Origin: an uncultured Eubacteriaceae bacterium
Lineage (GTDB): Bacteria > Bacillota > Clostridia > Eubacteriales > Eubacteriaceae
Assembly (NCBI GenBank): GCA_937872065.1
Contig: CALMRA010000073.1
Location: 1-46,908 of the forward strand
Direction of reading: 5' to 3'
DNA: 46,908 bases
Below are positions 1-46,908 of this stretch, in pieces (the first letter of the stretch is position 1; each line of letters starts with the position of its first letter). The notes under the pieces were generated by a model, which was given only the letters and a program-made list of their open reading frames with translations, searched no databases and had not been told where the DNA came from. The translations under genes and the position numbers were made by a program.

Positions 1-234
1 CTGGTCGTTGATCTGAGTGACGATCCGGTTCAGTCTGTCTTCGTCGTAATATCTGCCGAAATGCGTATCCGAGAAGAAGACGACAGTCCCTTCCGAAACG
101 TCCTCAGGCACGATGACATTCGTCGAATCTGTATTGAGCTCTCCCGGTTCGATGATCCGGGCGTAGACATACAGTCCTCCGACAATCAGGAGCAGTATAA
201 ATAGTGTCATAAGAATTCTTCTGACGGTTTTCAA
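1..234 (-). CDS. Membrane-anchored metallophosphoesterase (partial, C-terminus beyond window)
   Basis: Seen: an open frame running off the left edge on the minus strand, giving 78 codons. After a few basic residues it has one hydrophobic segment (FILLLIVGGLYVYA), then a beta-strand and the motif VVFFSDTHFG, which fits the D-x-H metal-binding motif of calcineurin-like phosphoesterases. I chose TTG at 234 because GGAGG lies five bases upstream; an in-frame ATG at 210 is the alternative and would leave the membrane segment at the very N-terminus. Family knowledge: such proteins (YkuE/YaeI-like) are membrane-anchored hydrolases with the catalytic domain outside, some acting on lipid-linked phosphates. 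It follows the racemase-family gene by 47 bases and is probably co-transcribed. Only the first metal motif is visible, so the substrate cannot be named. Confidence 0.7.
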   Translation of the reverse strand, partial: MKTVRRILMTLFILLLIVGGLYVYARIIEPGELNTDSTNVIVPEDVSEGTVVFFSDTHFGRYYDEDRLNRIVTQINDQ

Positions 235-281
235 CAAAGCCTCCGTCTGTCTGCTGAATTGTATCCGACAGTCCGACCCGG

Positions 282-1343
282 TCAGACTGTCGTTTTGTTG
301 ACGTAATCACTGGTGCTTGCGCGAAGCGCACTGACGTAGTTGCATCGGAACCCCATAATATCGCCGACTTTGAGCGGTCTCTGACAGTCGGATACATCGA
401 CGATCAGATGATCGGAGCTGGCGGTTACGATTCTGGCTCCCGGTTCAAGGGGGACAATATCCTCCGGCGTGATGTCCTGTTTTCCCAGCGCGCAGATCGC
501 CCGGCGCCGGATACCCCTGTCCTCGAAGACCGGTTCCTTGCCGAAGGCGTCTTTTCCGTGCTTCCCGATGGGCAGGGAAGGCTTTTCCTTAAGCTCGACA
601 ATTTCCGCGTCGAGGCGAAAAACGTCGCTGTGCAGAAACGGATATTTTTTACCGTAAGACGTTTCGTTTCCGAACAGCAGCAGTTCGCCGAAACGCAGAT
701 TATTGACGAATTTCGGAATCGTTCCGTTTTCCACCATATAATAGGCGCCGGAGTTGCCTCCTGAAAAGATGCTGCAGTCATCACCGAAGATCTCGCGGGT
801 TCTGATGTACATCCGTTCGAGCTTGTCAAAGCTCGACGGTTCCGGAATGATCGCACCCGCACAGTTTGAGTTCGTACCGACACCACGGACACGAAGCGCG
901 TCGAGTCCGGAGATTTTCTTCAGATCCCGATAAAAGCCCTCTTCATCAAACCAGCCTTCACGCAGGTCGCCGTGGTCGGCCATCAGGATCACGTCGTGGC
1001 GTTTTTTCTGCTTCAGAGCTTCGCGGTTGAGCTCTTTGAGAACCTCGTATTCGGAGTTCAGCGACAGATCCGCATAGCGGACGGTATCTTCGGCCTCGGA
1101 AATCATCGGGATTCTGATAAGCCATTTTTCACCGCCGATATCGTCGAGATCCTGAAGGTTTCTGATTCTCGAATCCCCCAGTGATTTCGCACCGCCGGCA
1201 AGAAAGGCCCGGGCGACGTCGGGATTTCCGCCGGCGCATTTCGTCACCGCCGTCACGTAGATTCCGTGCTCGCGGCAGATTCCTGTAACCTTTTCCGTAT
1301 TATCCTGTATTTTTTCAAGATTGATCGTTAAATTCGGGTACAT
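282..1343 (-). CDS. Alanine/ornithine racemase family PLP enzyme
   Basis: Fold type III PLP enzyme of the alanine racemase N-terminal family, 353 residues, closest by eye to ornithine racemase (Orr)/YhfX-type proteins. Seen: an N-terminal strand TINLEKIQDNT, the PLP lysine K35 in AVTKCAGG, and barrel motifs GDSRIRNL and FSGGNSGAYY. The start at 1343 is preceded by GAGAGGG at good distance; an upstream in-frame ATG exists but would include this ribosome binding site. These enzymes interconvert L- and D-forms of amino acids in the cytoplasm; ornithine racemase feeds oxidative ornithine degradation in amino-acid-fermenting anaerobes. No other ornithine pathway gene is in the window, so the substrate is not established. 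It is transcribed away from leuS and probably together with the downstream metallophosphoesterase. Confidence 0.75.
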   Translation of the reverse strand: MYPNLTINLEKIQDNTEKVTGICREHGIYVTAVTKCAGGNPDVARAFLAGGAKSLGDSRIRNLQDLDDIGGEKWLIRIPMISEAEDTVRYADLSLNSEYEVLKELNREALKQKKRHDVILMADHGDLREGWFDEEGFYRDLKKISGLDALRVRGVGTNSNCAGAIIPEPSSFDKLERMYIRTREIFGDDCSIFSGGNSGAYYMVENGTIPKFVNNLRFGELLLFGNETSYGKKYPFLHSDVFRLDAEIVELKEKPSLPIGKHGKDAFGKEPVFEDRGIRRRAICALGKQDITPEDIVPLEPGARIVTASSDHLIVDVSDCQRPLKVGDIMGFRCNYVSALRASTSDYVNKTTV

Positions 1344-1423
1344 GATCCCTCTCATTTCATTTAATTCGTTAATTACACATTCGGTACAGTTTACCATAAA
1401 AGACGCAAGACTAAGCCGGATTA

Positions 1424-1452
1424 TTGACAGTCCGGAAGCTGAACTATAAAAT
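1424..1452 (+). promoter_or_regulatory. Promoter of leuS-rnhA
   Basis: Perfect -35 TTGACA at 1424-1429, a 17-base spacer and -10 TAAAAT at 1447-1452. Transcription should start near 1459, about 60 bases before leuS. The leader is too short for a T-box. Confidence 0.75.
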
Positions 1453-1518
1453 TAAAGTTACTGTTTAAAACAATACCCGGAGAGTCCGGAGAAATAGAAC
1501 GGCAAGATTGGAGCTCTT

Positions 1519-3948
1519 TTGAAAACGAACAGAGAACACAGATACGATCCTCAGCGGATCGAAGAAAAATGGCAGAAATACTGGGAGGACAACGATACGT
1601 TCCGTATCGAAGATCCTTCGTGCGGAAAAGAAAAGTTTTACGGACTCGTCGAATTTCCGTACCCGTCGGGAGTGGGTCTGCATGTCGGACATGTCCGCGC
1701 ATACACCTCGCTGGAAGTCATTTCGAGAAAGCGCAGAATGGAAGGCTACAACGTTCTGTTCCCGATCGGCTGGGACGCCTTCGGACTGCCGACTGAAAAC
1801 TACGCGATCCAGACGGGAAAACATCCGAGAACCGTTACCGATCAGAACATCAGGACCTTTACCCATCAGCTCAAGCGCATCGGCTATTCCTTCGACTGGG
1901 ACTGCGAAATCGATACGACGGATCCCGACTATTATAAGTGGACGCAGTGGATCTTCCTGCAGCTTTACAAGGCGGGTCTGGCCTACAGAGACCGGACCTA
2001 CGTCAACTTCTGCACGGGCTGCAAGGTTGTTCTCGCCAACGAAGACTTCCGCGAAGGCAAATGCGACCGCTGCGGCTCTGACGTCATTCAGCTCGAAAAG
2101 GACGTCTGGTTCCTGAAGATCCGCGAATACGCGGAAAAACTGCTTCAGGGTCTGGACGAAGTCAACTATCTGCCGAGGATCCGCCTCGAACAGGAAAACT
2201 GGATCGGCAAGTCCATCGGGGCGGAGGTCGACTTTCAGATTTCGGATTCCGATCAGAAGCTGACCGTCTTCACGACGCGTCCGGATACGCTCTTCGGCGC
2301 GACCTTTATGGTTATCGCCCCCGAACATCCGCTGCTCGACGAAAACAAGGACCGGATCACGAATATGGCTGCGGTCAGGCAGTATCAGGAAGACGCGCAG
2401 AAAAAGACCGAATTCGAACGCGTTCAGCTGGCTAAGGACAAGACCGGCGTACGCCTCGAAGGCATCAGCGCCGTGAATCCCGCAACCGGACAGGAAATCC
2501 CGATCTTTATCGCGGACTATGTCATGATGGGCTACGGAACCGGCGCGATCATGGCCGTTCCGGCTCACGATACCCGGGACTACGATTTCGCAAAGAAATT
2601 CGGCTGCCCCATCGTCGAAGTCATCAAGGGCGGAGATATCGAACAGGAAGCCTATACGGACACGTCCGCAGGCGAAATGGTCAATTCCGGATTCATGAAC
2701 GGAATGCAGGTCAAAGAAGCAATTCCGGCGATGATTGAATGGCTCGGAGAAAAGAGTCTCGGCAAGAAGACCGTCAACTACAAGATGAAGGACTGGGCTT
2801 TCAACCGTCAGCGCTACTGGGGAGAACCCTTCCCGATCATCTACTGCGATCACTGCGGAATCGTCCCGGTTCCGGAAGAAGATCTTCCGGTTCTGCTGCC
2901 GAAGGTTCAGAGCTACGAACCGACGGATACGGGAGAATCTCCTCTGGCTAATATCCCGGAATTCACCGAAACGGTCTGCCCGGTCTGCGGAAGACCGGCC
3001 CGCCGCGAAACGGATACGATGCCTCAGTGGGCAGGCTCCTCCTGGTACTATCTGCGTTATTTCGACGCCCACAACAAGGATGCGATCGCATCTGACGAAA
3101 AGCTCAAATACTGGCTGCCTGTTGACTGGTACAACGGCGGTATGGAACATGTTACGCGCCATCTGCTGTACTCTAGATTCTGGCACCGTTTCCTGTACGA
3201 TCAGGGCGTCGTTCCGACGAAGGAACCGTACATGAAGCGTACGGCCCAGGGGCTTATCCTCGGCGAAGACGGGGATAAGATGTCAAAGTCGAAGGGCAAC
3301 GTCGTCAATCCTGACGATATCATCGATCAGTACGGGGCGGATACGCTAAGAACCTACGTCATGTTTATCGGCGATTACGAGAAGCCGGCGCCGTGGTCCG
3401 AAAACGGGGTCAAGGGCGCACGCCGATTCCTGGACCGTGTGTATCGTATGACGGATATGCTCACCGACGAAGACGGCTATTCCAAAGCGCTTGAATCCGA
3501 AATGCATAAGACGATCAAGAAGGTCAGCTCGGACTACGAGGAAATGAAGTTCAATACGGCCATCGCTCAGATGATGACGATGCTTAACGAATTCTATAAG
3601 GAAAAGAGCGTGACCCGCGCGGAATTCAGAGATTATCTGAAGCTTCTGAGCCCGGTGGCTCCCCATATCTGCGAAGAGCTCTGGCAGGAAGCCGGCTTCG
3701 AAGGGCTGTGCGGCGAAAGCAGCTGGCCGGAATACGACGAAGCCAAGACAGTCGAAGACGTTGTCGAAATGGCCGTTCAGGTCAACGGCAAGGTCCGTTC
3801 GACGATCACGCTGCCGAAGGATGCCGACGAAGGGGAAGCTTCCGCCATCGCCCTTGCGGACGAAAAAATCCAGCGCTGCACCGAAGGTAAAAAAATCGTC
3901 AAGACGATCTACCGTCCGGGTCGTATCTTCAATATCGTCGTCAAGTAG
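1519..3948 (+). CDS. leuS: Leucyl-tRNA synthetase
   Basis: Charges tRNA-Leu with leucine in the cytoplasm. Class I synthetase of 809 residues, normal bacterial length. Seen: HIGH-type motif HVGH at residues 55-58 within FPYPSGVGLHVGH, KMSKS at 587-591, an inserted editing (CP1) domain containing TTRPDTLFG and GYGTGAIMAVPAHD, two paired CxxC knuckles, and WAGSSWYYLRY ahead of the catalytic half. The C-terminal anticodon-binding region is complete. The start is TTG at 1519, with GGAG five bases upstream and N-terminal residues that align with the usual beginning (YDPQRIEEKWQKYW); no better ATG exists. It has its own strong promoter and leads a two-gene unit with rnhA, six bases downstream. No leucine T-box structure is visible in the short leader. 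Confidence 0.97.
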   Translation: MKTNREHRYDPQRIEEKWQKYWEDNDTFRIEDPSCGKEKFYGLVEFPYPSGVGLHVGHVRAYTSLEVISRKRRMEGYNVLFPIGWDAFGLPTENYAIQTGKHPRTVTDQNIRTFTHQLKRIGYSFDWDCEIDTTDPDYYKWTQWIFLQLYKAGLAYRDRTYVNFCTGCKVVLANEDFREGKCDRCGSDVIQLEKDVWFLKIREYAEKLLQGLDEVNYLPRIRLEQENWIGKSIGAEVDFQISDSDQKLTVFTTRPDTLFGATFMVIAPEHPLLDENKDRITNMAAVRQYQEDAQKKTEFERVQLAKDKTGVRLEGISAVNPATGQEIPIFIADYVMMGYGTGAIMAVPAHDTRDYDFAKKFGCPIVEVIKGGDIEQEAYTDTSAGEMVNSGFMNGMQVKEAIPAMIEWLGEKSLGKKTVNYKMKDWAFNRQRYWGEPFPIIYCDHCGIVPVPEEDLPVLLPKVQSYEPTDTGESPLANIPEFTETVCPVCGRPARRETDTMPQWAGSSWYYLRYFDAHNKDAIASDEKLKYWLPVDWYNGGMEHVTRHLLYSRFWHRFLYDQGVVPTKEPYMKRTAQGLILGEDGDKMSKSKGNVVNPDDIIDQYGADTLRTYVMFIGDYEKPAPWSENGVKGARRFLDRVYRMTDMLTDEDGYSKALESEMHKTIKKVSSDYEEMKFNTAIAQMMTMLNEFYKEKSVTRAEFRDYLKLLSPVAPHICEELWQEAGFEGLCGESSWPEYDEAKTVEDVVEMAVQVNGKVRSTITLPKDADEGEASAIALADEKIQRCTEGKKIVKTIYRPGRIFNIVVK

Positions 3949-3954
3949 CTGACG

Positions 3955-4422
3955 ATGGCAGAGAAGAAGGAAATTATCCTGTACACCGACGGCGGCTGCC
4001 GCGGCAATCAGGATACGAACAATATCGGGGCCATCGGCGGAATTCTGATGTTTCCGAAAACCGGAGCGGTCAAAGAATACAACGAGGGCTTTCGGAACAC
4101 GACGAACAACAAGATGGAGATCCTCGCGGTTCTGACGGGTCTTAAGATGCTCAAGGAGCCCTGTATCGTAAAAGTTCATTCCGACTCCGCCTATGTCGTA
4201 AACGCGGTGGAGAAGGGCTGGCTCAAAGGCTGGAAAGCGAAGGGCTGGACCAGAGGAAAAGCCGGAGAGCTCAAGAACAAGGAGCTCTGGCAGGAGATGG
4301 ACCGCCTGCTGGCGGAGCATGATGTCACCTTCGTCAAGGTCAAGGGTCATGCGAATGACAAATGGAACAACCGTGCGGACGCGCTGGTGAACCAGGCAAT
4401 GGACGAACTGAAACAGAAATAA
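3955..4422 (+). CDS. rnhA: Ribonuclease HI
   Basis: Cleaves the RNA strand of RNA-DNA hybrids (R-loops, primers). It has 155 residues, the usual length. Seen: the full DEDD metal site with D12 (YTDGGCRGN), E55 (NNKMEILA), D77 (HSDSAYVVNA) and D142 (NRADALVN), plus the assisting histidine H132 in VKGHANDKWN and a Trp/Lys-rich basic handle at about 87-102. There is no N-terminal hybrid-binding domain, so this is the plain HI type. It starts six bases after the leuS stop with no clear Shine-Dalgarno sequence, suggesting translation coupled to leuS. A terminator follows, so leuS-rnhA forms a closed unit. Confidence 0.95.
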   Translation: MAEKKEIILYTDGGCRGNQDTNNIGAIGGILMFPKTGAVKEYNEGFRNTTNNKMEILAVLTGLKMLKEPCIVKVHSDSAYVVNAVEKGWLKGWKAKGWTRGKAGELKNKELWQEMDRLLAEHDVTFVKVKGHANDKWNNRADALVNQAMDELKQK

Positions 4423-4450
4423 ACATACTGCAGTTTAAATGCAGAAAAAG

Positions 4451-4476
4451 AAACGGGCAAAGGTCCGTTTTTTTTT
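4451..4476 (+). terminator. Terminator of leuS-rnhA
   Basis: Eight-pair stem (4451-4458 with 4463-4470, one G-U pair) around the loop AAAG, running into a tract of nine T. Confidence 0.85.
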
Positions 4477-4544
4477 GAATGAAATCAGAAGTCGCAGACA
4501 GGCTGTTAATCGAAAGTTCATCTTTGTGTCGCAAATAATTCGCA

Positions 4545-4573
4545 GTGTCAATTTAAAGAAGTGCTGGTATGAT
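4545..4573 (+). promoter_or_regulatory. Promoter of the amidohydrolase gene
   Basis: -10 TATGAT at 4568-4573 preceded by TGG (extended -10), with a weak -35 GTGTCA at 4545-4550 and a 17-base spacer. Confidence 0.5.
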
Positions 4574-4595
4574 AAGTCTATACGGAGGAATTAAA

Positions 4596-5879
4596 ATGAA
4601 AACGGCATATATAAACGGGATCCTGCTGGACGGGACCGCCGATATGACACCTCAGGAAGATCTCGTCGTCCTGACCGACGACGATACGATCGAAGACATC
4701 GAATTCAGGGATAACGTCGATCTGAGCGGTTACCGGATCGTCGATCTTGACGGAAAATACCTGATGCCGGGTCTGATCAACCTGCACGTCCATCTCCCTG
4801 CCACAGGGAAGCCGAAGAAGAAGCAGCCGGACAATGTGAAGCTGGTAAAGCTGATGACGTCCAATCCGGTGCTGGAGGGAATCATTCACAGGATATGTGA
4901 AGAAACTGCGAAAACCGAACTGATGAGCGGCGTCACGACGATTCGCACGGTAGGCGGGATCGAAGACACCGACTCGATGCTCAGGGACCGGATTGCAGCC
5001 GGAAATACTGTCGGTCCCCGGATCATCGCCTGCAACCAGGCTGTTTCGGTACCGGGAGGCCATATGGCGGGATCGCTGGGGTATATCGCCCATACGCCGG
5101 AAGAGGCCGTCGGATATGTCAGAAAGATCGCAGCACAGAAACCCGATCTGATCAAACTGATGATCACCGGGGGCGTGATGGATGCGACAGTCAGAGGAGA
5201 ACCCGGTGAACTGAAGATGCCGCCGGAAATGATCAGAGCCGCCTGCGACGAAGCCCATCGTCTGGGCATGAAGGTTGCGGCCCATGTCGAAAGTCCCGAA
5301 GGAATCAAGGCGGCCCTGAAGAACGGCGTCGATTCCATCGAACACGGCGCCGTGCCGGATGCGGAGATTATCGAGCTGTTTAAAAAGAACGACGCGATTC
5401 TCGTCACGACACTCTCGCCTGCCATGCCGTATTCGCTGTTTGATCCGCAGATCAGCCATGTGACGGAGCTCGAACAGTATAACGGGACGGTTGTCTTCAC
5501 CGGAATTATCGCCTGCGCGAAAGCGTGTCTTGAACAGGGAATATCGGTGGGGCTCGGTACAGATACGGGGGTTCCGTATGTTACCCATTACGATATGTGG
5601 CGCGAGCTGTATTATTTCCACAAATTCTGCGGCGTGACCAATCAGTTTGCCCTCCATACCGCTACGCAGAAAAACGCGGAGCTGGCGGGGATCGGAGACG
5701 TAACGGGAACGCTCGAGGCCGGGAAAAGCGCAGATATGATCGTAACAGAGCAGAATCCGCTGTATGATCTGAGAGCGCTCAGAAATATCGATATGGTCGT
5801 CGTTCGCGGACGTCTGATCAGTCATCCGAAGGTCAGAAAATACGGACAGGCCGAGAAGCAGCTGGACATGGTTCTGTAG
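4596..5879 (+). CDS. Amidohydrolase family protein (imidazolonepropionase/prolidase-like)
   Basis: Metal-dependent hydrolase of 427 residues with the amidohydrolase TIM barrel. Seen: the HxH pair H64 and H66 (INLHVHLP), the metal-bridging lysine K187 (LIKLMITGG), H230 (VAAHVES), H250 (IEHGA) and the catalytic aspartate D323 (GTDTG); small flanking strands at each end form the usual composite beta-sandwich. The set matches the subgroup that includes imidazolonepropionase-like enzymes and Xaa-Pro/Xaa-Arg dipeptidases. No histidine-degradation gene is nearby, so a role in hut is not supported and a dipeptidase or cyclic-amide hydrolase is equally possible. The start at 4596 has GGAGG seven bases upstream; an in-frame ATG at 4569 would include that ribosome binding site and overlap the -10. 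No signal peptide, so cytoplasmic. Transcribed alone. Confidence 0.85.
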   Translation: MKTAYINGILLDGTADMTPQEDLVVLTDDDTIEDIEFRDNVDLSGYRIVDLDGKYLMPGLINLHVHLPATGKPKKKQPDNVKLVKLMTSNPVLEGIIHRICEETAKTELMSGVTTIRTVGGIEDTDSMLRDRIAAGNTVGPRIIACNQAVSVPGGHMAGSLGYIAHTPEEAVGYVRKIAAQKPDLIKLMITGGVMDATVRGEPGELKMPPEMIRAACDEAHRLGMKVAAHVESPEGIKAALKNGVDSIEHGAVPDAEIIELFKKNDAILVTTLSPAMPYSLFDPQISHVTELEQYNGTVVFTGIIACAKACLEQGISVGLGTDTGVPYVTHYDMWRELYYFHKFCGVTNQFALHTATQKNAELAGIGDVTGTLEAGKSADMIVTEQNPLYDLRALRNIDMVVVRGRLISHPKVRKYGQAEKQLDMVL

Positions 5880-5926
5880 TTTTTAATCCTGATTCCCGCG
5901 GTTTAAAGTTTTCTGTTATTTCCGGT

Positions 5927-5934
5927 GCTATTCT
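5927..5934 (+). promoter_or_regulatory. Extended -10 promoter before the nitroreductase-like gene
   Basis: TGCTATTCT with TG at 5926-5927 and -10 TATTCT at 5929-5934; no convincing -35. A small palindrome, TCTCT-GCTT-AGAGA (5932-5945), overlaps the -10, and an inner hairpin (CCGTT...GACGG) lies between it and the ribosome binding site. Confidence 0.4.
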
Positions 5935-5991
5935 CTGCTTAGAGACCGTTCACGCTCCGGCGTTTGACGGCAGGCAGAGAAGGAGAATTTT

Positions 5992-6669
5992 ATGGATAAT
6001 GTCATGCAGATCATGGAAGCGCGGCATTCGGTCCGACAATATACGGATAAGAAGATTGACGGAGAGGTCCTGGGACTGCTTAAGGCCGAGATCGATCAGA
6101 TAAACCGGACAACAGGGGTGGACTTTCAGCTGATTCTGGACGAACCGGGTGCATTTTCCGGATTTCTGCCCAGATACGGGAAATTTCAGGGCGTTAGCAA
6201 TTATGTCGGACTGATCGCTCCGAAAAGCCCGAACTGCGAGGAGAAGGTAGGCTTTCTCGGCGAACGTCTCGTTCTGAAGGCCCAGCAGATGGGGTTAAAT
6301 ACCTGCTGGGTAGGCTTGAGCTATTCGAGAAGAAAGCTGAAGCTCCGGATCCCGAAAAATGAGAAGCTTTACTGCGTTCTCGCCCTCGGCTACGGAAGCA
6401 CCCAGGGCATCAGACACAAAAGCCGGAAGATCGACGATCTGACTGATGCGGCCCAGCCGAGACCGGAATGGTTTCTGGAGGGGATGAAGGCTGCGATGCT
6501 TGCGCCGACCGCTGTGAATCAGCAGCATTTTAAAGTCAGTCTGACTGACGACGGCAGAGTCCGGATCGTTTCGACAGGCGGTTTTTATTCGAAGATGGAT
6601 CTCGGAATCGTCAAGTATCAGTTCGAACAGGGAGCGGGAAAGGATTTTCCCGGCTTTACCGCAGGCTGA
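5992..6669 (+). CDS. Nitroreductase-like flavoprotein
   Basis: Member of the FMN-dependent nitroreductase superfamily, 225 residues. Seen: the N-terminal signature EARHSVRQYTDKKI (FMN-phosphate binding Arg-His-Ser-x-Arg), a central GLNTCWVGLSYSRRK segment where family members have the flavin/dimer loop, and MLAPTAVNQQHF near the C-terminus, a version of the usual SAxNxQPW motif. It is of the short, putative TM-nitroreductase type. It would reduce nitro compounds, quinones or flavins with NAD(P)H in the cytoplasm; the physiological substrate cannot be read from the sequence. Start ATG with AAGGAG seven bases upstream. Own promoter and terminator, so monocistronic. Confidence 0.85.
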   Translation: MDNVMQIMEARHSVRQYTDKKIDGEVLGLLKAEIDQINRTTGVDFQLILDEPGAFSGFLPRYGKFQGVSNYVGLIAPKSPNCEEKVGFLGERLVLKAQQMGLNTCWVGLSYSRRKLKLRIPKNEKLYCVLALGYGSTQGIRHKSRKIDDLTDAAQPRPEWFLEGMKAAMLAPTAVNQQHFKVSLTDDGRVRIVSTGGFYSKMDLGIVKYQFEQGAGKDFPGFTAG

Positions 6670-6691
6670 AGCGTTTCAGGTACATAAAAAT

Positions 6692-6731
6692 GAACGGATC
6701 ATCCGAAAGAAAGATGGTCTGTTCTTTTTTT
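6692..6731 (+). terminator. Terminator after the nitroreductase-like gene
   Basis: Twelve-pair stem (6692-6703 with 6713-6724, two G-U pairs), nine-base loop, then seven T. Confidence 0.9.
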
Positions 6732-6816
6732 CGGGCGGATTTAAAGGCTCCTGCATAATATGTTCTGCCTGTTTCAGTTAAAGATCGCAGGAACGGATAT
6801 CTGACGCAGTGAAAAC

Positions 6817-6825
6817 TGATAGAAT
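6817..6825 (+). promoter_or_regulatory. Extended -10 promoter before the unknown gene at 6884
   Basis: TGATAGAAT: extended -10 with TAGAAT at 6820-6825. No good -35 is visible. Transcription would begin near 6832 and leave a leader of about 50 bases. Confidence 0.35.
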
Positions 6826-6883
6826 AAAAGCAGACAACGGCTGCTGCTCAGGGCTGCCTGAAAACGAAAGAATAGAGGGAATC

Positions 6884-7729
6884 ATGCCTGATTTCAACGA
6901 TATGGATAAAAACCTCAAATGCTCTGCGCGTCTGATTATGTGCATGGCCGAGGATAACGAATTTGCACGGGAAGTCGAGGAGGCGGTCAGCGATTATGAT
7001 GAACGTCATTCTCCGGAGATTATGGAAAATATCGGCGCAGGAACGAGCGGAACGATCCGCGAGACGTATGATACGGCTCTGGGCGAGATCGAACTGGAAA
7101 CGGACTATTCGCCGGATCAGATCGTCGTGCGCCTGGATTTTACCGACGGAGCTGACGAACCGCCCTTCGAAACCTTCATGGAAGCGCTCAGAGAAGCGGG
7201 GTATCTGGAAGAGGAACCCGTCGAACACCGGATTCTTCCGATGGATGACAGTGACAGGATCCAGCTCGTACCCTACGGTCTGGAGCTGCGCATGAAAATT
7301 TCGGATTCAAGCCGCAGCGAGGAGCAGGCGATCCGCAGCGGTCCCGTCCGGGTCGGTTTTCAGGAGGTAAAGAACGCAATCTTCCTGACGTTCGATTTTG
7401 CCAGCGAGACCTATATCGACGTGCCGATGTCTGTCCATCTGTCTCCCTTCGGCAGCGACATCCTGAACCGCTTTGAAGAAGGGGAGGGACTGCCGCTGTA
7501 TACGGTTCTGACGGATCCCGAGAAGGAAACGGTGCATGTCGTCAGACAGTTCGAGCTGAGCACGGAAATGTCCAATCGCATTTATGACGCCCTGGTGCGC
7601 CAGGAGAATGCGGCCTTTGACGAACCGTATTATCAGAAGGTCGTACGTGCGATGTTCGGGGAGTACGATCATGCGGGACTTGCCGCAAAATCCGAATGCT
7701 TCTGCCAGATTCCGGGGCGGGAGTATTGA
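6884..7729 (+). CDS. Unknown acidic cytoplasmic protein
   Basis: I do not recognise this family. The product has 281 residues, is strongly acidic, and has no signal peptide or membrane segment. Visible features: an N-terminal helix with CSARLIMCMAEDNEFAREVEEAV, a glycine patch GAGTSGTI, alternating short strands and acidic loops in the middle, a strand run VKNAIFLTFDFASETYIDVPM, and a C-terminal helix followed by a Cys-x-Cys (ECFCQI) close to the end. It reads like a folded alpha/beta protein, perhaps two similar halves. Start chosen at 6884, with GAGG five bases upstream; an earlier in-frame ATG at 6809 lies upstream of the likely transcription start. It stands alone between two terminators, so context gives no clue. 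It may be a lineage-specific protein. Confidence 0.75.
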   Translation: MPDFNDMDKNLKCSARLIMCMAEDNEFAREVEEAVSDYDERHSPEIMENIGAGTSGTIRETYDTALGEIELETDYSPDQIVVRLDFTDGADEPPFETFMEALREAGYLEEEPVEHRILPMDDSDRIQLVPYGLELRMKISDSSRSEEQAIRSGPVRVGFQEVKNAIFLTFDFASETYIDVPMSVHLSPFGSDILNRFEEGEGLPLYTVLTDPEKETVHVVRQFELSTEMSNRIYDALVRQENAAFDEPYYQKVVRAMFGEYDHAGLAAKSECFCQIPGREY

Positions 7730-7754
7730 AACGATCCGAAACCGTAAAAAAATA

Positions 7755-7796
7755 AAAACTGACGGAGACGACATCCTGCGCCTCCGTCAGTTTTTT
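7755..7796. terminator. Bidirectional terminator between convergent genes
   Basis: Stem AAAACTGACGGAG (7755-7767) pairs with 7782-7794 around a 14-base loop. T-rich on the right and A-rich on the left, so it can stop transcription from both sides. Confidence 0.88.
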
Positions 7797-8646
7797 ATTG
7801 AGCGGTATCCGTACTCAGTTCCTGCTGTTCTTCTGCTTTCTTCGCAGCTCCGTTTTTTTCGGCTGCCAGCGTTTTTCTTCCGTTGGCATCGGCCGCGATC
7901 CTTGCGACGAGAGATCTCGGCAGAAAACGGATGCCGAACGCGGCAAGCTTTGCCGCGGCCCCGTGGATTCTGACCGGCCGTTTGTGGCGGATGGTCCAGA
8001 AGGCGTCTGCCGCGACGGATTCCGGCGCTGCGGGTTTCATTCCGTGAAAACCCTCCGTCAGAGAAGCCGCTTCGTTGAATCCGGTCGAAACAGGTCCCGG
8101 ACACAGAGCGGATACGCTCACGCCCGTTCCTTTAAGCTCTTCGTTAAGGGACTGAGAAAACGAGAGAACGAAAGCCTTCGTCGCGTAATACACCGACATA
8201 TAGGGACCCGAATACATGATGCCGGCGATCGAAGCGATGTTCAGGATGCTTCCCGAACGCGCTGCCGTCATTTCTCTGCCGAAGACGTAGCTCATCTGCA
8301 TCAGCGCGACGATGTTCAGCTCGATCATCCTTCGCTGCTTGTCCCAGTCGGAGTCGAGGAAGGCCGCCCGGTCCCCGAATCCGGCGTTGTTGATCAGCAC
8401 GTCTATGGGGATCCTGCGCTTTTTCAGCTCATCCGCAAGCCTGACCGCTTCGTCGGGAAGCGTCAGGTCCGCCGGTACTGTGGTAACGGTCACACCGTAT
8501 TTATTTTCAAGCTCACGTTTGATTTCGTCGAGCTTTCGTTCTGTCCTGGCGACGAGAACAAGGTTATAGCCGTGCTCCGCGAACACGACTGCACAGGCTC
8601 TTCCGATTCCGCCGGAAGCTCCGGTTATCAAGGCTGTCTGTTTCAT
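7795..8646 (-). CDS. Short-chain dehydrogenase/reductase
   Basis: NAD(P)-dependent oxidoreductase of the classical SDR family, 283 residues. Seen: the cofactor-binding TGASGGIG at residues 8-15, NNAG at 86-89, and the catalytic set N111, S139, Y153 and K157 (YYATK). An Arg at the end of strand two (LVARTERKL) suggests preference for NADPH. The C-terminal tail of about 30 residues is rich in Lys, Ala and Glu. The protein resembles DltE/YqjQ-type dehydrogenases of unknown substrate. Start at 8646 has AAAGGA seven bases upstream; an in-frame ATG six codons earlier overlaps that site. Divergent from the EFR1-type gene; each has its own promoter. Confidence 0.88.
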   Translation of the reverse strand: MKQTALITGASGGIGRACAVVFAEHGYNLVLVARTERKLDEIKRELENKYGVTVTTVPADLTLPDEAVRLADELKKRRIPIDVLINNAGFGDRAAFLDSDWDKQRRMIELNIVALMQMSYVFGREMTAARSGSILNIASIAGIMYSGPYMSVYYATKAFVLSFSQSLNEELKGTGVSVSALCPGPVSTGFNEAASLTEGFHGMKPAAPESVAADAFWTIRHKRPVRIHGAAAKLAAFGIRFLPRSLVARIAADANGRKTLAAEKNGAAKKAEEQQELSTDTAQ

Positions 8647-8667
8647 TCTATTATCCTTTCTCAATCC

Positions 8668-8696
8668 ATTATAACGCTTAGAATATACCCTGTCGG
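8668..8696 (-). promoter_or_regulatory. Promoter of the short-chain dehydrogenase gene
   Basis: On the minus strand: -35 CCGACA (8691-8696), 17-base spacer and perfect -10 TATAAT (8668-8673). Confidence 0.65.
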
Positions 8697-8787
8697 GACC
8701 AAATCAGCTGCCGCTGAATCGGTCAGTCAGAATCTTAGCTCCCTTTTCTGTTGAAAAAGATTCGGAAATATCTTCAGAGGGTATCAG

Positions 8788-8816
8788 TTTACCTGCTGTC
8801 TGTTATAAAATAGAAT
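8788..8816 (+). promoter_or_regulatory. Promoter of the EFR1-type gene
   Basis: -35 TTTACC (8788-8793), 17-base spacer, -10 TAGAAT (8811-8816). An inverted repeat GAATCTT (8730-8736)/AAGATTC (8757-8763) lies upstream. Confidence 0.55.
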
Positions 8817-8864
8817 CAGATTAAATATACTCTGGGGCAGTATGGCCCGCGATATGGTGAGTCG

Positions 8865-9626
8865 ATGACAAAATATAAAATCATGTTCAGCCCGACGGGC
8901 GGAACAAAAAAAGTACTGGATATTATGACCGATTACTGGAACGACGATGTTGTTGAAATCGATCTGTGCGATCCGAATTTCGATTTCTCCTCAGTAAAAC
9001 CGGGTCCTGAGGACTCGGTGATGATCGCCGTTCCGTCGTTCGGAGGACGGGCGCCGGAATGCGCGATGGAACGCCTGAGTCAGATTCAGGCGGATAAGAC
9101 GCCTACGGTTCTGATCACGGTATACGGCAACAGAGCTTACGAAGATACGCTGCTGGAGCTGAAAACGACTGCGGAAAAAGCCGGCTTCATGCCGCTGGCA
9201 GCGGTCGCGGCAGTCGCTCAGCATTCGATCGTTCCAAAATTCGGCGAGGGGAGACCCGATGCCGAAGACCGGAAGGAGCTGCTGGATTTCTGCGAGAAGA
9301 TCCAGGCGGCCAGAATCATCGGAATTCCGCATTTTCTGAAGGTTCCGGGAACATATCCGTATAAAGAATTTAAGGGTCTCTCGTTCCATCCTGCCGCAGG
9401 CAAGGAGTGTACGAAATGCGGTCTGTGCGCCCGGAGCTGCCCTGTCGGGGCGATACCGGAGGATGATCCGTCGCAGACCGACCGAAAGGCCTGCATCACC
9501 TGTATGCGCTGCGTTTCGATCTGTCCTGTTCAGGCCAGAGGGCTCAGCAGACTTGAAAAATTCGTGGCCGAGACGGGGCTGAAGAAAGCCTGTTCAGGAC
9601 GCAAGCCCAACGAGCTGTTTCTCTGA
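8865..9626 (+). CDS. EFR1-type flavodoxin/ferredoxin fusion protein
   Basis: Electron-transfer protein of 253 residues joining an N-terminal flavodoxin-like domain to a C-terminal bacterial ferredoxin domain. Seen: the FMN phosphate loop near the N-terminus (FSPTGGTKK), the second flavodoxin loop VPSFGGRAPECA and VTVYGNRAYED, then two CxxCxxCxxxC clusters, C182/C185/C188/C192 and C210/C213/C216/C220, which would carry two 4Fe-4S clusters. Family knowledge: EFR1-type proteins occur in anaerobes; their partners are largely unknown. Cytoplasmic, no signal peptide. The ribosome binding site is poor (GGTGAG). Own promoter, and a strong terminator after it, so it is monocistronic and its redox partner is not indicated by its neighbours. 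Confidence 0.88.
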   Translation: MTKYKIMFSPTGGTKKVLDIMTDYWNDDVVEIDLCDPNFDFSSVKPGPEDSVMIAVPSFGGRAPECAMERLSQIQADKTPTVLITVYGNRAYEDTLLELKTTAEKAGFMPLAAVAAVAQHSIVPKFGEGRPDAEDRKELLDFCEKIQAARIIGIPHFLKVPGTYPYKEFKGLSFHPAAGKECTKCGLCARSCPVGAIPEDDPSQTDRKACITCMRCVSICPVQARGLSRLEKFVAETGLKKACSGRKPNELFL

Positions 9627-9694
9627 ACTGAAACCGGTACGATCCCGCGGTATTCCTGTGAGCCGGAAAGTACAGCGTGTAAAGCAGAAAACCG

Positions 9695-9735
9695 GGCAAT
9701 AAAAAAAGACGGAGCTTCCGTCTTTTTTTATTGCC
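9695..9735. terminator. Bidirectional terminator, 19-bp perfect stem
   Basis: 9695-9713 pairs perfectly with 9717-9735 around GCT. The seven A and seven T flanking AGACGGA make it work for both the EFR1-type gene and the minus-strand operon ending at 9765. Confidence 0.92.
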
Positions 9736-9764
9736 ATGATTAAATTCGATTAAATTCCGAAGTC

Positions 9765-11969
9765 TCAGACATTGACGCCGAAGAGCTTCAGAAGCTTCTG
9801 CCATACGTTGAGTTCTGCAGTCTGTTCGGTTGATACTGTCTTCGTTTCCGGTACCTTGATTTCTTCCGTCTTGATTACGAACTGGACGGAATCAACGTTT
9901 CCGTTCTTCGAAGATGTGAACGAAGGCGTACCTTCATCGGAGTCGGAGGATCCCAGCAGTCCGGACAGCTTATCGGTGACGGTTGTCATCGCCTGATCCG
10001 TTTCGGTCTGCAGCGTCTGGGTGCCGTCGGAGAGCTCTGTCGTACCGCTGTTCAGCTCCGACAGTCCGTCCGACAGCTCGTCAGCCCCGTCTGCTGCGGA
10101 AGCGCTGCCTGCAGCCAGCGTCTTGGCGCCTGAAGCCAGAGTGCCGGTTCCGGATGACAGTGATGATGCGCCGTCTGCCAGCGAGGCGGTTCCCGCATAC
10201 AGGGTCTGCGCGCCGGATGACAGGGTTCCCGTACCGAGGGCGAGAGTCTGAGCGCCTGTCTTCACATCGTCCGCGCCCTGTACAAGCTTAGCGGCTCCAT
10301 CCTTCAGATCGGCAACGCCCTGGGTATATGAACCGATGCCCGCGTCGAGCGTTCCGTACTGGTCCGCCAGCTGATCGACTCCGGCGGCCAGCGTGGCGAC
10401 CTGATCCGCAAGAGCCGTTACGCCCGCGTTGAACTGTGTGTAGCTTGTGTCCAGCTGACTCAGTCCGCCGGACAGGCCGGCGATGCCGGAGGCAGCCGTA
10501 TCCAGATACTGGCCCGAACCGTCGAGAGCGTCCGCATTCTTGTTCAGCAGATCCCGGGTGCTCTGCAGCGAATCGATCTGAGACTGAACCTGGGCAGCCT
10601 GTTCCGTCTGTCCCGCTGCAGTCAGCACATCATACTGAGCCTGCAGCGTATCGATCGAATCCTGGAGAGAGTCTCCCGCATTCCGGTCGGCCGCTGCGAG
10701 GGTCGTCATATTATTTCTTAAGCCTGTATATTGATCGCCGGTAAATGCGGCGTTGAGCTGAGAAGCGCTGCCGCTGAGCGTCGAGATGCCGGCCGCGATC
10801 TGATTCGAGGAGTCGGTCAGGGTCTGAACGGAGCCGCCTTCCTGAGCGGCTTCGTCGAGCTGCGCACGCATTGCTGCAAGAGCCGCTTTGACCTGGGCAG
10901 AACCGTCTGTCAGGTTCTGAGACTGGGAATCAAGCTCGTCGATTCCGGCCTGCGCCTGCGCAATCCCCGCTTCAAGCCCGGAAGCGCCGCCATACAGCTG
11001 CTGTGCGCCTGCTGCGGCAGAAATAGCGCCCGTACTGAGCGAGGCCGCTCCGCTGCTGACGGAAGCTGCGCCGCTGCTTACCGACTGTGCTCCCGATGCC
11101 GCGCTGTCTGCCCCCGTACTCAGGGAAGAGGCGCCGTCTGCGACGGAACGCGTTCCGCTGCTCAGGGAAGAAGCGCCCGAGGCTGCTGAAGCTGCCGCGC
11201 TGTCGAGGCTCTGGGCGCCCTCGTTGAGTTCGTCGATTCCGTCTACGAGAGCGTCGGCCTGATCCTTGATTTCATCCGTGTCGACCCCGAGATCCAGGTT
11301 GAGCTTGACGCCCGCGATGGTCACCGCGCCCATTTCAAAATCTGTCACATCGGCTGTGATTTCCGTATCGATGCCCTGGCCAGGCAGGATGATGTAGCTG
11401 ATCTGCTTGTCGCTGCCGCTGTTGGCGACCGTTCCTCCGGAAGCCGTAAGATTCTGAGTCTTTTCCGCATCGAGCTTGAAGGTCGCCTCAAGCGCGTAAT
11501 TGTCGTAATAGTCGTTTGTGCAGTACTGGTTTTTCGTTACGACAAATTTGATCGTCACCTTTCCGGTCTGTCCGGCAATCGTCGCGGAATTGTATTCCTG
11601 TCCGTCAAGATAATAGCGGATCGAGATATTCCACGGGATCTGAGCGTTGACCATCGTTCCCTGGTAATAGACTTTTTCAGCATCCGTCGAGAAGGTGATC
11701 GTGTCGCCGTTTTTGTCGAGGGCGTCGTCCGTCGTCAGCATCTTGACGTCCGTATAACTGCCGTAATCGGTATGCGAACCGCTGCCGAAGATATTGACCG
11801 CGTTGACATTTTTGATCATGCCGGCCGCATTTGTCATCGCGTAGATGACTTCTTCTTTCGATGTCGTACTGTCCGAATCCGCCGCCGAGACCGGCAGGCA
11901 GATTCCGAATACCATTAGGACTGTCAGGAGGCAGGCAGTCATCCGCGCTGCGTTGTTTTTAACTTTCAT
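9765..11969 (-). CDS. Secreted X-X-X-Leu-X-X-Gly heptad-repeat protein
   Basis: Exported protein of 734 residues. Seen: a signal peptide (basic MKVKNNAAR, hydrophobic LLTVLMVFGICL, likely cleavage after VSA at residue 29), a beta-rich domain to about residue 235, then some 400 residues of degenerate heptads in which Gly or Ala and Leu/Ser recur every seven positions (SLSSGTRSVADGASSLSTGA), interrupted by a Gln-rich helical part (SLQDSIDTLQAQYDVL). The repeat type is known as the X-X-X-Leu-X-X-Gly heptad, found in YhgE/Pip-like proteins and beside or inside MMPL exporters. Unlike YhgE, I see no C-terminal membrane segments and no LPxTG; the end is a short amphipathic helix. It is second in an operon, 59 bases after the MMPL exporter. 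Inference: a long extracellular rod working with that exporter. Function otherwise unknown. Confidence 0.85.
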   Translation of the reverse strand: MKVKNNAARMTACLLTVLMVFGICLPVSAADSDSTTSKEEVIYAMTNAAGMIKNVNAVNIFGSGSHTDYGSYTDVKMLTTDDALDKNGDTITFSTDAEKVYYQGTMVNAQIPWNISIRYYLDGQEYNSATIAGQTGKVTIKFVVTKNQYCTNDYYDNYALEATFKLDAEKTQNLTASGGTVANSGSDKQISYIILPGQGIDTEITADVTDFEMGAVTIAGVKLNLDLGVDTDEIKDQADALVDGIDELNEGAQSLDSAAASAASGASSLSSGTRSVADGASSLSTGADSAASGAQSVSSGAASVSSGAASLSTGAISAAAGAQQLYGGASGLEAGIAQAQAGIDELDSQSQNLTDGSAQVKAALAAMRAQLDEAAQEGGSVQTLTDSSNQIAAGISTLSGSASQLNAAFTGDQYTGLRNNMTTLAAADRNAGDSLQDSIDTLQAQYDVLTAAGQTEQAAQVQSQIDSLQSTRDLLNKNADALDGSGQYLDTAASGIAGLSGGLSQLDTSYTQFNAGVTALADQVATLAAGVDQLADQYGTLDAGIGSYTQGVADLKDGAAKLVQGADDVKTGAQTLALGTGTLSSGAQTLYAGTASLADGASSLSSGTGTLASGAKTLAAGSASAADGADELSDGLSELNSGTTELSDGTQTLQTETDQAMTTVTDKLSGLLGSSDSDEGTPSFTSSKNGNVDSVQFVIKTEEIKVPETKTVSTEQTAELNVWQKLLKLFGVNV

Positions 11970-12028
11970 GTATGTTCTTTCTATCTGAATTTCAGGCTGT
12001 TATATATCCGAATGATCCGGCGGGCAGA

Positions 12029-14176
12029 TCAGGATTCTTCTGATGATCTGATTTCCTGAACTCTCGCCTTGAGATGACGTTTGAGCTTCTGGTGATTTTC
12101 ATGGATACGCTCTTTGCGTCTGTTCTTGCCGATCCGTGTCTTTTCCTGAAGACCGTCCGTCAGGTACAGAAGACCCGGCAGGACGAACATGACGACGCAC
12201 AGCGAACACAGCGTGCCGATTCCGAGGAAGTAGCCGAGCTGAGAGATCAGACCGTGAGTCGACAGCATTCCGAGCAGGAAGCCGACGACGGTCAGGACAG
12301 AGGCGGAGGTCAGGATCGATACGGAGCAGGATGTGACTGTCTCGACGATCGAACGGCGTCTTCCGTACTGCTCGCGGTATTCGCTGTAGCGGTCCGAGAA
12401 CAGGATCGCGTAGTCGACCGTCGCCCCGAGCTGTATCGAGCTGATGATCAGGTAGGCGATATAGAAGACGTGCTGTCCGGTAAAGTACGGGACAGACAGG
12501 TTTATCCAGATCGCGGTTTCGATCCCGAGAACCAGGATTACAGGCAGGGTAACTGACTTCATCGTCAGCAGCAGGACCAGGAATACGGCTGCGATCGCAA
12601 CGAGGTTGACCTTGGCGGTATCCGCAGTGATCGTATCCATCAGGTCATAGGCGCTGACGCCTTCGCCTGCGAGATACCAGGTATCCGGATAGTATTCCTG
12701 AGCGTCGGCTCTGATTTCACGGACCAGATCGAAGGTTTCGTCGCCTTCCAGATCCGCTTCGACCGAGATGACCATCCGGCTGTAATTGTCGGATTCGAGC
12801 TGAGAGAGCTGATCCGCTTCCAGATAGGTATCCGGAACCTCAGGCCCTGCAAGATCCACATAGGAGATCACGCTCTTAACCTGAGGCAGCTCCTGGAGTT
12901 TATCCGAGAGCTCCTTTTCCTTCGCCGTATCGCCCCGCGGAACCATCATCACGTAGGTGTCGCCTTTGCCGAACACGTCCTCTATCTCCTCAATATCCTG
13001 TCCAAGCTGCGTCTCCGGACCGAAGAGATGACTCGCCCCGTAGTAAAACGAGTTCGAATTCGAAGCCAGATAAGCCGGAACGATCAGGAACAGGAAGATT
13101 ACGGAAACGGGAACCATGATTTTGATGATCAGCTCTCCGAATTTCCTGAAGCTCGGCACGAACCGGCGGTGGCGCGTTTTCTGAATAAGCGGGTAGGAGG
13201 CGAGGATCAGACCGGGCATAAAGAAGAATACCGTGAGCAGGCTGATGCCGACGCCTTTAGCCAGAGCCAGGCCGAGATCGGGTCCGATCCGGAAACGCAT
13301 CAGAACCAGCGCGAGAAATCCGATTACCGTCGTCATGCCGCTGGCCAGGATGGAGGATGAGGATTTCGTCAACGCGTCCACCATCGCTTCCTTCGGATCT
13401 TTGATGGTTTTTGTCGTTTCGAGAAAACGATGGAACAGGAAGACCGAATAGTCGAGAGAGACCGCAAGCTGCAGGATACTTCCCGCGGCGTTCGTGACGA
13501 ACGAGATCTCGCCGAAAATAATATTCGTCCCCATATTAATAATTACGGCCGTTCCGAGACCCAGCAGGATTACGACAGGTTCGAGCCACGAAGTCGTCGT
13601 GACGGTCAGAACCAGCAGAACGAACAGGACCGCGTAGACGGAGATCTTTGCGACTTCGCTGACAGTGCTCGTTGTCGCCACTGCAGTCGATACGGCTGAT
13701 CCTGACATCGCGTTGTCGTCTCCGATCAGCTCGCGGATATCCTCGACAGCTTCGAGACGCTTGTCCTCTGAAATTGATACGGAAAACAATGCGTTTCCGT
13801 CTTTATAGTAGGTTTCTACCGTATCGGTATCGAGGGTTTCGATCGGTACCGTCGTCGACGACGCATCGTCAAGCCAGGTCACGTCGGTCACGCCGTCTAT
13901 CGCTTCAAGCTCGGACTTGTACGTCAACGCATCTGCGATCGAGACGTTTTTGATCATGACCCGGGCGTTTGGGATCGAACCGTCGAACTCCTCATCCATT
14001 TTATTAAGCGAAACGGTCGAGCTGCTGTCCTCGGGCAGGTAGTCCGTAACATCGTAGTCGACAGCGACGAAGTTCTGCAGTACGGCGCAGATCAGGGCGG
14101 CTGCGATAAAGATGACCATCAGCAGCTTGCGATGATCGACCACCTGCTGGAAAAATTTCTTTTTTTTCTTCTTCAT
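12029..14176 (-). CDS. MMPL/RND family exporter
   Basis: Large membrane transporter, 715 residues, with the two-fold RND layout: a lysine-rich start, TM1 (LLMVIFIAAALICAVL), an extracellular domain, five membrane helices, then the same pattern again. Seen: the proton-relay-type motifs in each half, AVSLDYSVFLFHRF and GATVDYAILFSDRY, with the Asp-Tyr pair of MMPL proteins, followed by a basic cytoplasmic tail. Family knowledge: MMPL proteins are proton-driven exporters of lipids, siderophores or peptides in the cytoplasmic membrane. It heads an operon with the heptad-repeat protein; in several relatives the heptad segment is part of the MMPL extracellular loop, here it is a separate protein. 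AAAGGAG lies upstream of the ATG. A TetR-type gene is divergent and is the likely regulator. Substrate unknown. Confidence 0.92.
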   Translation of the reverse strand: MKKKKKKFFQQVVDHRKLLMVIFIAAALICAVLQNFVAVDYDVTDYLPEDSSSTVSLNKMDEEFDGSIPNARVMIKNVSIADALTYKSELEAIDGVTDVTWLDDASSTTVPIETLDTDTVETYYKDGNALFSVSISEDKRLEAVEDIRELIGDDNAMSGSAVSTAVATTSTVSEVAKISVYAVLFVLLVLTVTTTSWLEPVVILLGLGTAVIINMGTNIIFGEISFVTNAAGSILQLAVSLDYSVFLFHRFLETTKTIKDPKEAMVDALTKSSSSILASGMTTVIGFLALVLMRFRIGPDLGLALAKGVGISLLTVFFFMPGLILASYPLIQKTRHRRFVPSFRKFGELIIKIMVPVSVIFLFLIVPAYLASNSNSFYYGASHLFGPETQLGQDIEEIEDVFGKGDTYVMMVPRGDTAKEKELSDKLQELPQVKSVISYVDLAGPEVPDTYLEADQLSQLESDNYSRMVISVEADLEGDETFDLVREIRADAQEYYPDTWYLAGEGVSAYDLMDTITADTAKVNLVAIAAVFLVLLLTMKSVTLPVILVLGIETAIWINLSVPYFTGQHVFYIAYLIISSIQLGATVDYAILFSDRYSEYREQYGRRRSIVETVTSCSVSILTSASVLTVVGFLLGMLSTHGLISQLGYFLGIGTLCSLCVVMFVLPGLLYLTDGLQEKTRIGKNRRKERIHENHQKLKRHLKARVQEIRSSEES

Positions 14177-14341
14177 AGATCTCCTTTTGTTATATTAGAG
14201 CGGCACGATTCCGGCAGGCGGAATTCGCATAAAGACAGGCCGCGTTTTATCCTTGTGTATTTTACTGAATTAACTGATATTATGAAACGGACATAAACTG
14301 CCCACATGGGTGAAATCCGGACAAATAGGGTAAGATTGGCG

Positions 14342-14388
14342 GTCAAATTAGGCAACATTGAGTCAAATTATCAACGTTTTCAAACGTT
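14342..14388. promoter_or_regulatory. Candidate operator region between the exporter operon and tetR-type gene
   Basis: A perfect 16-bp palindrome AACGTTT-TC-AAACGTT at 14373-14388 fits a TetR-family operator in size and symmetry and sits 24 bases before the regulator's start. Just upstream are two copies of GTCAAATTA (14342-14350 and 14362-14370) exactly 20 bases apart. I could not place confident -10/-35 boxes for either gene in this 236-base gap. Confidence 0.5.
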
Positions 14389-14412
14389 TTAGTAACAAAT
14401 AGAGGAGTAATG

Positions 14413-14994
14413 ATGGAATACAAGGTGACGTCGAATAATACGAAAAGAACGCTTGCAGCCTCGCTGAAGAAATTTATGGAGAAAAAACCGCTCTCAAAGA
14501 TCACGGTCAGCGAGATTGTTCAGGACTGCGGATTAAACAGAAAGACGTTTTACTACCATTTTGAAGATATTTACGATCTGCTCAAATGGATGCTCGATCA
14601 GGAAGCTGTGGAGGTCGTCAGAAACTTCGATCTGTTCACCGAATACGAGGAAGCGATCCGGTTCGTCATCGATTACGTGGACCGCAACAGCCATATTTTG
14701 AACTGTGCGCTGGATACGGTGGGGCGCCACCAGCTCAAGCAGTTTTTCTACAACGATTTTATCGGGATTATGCACGATATCGTCGTTCATATCGAAGAGG
14801 TGCTGGAGTACAGACTAGACGATTCCTTCCGCGATTTCCTGTGTTCATTCTATACGGAAGCGGTCGCGGGCTCGCTGATCACGCTGTTTGAAGAGGGAGA
14901 GCAGCAGCAGCGCGACGTCCTCGTCGACGAGATCGCCTGTATCTTCAGATCCTCCCTTCCGGCGGTGATCCAGGACGCGGGTACTCCGGTCTGA
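14413..14994 (+). CDS. TetR/AcrR family transcriptional regulator
   Basis: DNA-binding regulator of about 193 residues. Seen: an N-terminal three-helix TetR domain with TKRTLAASLKKFMEKKPL, then the helix-turn-helix ITVSEIVQDCGLNRKTFYYHF at roughly residues 30-50, whose NRKTFYYHF ending is the family hallmark; the remaining C-terminal ligand and dimer domain is helical and acidic and looks like the DhaS/TetR_C group. The second of two adjacent ATGs (14413) is preferred because GAGGAG lies five bases upstream; 14410 is only two bases away from it. It is divergent from the MMPL/heptad operon, the classic arrangement for a local repressor of an exporter. The effector is unknown. Confidence 0.9.
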   Translation: MEYKVTSNNTKRTLAASLKKFMEKKPLSKITVSEIVQDCGLNRKTFYYHFEDIYDLLKWMLDQEAVEVVRNFDLFTEYEEAIRFVIDYVDRNSHILNCALDTVGRHQLKQFFYNDFIGIMHDIVVHIEEVLEYRLDDSFRDFLCSFYTEAVAGSLITLFEEGEQQQRDVLVDEIACIFRSSLPAVIQDAGTPV

Positions 14995-15101
14995 TTATCT
15001 GCCGGAACGGCGGGGAACGTTCAGAGTAAACCGTATTTTATTATCGAAATTTTTAAAAAAGTAAGTCTTATTATCCTGTGAAAACGAAAAAAAGCCTGAG
15101 T

Positions 15102-15129
15102 TTTACTGAATATGACTCCGGTATAGACT
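15102..15129 (+). promoter_or_regulatory. Possible promoter of the PTS operon
   Basis: TTTACT at 15102-15107, 16-base spacer, TAGACT at 15124-15129. Each matches consensus at four of six positions; weak but well placed, 23 bases before the regulator's start. No antiterminator-type (RAT) hairpin is evident in the leader. Confidence 0.3.
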
Positions 15130-15151
15130 GTAATCAGCGAAAGGAGAACAA

Positions 15152-17059
15152 ATGCAGCTCACAAAACGACAGATCTTACTGCTGAATCTTCTCAACGACA
15201 CGGATGTCGCGGAAGCTGCGAAACTGAGCCAGCTGCTCGGGGTCTCGGTACAGACACTGAAAACGGAACTGAAGGCTCTCGGACCTCCGCTGAGAAAATA
15301 CGGCGTATCCGTCAAGTGGCTTCCCGGAAGCCGGATCGCTGTCAGAGGAACCAGAAGACTTCCGGAGATGATCAAGCAGACAGAATCCTGGCGCGAACTG
15401 ACGAACCCGGAACAGATTCTGCTGATTCTGGTCCTTGCGGATTCGTTTCTGACGATTCAGGACATCGCTGACAGACTCTATATGAGCAAATCCTTTACGG
15501 AAAAGGCTCTGACGAAGGTCATCGATGCCCGGGACGATATCGAGGGACTCAGACATTACGGAATCCGGTACACAGGCAGCAGACAGCAGCGCAGGGAGCT
15601 GTTCGCCGAACTGCTGATGCCCTATATGTACGGGATTAACTTTATCCTCGAGCTCTCGCAGTTTGACGAGCAGCATTTTCCGCTGCTTGAATACCTGAGT
15701 CCCGAGAGCATCGCGAAGGCTTCCGATGCGGCGGATACGCTGCGCAGCGACACGACGATTCACCTGACTGACGATTCCTACTGTGTTTTCTTTCTGCATC
15801 TGCTGTTCATGCTCAATGAGGGCGAAAAAGATAAACGGCCCGATCCGATCTATTCCGGACTGATTTCCGAATACGACCGCAATCATACCTACGTAAAGCT
15901 GGTCGGAAATCTGAACGACAGCGCGGATCTCAGGCTTTCCGAGAACGACAGCGCCTATCTTGCGGGACTTCTGATGAGTCTCCGGAAGACCCGGATGCTC
16001 AACAACACGGAGATCCGGGATGAGATGCAGGGTTTTATCGAGACGCTGTTCGCACGAATCGAGGATACCTTCGATCTGAGCCTGGACGAGGACGAACAGC
16101 TCAGGGAAGGGCTTGCCCTTCATATCTACACGACGGCCGTAAGACGCAGCACGATCGAGATCTACGCGGATGAGAAACAGTGCACGGAGATTAAAAAGCA
16201 GTATCCGCTCGCCTTCGATATGGCGGTTGTGACGGCGGAGATGATGAACGAGGATTACGACTGTAATCTGAAAGACAACGAAACGGTCTACCTGGGGCTG
16301 CACTTTCAGGCGGCTCTGGAGCGGAGAAAGAAAAATATCCGCAAGATCCGGACAGTTCTGGTCTGCCATCTCGGATTCGCCGCTTCGGAGCTGATCAAGA
16401 CGAAGCTGGAGCGTCAGAATCCGAGTCTCGACTTCATTCATGCCTACGCCCTTCAGGAATATCTGAAGGCAGGCCCGGGAGACGCGGATCTGATCCTGAC
16501 GACGGAGAAAATTCCTGAAACGGATATCCCGCTGATCTACGTGTCGGCAGGGCTCACCGAAAACGAGCTGAACAGCGTGCGGATTTTTGTCGACAGGCGC
16601 CAGGTGGACGATATACTTCTGATGGTTCTCCACGAGGCGGATCTCGTGGATCTGAACGACTGCAGCACCTCCGAGGAAGCGATCTGCCGGATGGCTCAGA
16701 ACCTGATCGATTCGGAAAATGTCAAACCGGAATATCTGAAGAGTCTGCTGGACAGGGAAAAGATCTCCAGTACGGCTATCCATCGTATCGCGGTACCCCA
16801 CGGCAATCCGAAGCTGGTCACCGAGACAAAGCTTCTGATCGGCCTGAGCAGGGACGGTATCGAATGGGACGGCGAAACAATCACATGTGTCTTTATGTAC
16901 GCCTTTACGCCTCATGTCGTCTGTAAGACTGAAGACGTTTATACCGCCTTGTTCAGAAAGCTCGCATCACCTGAGGTTGAAGAAGAAATTTACGAACTCC
17001 GTGATCTGAGCGGAGAAGAATTCAAGAAAAAACTGATCAAAGCTATCGCCGAGGGATAA
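15152..17059 (+). CDS. PRD-domain transcriptional activator with PTS EIIB- and EIIA-like domains (MtlR/ManR-like)
   Basis: DNA-binding PTS regulator of 635 residues. Domains in order: winged-helix HTH (about 5-45, QILLLNLLNDTDVAEAAKLSQLL context), second HTH (about 85-165), PRD1 and PRD2 (about 180-390, with SLDEDEQLREGLALHIYTTAVR in the second), an EIIB-Gat-like domain with C405 in VCHLGFAAS, and an EIIA-Fru-like domain with H550 in AVPHGNP. Family knowledge: phosphorylation of PRD histidines by HPr and of the EIIB-/EIIA-like domains by the cognate transporter sets activity, linking expression to sugar supply. GGAG lies six bases before the ATG. It is the first gene of a three-gene unit with EIIA and EIIBC, which it very likely activates. 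The protein acts on DNA rather than as an RNA antiterminator, judging by the HTH. Confidence 0.9.
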   Translation: MQLTKRQILLLNLLNDTDVAEAAKLSQLLGVSVQTLKTELKALGPPLRKYGVSVKWLPGSRIAVRGTRRLPEMIKQTESWRELTNPEQILLILVLADSFLTIQDIADRLYMSKSFTEKALTKVIDARDDIEGLRHYGIRYTGSRQQRRELFAELLMPYMYGINFILELSQFDEQHFPLLEYLSPESIAKASDAADTLRSDTTIHLTDDSYCVFFLHLLFMLNEGEKDKRPDPIYSGLISEYDRNHTYVKLVGNLNDSADLRLSENDSAYLAGLLMSLRKTRMLNNTEIRDEMQGFIETLFARIEDTFDLSLDEDEQLREGLALHIYTTAVRRSTIEIYADEKQCTEIKKQYPLAFDMAVVTAEMMNEDYDCNLKDNETVYLGLHFQAALERRKKNIRKIRTVLVCHLGFAASELIKTKLERQNPSLDFIHAYALQEYLKAGPGDADLILTTEKIPETDIPLIYVSAGLTENELNSVRIFVDRRQVDDILLMVLHEADLVDLNDCSTSEEAICRMAQNLIDSENVKPEYLKSLLDREKISSTAIHRIAVPHGNPKLVTETKLLIGLSRDGIEWDGETITCVFMYAFTPHVVCKTEDVYTALFRKLASPEVEEEIYELRDLSGEEFKKKLIKAIAEG

Positions 17060-17094
17060 CCCCGAAATGAAGCTGTGTTAAGAAAGGAAACAAT

Positions 17095-17562
17095 ATGACT
17101 GCCACATTAAAAGATATGTTAAAACCCGAATACGTTTATACGGACGTTGCCGTCGAACCCCATGACAAGGACACGGCCATCAGAAAGATCGCGTCGATGT
17201 GTGCGGCGGGAAATGCGGAGGAAGAGAAGATGCTCCGTGATACGTTCTTTGCCCGTGAAGAAATGGACTCGACCGGCTGCGGAGAAGGAGTCGCGATTCC
17301 TCACGCAAAGATCAAAGGTCTCGAAGAGCCCAAGGTCGAAGTGTTCAAGTTCGCTCAGCCGCTGGACTGGGATGCCATCGACGATAAGCCGGTTACGCTG
17401 GCCATCGCCCTCGTCATGCCCGACGGCGACAAGGACAATCTGCACCTGCAGGTCATCAGCCGGCTTGCGAGAAAGCTCGTCGACGAAGATTTCGTAGCGG
17501 CGCTTGAGAAGCAGAATACTCCCGAAGATCTTTACGGCTTCCTGACCGATCAGCTCGGATAA
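17095..17562 (+). CDS. PTS system fructose-family EIIA component
   Basis: Cytoplasmic phosphocarrier of 155 residues. Seen: H70 in the active-site motif GEGVAIPHAKI, the residue that accepts phosphate from HPr, with the flanking FAREEMDSTGCG that is typical of the fructose/mannitol (PTS_EIIA_2) family. It passes phosphate to the EIIB domain of the next gene. AAGGAAAC stands before the ATG, 35 bases after the regulator's stop, and EIIBC follows after 74 bases. Together the two proteins make a complete EII complex. The second EIIA-like domain of the window is in the regulator itself, so regulator and transporter may compete for or exchange phosphate. Confidence 0.93.
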   Translation: MTATLKDMLKPEYVYTDVAVEPHDKDTAIRKIASMCAAGNAEEEKMLRDTFFAREEMDSTGCGEGVAIPHAKIKGLEEPKVEVFKFAQPLDWDAIDDKPVTLAIALVMPDGDKDNLHLQVISRLARKLVDEDFVAALEKQNTPEDLYGFLTDQLG

Positions 17563-17636
17563 GCCGGGCAGCAGACTGACATTATTTTAAAGAACCGGAT
17601 ATCAGTTACCGGGATAATTACAGACAGGAGAAAACC

Positions 17637-19052
17637 ATGAAAATAATCGGCGTAACAAAGTGCCCGACGGGCATCGCCCATACGTATATGGCGGCTGAAA
17701 AGCTCGCCAGAGCCGGCAAGGAGCTGGGATTCGACGTCAAGATCGAAACCCAGGGATCTCAGGGAACAGAAAACGTACTGACGCCTGAGGACGTCAGAAA
17801 CGCGGACTATGTTATCATCGCGGCTGACGTGGCCATCGACGACAAGGACCGCTTCAACGGCAAAAAGGTTCAGGAGATGCCGATCAAGCCCGTTATCAAG
17901 GACGCGAAGAAGGTCCTGACCGAGCTTCCGGAAAACGCGAAGCAGGTCGGCGGTGAATTCGTCACAGACAAGGAGCTGCAGAAGCCGACAGGCAGCGCGG
18001 CGGTGAAAGCCCTGATGAACGGCGCCTCCCACATGATCCCGTTTGTCGTCGTAGGCGGTCTGTTTATCGCGCTGTCCATCTCTTTCGGCGGAACGGCAAC
18101 GGCAGACGGAATGGTCGTAAGCGGCGTGTTCTGGGAAAAGATGAACGCGATAGGCAGTCTCGGCTTTAACCTGATGTATCCGATTCTCGCAGGCTTCATC
18201 GCCTTCTCGATTGCAGGACGTGCGGCGCTGGCGCCGGCGATGATCTCCGCGATGGTCTCGGTTTCTCCGGACGTCCTCGGAACGACCGCGGGTACCGGCT
18301 TCCTCGGATGTATCGTCTGCGGCTATGCGGCAGGCTATTTCGTCAAATGGGTCAACACGTGGAAGGTCCCGAAGGGACTCAAGCCCATCATGCCCATCTT
18401 CGTCATTCCGCTGCTGGGCACGGGACTTATCTCGGCAGCCTTCATCATGTTCCTCGGCGGACCGATCTCCTGGCTTATGGAAGTTCTGAACAGCATGCTT
18501 AAGTCGCTGGCTGCGAATACCGCGACCGCAATTCCTCTCGGACTCGTCCTCGGCGCGATGATCGGCGTCGATATGGGCGGCCCGGTCAACAAGGTGGCTT
18601 TCCTGTTCGGTGTCGCAAGCATCGCCGAAGGCAATCCGCAGATCATGGGCATCGTCGCAGCAGCCATTCCGGTTCCGCCGCTGGCCTGCGGTCTCGCGAC
18701 TTTCCTCTCGAAGAAGCACTTTACTGAAGAAGAACAGGGCTCCGGTCTCTCGGCGTTCCTGATGGGCCTTATCGGCATCACGGAAGGGGCAATCCCGTTT
18801 GCCACGGCAGACCCGAAGCGTGTCCTGCCGTCGATGATCACAGGCTCTGCTGTTGCGGGCGCTCTCGCATCGGTCTTCAAGATCACGGATGTCGTTCCCC
18901 ACGGCGGACCGATCGTCGGTCTTCTCGGCGCGACCAACAACGTGCTGATGTTCCTCGTCTGCATCGCGGTCGGCACCTGTGTCGGAGCGTTCATGCTGAT
19001 GGCAATGCTCAACAGCAAAGATAAGAAGGTTGACGCGGCAAAGGCTGAATAA
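17637..19052 (+). CDS. PTS system fructose-family EIIBC component
   Basis: Sugar permease and phosphorylating subunit, 471 residues. Domains: EIIB-Fru (1-100) with phosphocysteine C9 in the motif KCPTGIAHTYMAAE, a linker, then the EIIC membrane domain (about 120-455) with roughly eight to ten helices, containing the conserved GGPVNKVAFLF and ITEGAIPFA segments. The sugar is transported and phosphorylated in one step. The fructose family also covers mannose-type and mannosylglycerate transporters, and the operon contains no 1-phosphofructokinase or other catabolic enzyme, so the sugar cannot be assigned. CAGGAG precedes the ATG. A good terminator follows. Confidence 0.93.
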   Translation: MKIIGVTKCPTGIAHTYMAAEKLARAGKELGFDVKIETQGSQGTENVLTPEDVRNADYVIIAADVAIDDKDRFNGKKVQEMPIKPVIKDAKKVLTELPENAKQVGGEFVTDKELQKPTGSAAVKALMNGASHMIPFVVVGGLFIALSISFGGTATADGMVVSGVFWEKMNAIGSLGFNLMYPILAGFIAFSIAGRAALAPAMISAMVSVSPDVLGTTAGTGFLGCIVCGYAAGYFVKWVNTWKVPKGLKPIMPIFVIPLLGTGLISAAFIMFLGGPISWLMEVLNSMLKSLAANTATAIPLGLVLGAMIGVDMGGPVNKVAFLFGVASIAEGNPQIMGIVAAAIPVPPLACGLATFLSKKHFTEEEQGSGLSAFLMGLIGITEGAIPFATADPKRVLPSMITGSAVAGALASVFKITDVVPHGGPIVGLLGATNNVLMFLVCIAVGTCVGAFMLMAMLNSKDKKVDAAKAE

Positions 19053-19097
19053 AGCAGATAATCAAAAATGGGCGGTTTTCCCCCGCCGCCCGGTTTC

Positions 19098-19119
19098 AAG
19101 ACCCGAAAGGGTCTTTTTT
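19098..19119 (+). terminator. Terminator of the PTS operon
   Basis: AAGACCC (19098-19104), GAAA tetraloop, GGGTCTT (19109-19115), then T residues. A second GC-rich hairpin, GGGCGG...CCGCCC, lies directly upstream (about 19070-19091). Confidence 0.88.
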
Positions 19120-19192
19120 ATTACTGAAATTCTAACTGGCAGACCATGAAACAGGGGTATTATTCGGGTAGATTACTAAGACAGCTTATGAA

Positions 19193-19239
19193 AAACGAAT
19201 CCATTCGTTTGTTTCGCTGCTTTTCATTAATGCTATACT
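19193..19239 (+). promoter_or_regulatory. Promoter and candidate operator of the carbonic anhydrase gene
   Basis: Extended -10 TGCTATACT (19231-19239) with weak -35 TTTCGC (19212-19217). Immediately upstream is a perfect 18-bp palindrome, AAACGAAT-CC-ATTCGTTT (19193-19210), ideally placed for a regulator. Confidence 0.55.
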
Positions 19240-19275
19240 GTCTCTAGCCGATAAGGTTTACTGGAAGGTGATAAC

Positions 19276-19839
19276 ATGACAGACGAAGTCAGGCAGATGC
19301 TGGAGAACAACCGGCGCTTTGTCGAAAATAAAGAATACGAGCAGTTCAGAACGAGCGGGCTGCCGGACAAAAAGATCGCGGTGGTCACGTGCATGGACAC
19401 AAGACTCGTACAGCTGCTCCCCGCCGCTCTGGGCATCCGCAACGGTGACGTCAAGATGATCAAAAACGCGGGCGGGATGATCACCGATCCCTACGACAGC
19501 ACCGTCAGGAGTCTTCTGATCGCGATCGGAGAGCTCGGCGTCGAAGAGATCATGATTGTCGGACATACCCAGTGCGGCGTCGCGGGACTGGACGCGGACG
19601 AGCTGATCGAAGCCCTGGAAGAAAAAGGCGTATCCGAAGAAAACATCGCCGCAGCCGCCTCACAGGGAATCGATCTTAAAGGCTGGCTGGGCGGCTTCGA
19701 TCACGTTGAAGACGCCGTCTGCGAAACGGTCGATCTGCTGCGCTCACATCCGCTTATTCCCGAAAGTGTCGAAATCGACGGCTATGTCATCGATATCGTA
19801 ACAGGCGAACTCAGACCGGTCGCGGGAGATGACCGATGA
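19276..19839 (+). CDS. Beta-carbonic anhydrase
   Basis: Zinc enzyme interconverting carbon dioxide and bicarbonate in the cytoplasm, 187 residues, a compact length for this class. Seen: the zinc ligands C39 (VVTCMDTRL), H97 and C100 (GHTQCG), and the catalytic Asp41-Arg43 dyad; NAGG follows as expected. The short form with CMDTR resembles the clade B type known from actinobacteria and Firmicutes. It would supply bicarbonate for carboxylases in an organism that ferments. GGAAGGTGAT precedes the ATG. Its last four bases overlap the next gene (ATGA), a translational coupling that suggests a shared function. Confidence 0.93.
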   Translation: MTDEVRQMLENNRRFVENKEYEQFRTSGLPDKKIAVVTCMDTRLVQLLPAALGIRNGDVKMIKNAGGMITDPYDSTVRSLLIAIGELGVEEIMIVGHTQCGVAGLDADELIEALEEKGVSEENIAAAASQGIDLKGWLGGFDHVEDAVCETVDLLRSHPLIPESVEIDGYVIDIVTGELRPVAGDDR

Positions 19840-20348
19840 GCAGATATACGAGAAAACGCGCGGGGATTACCTTCCCGGACCTCGATTCGCTGATTCCGGT
19901 CAGAAGGCTCATCGACGAAGCGAAGCTGGGGGTGCAGAATAAAAAACGTACGATCGAAGACAGTCCGTTCCGCGCGACGCTCAAAAAGGTCGCGGAAGAA
20001 AACGACTCCTCCGATACAGTCGATATCGAAGACGTGACGGGCGCCGGGGACGGAGGGCTGTTTCCGGGCTTGCTGATCACTGCGCCGGTAGCCGCTGCGG
20101 CGCTGGCGGGTATGAGCCTGCTCAAGCGCAGACAGGCGAAAAAACTCGAGACCGAGAAAAAAGAGCTGTACGATCAGGCGATGGATACGATGATGGAGGT
20201 CAAACGGGCGGACGACGAGGAGACGCGTAATCCGGACATGAACGTCCGGCACGCACTGTATCTGGAGGCGCTGCTCGAAACGCTTCGTCAGGTGACCACC
20301 TGTCTAGAAATGGATCTTGAGGTTTTCGAAAAACGCAGGGAATTCTGA
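19836..20348 (+). CDS. Unknown small membrane-associated protein coupled to carbonic anhydrase
   Basis: I do not recognise this family. It has 170 residues: a basic, hydrophilic first part (about 1-70), one hydrophobic segment near 75-92 (GLLITAPVAAAALAGMSLL) followed at once by basic residues (KRRQAKK), then a charged, helical C-terminal half of about 75 residues with coiled-coil character (KKLETEKKELYDQAMDTMME). The hydrophobic stretch fits one membrane span with a basic end that would stay cytoplasmic. Start ATG overlaps the carbonic anhydrase stop by four bases, so it is translated from the same mRNA and probably at similar rate. A role in localising or assisting the anhydrase is possible but unproven. 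A perfect terminator follows. Confidence 0.8.
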   Translation: MSRYTRKRAGITFPDLDSLIPVRRLIDEAKLGVQNKKRTIEDSPFRATLKKVAEENDSSDTVDIEDVTGAGDGGLFPGLLITAPVAAAALAGMSLLKRRQAKKLETEKKELYDQAMDTMMEVKRADDEETRNPDMNVRHALYLEALLETLRQVTTCLEMDLEVFEKRREF

Positions 20349-20362
20349 GGAGCTGATAAAAG

Positions 20363-20412
20363 CAGGAAATAATAAAAGCGGAGCCGCAAGGCTCCGCTTT
20401 TATTATTTCCTG
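20363..20412. terminator. Bidirectional terminator with perfect 23-bp stem
   Basis: 20363-20385 pairs without mismatch with 20390-20412 around GCAA. A- and T-rich flanks on both sides serve the two convergent units. Confidence 0.93.
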
Positions 20413-20420
20413 GATGTTAT

Positions 20421-21065
20421 TTAAAATTCTTCGATGAGCGGCATTTCCGCCGCGTGGGCTCTGACGAGATACGCGTATTTGTTCAGCAGACGCCACTGAA
20501 TCCCCGTGAAGCCCGCCGCGTTGAGCATCTGCCAGATCTTCTTTTTCGAGTACAGCGCCATGTCCGTCACGTCGTTGACGGGCTTCGAAATCATGTTCAG
20601 ATATCTGAGCATGGAGCTCAGGTACGTGTCGCAGATGATGAACATGCCGTTGGGCTTCAGAACCCGGCGGACCTCAGACATTACCTTGTGCGGCTGCTTG
20701 TAGTGATGGAACGTTGTCGTGCTGACGACGATATCGAAGGAGTTGTCCGGATAGGGGAGATTGATCGCCTGACCGAAATCAAACGACACATTTTTCCCGC
20801 GAAGTCGTTCCTTCGCCTTGCTCAGATCCTCCAGCCGGTAATCGAAACCGCGGGCTTCGATATTCGGACATTTTTCGAACAGCTGCTCGAGGAGCAGTCC
20901 GGTTCCGCAGTCGAGATCGAGGATCCGGTCGAAATCCTGTCCGGCAAGCAGGTCCGCGACTTCTTCTCTGGCGTCGTGCGAAAACTGCTTGAATTCGCTC
21001 GTATCGAATATTGCGGCCAGAAGCTCGCCGGCAGTGGTCTTGCTGTCTAAATTATTGTCTGCCAT
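20421..21065 (-). CDS. Class I SAM-dependent methyltransferase
   Basis: Methyltransferase of 214 residues in the UbiE/Methyltransf_11 group. Seen: motif I ILDLDCGTGLLLE (about 48-60), an acidic residue after strand two (GFDYR), the motif around FDFGQAINLPYPDNSFDIVVSTTTFHHY, and the post-motif RRVLKPNGMFIICDTYL. The C-terminal third is helical, with a few aromatic residues, and likely sets the substrate. The substrate is not clear; small-molecule rather than RNA methylation is the usual role of this group. GGAGGG five bases before the ATG. It is transcribed alone toward the shared terminator, with a recognisable promoter and a nearby 12-bp palindrome. Confidence 0.88.
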   Translation of the reverse strand: MADNNLDSKTTAGELLAAIFDTSEFKQFSHDAREEVADLLAGQDFDRILDLDCGTGLLLEQLFEKCPNIEARGFDYRLEDLSKAKERLRGKNVSFDFGQAINLPYPDNSFDIVVSTTTFHHYKQPHKVMSEVRRVLKPNGMFIICDTYLSSMLRYLNMISKPVNDVTDMALYSKKKIWQMLNAAGFTGIQWRLLNKYAYLVRAHAAEMPLIEEF

Positions 21066-21085
21066 GTTTCCCTCCGTCTGTCTTT

Positions 21086-21114
21086 AATGTACCCTGTTCC
21101 CGGTCTTCTTTCAA
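21086..21114 (-). promoter_or_regulatory. Promoter of the methyltransferase gene
   Basis: Minus strand: -35 TTGAAA (21109-21114), 17-base spacer, -10 TACATT (21086-21091). Confidence 0.6.
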
Positions 21115-21122
21115 GTAAACGG

Positions 21123-21134
21123 CATGTATACATG
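21123..21134. promoter_or_regulatory. Palindrome CATGTATACATG, candidate operator
   Basis: Perfect 12-bp palindrome eight bases upstream of the methyltransferase -35. It shares the core TGTATACA with the two palindromes in front of the liv operon. Confidence 0.45.
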
Positions 21135-21230
21135 TGTTTTACCTAAATATCGTACTTAAAGATCAAATGAAGCTGTTCCGTTAGTCTTGTATCAAACGCC
21201 ATTTCACTTTCATCGAGTAACAATAATAGA

Positions 21231-21236
21231 TATAAT
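21231..21236 (+). promoter_or_regulatory. -10 element of the thyX promoter
   Basis: Perfect TATAAT at 21231-21236. The -35 is weak (TTTCAT at 21208-21213, 17-base spacer). Leader of about 85 bases before thyX. Confidence 0.5.
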
Positions 21237-21325
21237 ACACGGGATGCCGTATGGGCAGAAAAAACATAAAACACATTCGCCTGAGCTGACGGCGGGATGT
21301 GACAAAGAAAGGATCGAATTCAAAC

Positions 21326-22126
21326 ATGAATCAACAGGAAACCCAACTGAAAGTCAATCTGATCTCGCATACGCCGGAGCCTGAAAAACTGATTTCGGCA
21401 GCAGCCAAGCTCTGTTATTCGCAGACACCTGCGTCTGAAATCATGGACAACCTGACAGACGAACAGGTCGACAAATTCCTGAACGTACTGATGAACATGG
21501 GACACGCGTCACCCATCGAACATGCGAATTTTACATTTGCAGTCGAAGGCGTCTCCCGTTCGCTGACACATCAGCTGGTCAGACACCGTCACGCGTCGTA
21601 CAGTCAGAAATCCCAGCGTTATGTAACGGAAGGTCATTTCGACTATATCGTTCCGCCGGAAATCAAGAAAATTCCCGAAGCGGAGCAGGAGTATATCCGC
21701 GCGATGGAAAACGCCCAGGAATCCTACGATAAGATCGCGGACCTGCTCATCGCGAAGCATACCCGGGAAAATATCGAATCGGGCATGAGCGAGAAGAAGG
21801 CTGCTTCCGCGGCGGAAAAGCAGGGAATCGAAGACGCGCGCTACGTGCTTCCCAACGCCTGCGAAACGATGATCGTCCTGACGATGAACGTCCGCGAGCT
21901 GCTGCATTTCTTCAATGTCCGCTGCTGCAACAGAGCCCAGTGGGAAATCCGCGCCCTGGCGAAGGAAATGCTGCGTCAGTGCTACGAGGTCGCGCCCATT
22001 CTCTTCAAGAATGCCGGTCCGAACTGTGTTTCGGGACCATGTCCTGAAGGACGAATGACCTGCGGAAAGATTGAAGATGTCCGTAAAGAATATGCAGAAG
22101 TAAAGAAACAGGAGACCAATGGCTAA
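21326..22126 (+). CDS. thyX: Flavin-dependent thymidylate synthase
   Basis: Makes dTMP from dUMP using methylenetetrahydrofolate as carbon donor and FADH2 as reductant, so no separate dihydrofolate cycle is needed. It has 266 residues. Seen: the ThyX signature RHR(x)7S at residues 86-96 ([11 protein letters not shown]), and the later [13 protein letters not shown] and [15 protein letters not shown] segments that form the tetramer active site. I chose ATG 21326, where the AAAGGA lies 12 bases upstream, a long spacing; GTG at 21299 would add nine residues and has only a poor site. The C-terminal tail contains [13 protein letters not shown], with several Cys. Its final eight bases overlap the next gene. 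Confidence 0.95.
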
Positions 22127-23105
22127 AAAGAAAAAAACCGCTCAGAAGAATAAAGTCGTTCAGATTCAGAAGAAGGTCCAGAAAAAATCGGCAGTCGTCA
22201 GAAGCGATGCCAATATCGAAGGGACAGAAGAGGCGAAAAAGCTTCTTGCAGAGGTTCCGAATCCGTTTAAGGCGAATTTCCTGTACTGCATCTGCGGGAT
22301 TGTCGCCGGAGCTCTCGTCGCGCTGATTCCGCTGTTCATGCCGGAACTTCAGGACGTCTACATCATGGGATGGCTCGGTCTCGGCACCGCTGCCACAAGT
22401 CTGATCTATCTGTTTGTTTTCCGGAAGAGATCGAATCGTTTCAAGAGCTATATGGCACAGGAGCACCACCGGATCGTATGGAAATACCCGGATTCCGTTT
22501 ACGAGCTCTATGTCAAAGATATGGACAAGCTTGTCACGCGTCCGACTACGCTCCAGGCCGTCCTCGTTCTCGGCAGCATCGTTGTGATCGCCGGGCTTAT
22601 GGCTTTCGCTTCGCCGGAAGGGAGCCGCTGGCTTATCATCCCGATCGCGCTGATCCTGCTGATGATCTCGTGCGTCTTTATGTTTATTTCTCCGAAATAT
22701 TTCCTTGCCAACGCACATAAGAAGCCCTTCGTTTCGGTAGTCGACGTCCATCAGGCGCTGATTCTCGGCAGGTATCATAACTGGAAAAAGGCTTCAGCCG
22801 CGATCAGGAAGTTTCCTGCAGATTTCCAGATTCAGGGCCTCGCGCTGAGCATCGATTATGAAGTGATGAGTCTGGGCGGAAAGATGAATTATGAATGGTC
22901 CGCGCTGCTGCCGGATCAGAGCCAGGAAACGATCGAGGAAGCCCAGCGGGTCGTTCGGGCGATCAACAACTACTCGAAGGAACGGGAAGCGTGGCTTAAG
23001 CGCAACGGCGACTGGATGACGAGAATGTTCAAGCGTATGGCCGGAAATGAAGTCGAACCCTTCCGTCCTGAAGGGAAAACGGCCGAAGAGGATCAGCAGT
23101 CCTGA
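22119..23105 (+). CDS. Unknown membrane protein with four predicted helices
   Basis: I do not recognise this family. The product has 328 residues and starts with a very basic stretch ([12 protein letters not shown], then more Lys/Gln) of about 60 residues. Four hydrophobic helices follow in two pairs: about 62-80 ([19 protein letters not shown]) and 88-105, then 150-167 and 172-193, each pair separated by a charged loop. The last 120 residues are soluble. The middle and C-terminal loops contain Tyr- and Trp-rich segments ([29 protein letters not shown]). It begins within thyX (eight-base overlap), with CAGGAG upstream, so the two are co-translated. No functional link to thymidylate synthesis is evident. 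Confidence 0.82.
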
Positions 23106-23140
23106 TCATTCATATTCGACTTATATCGAACCGGTACAGA

Positions 23141-23188
23141 TAAAAAGAACGGGCGTTCCGCACTGCTGCGGAATGCCCGTTCTTTTTA
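23141..23188. terminator. Bidirectional terminator, 21-bp stem
   Basis: 23142-23162 pairs with 23167-23187 (a single G-U), tetraloop CTGC, with A5/T5 flanks. It separates thyX-membrane protein from luxS. Confidence 0.92.
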
Positions 23189-23198
23189 TGTTTCAGAC

Positions 23199-23678
23199 TC
23201 AGGCCGGATAATGCAGATTTTCCGGCTGGATATCCTCGAGAACCTCAGTCAGATATTTCTTCGCTTCCCATCTGCACATATCGAGATTCTGATCCAGGTA
23301 GTTCCCGCAGTCTCTGGCGGCGGCTCCCGGAATTTCACCGTCAAATTCCGATACGAATCTAAACATGTCGGTGACCATCGGAACGATATCCTCTGACTCC
23401 AGATCGCCCTTGAGTACGAGGTAGCAGCCGGTGCGGCAGCCCATCGGTCCGAAATAGATCACCTGATCCGAGACCTGCGGATCGTTTCGAAGCCACGTCG
23501 CGCCGAGATGTTCCAGCGTGTGAAGCTCCGCCGTGTTCATAACCGGTTCGCGGTTCGGTTCCTTCATACGAATATCGAAGGTCGTAACCGTTTCGTCGCC
23601 GACCTTGTCTTTTCTCGATACGTAGATTCCTCGAAGCAGCTCCAGATGATTAACTTCAAAACTCGGTATTTTTTCCAT
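23199..23678 (-). CDS. luxS: S-ribosylhomocysteine lyase LuxS
   Basis: Splits S-ribosylhomocysteine into homocysteine and the precursor of autoinducer-2, so it works in the activated methyl cycle and in AI-2 production. It has 159 residues. Seen: metal ligands H53 and H57 with E56 between them (HTLEH), C124 (ARDCGNY), and the catalytic C81 (GPMGCRTGCY). All match the family pattern. The start codon overlaps the recU stop by one base (TAATG) with GAGG upstream, so translation is coupled. It is the last gene of the RluA-type/recU/luxS unit; no adenosylhomocysteine nucleosidase gene is in the window. Terminated by the 21-bp hairpin. Confidence 0.97.
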   Translation of the reverse strand: MEKIPSFEVNHLELLRGIYVSRKDKVGDETVTTFDIRMKEPNREPVMNTAELHTLEHLGATWLRNDPQVSDQVIYFGPMGCRTGCYLVLKGDLESEDIVPMVTDMFRFVSEFDGEIPGAAARDCGNYLDQNLDMCRWEAKKYLTEVLEDIQPENLHYPA

Positions 23679-24232
23679 TATGCCTCTTTTTCTCCTTGAT
23701 TCTCTTTCTGATTCAGGTATGTTGATACGGCTTCCAGATAATGCAGCTGGATATTGCCGTGAGTTCCGATCCGGTATCGCTCTTCAAAGGCGCTCCTCGG
23801 GATCGACTTGCGTCCGCCGTTCGCCGCGCCGTCCCAGAATTCGAACAGCTTTTCACAGGGCAGCAGAAACGCGGCGTCCTCGCTGCGAAACAGGACGATC
23901 AGGAAGGCGAGTCCGTTCTGAGCGGCAAAGGCCTTCATGAATTCGATCTGATGCTCGTGAATATTGTAGAGGGGCAGGTTTGCGATGGCCGTTTCCTTCG
24001 CGTCGAAGCAGACCGGAAAGCCCTGGATATTGCCGATATAGTCGACCGTCGATTTTTTGTCGAAATAAGCCAGCCGGATCGTTCCCCGCGGCTTGTCGTA
24101 TTCCACGGGGGTAATCGGCGTCGGAACCTTCTGTACGACGGCGAGCCCCTGATCCATATAGATCTGGTTTACGCTGTCCAGCGTTTCTTCAAGGTAAGAG
24201 CCTCTCAGGCCCCGGGAATTCCAGGCGCCCAT
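23678..24232 (-). CDS. recU: Holliday junction resolvase RecU
   Basis: Cuts four-way DNA junctions during recombinational repair, the Firmicutes counterpart of RuvC. It has 184 residues, slightly short because the N-terminal tail of Bacillus RecU is missing. Seen: the family opening NSRGLRGSYLEETLD, PTPITPVEYD, the Asp of the active site D64 (STVDYIG), then the nuclease motif FDAKET with D77 and K79, and the later HEHQIEFM. In Bacillus subtilis the acidic residue at the D77 position is a glutamate; Asp is a conservative change. It sits between an RluA-type synthase (TGATG overlap) and luxS (TAATG overlap). In Bacillus recU is next to the PBP1A gene ponA; here PBP1A is about 8 kb away. Confidence 0.93.
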   Translation of the reverse strand: MGAWNSRGLRGSYLEETLDSVNQIYMDQGLAVVQKVPTPITPVEYDKPRGTIRLAYFDKKSTVDYIGNIQGFPVCFDAKETAIANLPLYNIHEHQIEFMKAFAAQNGLAFLIVLFRSEDAAFLLPCEKLFEFWDGAANGGRKSIPRSAFEERYRIGTHGNIQLHYLEAVSTYLNQKENQGEKEA

Positions 24233-25245
24233 CAGCTGTTCCTTTTATCAGATAAGCTGCCGCTTCCGCTCGCTCCGGCTTGAAGTGAACCCAGTGTCTG
24301 CCCGCTGAAAATTCCGCGTATCACAGCCGCGAAATCGTCGGGAAGGGGAGCGGAAACGTCGAGATAGGTCCCGTCATCGTCACGCAGCGCGTATCGGTAT
24401 GCGTGAAGCAGCTGGCTGCGTACTCCGAAGCGTTCCCGCAGATCCCGGTTCACCTCACGGGAGCCGTATTTGGTATCTCCGGCGACCGGCGTCCCGTTTT
24501 GTTCGAACTGGGCCCGGATCTGATGGGTCCGACCCGTAAGCAGGCGAACCAGAAGGAGCGTATAACCGTCTGCCGAGGCCAGGGGCCGGTATTCGAGAAC
24601 GGCTTCCTTTGAATCGTCTCCGCCGGAGCGAGTTTTCATATCCGTCCCGTCTCTTGACAGCCGGCTTCGCAGCTCACCCGGAGAGGTGATCGTTCCGGAG
24701 ACGACCGTCAGATATTCCTTGTCGGTATCGCGGTCCCGGATAGAGGCCAGCGCCCGTTTCTGCGCTTCGTAGTTTTTCGGGAAGAGCAGAACGCCGCTGG
24801 TATTGCGGTCAAGTCTCGTCAGCGGAGCCGGCGAAAAGGTTTCTGTCCCGTGAATAAAGGCGCGCGCAGCTTCCGCCGCGCTGAGCTCCCCGGTATGATC
24901 CGGCTGGGAGAGAACTCCGGCCGGCTTGCTGATTACCAGATAGTCCTCGTCCTCGAAAACAGGATTGTTAAACGAGCTCCGCAGCCCGGACGGCAGCGAT
25001 TCAGGTGAAACGGTCTGCTTCGGACCGCCGCTGAAAGCGGTGATGGTCTCATCTGAAAAATACAGGCGGACGATGTCGCCGTCATGAAGCATCGCCGACG
25101 CTTCCGCACGTCCTCCGTTCAGCTTGATCCGTTTCTTTCTGATCATTTTCTGCAGGAAGCTCTTTCCGGCTTCAGGCAGGAGCTTGATCAGATAACGGTC
25201 CAGGCGCTGGCCGGACGCGTCCGGACCGATCGTATAATCTCTCAT
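24232..25245 (-). CDS. RluA-family pseudouridine synthase (S4 domain)
   Basis: Converts specific uridines of rRNA or tRNA to pseudouridine. It has 337 residues. Domains: an S4 RNA-binding domain at about 10-65 (GQRLDRYLIKLL ... RKKRIKLNG), then the catalytic domain with motif TRLDRNTSG, whose D146 is the catalytic aspartate, followed by LLTGRTHQIRAQF and TPVAGDTKYG. The order matches RluC/RluD proteins. The first residue of the motif is Thr instead of the usual His/Asn. Which uridine it modifies cannot be told. The C-terminal 25 residues are Gly/Ser rich. Start ATG 25245 has GGAAG upstream. First gene of the RluA-recU-luxS unit; a related synthase is at 30845. Confidence 0.92.
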   Translation of the reverse strand: MRDYTIGPDASGQRLDRYLIKLLPEAGKSFLQKMIRKKRIKLNGGRAEASAMLHDGDIVRLYFSDETITAFSGGPKQTVSPESLPSGLRSSFNNPVFEDEDYLVISKPAGVLSQPDHTGELSAAEAARAFIHGTETFSPAPLTRLDRNTSGVLLFPKNYEAQKRALASIRDRDTDKEYLTVVSGTITSPGELRSRLSRDGTDMKTRSGGDDSKEAVLEYRPLASADGYTLLLVRLLTGRTHQIRAQFEQNGTPVAGDTKYGSREVNRDLRERFGVRSQLLHAYRYALRDDDGTYLDVSAPLPDDFAAVIRGIFSGQTLGSLQAGASGSGSLSDKRNS

Positions 25246-25292
25246 CGCGCTTCCTTTCCCTGTTTTAAACTCATAATTTTACGAACTTCTGC

Positions 25293-25298
25293 ATTATA
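25293..25298 (-). promoter_or_regulatory. Extended -10 promoter of the RluA-recU-luxS unit
   Basis: Minus strand: TGTTATAAT with perfect TATAAT (25293-25298), no convincing -35. It lies in the 59-base gap after amrS, so the downstream unit is transcribed separately from the Amr cluster at least in part. Confidence 0.55.
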
Positions 25299-25304
25299 AC
25301 ACAG

Positions 25305-26150
25305 TCAGATATTGCCTTCGTATACGTACTTCAGATGCTTTCTGGCCGTATCTGCGAGGTCGAGGACCTTCTGAACAGGCGTCGGACCGCGGTCGGTCAT
25401 ATGATAGCACGGGAAAAACCGGGTGACATGAAGGACGATATCGGGGCTTACCGATGCGAGAAACGACGACAGCTCGTCCATTTCTTCCGTACTGTCATTT
25501 TCGCCCGGGATCACGAGGGTCGCGACTTCCACATGAGAAGACGCCGCCGCTCTTCTGATATTGTCCTTGACAACCTGGAGCGTACCGCCTACTTTTTTAT
25601 AAAAGGCTTCGGAGTAGCTCTTCAGGTCGATATTGAACGCGTTCGTATAGGGCAGCACCGCGTCGAGTGTCGCCGTTTCGGTCCAGCCGTTTGTCACAAT
25701 CACGTTCTTCATGCCGGCGCCGTGTACGAGCTTCGCGGTGTCACGGACGAATTCCCATCCGACAAGAGGCTCGTTATAGGTATAGGCGACGCCGATATTC
25801 CCCTGAGGGGCAAGCTGCTGTGCGCGCCGGCAGAGCTCCTCCGGCGTGATGTCGTCAAACCGGATATCCGAGCCGTCCGTCATCGAGATCTCGTAGTTCT
25901 GACAGAATGGACAGCGCAGGTTGCATCCCCAGGATCCGACGGACAGGATCCTTGATCCGGGGAAGAAGCGCGCCAGGGGCTTCTTTTCGATCGGATCGAG
26001 GGCCGCAGCGGTTATCTTGCCGTAATTATCGTCGATGACCGTTCCGGAGACACAGCGCCGGGCTCTGCAGAAGCCGAGACCTCCCTCCGGAATCCGGCAG
26101 TGTCTCGGACAGGCCGTACAGACGGTCTTCGTTTCGTCTTCTGCGTTCAT
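25305..26150 (-). CDS. amrS: AmmeMemoRadiSam system radical SAM enzyme (AmrS)
   Basis: Radical SAM protein of 281 residues, third gene of the AmmeMemoRadiSam cluster. Seen: the radical SAM CxxxCxxC at C76, C80 and C83 (WGCNLRCPFCQNYE), preceded by an N-terminal cysteine set C11, C14, C18 and C28 that could hold a second metal centre, and downstream SAM-binding segments (NIGVAYTYNEPLVGWEF, MKNVIVTNGW). The fold resembles pyruvate formate-lyase activating enzymes, which suggests it makes a glycyl-type or substrate radical, but the true target is unknown. Its ATG overlaps the AMMECR1 gene's TGA (ATGA). The three genes occur together in many anaerobes and archaea; a physiological role is not settled as far as I know. 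Confidence 0.9.
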   Translation of the reverse strand: MNAEDETKTVCTACPRHCRIPEGGLGFCRARRCVSGTVIDDNYGKITAAALDPIEKKPLARFFPGSRILSVGSWGCNLRCPFCQNYEISMTDGSDIRFDDITPEELCRRAQQLAPQGNIGVAYTYNEPLVGWEFVRDTAKLVHGAGMKNVIVTNGWTETATLDAVLPYTNAFNIDLKSYSEAFYKKVGGTLQVVKDNIRRAAASSHVEVATLVIPGENDSTEEMDELSSFLASVSPDIVLHVTRFFPCYHMTDRGPTPVQKVLDLADTARKHLKYVYEGNI

Positions 26151-26662
26151 TTGTGACGCACCACTTCGAAACGTTCGAGCATAATCGGTTCTTCCGGAGC
26201 AATTCCGCCCTTCTGCATCGCGATTCCGACCTGTTCTTCCGGCGTATCCACCCCTTCGAGATCCGGCAGCAGAAGACCTCTGCGCCTGCCGTTTGAGACG
26301 ATCACACCGTAACGGTGAACGTCCAGATCGTCAAGCGAATAGATCTGCTCCGGTTCTCCGAGTACATCCACAGAATAGACCAGATCCGCGAGCTCGTCCT
26401 GACGGACCGGTCTGAAGCGGGGATCGCCGGTTCCGGCCGATACCGCGTTGTTCATTATTTCGTCAGCCAGACACGGCTGAACGGGGCCGATCGTTCCGAT
26501 GCAGCCTCTGAGCTGACCGTGCTTTTTCAGCGACACGAAGGCGCCGGCACGGTCCTTCGTCATCTCGTTCGGAAGTGCGGTGCGGTCCACATCGGGCATA
26601 TGCCCTGTCGTCACATAGCTTTCAAGCGTTTTTCTTGCAAGATCTGTATATGCGTCACCCAT
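26147..26662 (-). CDS. amrA: AMMECR1 domain protein (AmrA)
   Basis: Cytoplasmic protein of 171 residues belonging to the AMMECR1 family. Seen: the family motif QLRGCIGTIGP near residues 50-60, followed by the conserved DPRFRPV and a C-terminal LLPDLEG-VDTPEEQV. The conserved LRGCIG is thought to form the functional groove, though no reaction has been proven in the family to my knowledge. Start ATG 26662 has CGGAGA upstream. It stands between the Memo-like gene (61 bases) and AmrS (four-base overlap). The three families co-occur so consistently that they are treated as one system. Confidence 0.92.
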   Translation of the reverse strand: MGDAYTDLARKTLESYVTTGHMPDVDRTALPNEMTKDRAGAFVSLKKHGQLRGCIGTIGPVQPCLADEIMNNAVSAGTGDPRFRPVRQDELADLVYSVDVLGEPEQIYSLDDLDVHRYGVIVSNGRRRGLLLPDLEGVDTPEEQVGIAMQKGGIAPEEPIMLERFEVVRHK

Positions 26663-26723
26663 TTTTTTCTCCGTTCATTTTCTTCGTTGCAGCAGAACAG
26701 TGATTTCAGCGCCCGACGGCAGT

Positions 26724-27527
26724 TCAGCTCTGATCGGGAATGAATTCGGCGCAGGCGTATCCGACTCCGTAGGGTCCCTCGTAGGACAGGAACCGGGTCT
26801 TGTATTTCAGTCCGTTCAGCGCGCCGGCCATGATAATGAACGAGCGGAGCCCGCATTCGGCTGCGCGGTCGCAGAAGCCTTCGTCAAAATCGAGCAGCTC
26901 GGGCAGTTTGTCGCGTTTGATGATCGAGACGAGCTCGCTGTCAAATTCGGGGCCTTCCGGACGATAGCCGTAAGGGCCGTCCTTTTTGAGCACATGAGAC
27001 AGGTCGCCGGATGCGATCAGCACGATCCGTCGTCCGAGCTGATCGGAGGCTTTCGTAATTTCTTCTCCGAAACGGTAATGCGTTTCCGCCGACATGCCTG
27101 ACAGGCCGATTCTGACAAATTTTGTCGATCCGATCAGGTCGCGGATAAAATACAGCGGAATCATAAACGCGTGGTCCAGCTCCGGATCCTGCTCTCCGAG
27201 AAATCCCGCGGAGATCCGATCCTCTTCACTGAAATCTGCGATCTGTTCGGCAAGCTCCTGATCGTAGGCGATATGAAAGTTGACCTGGGGCGCCCCGAAC
27301 TGCGCGAAGCTGCCCGACGCTTCGCTTCCTGGTGAAATATGAATATAATCCCGATACATGATCGAATGAGGCGTCGTGATCACGACCGTTTCAGGCTTCA
27401 GCTCCCTGATCTTCGCTGCGATCTGCTCGTAGCTTTCGACTGTTTTCGGAATGCCGTCTTCCTGGCCGCGCCCCACTGCGGGGATGATCAGCGGCGGATG
27501 CGGAACAATAAAAGCACCGACTAACAT
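26724..27527 (-). CDS. amrB: Memo-like/extradiol dioxygenase LigB-fold protein (AmrB)
   Basis: Protein of 267 residues with the LigB-type dioxygenase fold used by Memo proteins. Seen: the N-terminal FIVPHPPLIIP (H10), TTPHSIMYRDYIHI, DHAFMIPLYF and IASGDLSHVL, the set of conserved histidines and acidic residues found in this family. Some members bind metal; catalysis has not been shown for bacterial Memo-like proteins as far as I know, and human MEMO1 is a related protein of debated activity. AAAGGAGG stands directly before the ATG. It heads the cluster followed by amrA and amrS on the same strand. Confidence 0.9.
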   Translation of the reverse strand: MLVGAFIVPHPPLIIPAVGRGQEDGIPKTVESYEQIAAKIRELKPETVVITTPHSIMYRDYIHISPGSEASGSFAQFGAPQVNFHIAYDQELAEQIADFSEEDRISAGFLGEQDPELDHAFMIPLYFIRDLIGSTKFVRIGLSGMSAETHYRFGEEITKASDQLGRRIVLIASGDLSHVLKKDGPYGYRPEGPEFDSELVSIIKRDKLPELLDFDEGFCDRAAECGLRSFIIMAGALNGLKYKTRFLSYEGPYGVGYACAEFIPDQS

Positions 27528-27582
27528 TTTTTCCTCCTTTGTTTTCCAGATCGAATTTCAGGTTTCTTTGGATATAAGTCTA

Positions 27583-27588
27583 TATAAT
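27583..27588 (+). promoter_or_regulatory. -10 element upstream of the VanZ-RDD gene
   Basis: Perfect TATAAT (27583-27588); no good -35 can be placed. The leader contains a 7-bp inverted repeat TTTCCTG (27600-27606)/CAGGAAA (27615-27621), a small hairpin that ends on the ribosome binding site. Confidence 0.4.
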
Positions 27589-27629
27589 TAAAAACTGCGT
27601 TTCCTGCTTGGAAACAGGAAAGGAGTATG

Positions 27630-29249
27630 ATGGATTCAAGTTATCTGAGTACGCTCGAAGCGTCCTTCTATATCTTTCCGATCATTGCCGCGGTCCTCAC
27701 CGTTCCTTATCTGCTTTATGAATATCATAAGTTCGGCGGCATTCCGCCTATCCGAAGCTTCCTCTTCTTCTCGTTTATTCTGTATCTGACATGCTGTTAT
27801 ATCCTTGTCGTGATGCCGCTTCCGACGATTGAGGAAGTCAGTCAGATGACGGGACCGGTGACAGACTTCCGGCTGTTCGGTTTTATTGACAATATACGCG
27901 AATACACAAATTTTGTTCTGACAGATCCCTCGACCTGGGCGGAAGGCTTCCAGAGCGTTTATGTTTACGAACCCTTTTACAATATTCTGATGACGATCCC
28001 CTTCGGGATCTATCTGAAATACTATTTCAACTGCGGATGGTTCAAGACGATTTTCTTCGGCTTCCTGCTGAGTCTCTCGTTTGAAATGCTGCAGCTGTCC
28101 GCGCTGTTCGGCCTGTATCCGCGGCCATACCGTCTGTTTCAGCTCGACGATCTGCTGCTCAATACGTCCGGCGCGGCAATCGGATGGATTCTGGCGCCGC
28201 TGTTCACATGGATGCTCCCGAGCCGGGAAAAGCTCGATCAGATCAGCTATGAGCGCGGTTCGAAGGTCTCGGTTATCAGAAGAGGCGCGGCGTTTCTCGT
28301 AGACGGCTTTATTCTGATGGCCTTCATGAATCTGATAAGCAATCTGCCCGGTTTTGAAGCCTTCGATATTCTGAACGGGGAAGGCTTTACGGCAAGCTTT
28401 TTTGCCTTTTACATCGGAGCTTTCCTGTATTTTATCGTTCTTCCGTGGATTACACGCGGCAGAACACCAGGGAAAATGCTCGTGGGCCTGCGGGTAGTTA
28501 CCGAGGACGGCAGAACGCCGTCTTTTAAACAGTATCTGATTCGCTACGGCCTCGAATATCTCGTCGCGCTTCCGGCTCCGGTGCTGGCGGTTAAAGTTTT
28601 TCAGTACACAGAATATACAAACGGGCTGCTCGACATTTTTCTCGTGATCATCTCGGGATGTTTCCTGGTTTTCTTTATTCTGTTCGCGTTTCAGATCCTG
28701 ATTTCGCTGTTTACCGGCGAAGCAAGGCTCACAAGCGAACGGATGTCGAGAACAAAGATCATCAGTACGCATCGTGCCGGTCAGCGGGCCGGTTCGGACT
28801 CCCGCAGGGCGCCGGATCAGAATCCGGACGGCCGGATGAATAATCACCGGGAACATAGAGCATCATCCGCCGGAAATAACCGGACGGTTACGTCCGGTGC
28901 CGACGGAAACAGGAGACCTTCAAGCCGGTCCTCGTCGGGCTGTCCGTCCTCAAACAGGGTGTCTGCAAATCGTACGTCGTCAAACAGAGCTTCTTCGAAT
29001 CGAGGGTCGTCAAACAGGATACCCTCAAACCGGACGATCTCAGACCGTACGAACGCCGGTGCGTCCCGAAACAGTCAGACGGTCGATACGACTTCCGTCC
29101 GTACCCGGACCGGATTAGATACCCGCAGTCTGAATACAGCGGATTCGTATGGGAAGCAGACTCGCTCCGCATCCGGAATCACAGCAGGACAGACACAGCG
29201 GACGACTGAAGACGGACGGAACATCCTGAAGAAACGGCGGAGCAGCTGA
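27630..29249 (+). CDS. VanZ-like and RDD-domain membrane protein with pentapeptide-repeat tail
   Basis: Integral membrane protein of 539 residues built from two unrelated domains. VanZ-like part (about 1-205): five hydrophobic helices with the conserved FGIYLKYYF and SLSFEMLQLSALFGLYPRPYR/DDLLLNTSGAAIGW segments. RDD part (about 215-375): begins RRGAAFLVDGFILMAF and includes RGRTPGKMLVGLRVV, with helices to match. The last 150 residues are soluble and Ser/Asn/Arg-rich, with seven tandem 5-residue repeats at about 440-474 (SSNRV, SANRT, SSNRA and so on). VanZ domains are linked to glycopeptide tolerance in a few cases, RDD to osmotic or sodium stress; no specific role can be assigned. The second of two adjacent ATGs is preferred from the spacing of AAGGAG. 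Divergent from the Amr cluster. Confidence 0.88.
   Translation: MDSSYLSTLEASFYIFPIIAAVLTVPYLLYEYHKFGGIPPIRSFLFFSFILYLTCCYILVVMPLPTIEEVSQMTGPVTDFRLFGFIDNIREYTNFVLTDPSTWAEGFQSVYVYEPFYNILMTIPFGIYLKYYFNCGWFKTIFFGFLLSLSFEMLQLSALFGLYPRPYRLFQLDDLLLNTSGAAIGWILAPLFTWMLPSREKLDQISYERGSKVSVIRRGAAFLVDGFILMAFMNLISNLPGFEAFDILNGEGFTASFFAFYIGAFLYFIVLPWITRGRTPGKMLVGLRVVTEDGRTPSFKQYLIRYGLEYLVALPAPVLAVKVFQYTEYTNGLLDIFLVIISGCFLVFFILFAFQILISLFTGEARLTSERMSRTKIISTHRAGQRAGSDSRRAPDQNPDGRMNNHREHRASSAGNNRTVTSGADGNRRPSSRSSSGCPSSNRVSANRTSSNRASSNRGSSNRIPSNRTISDRTNAGASRNSQTVDTTSVRTRTGLDTRSLNTADSYGKQTRSASGITAGQTQRTTEDGRNILKKRRSS
28947..29051 (+). repeat. Seven tandem 15-bp units coding for Ser-Ser-Asn-Arg-X
   Basis: In-frame repeat within the tail of the VanZ-RDD gene. 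Unit by unit: SSNRV, SANRT, SSNRA, SSNRG, SSNRI, PSNRT, ISDRT. The DNA shows recurring TCGTCAAACAG, so it arose by duplication. Confidence 0.85.
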
Positions 29250-29329
29250 ATCTGCGCTGATGCTTCAGCCAGCCGTCCGGAGCTGACTGTTCCGGACGAT
29301 ATATGTTAAAACTGTCGTTAAAACAGCTG

Positions 29330-29884
29330 TCAGATCTCGCTGATTTTTGTTACGGTCGTTTTCTCAAGTCCCGGTCGAACCTCTTCATGCTCGACATTGA
29401 ACAGTTCGGACGGGATCGTTTCCTCAAGTCCGGGAATCGAAGGCGCATAGATGAAGCGTCCGCCGGTTTTCAGACAGCCGAGAAGGTTGTAATATGCGAG
29501 CGTCAGGCCCTCGAGCGCATCGGATTTTTCGCTGATCGCAGTGTTGATCGTTTCTGCAACGCCGATATTCGAAAGTATCGTGCCCCACTGATTCTGACCG
29601 AAGTTGGAAACGGTCCAGCTTGCATTTTTAATGAACGGATAGTCCGGCACGTCGATATCGGCGCCGTAGGCCTGAAGTCCCTGCATGCGCAGCGCGAGTA
29701 CAAGCTGAGGATCCGGTCCGCAGCTTACGTCAAGAACGGGCTCCATCGTCGTTTTCGAATCCAGGCCGAACAGTTTCATCTGAAATTCGCCAGAATACAG
29801 AGAATTAATCCGGCTGCGGCCTTTATCATCGGATGTCTGTTCGGTCGCAGCTTCGTTCTGCGGATTCTTTTTTTGATCTTCCAT
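29330..29884 (-). CDS. Degenerate SAM-methyltransferase-like protein
   Basis: Unrecognised protein of 184 residues. Seen: a charged, Gln/Glu-rich N-terminal tail of about 40 residues, then a Rossmann-like segment EPVLDVSCGPDPQLVLALRMQGLQAYGADID that looks like methyltransferase motif I with an acidic end of strand two. What follows is shorter than a normal methyltransferase (AYYNLLGCLKTGGRFIYAPSIPGLEE corresponds to the RLLKPGG strand and its successor), with no clear substrate domain. It may be a small methyltransferase, or an inactive relative that binds SAM. Start ATG 29884 has GGGAG upstream. It is convergent with the VanZ-RDD gene, with only 80 bases between, and divergent from radC. Confidence 0.72.
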   Translation of the reverse strand: MEDQKKNPQNEAATEQTSDDKGRSRINSLYSGEFQMKLFGLDSKTTMEPVLDVSCGPDPQLVLALRMQGLQAYGADIDVPDYPFIKNASWTVSNFGQNQWGTILSNIGVAETINTAISEKSDALEGLTLAYYNLLGCLKTGGRFIYAPSIPGLEETIPSELFNVEHEEVRPGLEKTTVTKISEI

Positions 29885-29946
29885 GCTTTTTCTCCCGATT
29901 TATAATCTATTTTAATGGTCTGTTATAGATATATACCCTGTACAGT

Positions 29947-29974
29947 TTGCCTGCCTAAAATTATTTGTTATAAT
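29947..29974 (+). promoter_or_regulatory. Promoter of radC
   Basis: -35 TTGCCT (29947-29952), 16-base spacer, extended -10 TGT-TATAAT (29966-29974). A palindrome CTGTACAG (29938-29945) abuts the -35 on the upstream side. Confidence 0.65.
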
Positions 29975-30001
29975 CCCGTAAATTCATGAATGGGAGAAGT
30001 T

Positions 30002-30745
30002 ATGAAAAATTTTTCAGTCACGCGGGAACAGGAAAGCTTAAGACCGGTTAAAAGGAACTGTATTATGGAGCTGGCTCCGGAGGAACGTCCGCAGGAGCGT
30101 ATGATCGCTTCAGGTCCCGAGGCTCTCTCAGACGCCGAGCTCATCGGGCTTATTATCCGCAGCGGCAGCAGAACCAGCAGCGCGGTGGATCTCGGGCGCA
30201 AGGTGCTCGATGTTTATCAGGGTGATCTTCGCCTGTTTTATAAGGCAAGGATTCCCGAGCTGTGCCGAAACCGGTCGCTTGCCGGTATCGGGGAAGCGAA
30301 GGCGTGTCAGATCATGGCCGCGCTCGAGCTTGGCAAGCGTATTTTTGAAGAACGCAGCCGTCCCCGCAGGGAGATCATTTCGTCGGCAGATGATGCCGGC
30401 GCCTACCTGACAAATAAGCTCAGCTATGACAGCCAGGAAAATTTCTGTGTCCTGCTGCTTACGGCGAAGAATGAGGTTATCGATTTTGTCGTCGTGACGA
30501 CTGGAACGCTGACATCTTCGCTTGTTCATCCGAGGGAAGTTTTCGCACCGGCGATTCGGGCTCATGCCGCGAAGATTATCCTTGCGCACAATCATCCGAG
30601 CGGCGATCCGAGTCCGAGCGGAGAAGACAAGGCTGTCACACGGGAACTGGATAAAGCGGGCGAGCTCCTGCAGATTCCGGTGCTCGATCATATTGTCGTC
30701 GGTCGGGGAAGATATATCAGTATGAAAGAACTGCGGTTTTTCTGA
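30002..30745 (+). CDS. radC: RadC family DNA repair/JAMM-domain protein
   Basis: RadC family protein, 247 residues. Seen: an N-terminal UPF0758-type helical domain with two helix-hairpin-helix-like stretches (LSDAELIGLIIRSG; RSLAGIGEAKACQI) and a C-terminal JAMM metalloprotease-like domain with the full zinc motif HxHx10D: H196, H198 and D209 (HNHPSGDPSPSGED). The name comes from an old repair phenotype; the biochemical activity is not established. The start at 30002 has GGGAGAAG directly upstream; the ATG four codons earlier lies upstream of that site. Own extended -10 promoter. A strong promoter for the next operon follows. Confidence 0.93.
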   Translation: MKNFSVTREQESLRPVKRNCIMELAPEERPQERMIASGPEALSDAELIGLIIRSGSRTSSAVDLGRKVLDVYQGDLRLFYKARIPELCRNRSLAGIGEAKACQIMAALELGKRIFEERSRPRREIISSADDAGAYLTNKLSYDSQENFCVLLLTAKNEVIDFVVVTTGTLTSSLVHPREVFAPAIRAHAAKIILAHNHPSGDPSPSGEDKAVTRELDKAGELLQIPVLDHIVVGRGRYISMKELRFF

Positions 30746-30785
30746 ATTTGCTTTCGATTACAGCTTAGTCAGAAACCGGCATCAG

Positions 30786-30814
30786 TTGCGAACTTCTTTT
30801 AATTCCATTAGAAT
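30786..30814 (+). promoter_or_regulatory. Promoter of the RluA-pbp1A-nth operon
   Basis: -35 TTGCGA (30786-30791), 17-base spacer, -10 TAGAAT (30809-30814). Transcription from about 30821. Confidence 0.7.
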
Positions 30815-30844
30815 GAATATATTATGACAATGGAAGAGGTCTGT

Positions 30845-31771
30845 ATGATTATTCCGTCTGACAAACCCACGGAATACAACTATATACTTGAATCGAATGA
30901 GACCGGAAAGCTCAGCGACATACTTTCCCGCAGATACGGGTTCTCTACGCGTATTCTCAGGAATATCAAGCGCGGCGGTATCCTTGAGGTCAACGGCGCA
31001 CCCGCCAGGGTGATTTCATCCGCTGTAGCGGGGGACAAGGTCAGGATCGTTCTCCCCCGGGAGAAGCTGGATGCGGACCCGGTTGACAGCCCTTTCGATA
31101 TTATTTACGAAGACAGCGAGATTCTCGCGGTCAACAAAAGCCCCGGTGTCGTTTCTCATCCGACGAAACGTCATCAGCTGGACACGCTGGCCAATTATGC
31201 GGCGGCTTACGCCGCTCTGCGCGGAGACTCGTACAAGCTGCGCTTCGTCAATCGACTCGACATGGATACGAGCGGCGTCATAATTATTGCAAAAAACAAA
31301 TTTGTCCACCATTATATTCAGTCCAGAATGCAGGGACCTGATGTGGAAAAAACGTATACGGTCTGGGCCGAAGAAGCCCCGGACCGGCTTTTTCCGGACA
31401 GCGGCACCATCGATCTGCCGATCGGAAGACCCGATCCCGTGTCGATCAGACGCTGTGTGATGGAAGACGGACAGCGGGCGGTCACCCATTATAAGGTGCT
31501 CGAACGCGTACCCGGCGCCGTTAGGCTCGAGATCGTTCTCGAGACCGGCAGGACCCATCAGATCCGCGTCCATCTCGCGGCTGCGGAGCATCCGATTATC
31601 GGTGATCCGCTTTACAATCCCGATTCGTGTGAACGCTTCGGACTGAACAGGCAGGCTCTCCACGCATCCAGGTTAAAACTGCCGCTTCCCAAAGCGGGTA
31701 TCCTGGAACTTCAGGCGGAGCTTCCGGACGATTTCATTCAGCTGGAAAACAGACTGAGAGGTAAGATTTGA
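30845..31771 (+). CDS. RluA-family pseudouridine synthase (S4 domain), second copy
   Basis: Pseudouridine synthase of 308 residues with an N-terminal S4 domain (about 20-66: GKLSDILSRRYG ... GGILEVNGAPARVI) and a catalytic domain with NRLDMDTSG (D139), followed by VLETGRTHQIRVHL and HPIIGDPLYN. It is closer to the RluD consensus than the synthase at 24232: Asn replaces His in the first motif position, as in many Firmicutes. The start 30845 uses AGAGG five to six bases upstream; the ATG at 30824 lies within a few bases of the expected transcription start. The gene overlaps the PBP1A start by four bases and heads a three-gene operon. The target uridine is not predictable. Confidence 0.9.
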   Translation: MIIPSDKPTEYNYILESNETGKLSDILSRRYGFSTRILRNIKRGGILEVNGAPARVISSAVAGDKVRIVLPREKLDADPVDSPFDIIYEDSEILAVNKSPGVVSHPTKRHQLDTLANYAAAYAALRGDSYKLRFVNRLDMDTSGVIIIAKNKFVHHYIQSRMQGPDVEKTYTVWAEEAPDRLFPDSGTIDLPIGRPDPVSIRRCVMEDGQRAVTHYKVLERVPGAVRLEIVLETGRTHQIRVHLAAAEHPIIGDPLYNPDSCERFGLNRQALHASRLKLPLPKAGILELQAELPDDFIQLENRLRGKI

Positions 31772-34101
31772 GTAAAGACAACGGCAGTTCGGATAACCGA
31801 CCGACAGTTCCGGATTCGAACGATCAGCTGACTACACAGGATTTAACACAGATCAGCGAAATACTGGATCTCGAATTCAGCGATCCGGACAAGAAAAAAG
31901 AAGCATCCGAACCTCCGCAGACGGAGAAAGCGGACAGCGCTGCGGTTACGGCTGCAGCGAAGGATGAGAAAGAGTCTGAATCTGCGGTAAATGCAGCTGC
32001 AGCAGCAGCTCCGGAAAAAGTTCCGGCAACCGTCGGGACTGCGGATGCCGGAGACGGGGGAACCCCGCCGCCGGAAGAACCCGGTACGATCGGGACGGCC
32101 GAACCCGGGAAAAAAGACGGAAAAGGCCTTCCTTCGAGAAATAAAAAGAAAAAAAGTGCGAAGAAGATCTGGAGAAATATCCTGATCGTCCTGCTGGTCC
32201 TGGTCGCGGCGGCCGGAATCTCTATTTATGTTCTATACAATACAAATCGTATGGATATTTCCGGGATGACTTATTCGCCGAAGGAAAAAACGAAGATCAT
32301 GTCGGCGGACAATGTCCAGATCGCGGAGCTCTATAGTGAAAACCGCGAATACGTTTCGATCGATCAGGTACCTCAGGATCTGAAAAACGCGCTGGTTGCG
32401 ACTGAAGACTCGCGTTTTTACAGCCATAACGGCGTCGACTATATCGGCGTTGTCCGCGCGCTGCTCTCAAATCTGGTCGGCGGAAGTACCGGACAGGGGG
32501 CGTCTACGATTACTCAGCAGCTTGCCCGGCTGCTGTATCTGCCGGATATCTCCACAGAACAGACGTTTATGGATTCGGTCAATCGAAAATTCCGTGAAAT
32601 ATCCATCGCCTATCAGCTCGAAGAGAAATATACGAAGGATCAGATACTCGAAATGTATCTGAACGAATATTATTTCGGTTCGGGCGCTTACGGAATCGAA
32701 GCGGCATCCGAAACCTATTTCGGAGTGCCGGTAAGCCAGCTTGATCTCGCCCAGTGCGCGATGCTCGCAGGCCTGCCCCAGGCGCCGAGCGTTTACGCGC
32801 CGAACAGCGATTTTGAAGCTGCGAAGAAACGACAGAGCGAAGTTCTTGCCAGAATGGTCTCGGCGGGCTATATCACGCAGGAACAGTCGGATGCCGCGTA
32901 CGCGGAAGAGCTGACGATCGTACCGTGGTCGCCGGCAGAGCTGAACAATCAGATTACCGCGGGCTATGCGGATTATGTCGATGCGGTGATTCAGGAATAT
33001 GCGGAAGCTGCCGCGCCGACAGTCATGAAGGAACGCGGTCTGTCGGAAGACGAAGCGATCTCCTATACACGTGAAAACGTCGCGTCAGGCGGCTATATCT
33101 TCTATACGACGATCTATTCGACCTATCAGGAAGATGCGATTAGTACGATTGAGAACAGACTGGCGGCCTACGGCTATGACCAGAGCTCCGGCGATACGGC
33201 GGCGCTTGTCACCGTCGATCTGGACGGCGCCGTCCGCGCCTACTACGGCGGGAACGAGACGTATTCCAGCATCGATATGGCCAGTACGGCCAGGCAGCCT
33301 GGGTCTAATATCAAACCGCTGTACTACAGCCTGGGTATCGAAAACGGAACCTATACGACAAGCTCGATCCTCAGTGACGAACCGATCAATATCAACGGGT
33401 ACTCGCCGCAGAACTACGGCGGAACCTACAGCGGGAACATTACCTTCGCTCAGTCGCTGATCCAGTCAAAGAACGTTACATCCGTTCAGATCTTCAATAC
33501 GCTGGGCGTAGACGCCGCGATGGAATGGATCAAGAGCTTCGGCTTCACGACTATCGGAGATGACGACTATAACCTGGCGTCCGCTCTCGGCGGCCTGACC
33601 TACGGTGTCGAACCGTATGAAATGGCGGCTGCGTTCAATACCTTCAACAACTCGGGCGTCTATAATCAGCCCTATATGATCCAGAAGGTCACGAATACGT
33701 CTGGCGACCTGCTGGCGGACAAGAGCAGCTTCGGACTCGAATCGAAGCAGATCATGTCGGCGAGCACTGCCAGTACGATGTGGGATCTGATGAGACAGGT
33801 TGTTACGAGCGGGACCGGCTCATCGGCTGCGACGACTCAGGCAACCGCAGGCAAGACCGGTACGACGGATAATGAAGAAAATCTGTGGTTCACAGGGATG
33901 ACAGGCAATCTGACCACATCGATCTGGGTCGGGAACCTTGAATACGAGGTTGTCGGCGCGGGTTCGTATATACCGGCCGGCATCTACGGAACGTACATGC
34001 AGACCCTGCTGAACAACAATGAAGTCGCACAGTTCGCGCCGGACAACGTTCCGGTTACGCAGGATGTGACGCCTTCCTATACGGCACCGGAAAGTCAATG
34101 A
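31768..34101 (+). CDS. pbp1A: Bifunctional class A penicillin-binding protein 1A
   Basis: Peptidoglycan synthase with both glycosyltransferase and transpeptidase activities, 777 residues, on the outer face of the membrane. Order: a cytoplasmic tail of 130 residues rich in Ala, Pro, Glu and Lys; a single membrane helix at about 132-155; a GT51 domain with catalytic E213 in ATEDSRFYSHNG and the conserved GGSTGQGASTITQQLAR; then the transpeptidase with serine S513 and K516 (GSNIK), SKN at 567-569, and KTG at 696-698. The start is TTG at 31768, overlapping the previous stop (TTGA) with GAGAGG upstream. It ends in an ATGA overlap with nth. PBP1A and nth are neighbours in Bacillus as well (ponA-recU-ypoC-nth). 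Confidence 0.95.
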   Translation: MSKDNGSSDNRPTVPDSNDQLTTQDLTQISEILDLEFSDPDKKKEASEPPQTEKADSAAVTAAAKDEKESESAVNAAAAAAPEKVPATVGTADAGDGGTPPPEEPGTIGTAEPGKKDGKGLPSRNKKKKSAKKIWRNILIVLLVLVAAAGISIYVLYNTNRMDISGMTYSPKEKTKIMSADNVQIAELYSENREYVSIDQVPQDLKNALVATEDSRFYSHNGVDYIGVVRALLSNLVGGSTGQGASTITQQLARLLYLPDISTEQTFMDSVNRKFREISIAYQLEEKYTKDQILEMYLNEYYFGSGAYGIEAASETYFGVPVSQLDLAQCAMLAGLPQAPSVYAPNSDFEAAKKRQSEVLARMVSAGYITQEQSDAAYAEELTIVPWSPAELNNQITAGYADYVDAVIQEYAEAAAPTVMKERGLSEDEAISYTRENVASGGYIFYTTIYSTYQEDAISTIENRLAAYGYDQSSGDTAALVTVDLDGAVRAYYGGNETYSSIDMASTARQPGSNIKPLYYSLGIENGTYTTSSILSDEPININGYSPQNYGGTYSGNITFAQSLIQSKNVTSVQIFNTLGVDAAMEWIKSFGFTTIGDDDYNLASALGGLTYGVEPYEMAAAFNTFNNSGVYNQPYMIQKVTNTSGDLLADKSSFGLESKQIMSASTASTMWDLMRQVVTSGTGSSAATTQATAGKTGTTDNEENLWFTGMTGNLTTSIWVGNLEYEVVGAGSYIPAGIYGTYMQTLLNNNEVAQFAPDNVPVTQDVTPSYTAPESQ

Positions 34102-34760
34102 TGAACTGGCCTCAGGAACAATGCGATAAAGCTCTCGGAGAACTCCGGGAGCTTTATCGCGATATAGAAGATAAAAGCGGACTTGAATTCAGTACGCCGT
34201 ATCAGCTGCTTGTCGCGACGATCCTTTCGGCACAGTGTACGGACGTCAGAGTCAATAAGGTGACAGCAGAACTGTTCGGGAAGGCGGATACGCCCGAAGC
34301 AGTTATTGAACTGGGAGAGGACGGACTGCTCGAAGAGATCAAAAGCTGCGGGCTGGCGCCGAGCAAGGCGAAGAACATTATCGCAGCTTCAAGGCTGATC
34401 CTTTCCGATTATGACGGAGAGGTTCCAGACGAGCTGGAAGAGCTCGTTAAGCTTCCGGGAGTCGGACGCAAGACGGCCAACGTCGTTTTGTCACAGGCGT
34501 TCGGAATTCCTGCGATCGCGGTGGATACCCACGTCAACAGAGTTGCGAAACGGCTGGGCCTGGCGGACGGCTCCAATGTCCAGAAGGTGGAGCAGGAGCT
34601 GATGCAGCGCATTCCGAGAGAAAACTGGGCCAAAGCCCATCACTGGCTCATCTGGCACGGACGGCAGATATGCAAAGCAAGAAAGCCGGACTGCGCCGGC
34701 TGTCCCGCGGCTCCGTACTGTCGATATGCACGGGAACAGGCGGAAGCTGAAAGCGAATAA
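34098..34760 (+). CDS. nth: Endonuclease III
   Basis: Base-excision repair glycosylase/AP lyase that removes oxidised pyrimidines from DNA, 220 residues. Seen: the helix-hairpin-helix LPGVGRKTA with catalytic lysine K125, D143 in AVDTHVNR, and the C-terminal 4Fe-4S cluster C192, C199, C202 and C208 in the spacing Cx6Cx2Cx5C. All expected residues are present. The start overlaps the PBP1A stop (ATGATG; either of the two adjacent ATGs may be used). It ends the operon, followed by a terminator with a UUCG loop. Confidence 0.97.
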   Translation: MMNWPQEQCDKALGELRELYRDIEDKSGLEFSTPYQLLVATILSAQCTDVRVNKVTAELFGKADTPEAVIELGEDGLLEEIKSCGLAPSKAKNIIAASRLILSDYDGEVPDELEELVKLPGVGRKTANVVLSQAFGIPAIAVDTHVNRVAKRLGLADGSNVQKVEQELMQRIPRENWAKAHHWLIWHGRQICKARKPDCAGCPAAPYCRYAREQAEAESE

Positions 34761-34787
34761 ACTGAATCTGGCAGCATCTGAAACAGG

Positions 34788-34812
34788 AGGACTCCTTCGG
34801 GAGTTCTTTTTT
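34788..34812 (+). terminator. Terminator of the RluA-pbp1A-nth operon
   Basis: AGGACTCC (34788-34795), UUCG loop, GGAGTTCT (34800-34807) with one G-U pair, T tract to 34812. Confidence 0.88.
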
Positions 34813-34836
34813 GACATATAAAGCAGATTCATCAAG

Positions 34837-34865
34837 TTGTATACAATATAGGCGTTTGTATACAA
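34837..34865. promoter_or_regulatory. Two perfect TTGTATACAA palindromes upstream of the liv operon
   Basis: 10-bp palindromes at 34837-34846 and 34856-34865, 19 bases apart. They lie 16 to 45 bases upstream of the -35. A GntR-type or similar dimeric regulator could bind both. The core TGTATACA also occurs before the methyltransferase gene. Confidence 0.6.
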
Positions 34866-34881
34866 TTTTTAACCTAATTTC

Positions 34882-34910
34882 TTGTAATCGGGACTCTTCT
34901 ACAATATAAT
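34882..34910 (+). promoter_or_regulatory. Promoter of livKHMGF
   Basis: -35 TTGTAA (34882-34887), 17-base spacer, perfect -10 TATAAT (34905-34910). Confidence 0.8.
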
Positions 34911-34938
34911 TAACTAAAATTATATGACGGAGGAAAGA

Positions 34939-36108
34939 ATGAAGAAACGAATTACGTCTATACTCATTTCTGCAATTCTTATTGCATCGCTCTTCACGTT
35001 TACCGGCTGCGGAAGCTCATCCGGCGACACGATCAAGATCGGGACCCTGGGCCCCTACTCGGGAGATACCGCGATGTACGGCGAAGCCGCTAAAAACGGT
35101 ATCCAGCTGGCTGTAGATCAGGTAAACAACGACGGCGGCATCAACGGCAAGCAGGTAGAACTCGTATCCTACGATACGAAGGGTGATACCACCGAAGCGG
35201 TTTCCGCTTACAAGCGTCTTGTCAACGAAGACTCGGTTGTCGGTATTGTCGGACCTGTCCTTTCAGGCGAAGCGCTCGCGATCAAGGATGCGGCGACTGA
35301 AGACAATATCCCGATGGTCACACCGACCGCGACAGCTGCCGAAGTAACACTCGACGCACCCAACAGCTTCAGAGTCTGCTTCCTGGACGAATATCAGGGC
35401 AATGCCGCCGCGAAGTATGCAAAATCTGCGGAAGGTCTCAACGCGACCAATGCGGCGATGATCGTCTCCAAGGGCAACGCTTACTCCGAAGGTCTGGCGG
35501 AAGCCTTCAAGACGACGTTCGAGTCTCTCGGCGGAACGATTGTCGATACTGAAAACTACGCGTCGACCGATACGGATTACAGCGCGCAGCTTACGAAAAT
35601 CAAGAGCTCCGGCGCGGAAGTCATCTACGTTCCGGACTACTACAACACTGCCGGCCCGATCCTCCAGAAAGCCAAGGAAATGGGCATCACCGCCAAGTTC
35701 ATCGGCGGCGACGGCTGGGATTCCATTCAGAAGGATTACGCGGAAGCAGCTGAAGGCGACTATTTCACAAACCACTATGCTGCCGATAATCAGGACGAAG
35801 TCGTTCAGAGCTTCCTGAGCGCTTATAAAGACGCTTATAACGAAACTCCGAATTCATTCGCCGCACTCGGCTACGATGCCGCGATGACGATGATGGATGC
35901 GATCAAGAACGGCAGCAGCACTGAAAAGCAGGATATCATCGATCAGCTTGCGAAGATCGAAGTCAACGGTGTCACCGGTTCCTTCACGTTTGATGAAAAC
36001 GGCGACCCGAAGGGCAAGGAAATCTCGATCATTCAGGTCAGCAATGGAGAACTGAAGTACGTCACCAGCGAAAACGGCGACAAGACGGACAACGAAGTTA
36101 TCCAGTAG
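34939..36108 (+). CDS. livK: Branched-chain amino-acid ABC transporter, substrate-binding lipoprotein
   Basis: Surface-tethered binding protein, 389 residues. Seen: a lipoprotein signal with lipobox FTGC and lipidated C24, a low-complexity Gly/Ser linker, then the periplasmic-binding fold of the LivJ/LivK family (IKIGTLGPYSGDTAMYGEAA, then GIVGPVLSGEALAIKDAA, TPTATAAEV). The family takes up Leu, Ile and Val but also other amino acids and short amides, so substrate is provisional. The start at 34939 has GGAGG five bases upstream; an earlier in-frame ATG includes that site. First of five genes; the following hairpin probably lowers expression of the membrane and ATPase genes relative to this one, as is common for binding proteins. 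Confidence 0.93.
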   Translation: MKKRITSILISAILIASLFTFTGCGSSSGDTIKIGTLGPYSGDTAMYGEAAKNGIQLAVDQVNNDGGINGKQVELVSYDTKGDTTEAVSAYKRLVNEDSVVGIVGPVLSGEALAIKDAATEDNIPMVTPTATAAEVTLDAPNSFRVCFLDEYQGNAAAKYAKSAEGLNATNAAMIVSKGNAYSEGLAEAFKTTFESLGGTIVDTENYASTDTDYSAQLTKIKSSGAEVIYVPDYYNTAGPILQKAKEMGITAKFIGGDGWDSIQKDYAEAAEGDYFTNHYAADNQDEVVQSFLSAYKDAYNETPNSFAALGYDAAMTMMDAIKNGSSTEKQDIIDQLAKIEVNGVTGSFTFDENGDPKGKEISIIQVSNGELKYVTSENGDKTDNEVIQ

Positions 36109-36119
36109 TCTTACTCAGA

Positions 36120-36150
36120 GCAGAAGGGCTTCGGCCTTTCTGCCTTTTTT
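36120..36150 (+). terminator. Intra-operon terminator/attenuator between livK and livH
   Basis: Stem of ten pairs (36120-36129 with 36134-36143, one G-U) with UUCG loop and a T tract. An IR CTGTCCGG-T-CCGGACAG (36190-36206) follows upstream of livH's ribosome binding site. Confidence 0.7.
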
Positions 36151-36221
36151 GATTTAAGTTACAGGATACTGCGATACCCTTAACGAAAACTGTCCGGTCC
36201 GGACAGCCCGGAGGATTTATT

Positions 36222-37100
36222 TTGAATATCTTTTTGCAGCAGGTCATTAACGGCCTGAACGCGGGGAGCATATACGCGCTGGTCGCCATCGGCTACACGA
36301 TGGTGTACGGCATCCTGAAGCTCATCAACTTCGCCCACGGCGAAATTATGATGTTCGGTGCCTACTTCGCGTACATCGCCGCGGTGTTTTTCGGATGGCC
36401 GTTCTATGTGGTCATTCTTTTCTCGGGCTGTGTAACGGCTTTTCTCGGCTTTCTTGTCGAATTCATCGCCTATCGCCCGCTAAGAAACGCGCCCAGACTC
36501 TCGATGCTCATCACAGCCATCGGCATGAGCATGTTCCTGCAGAATCTGGCACGCCTTATTTTCGGCGCTGACCCCATCGTCATGCCGAAGATCTTTCCGT
36601 CTGCCATTTTTAATATCGGCGGGATCGATGTGTCGTCCGTTACGCTTATTACAATCGGCCTGTCAGTCGCGATGATGATTCTTCTGCAGCTGTTTATCAA
36701 GAATACGAAACAGGGGCGGGCCATGCGCGCGGTTTCTGAGAATCAGGACGCTGCCGTTCTGATGGGAATCGACGTAAACAAGACGATTTCGCTGACGTTT
36801 ATCATCGGCTCCGCTCTCGGGGCTCTCGGCGGTATTCTGTACAGTACCGCGTATATCACGATTTCTCCGACGATGGGAACGATGCCCGGCCTGAAGGCCT
36901 TCATCGCCGCCGTTCTCGGCGGAATCGGAAGCATTCCGGGCGCGATGCTCGGAGGCTTCATTATCGGGATGTTTGAAACGCTCATTAAAGCCTACATTTC
37001 GACAACCTGGGCGGATGCGATCGTGTTTGCGCTGCTTATCATCGTTCTCGTGGTCAAGCCTACGGGCATCCTCGGCAAGAACGTAAAGGAAAAGGTGTGA
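36222..37100 (+). CDS. livH: Branched-chain amino-acid ABC transporter permease LivH
   Basis: Integral membrane permease, 292 residues, with about eight helices. Seen: the family opening NGLNAGSIYALVAIGYTMVYGILKLINFAHGE, the cytoplasmic coupling loop near GRAMRAVSENQDAA with the EAA-like pattern, and GGIGSIPGAMLGG. Start TTG at 36222 has GGAGG seven bases upstream; no ATG fits better. Partner of LivM in the heterodimeric channel. It overlaps the livM start region by four bases if GTG 37097 is used. Confidence 0.93.
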   Translation: MNIFLQQVINGLNAGSIYALVAIGYTMVYGILKLINFAHGEIMMFGAYFAYIAAVFFGWPFYVVILFSGCVTAFLGFLVEFIAYRPLRNAPRLSMLITAIGMSMFLQNLARLIFGADPIVMPKIFPSAIFNIGGIDVSSVTLITIGLSVAMMILLQLFIKNTKQGRAMRAVSENQDAAVLMGIDVNKTISLTFIIGSALGALGGILYSTAYITISPTMGTMPGLKAFIAAVLGGIGSIPGAMLGGFIIGMFETLIKAYISTTWADAIVFALLIIVLVVKPTGILGKNVKEKV

Positions 37101-38098
37101 AAATGGATAAAGCGATTAAAAAATCCTATATTATCAATTTTTCAGCCGTTTTCCTGCTGTGGCTGCTCTTTTACTGCGGTCAGCAGTTCGGCTTCATCTC
37201 GAATTATCTGATCGGGATTATCATCAATTCCTGCATCATGATTATTATGGCGACCTCGCTGAACATCGTCGCGGGCTTTCTCGGAGAAATGGCCCTGGGC
37301 CATGCAGGGCTTATGGCGATCGGCGCTTATACGGGCGCCGTCGTATCCGGATGGCTCCTCGACGCAGTCTCGCTTCCGCATATTGTCGTGCTCGTACTCG
37401 CTTCTCTGGCGGGCGGACTTCTGGCTGCGGGAATCGGCGCGCTGATCTCGCTTCCGTCGATGCGTCTTCGCGGGGACTACCTCGGGATCGTCACCATCGG
37501 CTTCGCGGAAATTATCCGGATCTTCTTCATCAACTTTGAGCCCACAGGGGCTGCGAACGGGATGACCGGCATCAAGCGTCTGACGACGATGAGCAATTCG
37601 TTCTGGATCATGGCCATCATCGTCGCCCTGATCTTCACGATCGGAAAGAGCCGCTACGGCCGTGCGATCATGTCGATCCGCGAAGATGAAATCGCATCGG
37701 AAGCATCGGGAATCCCGACGACGAAGTACAAGGTTCTCGCCTTCGCGCTGTCCTCGTTCTTCGCGGGTATCGGCGGTTCTCTGTATGCTCACTATCAGGG
37801 CTACCTGGATCCGAATAAGTTTCAGTTCAACTACTCGATCGAAATGTTCACGATCGTCGTTCTCGGCGGTCTCGGTTCCGTAACCGGCTCGATCATTTCG
37901 GCGATCGTTCTGACGGTGCTGCCGGAGCTTCTGCGTCAGTTTTCGACCTACAGACTGCTGGTGTACTCCCTCGCTCTCATTGTGATGATGATTTTCAGAC
38001 CGCAGGGCATCTTCGGACGCTACGAATTCTCACTGTCGAAGTTTATGGATGAGATGAAGGATAAAAAGAAAGACAAACAGAAGGGAAGTGCCGCATGA
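37097..38098 (+). CDS. livM: Branched-chain amino-acid ABC transporter permease LivM
   Basis: Second permease, 333 residues, about eight to nine helices. Seen: SLNIVAGFLGEMALGHAGLMAIGAY near the N-terminus, the coupling loop GRAIMSIREDEIASEASGI, and GGLGSVTGSIISA, all typical for LivM. The last 25 residues are Lys-rich and cytoplasmic. Start GTG 37097 overlaps the livH stop; ATG 37103, two codons later, is equally plausible from the AAAGG spacing. It forms the channel with LivH and ends four bases into livG. Confidence 0.93.
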   Translation: MKMDKAIKKSYIINFSAVFLLWLLFYCGQQFGFISNYLIGIIINSCIMIIMATSLNIVAGFLGEMALGHAGLMAIGAYTGAVVSGWLLDAVSLPHIVVLVLASLAGGLLAAGIGALISLPSMRLRGDYLGIVTIGFAEIIRIFFINFEPTGAANGMTGIKRLTTMSNSFWIMAIIVALIFTIGKSRYGRAIMSIREDEIASEASGIPTTKYKVLAFALSSFFAGIGGSLYAHYQGYLDPNKFQFNYSIEMFTIVVLGGLGSVTGSIISAIVLTVLPELLRQFSTYRLLVYSLALIVMMIFRPQGIFGRYEFSLSKFMDEMKDKKKDKQKGSAA

Positions 38099-38892
38099 CC
38101 GAAACGACTAATAAACCAGCCGTGCATACGGGAAAACCTGTTCTGTCCGCAGAGGGCGTCACAATGCGTTTCGGCGGTCTGACAGCCGTCGACAACTTTA
38201 ATCTGGAGCTTCGTCCCGGCGAGCTGGTCGGGCTCATCGGGCCCAACGGCGCCGGCAAGACGACCATCTTCAACGCCCTGACCGGCGTTTACGTTCCGAC
38301 CGAAGGGACCGTTACGATCAACGGTACGGTCATCAACGATAAAAAGGCCAGCGAAGTGGTCAAGATCGGTGCCGCACGGACGTTCCAGAATATCCGTCTG
38401 TTCAAGGATCTGACGACGCTGGAAAACGTGCTGATCGCCTATGACGAATTTATCGATTATAATCTCGGTCAGGGGATGTTCAGGACGAAAAAATTCTGGG
38501 ACGAAGAAAAGACAGCCAGAGAAAAATGCATGGATCTGCTGAAGATTTTCGATCTCGAGCAGTATGCGGACGGCAAGGCGAAGAACATGCCCTACGGACA
38601 GCAGCGAAAGCTTGAAATCGCCCGTGCGCTGGCGACGAATCCCCAGGTGCTGATGCTCGACGAACCGGCTGCCGGCATGAATCCGGCGGAAACCGACGAG
38701 CTGATGAAGACCATCGAATTTATCCGTGACAAGTTCAATATTACGATCCTGCTCATCGAGCACGATATGTCCCTCGTCATGGGGATCTGTGAACGGATCG
38801 TCGTTCTCGACTACGGCAGAACGATCGCTGAGGGTCTTCCCGACGAGATCAGCCATAATCCGGACGTTATCAAGGCTTATCTCGGCGAATAG
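38095..38892 (+). CDS. livG: Branched-chain amino-acid ABC transporter ATPase LivG
   Basis: ATP-binding subunit, 265 residues. Seen: Walker A GPNGAGKTT at 49-57, the LivG-type signature MPYGQQRKLEIARAL in place of the standard LSGGQ, and Walker B LMLDEPAAGMN followed by the switch histidine in IEHDMSLV. The N-terminal 15 residues are an extra tail. Overlaps the livM stop (ATGA). Works with LivF as an ATPase heterodimer. Confidence 0.95.
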   Translation: MTETTNKPAVHTGKPVLSAEGVTMRFGGLTAVDNFNLELRPGELVGLIGPNGAGKTTIFNALTGVYVPTEGTVTINGTVINDKKASEVVKIGAARTFQNIRLFKDLTTLENVLIAYDEFIDYNLGQGMFRTKKFWDEEKTAREKCMDLLKIFDLEQYADGKAKNMPYGQQRKLEIARALATNPQVLMLDEPAAGMNPAETDELMKTIEFIRDKFNITILLIEHDMSLVMGICERIVVLDYGRTIAEGLPDEISHNPDVIKAYLGE

Positions 38893-38903
38893 ACAGGATC
38901 AAT

Positions 38904-39608
38904 ATGCTTAAAGTAGAAAACTTAAACGTACATTACGGAAAGATCCATGCGATCAAGGGGATCGACTTCGAAGTCAACGATGGAGAGATCGTCACGCTGA
39001 TCGGCGCGAACGGCGCAGGAAAGTCAACGACGCTGAAAACCCTTTCCGGACTGCTGCGTCCCACCGAAGGCACGATCGTCTTCGACGATCAGGACCTGAC
39101 AAAGGTCAGGCCCAGCAGCATACCGGGACTCGGAATCGCTCAGGTTCCGGAAGGACGGCAGGTCTTCGCGGAAATGTCGGTGCTCGAGAATCTGACGATG
39201 GGCGCCTATATCAGAAACGACAAGGACGGGATCGAATCGGATCTGAATCAGATCTTCGACTACTTCCCGCGTCTGAAGGAGCGTATCAGACAGAGCGCGG
39301 GAACGCTTTCCGGCGGCGAGCAGCAGATGCTCGCGATGGGCCGCGCGATGATGACTCGTCCGAAGCTGATGCTCCTCGACGAACCGTCGATGGGCCTGGC
39401 CCCGATCCTCGTAGACGAAATCTTCTCGATGATCCGGACCATCAACGACAACGGGACGACGGTTCTTCTCGTCGAACAGAATGCGAACAAGGCGCTTCAG
39501 ATCGCCGACCGCGCCTACGTACTCGAAACGGGTACAGTAAAGCTTTCGGGTAAAGCATCCGATCTGCTCGCGAACGACGAAGTCAGATCCGCATACCTCG
39601 GCGGCTGA
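38904..39608 (+). CDS. livF: Branched-chain amino-acid ABC transporter ATPase LivF
   Basis: Second ATPase subunit, 234 residues. Seen: Walker A GANGAGKST, signature LSGGEQQMLAMGRAMM, Walker B LMLLDEPSMGLAP and switch region VEQNANKAL, all typical of LivF. AGGATC precedes the ATG, 11 bases after livG. Final gene of the liv operon, which therefore has the complete set of one binding protein, two permeases and two ATPases. Confidence 0.95.
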   Translation: MLKVENLNVHYGKIHAIKGIDFEVNDGEIVTLIGANGAGKSTTLKTLSGLLRPTEGTIVFDDQDLTKVRPSSIPGLGIAQVPEGRQVFAEMSVLENLTMGAYIRNDKDGIESDLNQIFDYFPRLKERIRQSAGTLSGGEQQMLAMGRAMMTRPKLMLLDEPSMGLAPILVDEIFSMIRTINDNGTTVLLVEQNANKALQIADRAYVLETGTVKLSGKASDLLANDEVRSAYLGG

Positions 39609-39626
39609 CAGAATATCGGATATTCC

Positions 39627-39660
39627 GCCCTTCGGCTCCCCGGGAGCCGGAGGGCTTTTA
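39627..39660 (+). terminator. Terminator of the liv operon
   Basis: 13-bp GC-rich stem (39627-39639 with 39643-39655, one U-G pair) and TTTTA. A second hairpin (TGCGGGC 39661-39667 with GCCCGCA 39692-39698, inner CAGT/ACTG pair), followed by GCTTTT, lies immediately after and may act as backup. Confidence 0.75.
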
Positions 39661-39796
39661 TGCGGGCGGCTGACACCAGTCTGCTGTTACTGCCCGCAGC
39701 TTTTCGAAGACCGTCGTTAAAAAGCGGCGATTCCTCTCACTTTCAGGGTATTGAGCCTGTATGGAAGGGTATTCATGCTTCGGAAGCTGCATAAAG

Positions 39797-39825
39797 TTGT
39801 AGACTATTGTCGCATTTGTTATAAT
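39797..39825 (+). promoter_or_regulatory. Promoter of tig-clpP-clpX
   Basis: -35 TTGTAG (39797-39802), 17-base spacer, -10 TATAAT (39820-39825), with TGT extension. Two AGGGTATT copies (39745-39752, 39766-39773) lie 21 bases apart just upstream. No CIRCE or CtsR-type heptad pair is visible. Confidence 0.75.
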
Positions 39826-39854
39826 AAACAGAATCGAAAATTACGGAGGATTGC

Positions 39855-41171
39855 ATGAGCGCAGTTATCAAGAACACCGAAGACAACACAGTCACACTGG
39901 AAATCAAGATTGACAAGGACGATTTTCAAAAAGCTGTAAACCAGTCTTATAATAAGAATAAAGGCAGATTCCCGGTTCAGGGCTTCAGAAAAGGCAAAGC
40001 CCCGATCAAGGTAATCGAAGCGCATTACGGCAAGGGCGTCTTCTATGAAGATGCCATCGAATTTGCGTTCCCGAAAGCCTACGAAGACGCGCTGGAAGCA
40101 ACCGGCATCGAAGCGGCTTCACGCCCGACGCTTGAAGAAGTGACCGATGTCGGAGACGACGGCGCGACATTCATCGTCAAGGTTGCGGTAAAGCCTGAAG
40201 TTACACTGGGCGATTACAAGGGCGCGGAAATCAAAAGCCTCGAACCGGAAGTCAGCGACGCGGAAATCCAGGGTGAAATCGACAAGATGCTCGATCAGAA
40301 CGCCCGGATGATTTCCGTCGAAGATACGGCTGCGGCAGACGGTGATTCCGTCAATATCGACTTTGAAGGCTTCGTAGACGACGTGCCCTTCGACGGCGGC
40401 AAGGCTGAAGGCCATCTGCTGGAACTCGGCTCCCATTCGTTTATCGACGGCTTTGAAGATCAGCTGGTCGGTGTGAAGACCGGTGACGAACTCGACATTA
40501 CGATCACATTCCCGGAAGAATACGGCGCACCGGAGCTGGCAGGGAAGGAAGCAGTCTTTAAGATCAAGGTCAACGAAGTTCTGAATAAGGAGCTTCCCGA
40601 ACTTGACGATGAATTCGTCAAGGACGTTTCAGAATTCGACACAGTTGACGAGCTCAGAGACGATATCCGTCAGAGACTGCTGGATCAGGAAGCCAAGATC
40701 CTGCGTCAGGCGGCGGAAACTGCCGTTCTCGAATACGCCATCGACAATGCGGACGTCGTCGTATCCGACCTGATGGTCGACGAAGAAGCGGACCGCACGA
40801 TCCAGGACATGCAGCAGCAGATGCAGCAGCAGGGACTTTCGCTTCAGCAGTATTTCCAGTTCACTGGAACCGATCAGGACGAATTTATCGCGAACGTCAA
40901 GAAGGATGCGGAACGCAACCTGAAGCTTGAAATGATCCTCGAAAAGATCACGGAAGTCGAAGAACTCGAAGCTTCCGAAGAAGAGCTGGACGCTGAAATC
41001 GCGAAATATGCGGAACAGTTCGACAAGTCGGTCGAAGAATACAAGAAGGACATCATCGACGATAATATGGAACGCTATCTGAAGGCGATGATCGCCCGCA
41101 GAAAAGCGGTCGAAAGCCTCGTTGACGCAGCCGTTGTCGCTGCGGACACCGAAGCGGAACCTGAAGCGTAA
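39855..41171 (+). CDS. tig: Trigger factor
   Basis: Ribosome-associated chaperone and peptidyl-prolyl isomerase, 438 residues. Seen: the ribosome-binding signature GFRKGKAPIKVIEAHYG near residues 44-60, the FKBP-type isomerase domain at about 155-240 (DGDSVNIDFEGFVDD ... LELGSHSFIDGFEDQLVG), and the long helical C-terminal arms. The C-terminal tail is acidic. ACGGAGG lies seven bases before the ATG. First gene of the protein-quality block; clpP starts three bases after the stop. Confidence 0.97.
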   Translation: MSAVIKNTEDNTVTLEIKIDKDDFQKAVNQSYNKNKGRFPVQGFRKGKAPIKVIEAHYGKGVFYEDAIEFAFPKAYEDALEATGIEAASRPTLEEVTDVGDDGATFIVKVAVKPEVTLGDYKGAEIKSLEPEVSDAEIQGEIDKMLDQNARMISVEDTAAADGDSVNIDFEGFVDDVPFDGGKAEGHLLELGSHSFIDGFEDQLVGVKTGDELDITITFPEEYGAPELAGKEAVFKIKVNEVLNKELPELDDEFVKDVSEFDTVDELRDDIRQRLLDQEAKILRQAAETAVLEYAIDNADVVVSDLMVDEEADRTIQDMQQQMQQQGLSLQQYFQFTGTDQDEFIANVKKDAERNLKLEMILEKITEVEELEASEEELDAEIAKYAEQFDKSVEEYKKDIIDDNMERYLKAMIARRKAVESLVDAAVVAADTEAEPEA

Positions 41172-41174
41172 GCG

Positions 41175-41780
41175 ATGATTAAAAACAGCAGTCTCGTTCC
41201 CTACGTCGTCGAACAGACGGGACGCGGAGAACGCTCGTACGATATCTATTCGAGGCTCCTGAAAGAACGAATTGTTTTTCTCGACGGCGAAGTGACGGAT
41301 CAGACGGCAAGTCTGGTCTGCGCTCAGCTCATGTTCCTCGAATCGGAAGATCCCGAAGCGGACATCGCCCTGTACATCAACAGTCCGGGCGGCTCCGTAA
41401 CGGCGGGCATGGCGATCCTGGATACGATGAACTACGTAAGCTGCGACGTTTCGACGCTCTGCGTCGGAATGGCCGCCTCGATGGGCGCGCTGCTGCTTGC
41501 GGCAGGCGAAAAGGGCAAGCGCTACGCGCTGCCCAACAGCGAGATCATGATCCATCAGCCGCTCGGAGGACGTCAGGGCCAGAGCTCCGACGTCGAAATT
41601 TACGCAAACCATCTTGTAAGGACCCGCGAACGGATTAACGGAATGCTCGCGGATATGACGGGACAGCCGATCGAAACCATAGCCAGAGACACGGACCGCG
41701 ACAATTTTATGTACGCGGACGAAGCCCTTTCCTACGGTCTCATCGACAAGATCCTGACGCACCGCGAAAACGCAAGATAA
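41175..41780 (+). CDS. clpP: ATP-dependent Clp protease proteolytic subunit ClpP
   Basis: Serine peptidase that forms the barrel of ClpXP, 201 residues. Seen: the catalytic triad S102 ([14 protein letters not shown]), H127 (IMIHQPLGG) and D176 (ARDTDRDNF), with the residue distances (25 and 49) expected for ClpP. A short N-terminal stretch precedes the mature start. Translated just after tig without a strong ribosome binding site of its own. Partner clpX is the next gene. Confidence 0.97.
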
Positions 41781-41801
41781 TTAACTAGAAGCGGTAGAAA
41801 T

Positions 41802-43046
41802 ATGGATAATAACAGAACCGGTCCTCAGGAATTCCGCTGTTCATTCTGCGGAAGGACTCAGTCGGAAGTAGACAAGATCATCGTAGGCCCTAACGTATTC
41901 ATCTGCAACGAATGCGTCGAAGCCTGCAACGAGATCATACATGACAAATCTTCCTCGATCCCGGAAAACGAAGATTTTCCGGTACCGGCGGAGATCAAGG
42001 CGATGCTCGACGAGTACATCATCGGGCAGGAAAACGCCAAACGTGCGCTGGCGGTGGCGGTTTACAATCACTACATGCGGCTGCGCACGAATATGGAGGA
42101 CGACGGCGTCGAAATCCAGAAGAGCAACATGATGCTGATCGGACCTACGGGCTCCGGGAAGACGCTGCTGGCCCAGACGCTGGCCCGCGCGCTGAACGTT
42201 CCGTTCGCAATCGCGGACGCAACGTCGCTGACTGAAGCCGGCTACGTCGGCGAGGACGTGGAAAATATCCTGCTGAAGCTGCTTCAGGCTGCGGATATGG
42301 ACATCGCCCAGGCGGAACGCGGCATCATCTACATTGACGAAATCGACAAGATCTCCCGGAAGGGAGACAATCCGTCGATCACCCGCGATGTATCGGGAGA
42401 AGGCGTCCAGCAGGCGCTGCTCAAGATTCTCGAAGGCACGGTCGCCAACGTACCGCCGTCAGGCGGACGCAAGCACCCCCATCAGGAATTCATCCAGATC
42501 GATACGACGAATATCCTGTTCATTCTCGGCGGAGCCTTCGACGGAATGGAACAGGTTATCGCGAAGCGTCTCGAAAAGGGATCCATCGGTTTCAACGCGA
42601 CGGTCAAAAGCAAGAAGCAGCTTGAAAAGGAAGAGATCCTGACCAAGATCGAAGCTCACGACCTGCTCTCCTACGGCCTGATCCCCGAATTCATCGGCCG
42701 GATACCGATCATCACGACGCTGTCCGCTCTGGACAGGGACGCGCTGATGCACATCCTGACCGACCCGAAAAACGCGATCGTCAAGCAGTATCAGAAGATG
42801 CTCAGAGCCGAAGGCGTCGTCCTCGAATTTGAAGACGCGGCGCTCGGCGCGATCGCAGACCAGGCGCTCAAAAGCAAGACCGGCGCCCGCGGACTGCGCA
42901 GCATCATGGAAAATTTTATGACGGACATCATGTACGAAGTACCGTCCCGTTCGGATATCGAACGGATTGTCATCACACCAGAGACCGTGATCGACGGTGC
43001 CGAACCGGTCTACATTAAAAAAGAAGCCGGAGAAGAACCGGCATAA
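41802..43046 (+). CDS. clpX: ATP-dependent Clp protease ATP-binding subunit ClpX
   Basis: AAA+ unfoldase that feeds substrates to ClpP, 414 residues. Seen: an N-terminal zinc-binding domain with C13, C16, C35 and C38, Walker A GPTGSGKT at 114-121, Walker [11 protein letters not shown], the pore loop region GYVGEDVE, sensor-like [13 protein letters not shown] at the C-terminal domain and the ClpP-binding IGF-type loop [12 protein letters not shown]. Complete in all parts. It follows clpP after 21 bases, with a mediocre site (AGCGGTAG). A terminator follows and separates it from lon. Confidence 0.97.
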
Positions 43047-43051
43047 GCCTG

Positions 43052-43083
43052 AAAAAGCAATCTCCGGATTGCTTTTTCTTTTT
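43052..43083 (+). terminator. Terminator between clpX and lon
   Basis: AAAAAGCAATC (43052-43062), loop TCCG, GATTGCTTTTT (43067-43077), then further T. It is bidirectional in form; some read-through into lon is likely, as no clear promoter is seen before lon. Confidence 0.82.
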
Positions 43084-43105
43084 AGAAAGATTTTCGAGAG
43101 GAAAT

Positions 43106-45523
43106 ATGACACCTGTCTTGAATACAGAACAAACAGAAAGACCGCGTCTGAAGGTCACGGAGCCCGGAAGGCTTCCGCTGGTCCCGCTGCGCGGACTTCC
43201 GGTATTTCCGGGAATGGTATTCCATTTCGATATCGGGCGGGAAAAATCGATCCTCGCAGTTGAAGACGCGATGGAAAATGGCGGCGGAATCCTGTTCCTC
43301 GCAGAGCAGAAGGATTTTGCGGTCGACGACCCGAAACCTGATGAAATTTACGAATACGGCTGCTTTGCGACCGTGAAGCAGATGCTCCGGATGCCTGAAA
43401 ATCTGATGCGTGTGCTCGTGGAAATCGACACCCGCGGAAGAATCGTAAACTACGCCCAGACGGAGCCCTATTTTATCGTCGACGCGCTCCCGGTCAACAC
43501 CCGGCTTGAAATGAACAAGGAGAACGAAGCGCTGCTCAAGATGGTGAAGAGCGTCTTCTCCGAATACATCGGCCAGACACACCGCCTGTCCGAAGGCGTG
43601 ATTCCTGCGGTAAACGAGATCGAGCCGCCGGAGCTTCTGATCGATATCATAGCCGCAAATATGGACCTCGAGAGCGAAAGCGCCCAGCAGATTCTCGCGG
43701 AGCAGGATGTCGGCAAACGCCTGTACATGCTGTACGAGCTTATCGTAAGCGAGCTCGAATATCTCCAGATCGAACAGAAAATCGACGAAAAGGTCAAAAC
43801 GGAGCTCGACCGCAATCAGCGGGAATTTGTTCTCAGAGAACAGATCCGTGTGATCCAGGACGAGCTCGGAGAAGACGACGACAGCGTCCTTAACGGGTAT
43901 TACAAGCGCCTCGACGAGCTGAATCCGCCTGAAGAGGTCCGGAAGAAGGTCGAAACCGAAATCGGGCGCCTGAAGAAGGTCCCGCTGGGCTCGTCCGAAT
44001 CGGCGATTATCGAGACCTATCTGGACTGGGTCCTCGATCTTCCGTGGAATACCCTTGACGACGTCAACGTCGACGTGGCGGAAGCGAGAAAGATCCTGAA
44101 CACAGATCATTACGCGCTCGACAAGGTCAAGGAGCGCATCCTCGAATACCTGTCGGTCCTGAAGCTTTCCGATTCGCTGAAGTCGCCGATTATCTGTCTC
44201 GTCGGTCCTCCCGGCGTCGGCAAGACGTCTATCGCGAAGTCCATCGCCCGGGCTCTTGGACGCAAGTACGTCCGCCTGTCACTGGGCGGAATGCGGGACG
44301 AAGCGGAAATCCGCGGTCACCGCAGAACCTATCTCGGCGCGATCCCGGGCCGTATCATCTACCATCTGAAGATGGCGGGGACGCGCAATCCGCTGTTCCT
44401 GCTCGACGAAATTGACAAGATGAGCCAGGACTTCAAGGGAGACCCGTCGTCCGCGCTGCTCGAGGTGCTGGATCCTGAACAGAACAACACGTTCACGGAC
44501 AACTATCTCGAGCTGCCCTTCGATCTGTCTGACGTCCTGTTCCTGACCACGGCCAACTCCCTGTCGACGATTCCCGAACCGCTGATGGACAGAATGGAAA
44601 TTATCGAGGTCAACGGCTACGTCGAATCCGAAAAGCTTGAAATCGCCAAGCGCTACCTGATTCCTCAGAATCTTGAAGCCCACGGGCTCAAGGCGGATCA
44701 GATTTCGATTTCCGAAAACGCGCTTAAGGATATTATCGCGTATTACACGAGAGAATCCGGCGTGCGCGAGCTCAAGCGCAAGATCTCCCAGGTCATGCGG
44801 ATCGCGGCCCGGGAGATTGTCGAAAACGGAAAGACTCACGTCACCGTAAACCGCGGCAACCTCGAGAACTTCCTCGGTATGAAGCGCTTCCTGTTTGATC
44901 TCGCGGACAGCGGCTCTCACGTCGGTCTCGTTACGGGACTTGCGTGGACATCGGTCGGAGGTGAAACCCTTCAGATCGAAGTTGTGACGGTCCCAGGCAA
45001 GGGGAAGATTCAGATCACCGGCCAGCTCGGCGACGTGATGCAGGAATCCGTCAAGGCGGCGATCTCGTATATCCGTTCACGGGCGGCGATGCTTAAGATC
45101 GACCCTGATTTTTATGAAAAGACCGATATTCACCTGCACGTGCCGGAAGGCGCCGTCCCCAAGGACGGACCGTCAGCCGGGATCACCATCGCGACGGCGC
45201 TGATCTCTGCGCTGACGAATCAGCCGGTTCCCGACGATCTCGCGATGACTGGTGAAATCACTCTCAGAGGGCGGGTACTGCCCATAGGCGGACTGCGCGA
45301 AAAGCTGGCAGCCGCGAGCAGGGCCGGCATCAAGACGGTCCTGATCCCGATGGAAAACCGGAAGGATCTCGAAGAGGTTCCGGACGTGATTTTAAAATCG
45401 CTGGAAATCGTACCGGTCGCTCAGATGTCGGATGTCGCGGGACGGCTGTTCGATATCGATTTGTCGGCGGACCGGGTGTTTGCCGACGCAGGTGCGAAGA
45501 GCCTGAACAAAACGGGAGAATAA
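43106..45523 (+). CDS. lon: ATP-dependent protease Lon
   Basis: Homohexameric AAA+ protease, 805 residues. Domains: N-terminal LonN substrate domain (about 15-215), coiled helical linker, AAA+ core with Walker A GPPGVGKT at 367-374 and Walker [12 protein letters not shown], and the C-terminal protease with the Ser-Lys dyad S690 (PKDGPSAG) and K733 ([10 protein letters not shown]), 43 residues apart as in E. coli. GAGAGGAAAT precedes the ATG. In Bacillus subtilis lonA also lies between clpX and engB (ysxC), so the order is conserved. The stop is two bases before engB. Confidence 0.98.
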
Positions 45524-45524
45524 T

Positions 45525-46115
45525 ATGCACGTCAACGATGCAAAGCTCGTGATCAGCGCCGCTTCCGAAAAGCAGTATCCGGAAACGGACCGGCCGGAGG
45601 TGGTTCTTCTGGGCAGATCGAACGTCGGGAAATCGTCGTTCATCAACACGCTGATCAACCGGAAGGGGCTCGCAAGGACGAGCTCCCAGCCCGGCAAGAC
45701 ACAGACGATGAATTTTTACGACATCGACGCAAAGGACGCGTCCTTCAGCTTTGTCGATATGCCGGGATACGGCTATGCGAAGGCCTCGAAAAAAGACCGC
45801 GAAAAATGGGGGAAGATGATCGAGACCTACCTTCAGAAAAGAGGGAATATCGTTCTCGTCCTTCTGCTGGTCGACAGCCGGATCGGTCCGACGGAAGACG
45901 ACCGCCTGATGTACGAATGGCTCGACTACTACGGCAAGACGCCCATCGTAGTCGCGACGAAGGCCGACAAGCTCTCGTCCAACGCGCGCAGAAAAGCTGC
46001 TTCTCAGATCGCCGACGAGCTCGGGATCTCGAACACCGGCCAGATCATTCTGTTCTCGGCTTCGACCCGCGACGGGAAGGATCAGGCCTGGCAGACGATC
46101 GAACAGCACCTGTAA
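45525..46115 (+). CDS. engB: Ribosome biogenesis GTPase EngB (YsxC)
   Basis: Small GTPase needed for 50S subunit assembly, 196 residues. Seen: G1 GRSNVGKSS at 30-38, the switch with G2 Thr in KTQTMNF, G3 DMPGYG, and G4 TKAD in IVVATKADKLS; all in expected order. Starts two bases after lon, with GGGAG upstream within lon's last codons. Confidence 0.97.
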   Translation: MHVNDAKLVISAASEKQYPETDRPEVVLLGRSNVGKSSFINTLINRKGLARTSSQPGKTQTMNFYDIDAKDASFSFVDMPGYGYAKASKKDREKWGKMIETYLQKRGNIVLVLLLVDSRIGPTEDDRLMYEWLDYYGKTPIVVATKADKLSSNARRKAASQIADELGISNTGQIILFSASTRDGKDQAWQTIEQHL

Positions 46116-46119
46116 AGTC

Positions 46120-46908
46120 GTGCTGACAGAGGCTTTCATCAGAGAGTGCGCGGCCGCAGCCGGCGCACCGATGTGCGGATTTCTCGAAGCCGATCCCCTC
46201 GAGGACTGCAGACAGAGGCTCGAGGAGCGGCGGTCGACGCGCGGGACGACAAGCTTTGACAGGAACAGGCCGGTAAAACGGACGGACTTTCGAAGCTTCT
46301 ATCCGGAAGCGGAAACGGTCGTCGTGATCGGCGTACCGTATCCTTTCGTGCGGCAGGAAGCATCGGCTGTCGCGGCGCTGTTTCACGGAGATGACTATCA
46401 CCGGAGGATGACCCGCATTATGGACGATATGATCCGGATGATGCGGGAGGACGAACCCTCCCTCGGGGCGCGAACCTCCGTCGACAATCCCAGGCTTGTG
46501 GACCGCTGGAGCGGCTGGCGTGCGGGTCTCGGGTTTTTCGGCCGGAACAATCTGCTCGTGAGTCCGCAGTACGGAAGCTTCTTTACGATCGGTCAGATTC
46601 TGATCGACCGTAAGATCGACTTCGCGCCGGTCCAGCGCCTGGAACCGATGTGCGGCGCCTGCCGCGCGTGTCTTAAAGCGTGTCCGACAGGGGCCCTCGG
46701 AGACGGCTACGACCTGTACCCGGAGCGGTGTCAGTCCTATCTGTCTCAGAAGAAGACGCTGGATGAAGGCGATGAAGCGAATCTGAAAAGCGCGGTCCTC
46801 GGCTGCGATCTGTGCCAGCTGTGCTGTCCGTGGAACCTTAAGGCTGCACGAAAGCTCGGCGGGGCGGCAGAGCTTCCGGAATCCGATCCGACACCGGGGG
46901 AGGCTTCG
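46120..46908 (+). CDS. queG: Epoxyqueuosine reductase QueG (partial, C-terminus beyond window)
   Basis: Iron-sulfur and cobalamin-dependent enzyme of the last step of queuosine synthesis on tRNA. The frame is open from 46120 to the right edge (263 codons). Seen: the N-terminal domain (TVVVIGVPYPF) and GFFGRNNLLVSPQYGSFFTIGQI, then Cys pairs for two 4Fe-4S clusters: C178, C181, C184 and C188 (CGACRACLKACPTGAL) and C229, C232, C235 and C236 (CDLCQLCCPWN). Start GTG 46120 lies five bases after engB; ATG 46171 would be an alternative but omits conserved residues. No Shine-Dalgarno is seen, so translation may be coupled. Missing C-terminal HEAT-type part is a window-edge effect. Confidence 0.88.
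   Translation, partial: MLTEAFIRECAAAAGAPMCGFLEADPLEDCRQRLEERRSTRGTTSFDRNRPVKRTDFRSFYPEAETVVVIGVPYPFVRQEASAVAALFHGDDYHRRMTRIMDDMIRMMREDEPSLGARTSVDNPRLVDRWSGWRAGLGFFGRNNLLVSPQYGSFFTIGQILIDRKIDFAPVQRLEPMCGACRACLKACPTGALGDGYDLYPERCQSYLSQKKTLDEGDEANLKSAVLGCDLCQLCCPWNLKAARKLGGAAELPESDPTPGEAS

Follow-up and report, generated by a model that had tools for sequence, protein, structure and literature searches.

An intact AmmeMemoRadiSam gene trio in an uncultured Eubacteriaceae bacterium with a further, disabled AmrBA copy

The gene trio and its surroundings

The window (the whole stretch of 46,908 nucleotides that was analysed) contains three neighbouring genes for a LigB/Memo-fold protein (AmrB), an AMMECR1-domain protein (AmrA) and a radical SAM enzyme (AmrS). 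They occupy positions 25305–27527 and are all read from the minus strand, in agreement with the first-pass annotation, which had placed a complete amrB-amrA-amrS cluster there. The features of the locus are the following.

26724..27527, minus strand: amrB, LigB/Memo-fold protein of 267 residues (Pfam LigB, Memo; TIGR04336)
26147..26662, minus strand: amrA, AMMECR1-domain protein of 171 residues (TIGR04335; Pfam AMMECR1)
26147..26150, minus strand: four-base overlap (ATGA) of the amrA stop and amrS start codons, read from the sequence
25305..26150, minus strand: amrS, radical SAM enzyme of 281 residues (TIGR04337)
24232..25245, minus strand: RluA-family pseudouridine synthase gene (TIGR00005/PseudoU_synth_2)
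23678..24232, minus strand: recU, Holliday junction resolvase (Pfam RecU, 191 bits)
23199..23678, minus strand: luxS, S-ribosylhomocysteine lyase (NF002604, 222 bits)
23143..23186, no strand assigned: terminator-like inverted repeat of 20 pairs with A/T flanks, closing the run (pattern match only)

A strong ribosome-binding site, AAAGGAGG, lies 5' of the amrB ATG. The ATGA overlap between amrA and amrS, which had also been described earlier, suggests translational coupling of the two genes. Beyond amrS the same-strand run continues through the pseudouridine synthase gene and recU, which overlap by one base, to luxS as its final gene. Only 59 bp separate amrS from the pseudouridine synthase gene, which possibly belongs to the same transcript and lies outside the definition of the trio. 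The inverted repeat sits between luxS and a convergent gene and is probably a two-way terminator. On the other side of the trio, positions 27627–29249 of the plus strand encode a fusion of a VanZ and an RDD domain with a long, repetitive tail rich in Ser, Asn and Arg. Next to it, a 184-residue reading frame (29330–29884, minus strand) has no Pfam or NCBIfam match and recurs in the same place, with 64–65% identity, in two genomes of another genus (G309 and G310). This frame is better conserved than its VanZ-like neighbour and contains a methyltransferase-like glycine motif.

All three proteins score above the curated NCBIfam cut-offs (TIGR04336, TIGR04335 and TIGR04337), which bears out their assignment to AmmeMemoRadiSam, and the genes are adjacent and on one strand. 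The window thus almost certainly holds a genuine AmmeMemoRadiSam module in which all three predicted active sites are intact. It differs from the described module in the surrounding class in that amrB and amrA are separate, where a single fused gene is usual, and in that its AmrB only narrowly passes TIGR04336. Since curated models for all three families exist, the trio is a further member of this group and not a new system. The earlier suggestion of an undescribed biochemical system is not supported: the NCBI models already bear the AmmeMemoRadiSam name, and the association of Memo, AMMECR1 and a radical SAM enzyme has been published (Burroughs et al., 2019, as cited in PMC7159879). The accompanying remark that the trio has no settled function does stand, a literature search for AmmeMemoRadiSam having returned only incidental annotations and no established function.

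Predicted active sites of the three proteins

AmrB matches Pfam LigB strongly (147.6 bits, E = 5e-43) and exceeds the cut-offs of Pfam Memo (30.1 bits, cut-off 27) and TIGR04336 (28.9 bits, cut-off 26) only slightly, so that it is a LigB-like protein which, judged by its overall sequence, barely passes as Memo. The conserved histidines mentioned previously are present (H10, H54, H119 and H178) and are joined in the conserved set by an invariant cysteine, C225, that had not been mentioned. Among 119 AmrB domains, taken from Clostridia and from further bacteria, 118–119 keep the equivalents of H10, H54, D175, H178 and C225, and 107 that of H119. The iron ligands of human MEMO1 are H49, H81 and C244; H131 and H192 are near the iron site and do not bind metal, and D189 had earlier been proposed as part of the metal site (eLife 2024, PMC11081632). 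AmrB shows the H, H, H, DxxH, Cys-Gly constellation of the MEMO1 metal site, and a non-haem iron site is predicted in AmrB, formed by H10, H54 and C225 with H119, D175 and H178 around it. The correspondence of C225 to C244 would rest on a shared Cys-Gly, the residue after C244 of MEMO1 being presumably a glycine. The preceding residue, E224, aligns with the iron ligand E251 of aminophenol dioxygenase; because E251 falls beside C225 and not on it, the ligand assignment is uncertain by one residue. As E224 is replaced by Gln in 18 of the 119 domains and C225 is invariant, C225 is favoured as the ligand.

Despite this constellation, AmrB is nearer in sequence to PF02900 (LigB) than to PF01875 (Memo), and MEMO1 is more distant from it in overall sequence and fold than are aminophenol dioxygenases and TK2203. 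The solved folds nearest to a model of the fused AmrBA of Flavonifractor (L211; pLDDT 95, pTM 0.88) are TK2203, aminophenol dioxygenases and, less closely, MEMO1, with TM scores of 0.85 to TK2203 versus 0.53–0.61 to MEMO1. The LigB fold, for which aminophenol and dihydroxyphenylacetate dioxygenases are the best matches in the PDB, could indicate that AmrB is a true extradiol ring-cleaving dioxygenase and that the trio degrades an aromatic compound. This is very improbable. The invariance of C225 beside a position that varies from Glu to Gln is unlike a glutamate ligand, and the commonest neighbours of the trio included no recognisable catabolic genes. Hosts in the window's class are largely anaerobes, in which an O2-dependent reaction is unlikely. 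MEMO1, which has the same ligands, showed no dioxygenase activity (PMC11081632).

The resemblance to MEMO1 also allows a role of AmrB in iron binding or iron sensing, like that proposed for MEMO1, in support of iron-sulfur enzymes such as AmrS. The iron ligands H49, H81 and C244 all have AmrB counterparts, and MEMO1 alters iron homeostasis (PMC11081632). Such a role would leave the AMMECR1 partner and its conserved polar residues unexplained, however, and among the genes most often found beside the trio none was recognised as serving iron uptake or cluster assembly; we regard it as unlikely.

AmrA scores 133.7 bits against TIGR04335 (E = 4e-39, cut-off 99) and 152 bits against Pfam AMMECR1, and has the LRGCIG motif attributed to it, at residues 51–56. 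This motif is of the type found in the AMMECR1 family (PF01871; 1zq7, 1vaj), from which AmrA differs in being a shorter bacterial form that lacks the eukaryotic extension. The C-terminal half of the Flavonifractor AmrBA model matches archaeal AMMECR1 structures with 29–32% sequence identity. The AmrA signature comprises Arg52, Gly53, Cys54, Glu68, Asn72, Asp80, Arg82, Phe83, Glu90, Asp99, Tyr118, Gln144, Lys151 and Arg169. Its polar part is almost invariant in canonical copies, and the residue set appears enzyme-like.

AmrS scores 241.1 bits against TIGR04337 (E = 1.5e-71, cut-off 220). The CxxxCxxC motif reported for it is found at C76, C80 and C83, and alignments of 22 and 50 sequences, from which the invariant columns were taken, give a second invariant tetrad near the N-terminus (C11, C14, C18 and C28; CX2CX3CX9C). 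The motifs DPIEKKP and TYNEP are also present. An AlphaFold model of the window's AmrS (pLDDT 96, pTM 0.92) places CxxxCxxC in a predicted partial TIM barrel, as in the radical SAM superfamily, and its nearest solved fold is the pyruvate formate-lyase (PFL) activase 3c8f (TM 0.79). AmrS shares the radical SAM core with this activase but differs from it in the N-terminal tetrad and DPIEKKP; furthermore, the most frequent amrS neighbours at 128 loci include no recognisable gene for a glycyl radical enzyme. The window's AmrS is a short form that lacks the C-terminal zinc-ribbon-like tail of some relatives; an extra tail of this kind, CPxC...CxxC, ends AmrS at five of the loci compared (L126, L133, L134, L141 and L177).

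Co-occurrence, fusion and gene neighbourhoods

Among 293 genomes of the window's class, whose relatedness makes the counts descriptive and not independent, AMMECR1 is found in 113 and AmrS in 103. All 103 AmrS genomes also encode AMMECR1, and 102 encode a LigB domain, the exception being a contig that ends inside amrA. Linkage is not needed for this association: in two single-contig genomes (G079 and G159) amrS and amrBA lie 2.4–2.5 Mb apart and are both retained, and AMMECR1 is encoded elsewhere in 13 of 14 genomes whose amrS has no AmrBA neighbour. The fourteenth, in which AMMECR1 was not found, is a record of 0.8 Mb and probably a partial genome. The three genes therefore co-vary strongly.

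Ten genomes of the class have AMMECR1 and lack AmrS, as judged by a profile search in which none of the ten scored above 70 bits, against 347 bits for a positive control. Their AmrBA is mostly intact; in seven of the ten, AmrA has every signature residue and the AmrB site is of canonical type. Serving AmrS thus cannot be the sole role of AmrBA. Loss of the AmrA cysteine was considered as a marker of AmrS loss and proved only partly true, as most of the AmrS-less genomes retain the cysteine. AmrS occurs rarely if ever without AmrBA, and AmrBA can do without AmrS.

These genomes bear on the possibility that AmrS is a maturase of AmrBA, which it would endow with a modification or a radical on AmrB or AmrA, as PFL activase does with its partner. 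Glycyl-radical activases are the enzymes nearest to AmrS by sequence and fold, and AmrS co-occurs with AmrBA. On the other hand, the same invariant AmrBA residues are kept in at least seven genomes that lack AmrS. The one candidate noticed for a glycyl-radical-like site in AmrB, a C-terminal GVGY resembling RVxGY, was rejected, because its strand aligns with IGTGNAV of aminophenol dioxygenases, which have no activase and share the Gly-x-Gly; its glycines therefore look structural. A maturase function of AmrS is accordingly an unlikely alternative in our estimation, if a somewhat better one than iron handling.

Of the 128 AmrS loci, 85 have a fused AmrBA next to amrS and nine, that of the window included, have separate genes. 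The separation in the window is a new observation, most relatives being fused. The fusion supports joint action of AmrB and AmrA, and on the grounds of nested co-occurrence, fusion and linkage it is highly probable that the three proteins serve one cellular process.

A comparison of neighbours across genomes, which had been proposed as a way of finding a common pathway, gave none: no pathway gene recurs beside the trio in all lineages among the frequent neighbours, and only lineage-limited contexts were seen. One of these is the order pseudouridine synthase-recU-luxS after amrS, which recurs in the two genomes of genus g182 mentioned above (G309 and G310) and is absent from the other loci compared. 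A second context is found in other Clostridia, in about ten families, where the trio often precedes cdaA (diadenylate cyclase), cdaR and glmM, with cwlD sometimes upstream:

L126, L127, L128, L138, L143, L146, L153 and L159: amrBA-amrS directly or closely upstream of cdaA-cdaR, often with glmM
L164, L166, L167, L172, L177, L224 and L258: the same arrangement

Within five genes of amrS, cdaA was counted at 15 of the 128 loci, cdaR at 17, glmM at 12 and cwlD at 7; a gene for an FAD-dependent dehydrogenase follows amrS in the cdaA-type context at 10. A literature search found no paper that joins AMMECR1 and diadenylate cyclase, and we know of no report that links the trio to cdaA-cdaR-glmM. The recurrent position directly upstream of these genes, sometimes downstream of cwlD, could mean that the module has a function in the cell envelope or in c-di-AMP signalling. 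However, about 110 of the 128 loci, that of the window among them, lack this context, and the neighbours in the window's lineage are instead the pseudouridine synthase gene, recU and luxS. The adjacency could also be an inherited gene order of no functional meaning, and an envelope or signalling role is improbable, to about the same degree as a maturase function.

A second AmrBA lineage and a possible role of the module

The genome from which the window is taken encodes a second AmrBA.

Contig C155, locus L003:9870-11318, plus strand: second AmrBA, fused, 482 residues (AMMECR1 gene)

The equivalents of H54, H119, H178 and C225 in this protein are Gln, Pro, Thr and Glu, respectively. Within the window's family (40 genomes), it falls in a lineage of 20 rows of the tree (SH-aLRT 100) that is distinct from the trio copies and is here called resident; an enolase gene or a divergently transcribed phospholipase-like gene adjoins the resident AmrBA in most genomes examined. 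A third LigB-family protein of 273 residues (contig C6:5860-6594; locus L007:1477-2298, minus strand) resembles stand-alone DOPA-dioxygenase-like proteins and is unlinked to AMMECR1.

Genera g2, g4, g183 and g184 have an intact resident AmrBA, and g1 (that of the window), g3, g182 and g185 a disabled one; the tree requires at least two losses of the metal site within the lineage. In g3, g182 and g185 the disabled sequences have diverged so far (26–55 bits for the Memo domain) that the replacement residues can be given only approximately; that the His and Cys motifs are gone can be read directly from the sequences. Most disabled copies have also lost the AmrA cysteine (to Trp, Ser, Glu or Arg). 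The dN/dS values of three disabled g185 copies are 0.136, 0.148 and 0.150, and AmrS and the intact copies encoded alongside them give 0.11–0.20, which indicates that these disabled copies are under selection and not decaying. The estimate covers g185; in the window's own genus the sole relative (G325) has an apparently broken frame.

The trio copies of the family are scattered in the tree among those of other Clostridia: that of the window groups with g182, those of G312/G313 and G293 with Flavonifractor-like sequences and those of G321–323 with Lachnospiraceae. This pattern suggests separate acquisitions. The AmrS tree agrees for some well supported groups and leaves the position of the window's own AmrS unresolved. 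Disabled AmrBA copies occur mostly in genomes that also hold an intact trio of other ancestry. A stricter rule, that a dead copy exists only beside an intact trio, is contradicted by one genome (G319) that has a dead copy only and no AmrS, so that partnership with the trio is not enough to explain the dead copy. At least two losses of the metal site, frequently accompanied by loss of the AMMECR1 cysteine, in a resident AmrBA that purifying selection nevertheless maintains, mostly in genomes with a separately derived trio, can be read as pointing to a conserved pseudoenzyme that would probably act as a regulator or binding partner for the active module. We consider this interpretation plausible, at slightly less than even odds.

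The explanation of the data that we favour as a whole is that of an intact module whose members share one process, with radical chemistry by AmrS and handling by AmrBA, to which we assign a probability of about one half. Its mechanistic part, the likeliest mechanism on these data, is more tentative and less probable than not. AmrS, as a PFL-activase-like radical SAM enzyme, would cleave SAM to a 5'-deoxyadenosyl radical and use it to make or modify a substrate; either this compound or what is formed from it would then go to the AmrB-AmrA pair. In the pair, the chemistry may take place at the His2-Cys metal site of AmrB, and the AMMECR1 domain may bind or process the ligand through its pocket of Cys, Arg, Asp and Lys. 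The inference in the first-pass annotation that AmrS acts on a substrate which the other two proteins bind or deliver may likewise be correct. AmrBA would work alone in some cells, and AmrS without AmrBA rarely if ever. Burroughs and co-workers, in their 2019 JBC paper, are said to have proposed links of Memo to the modification of nucleotide bases and isoprenoids.

As a trio these genes are ordinary; what merits further attention is the disabled but conserved AmrBA paralogue, together with the cdaA-glmM context. The human counterparts of Memo and AMMECR1 have been linked to cancer, iron balance and developmental disease. Testable residue sets are now given for AmrB, AmrA and AmrS, the natural dead AmrBA copies offer built-in comparisons, and the repeated position of the trio before c-di-AMP and cell-wall genes provides a phenotype lead in culturable Clostridia.
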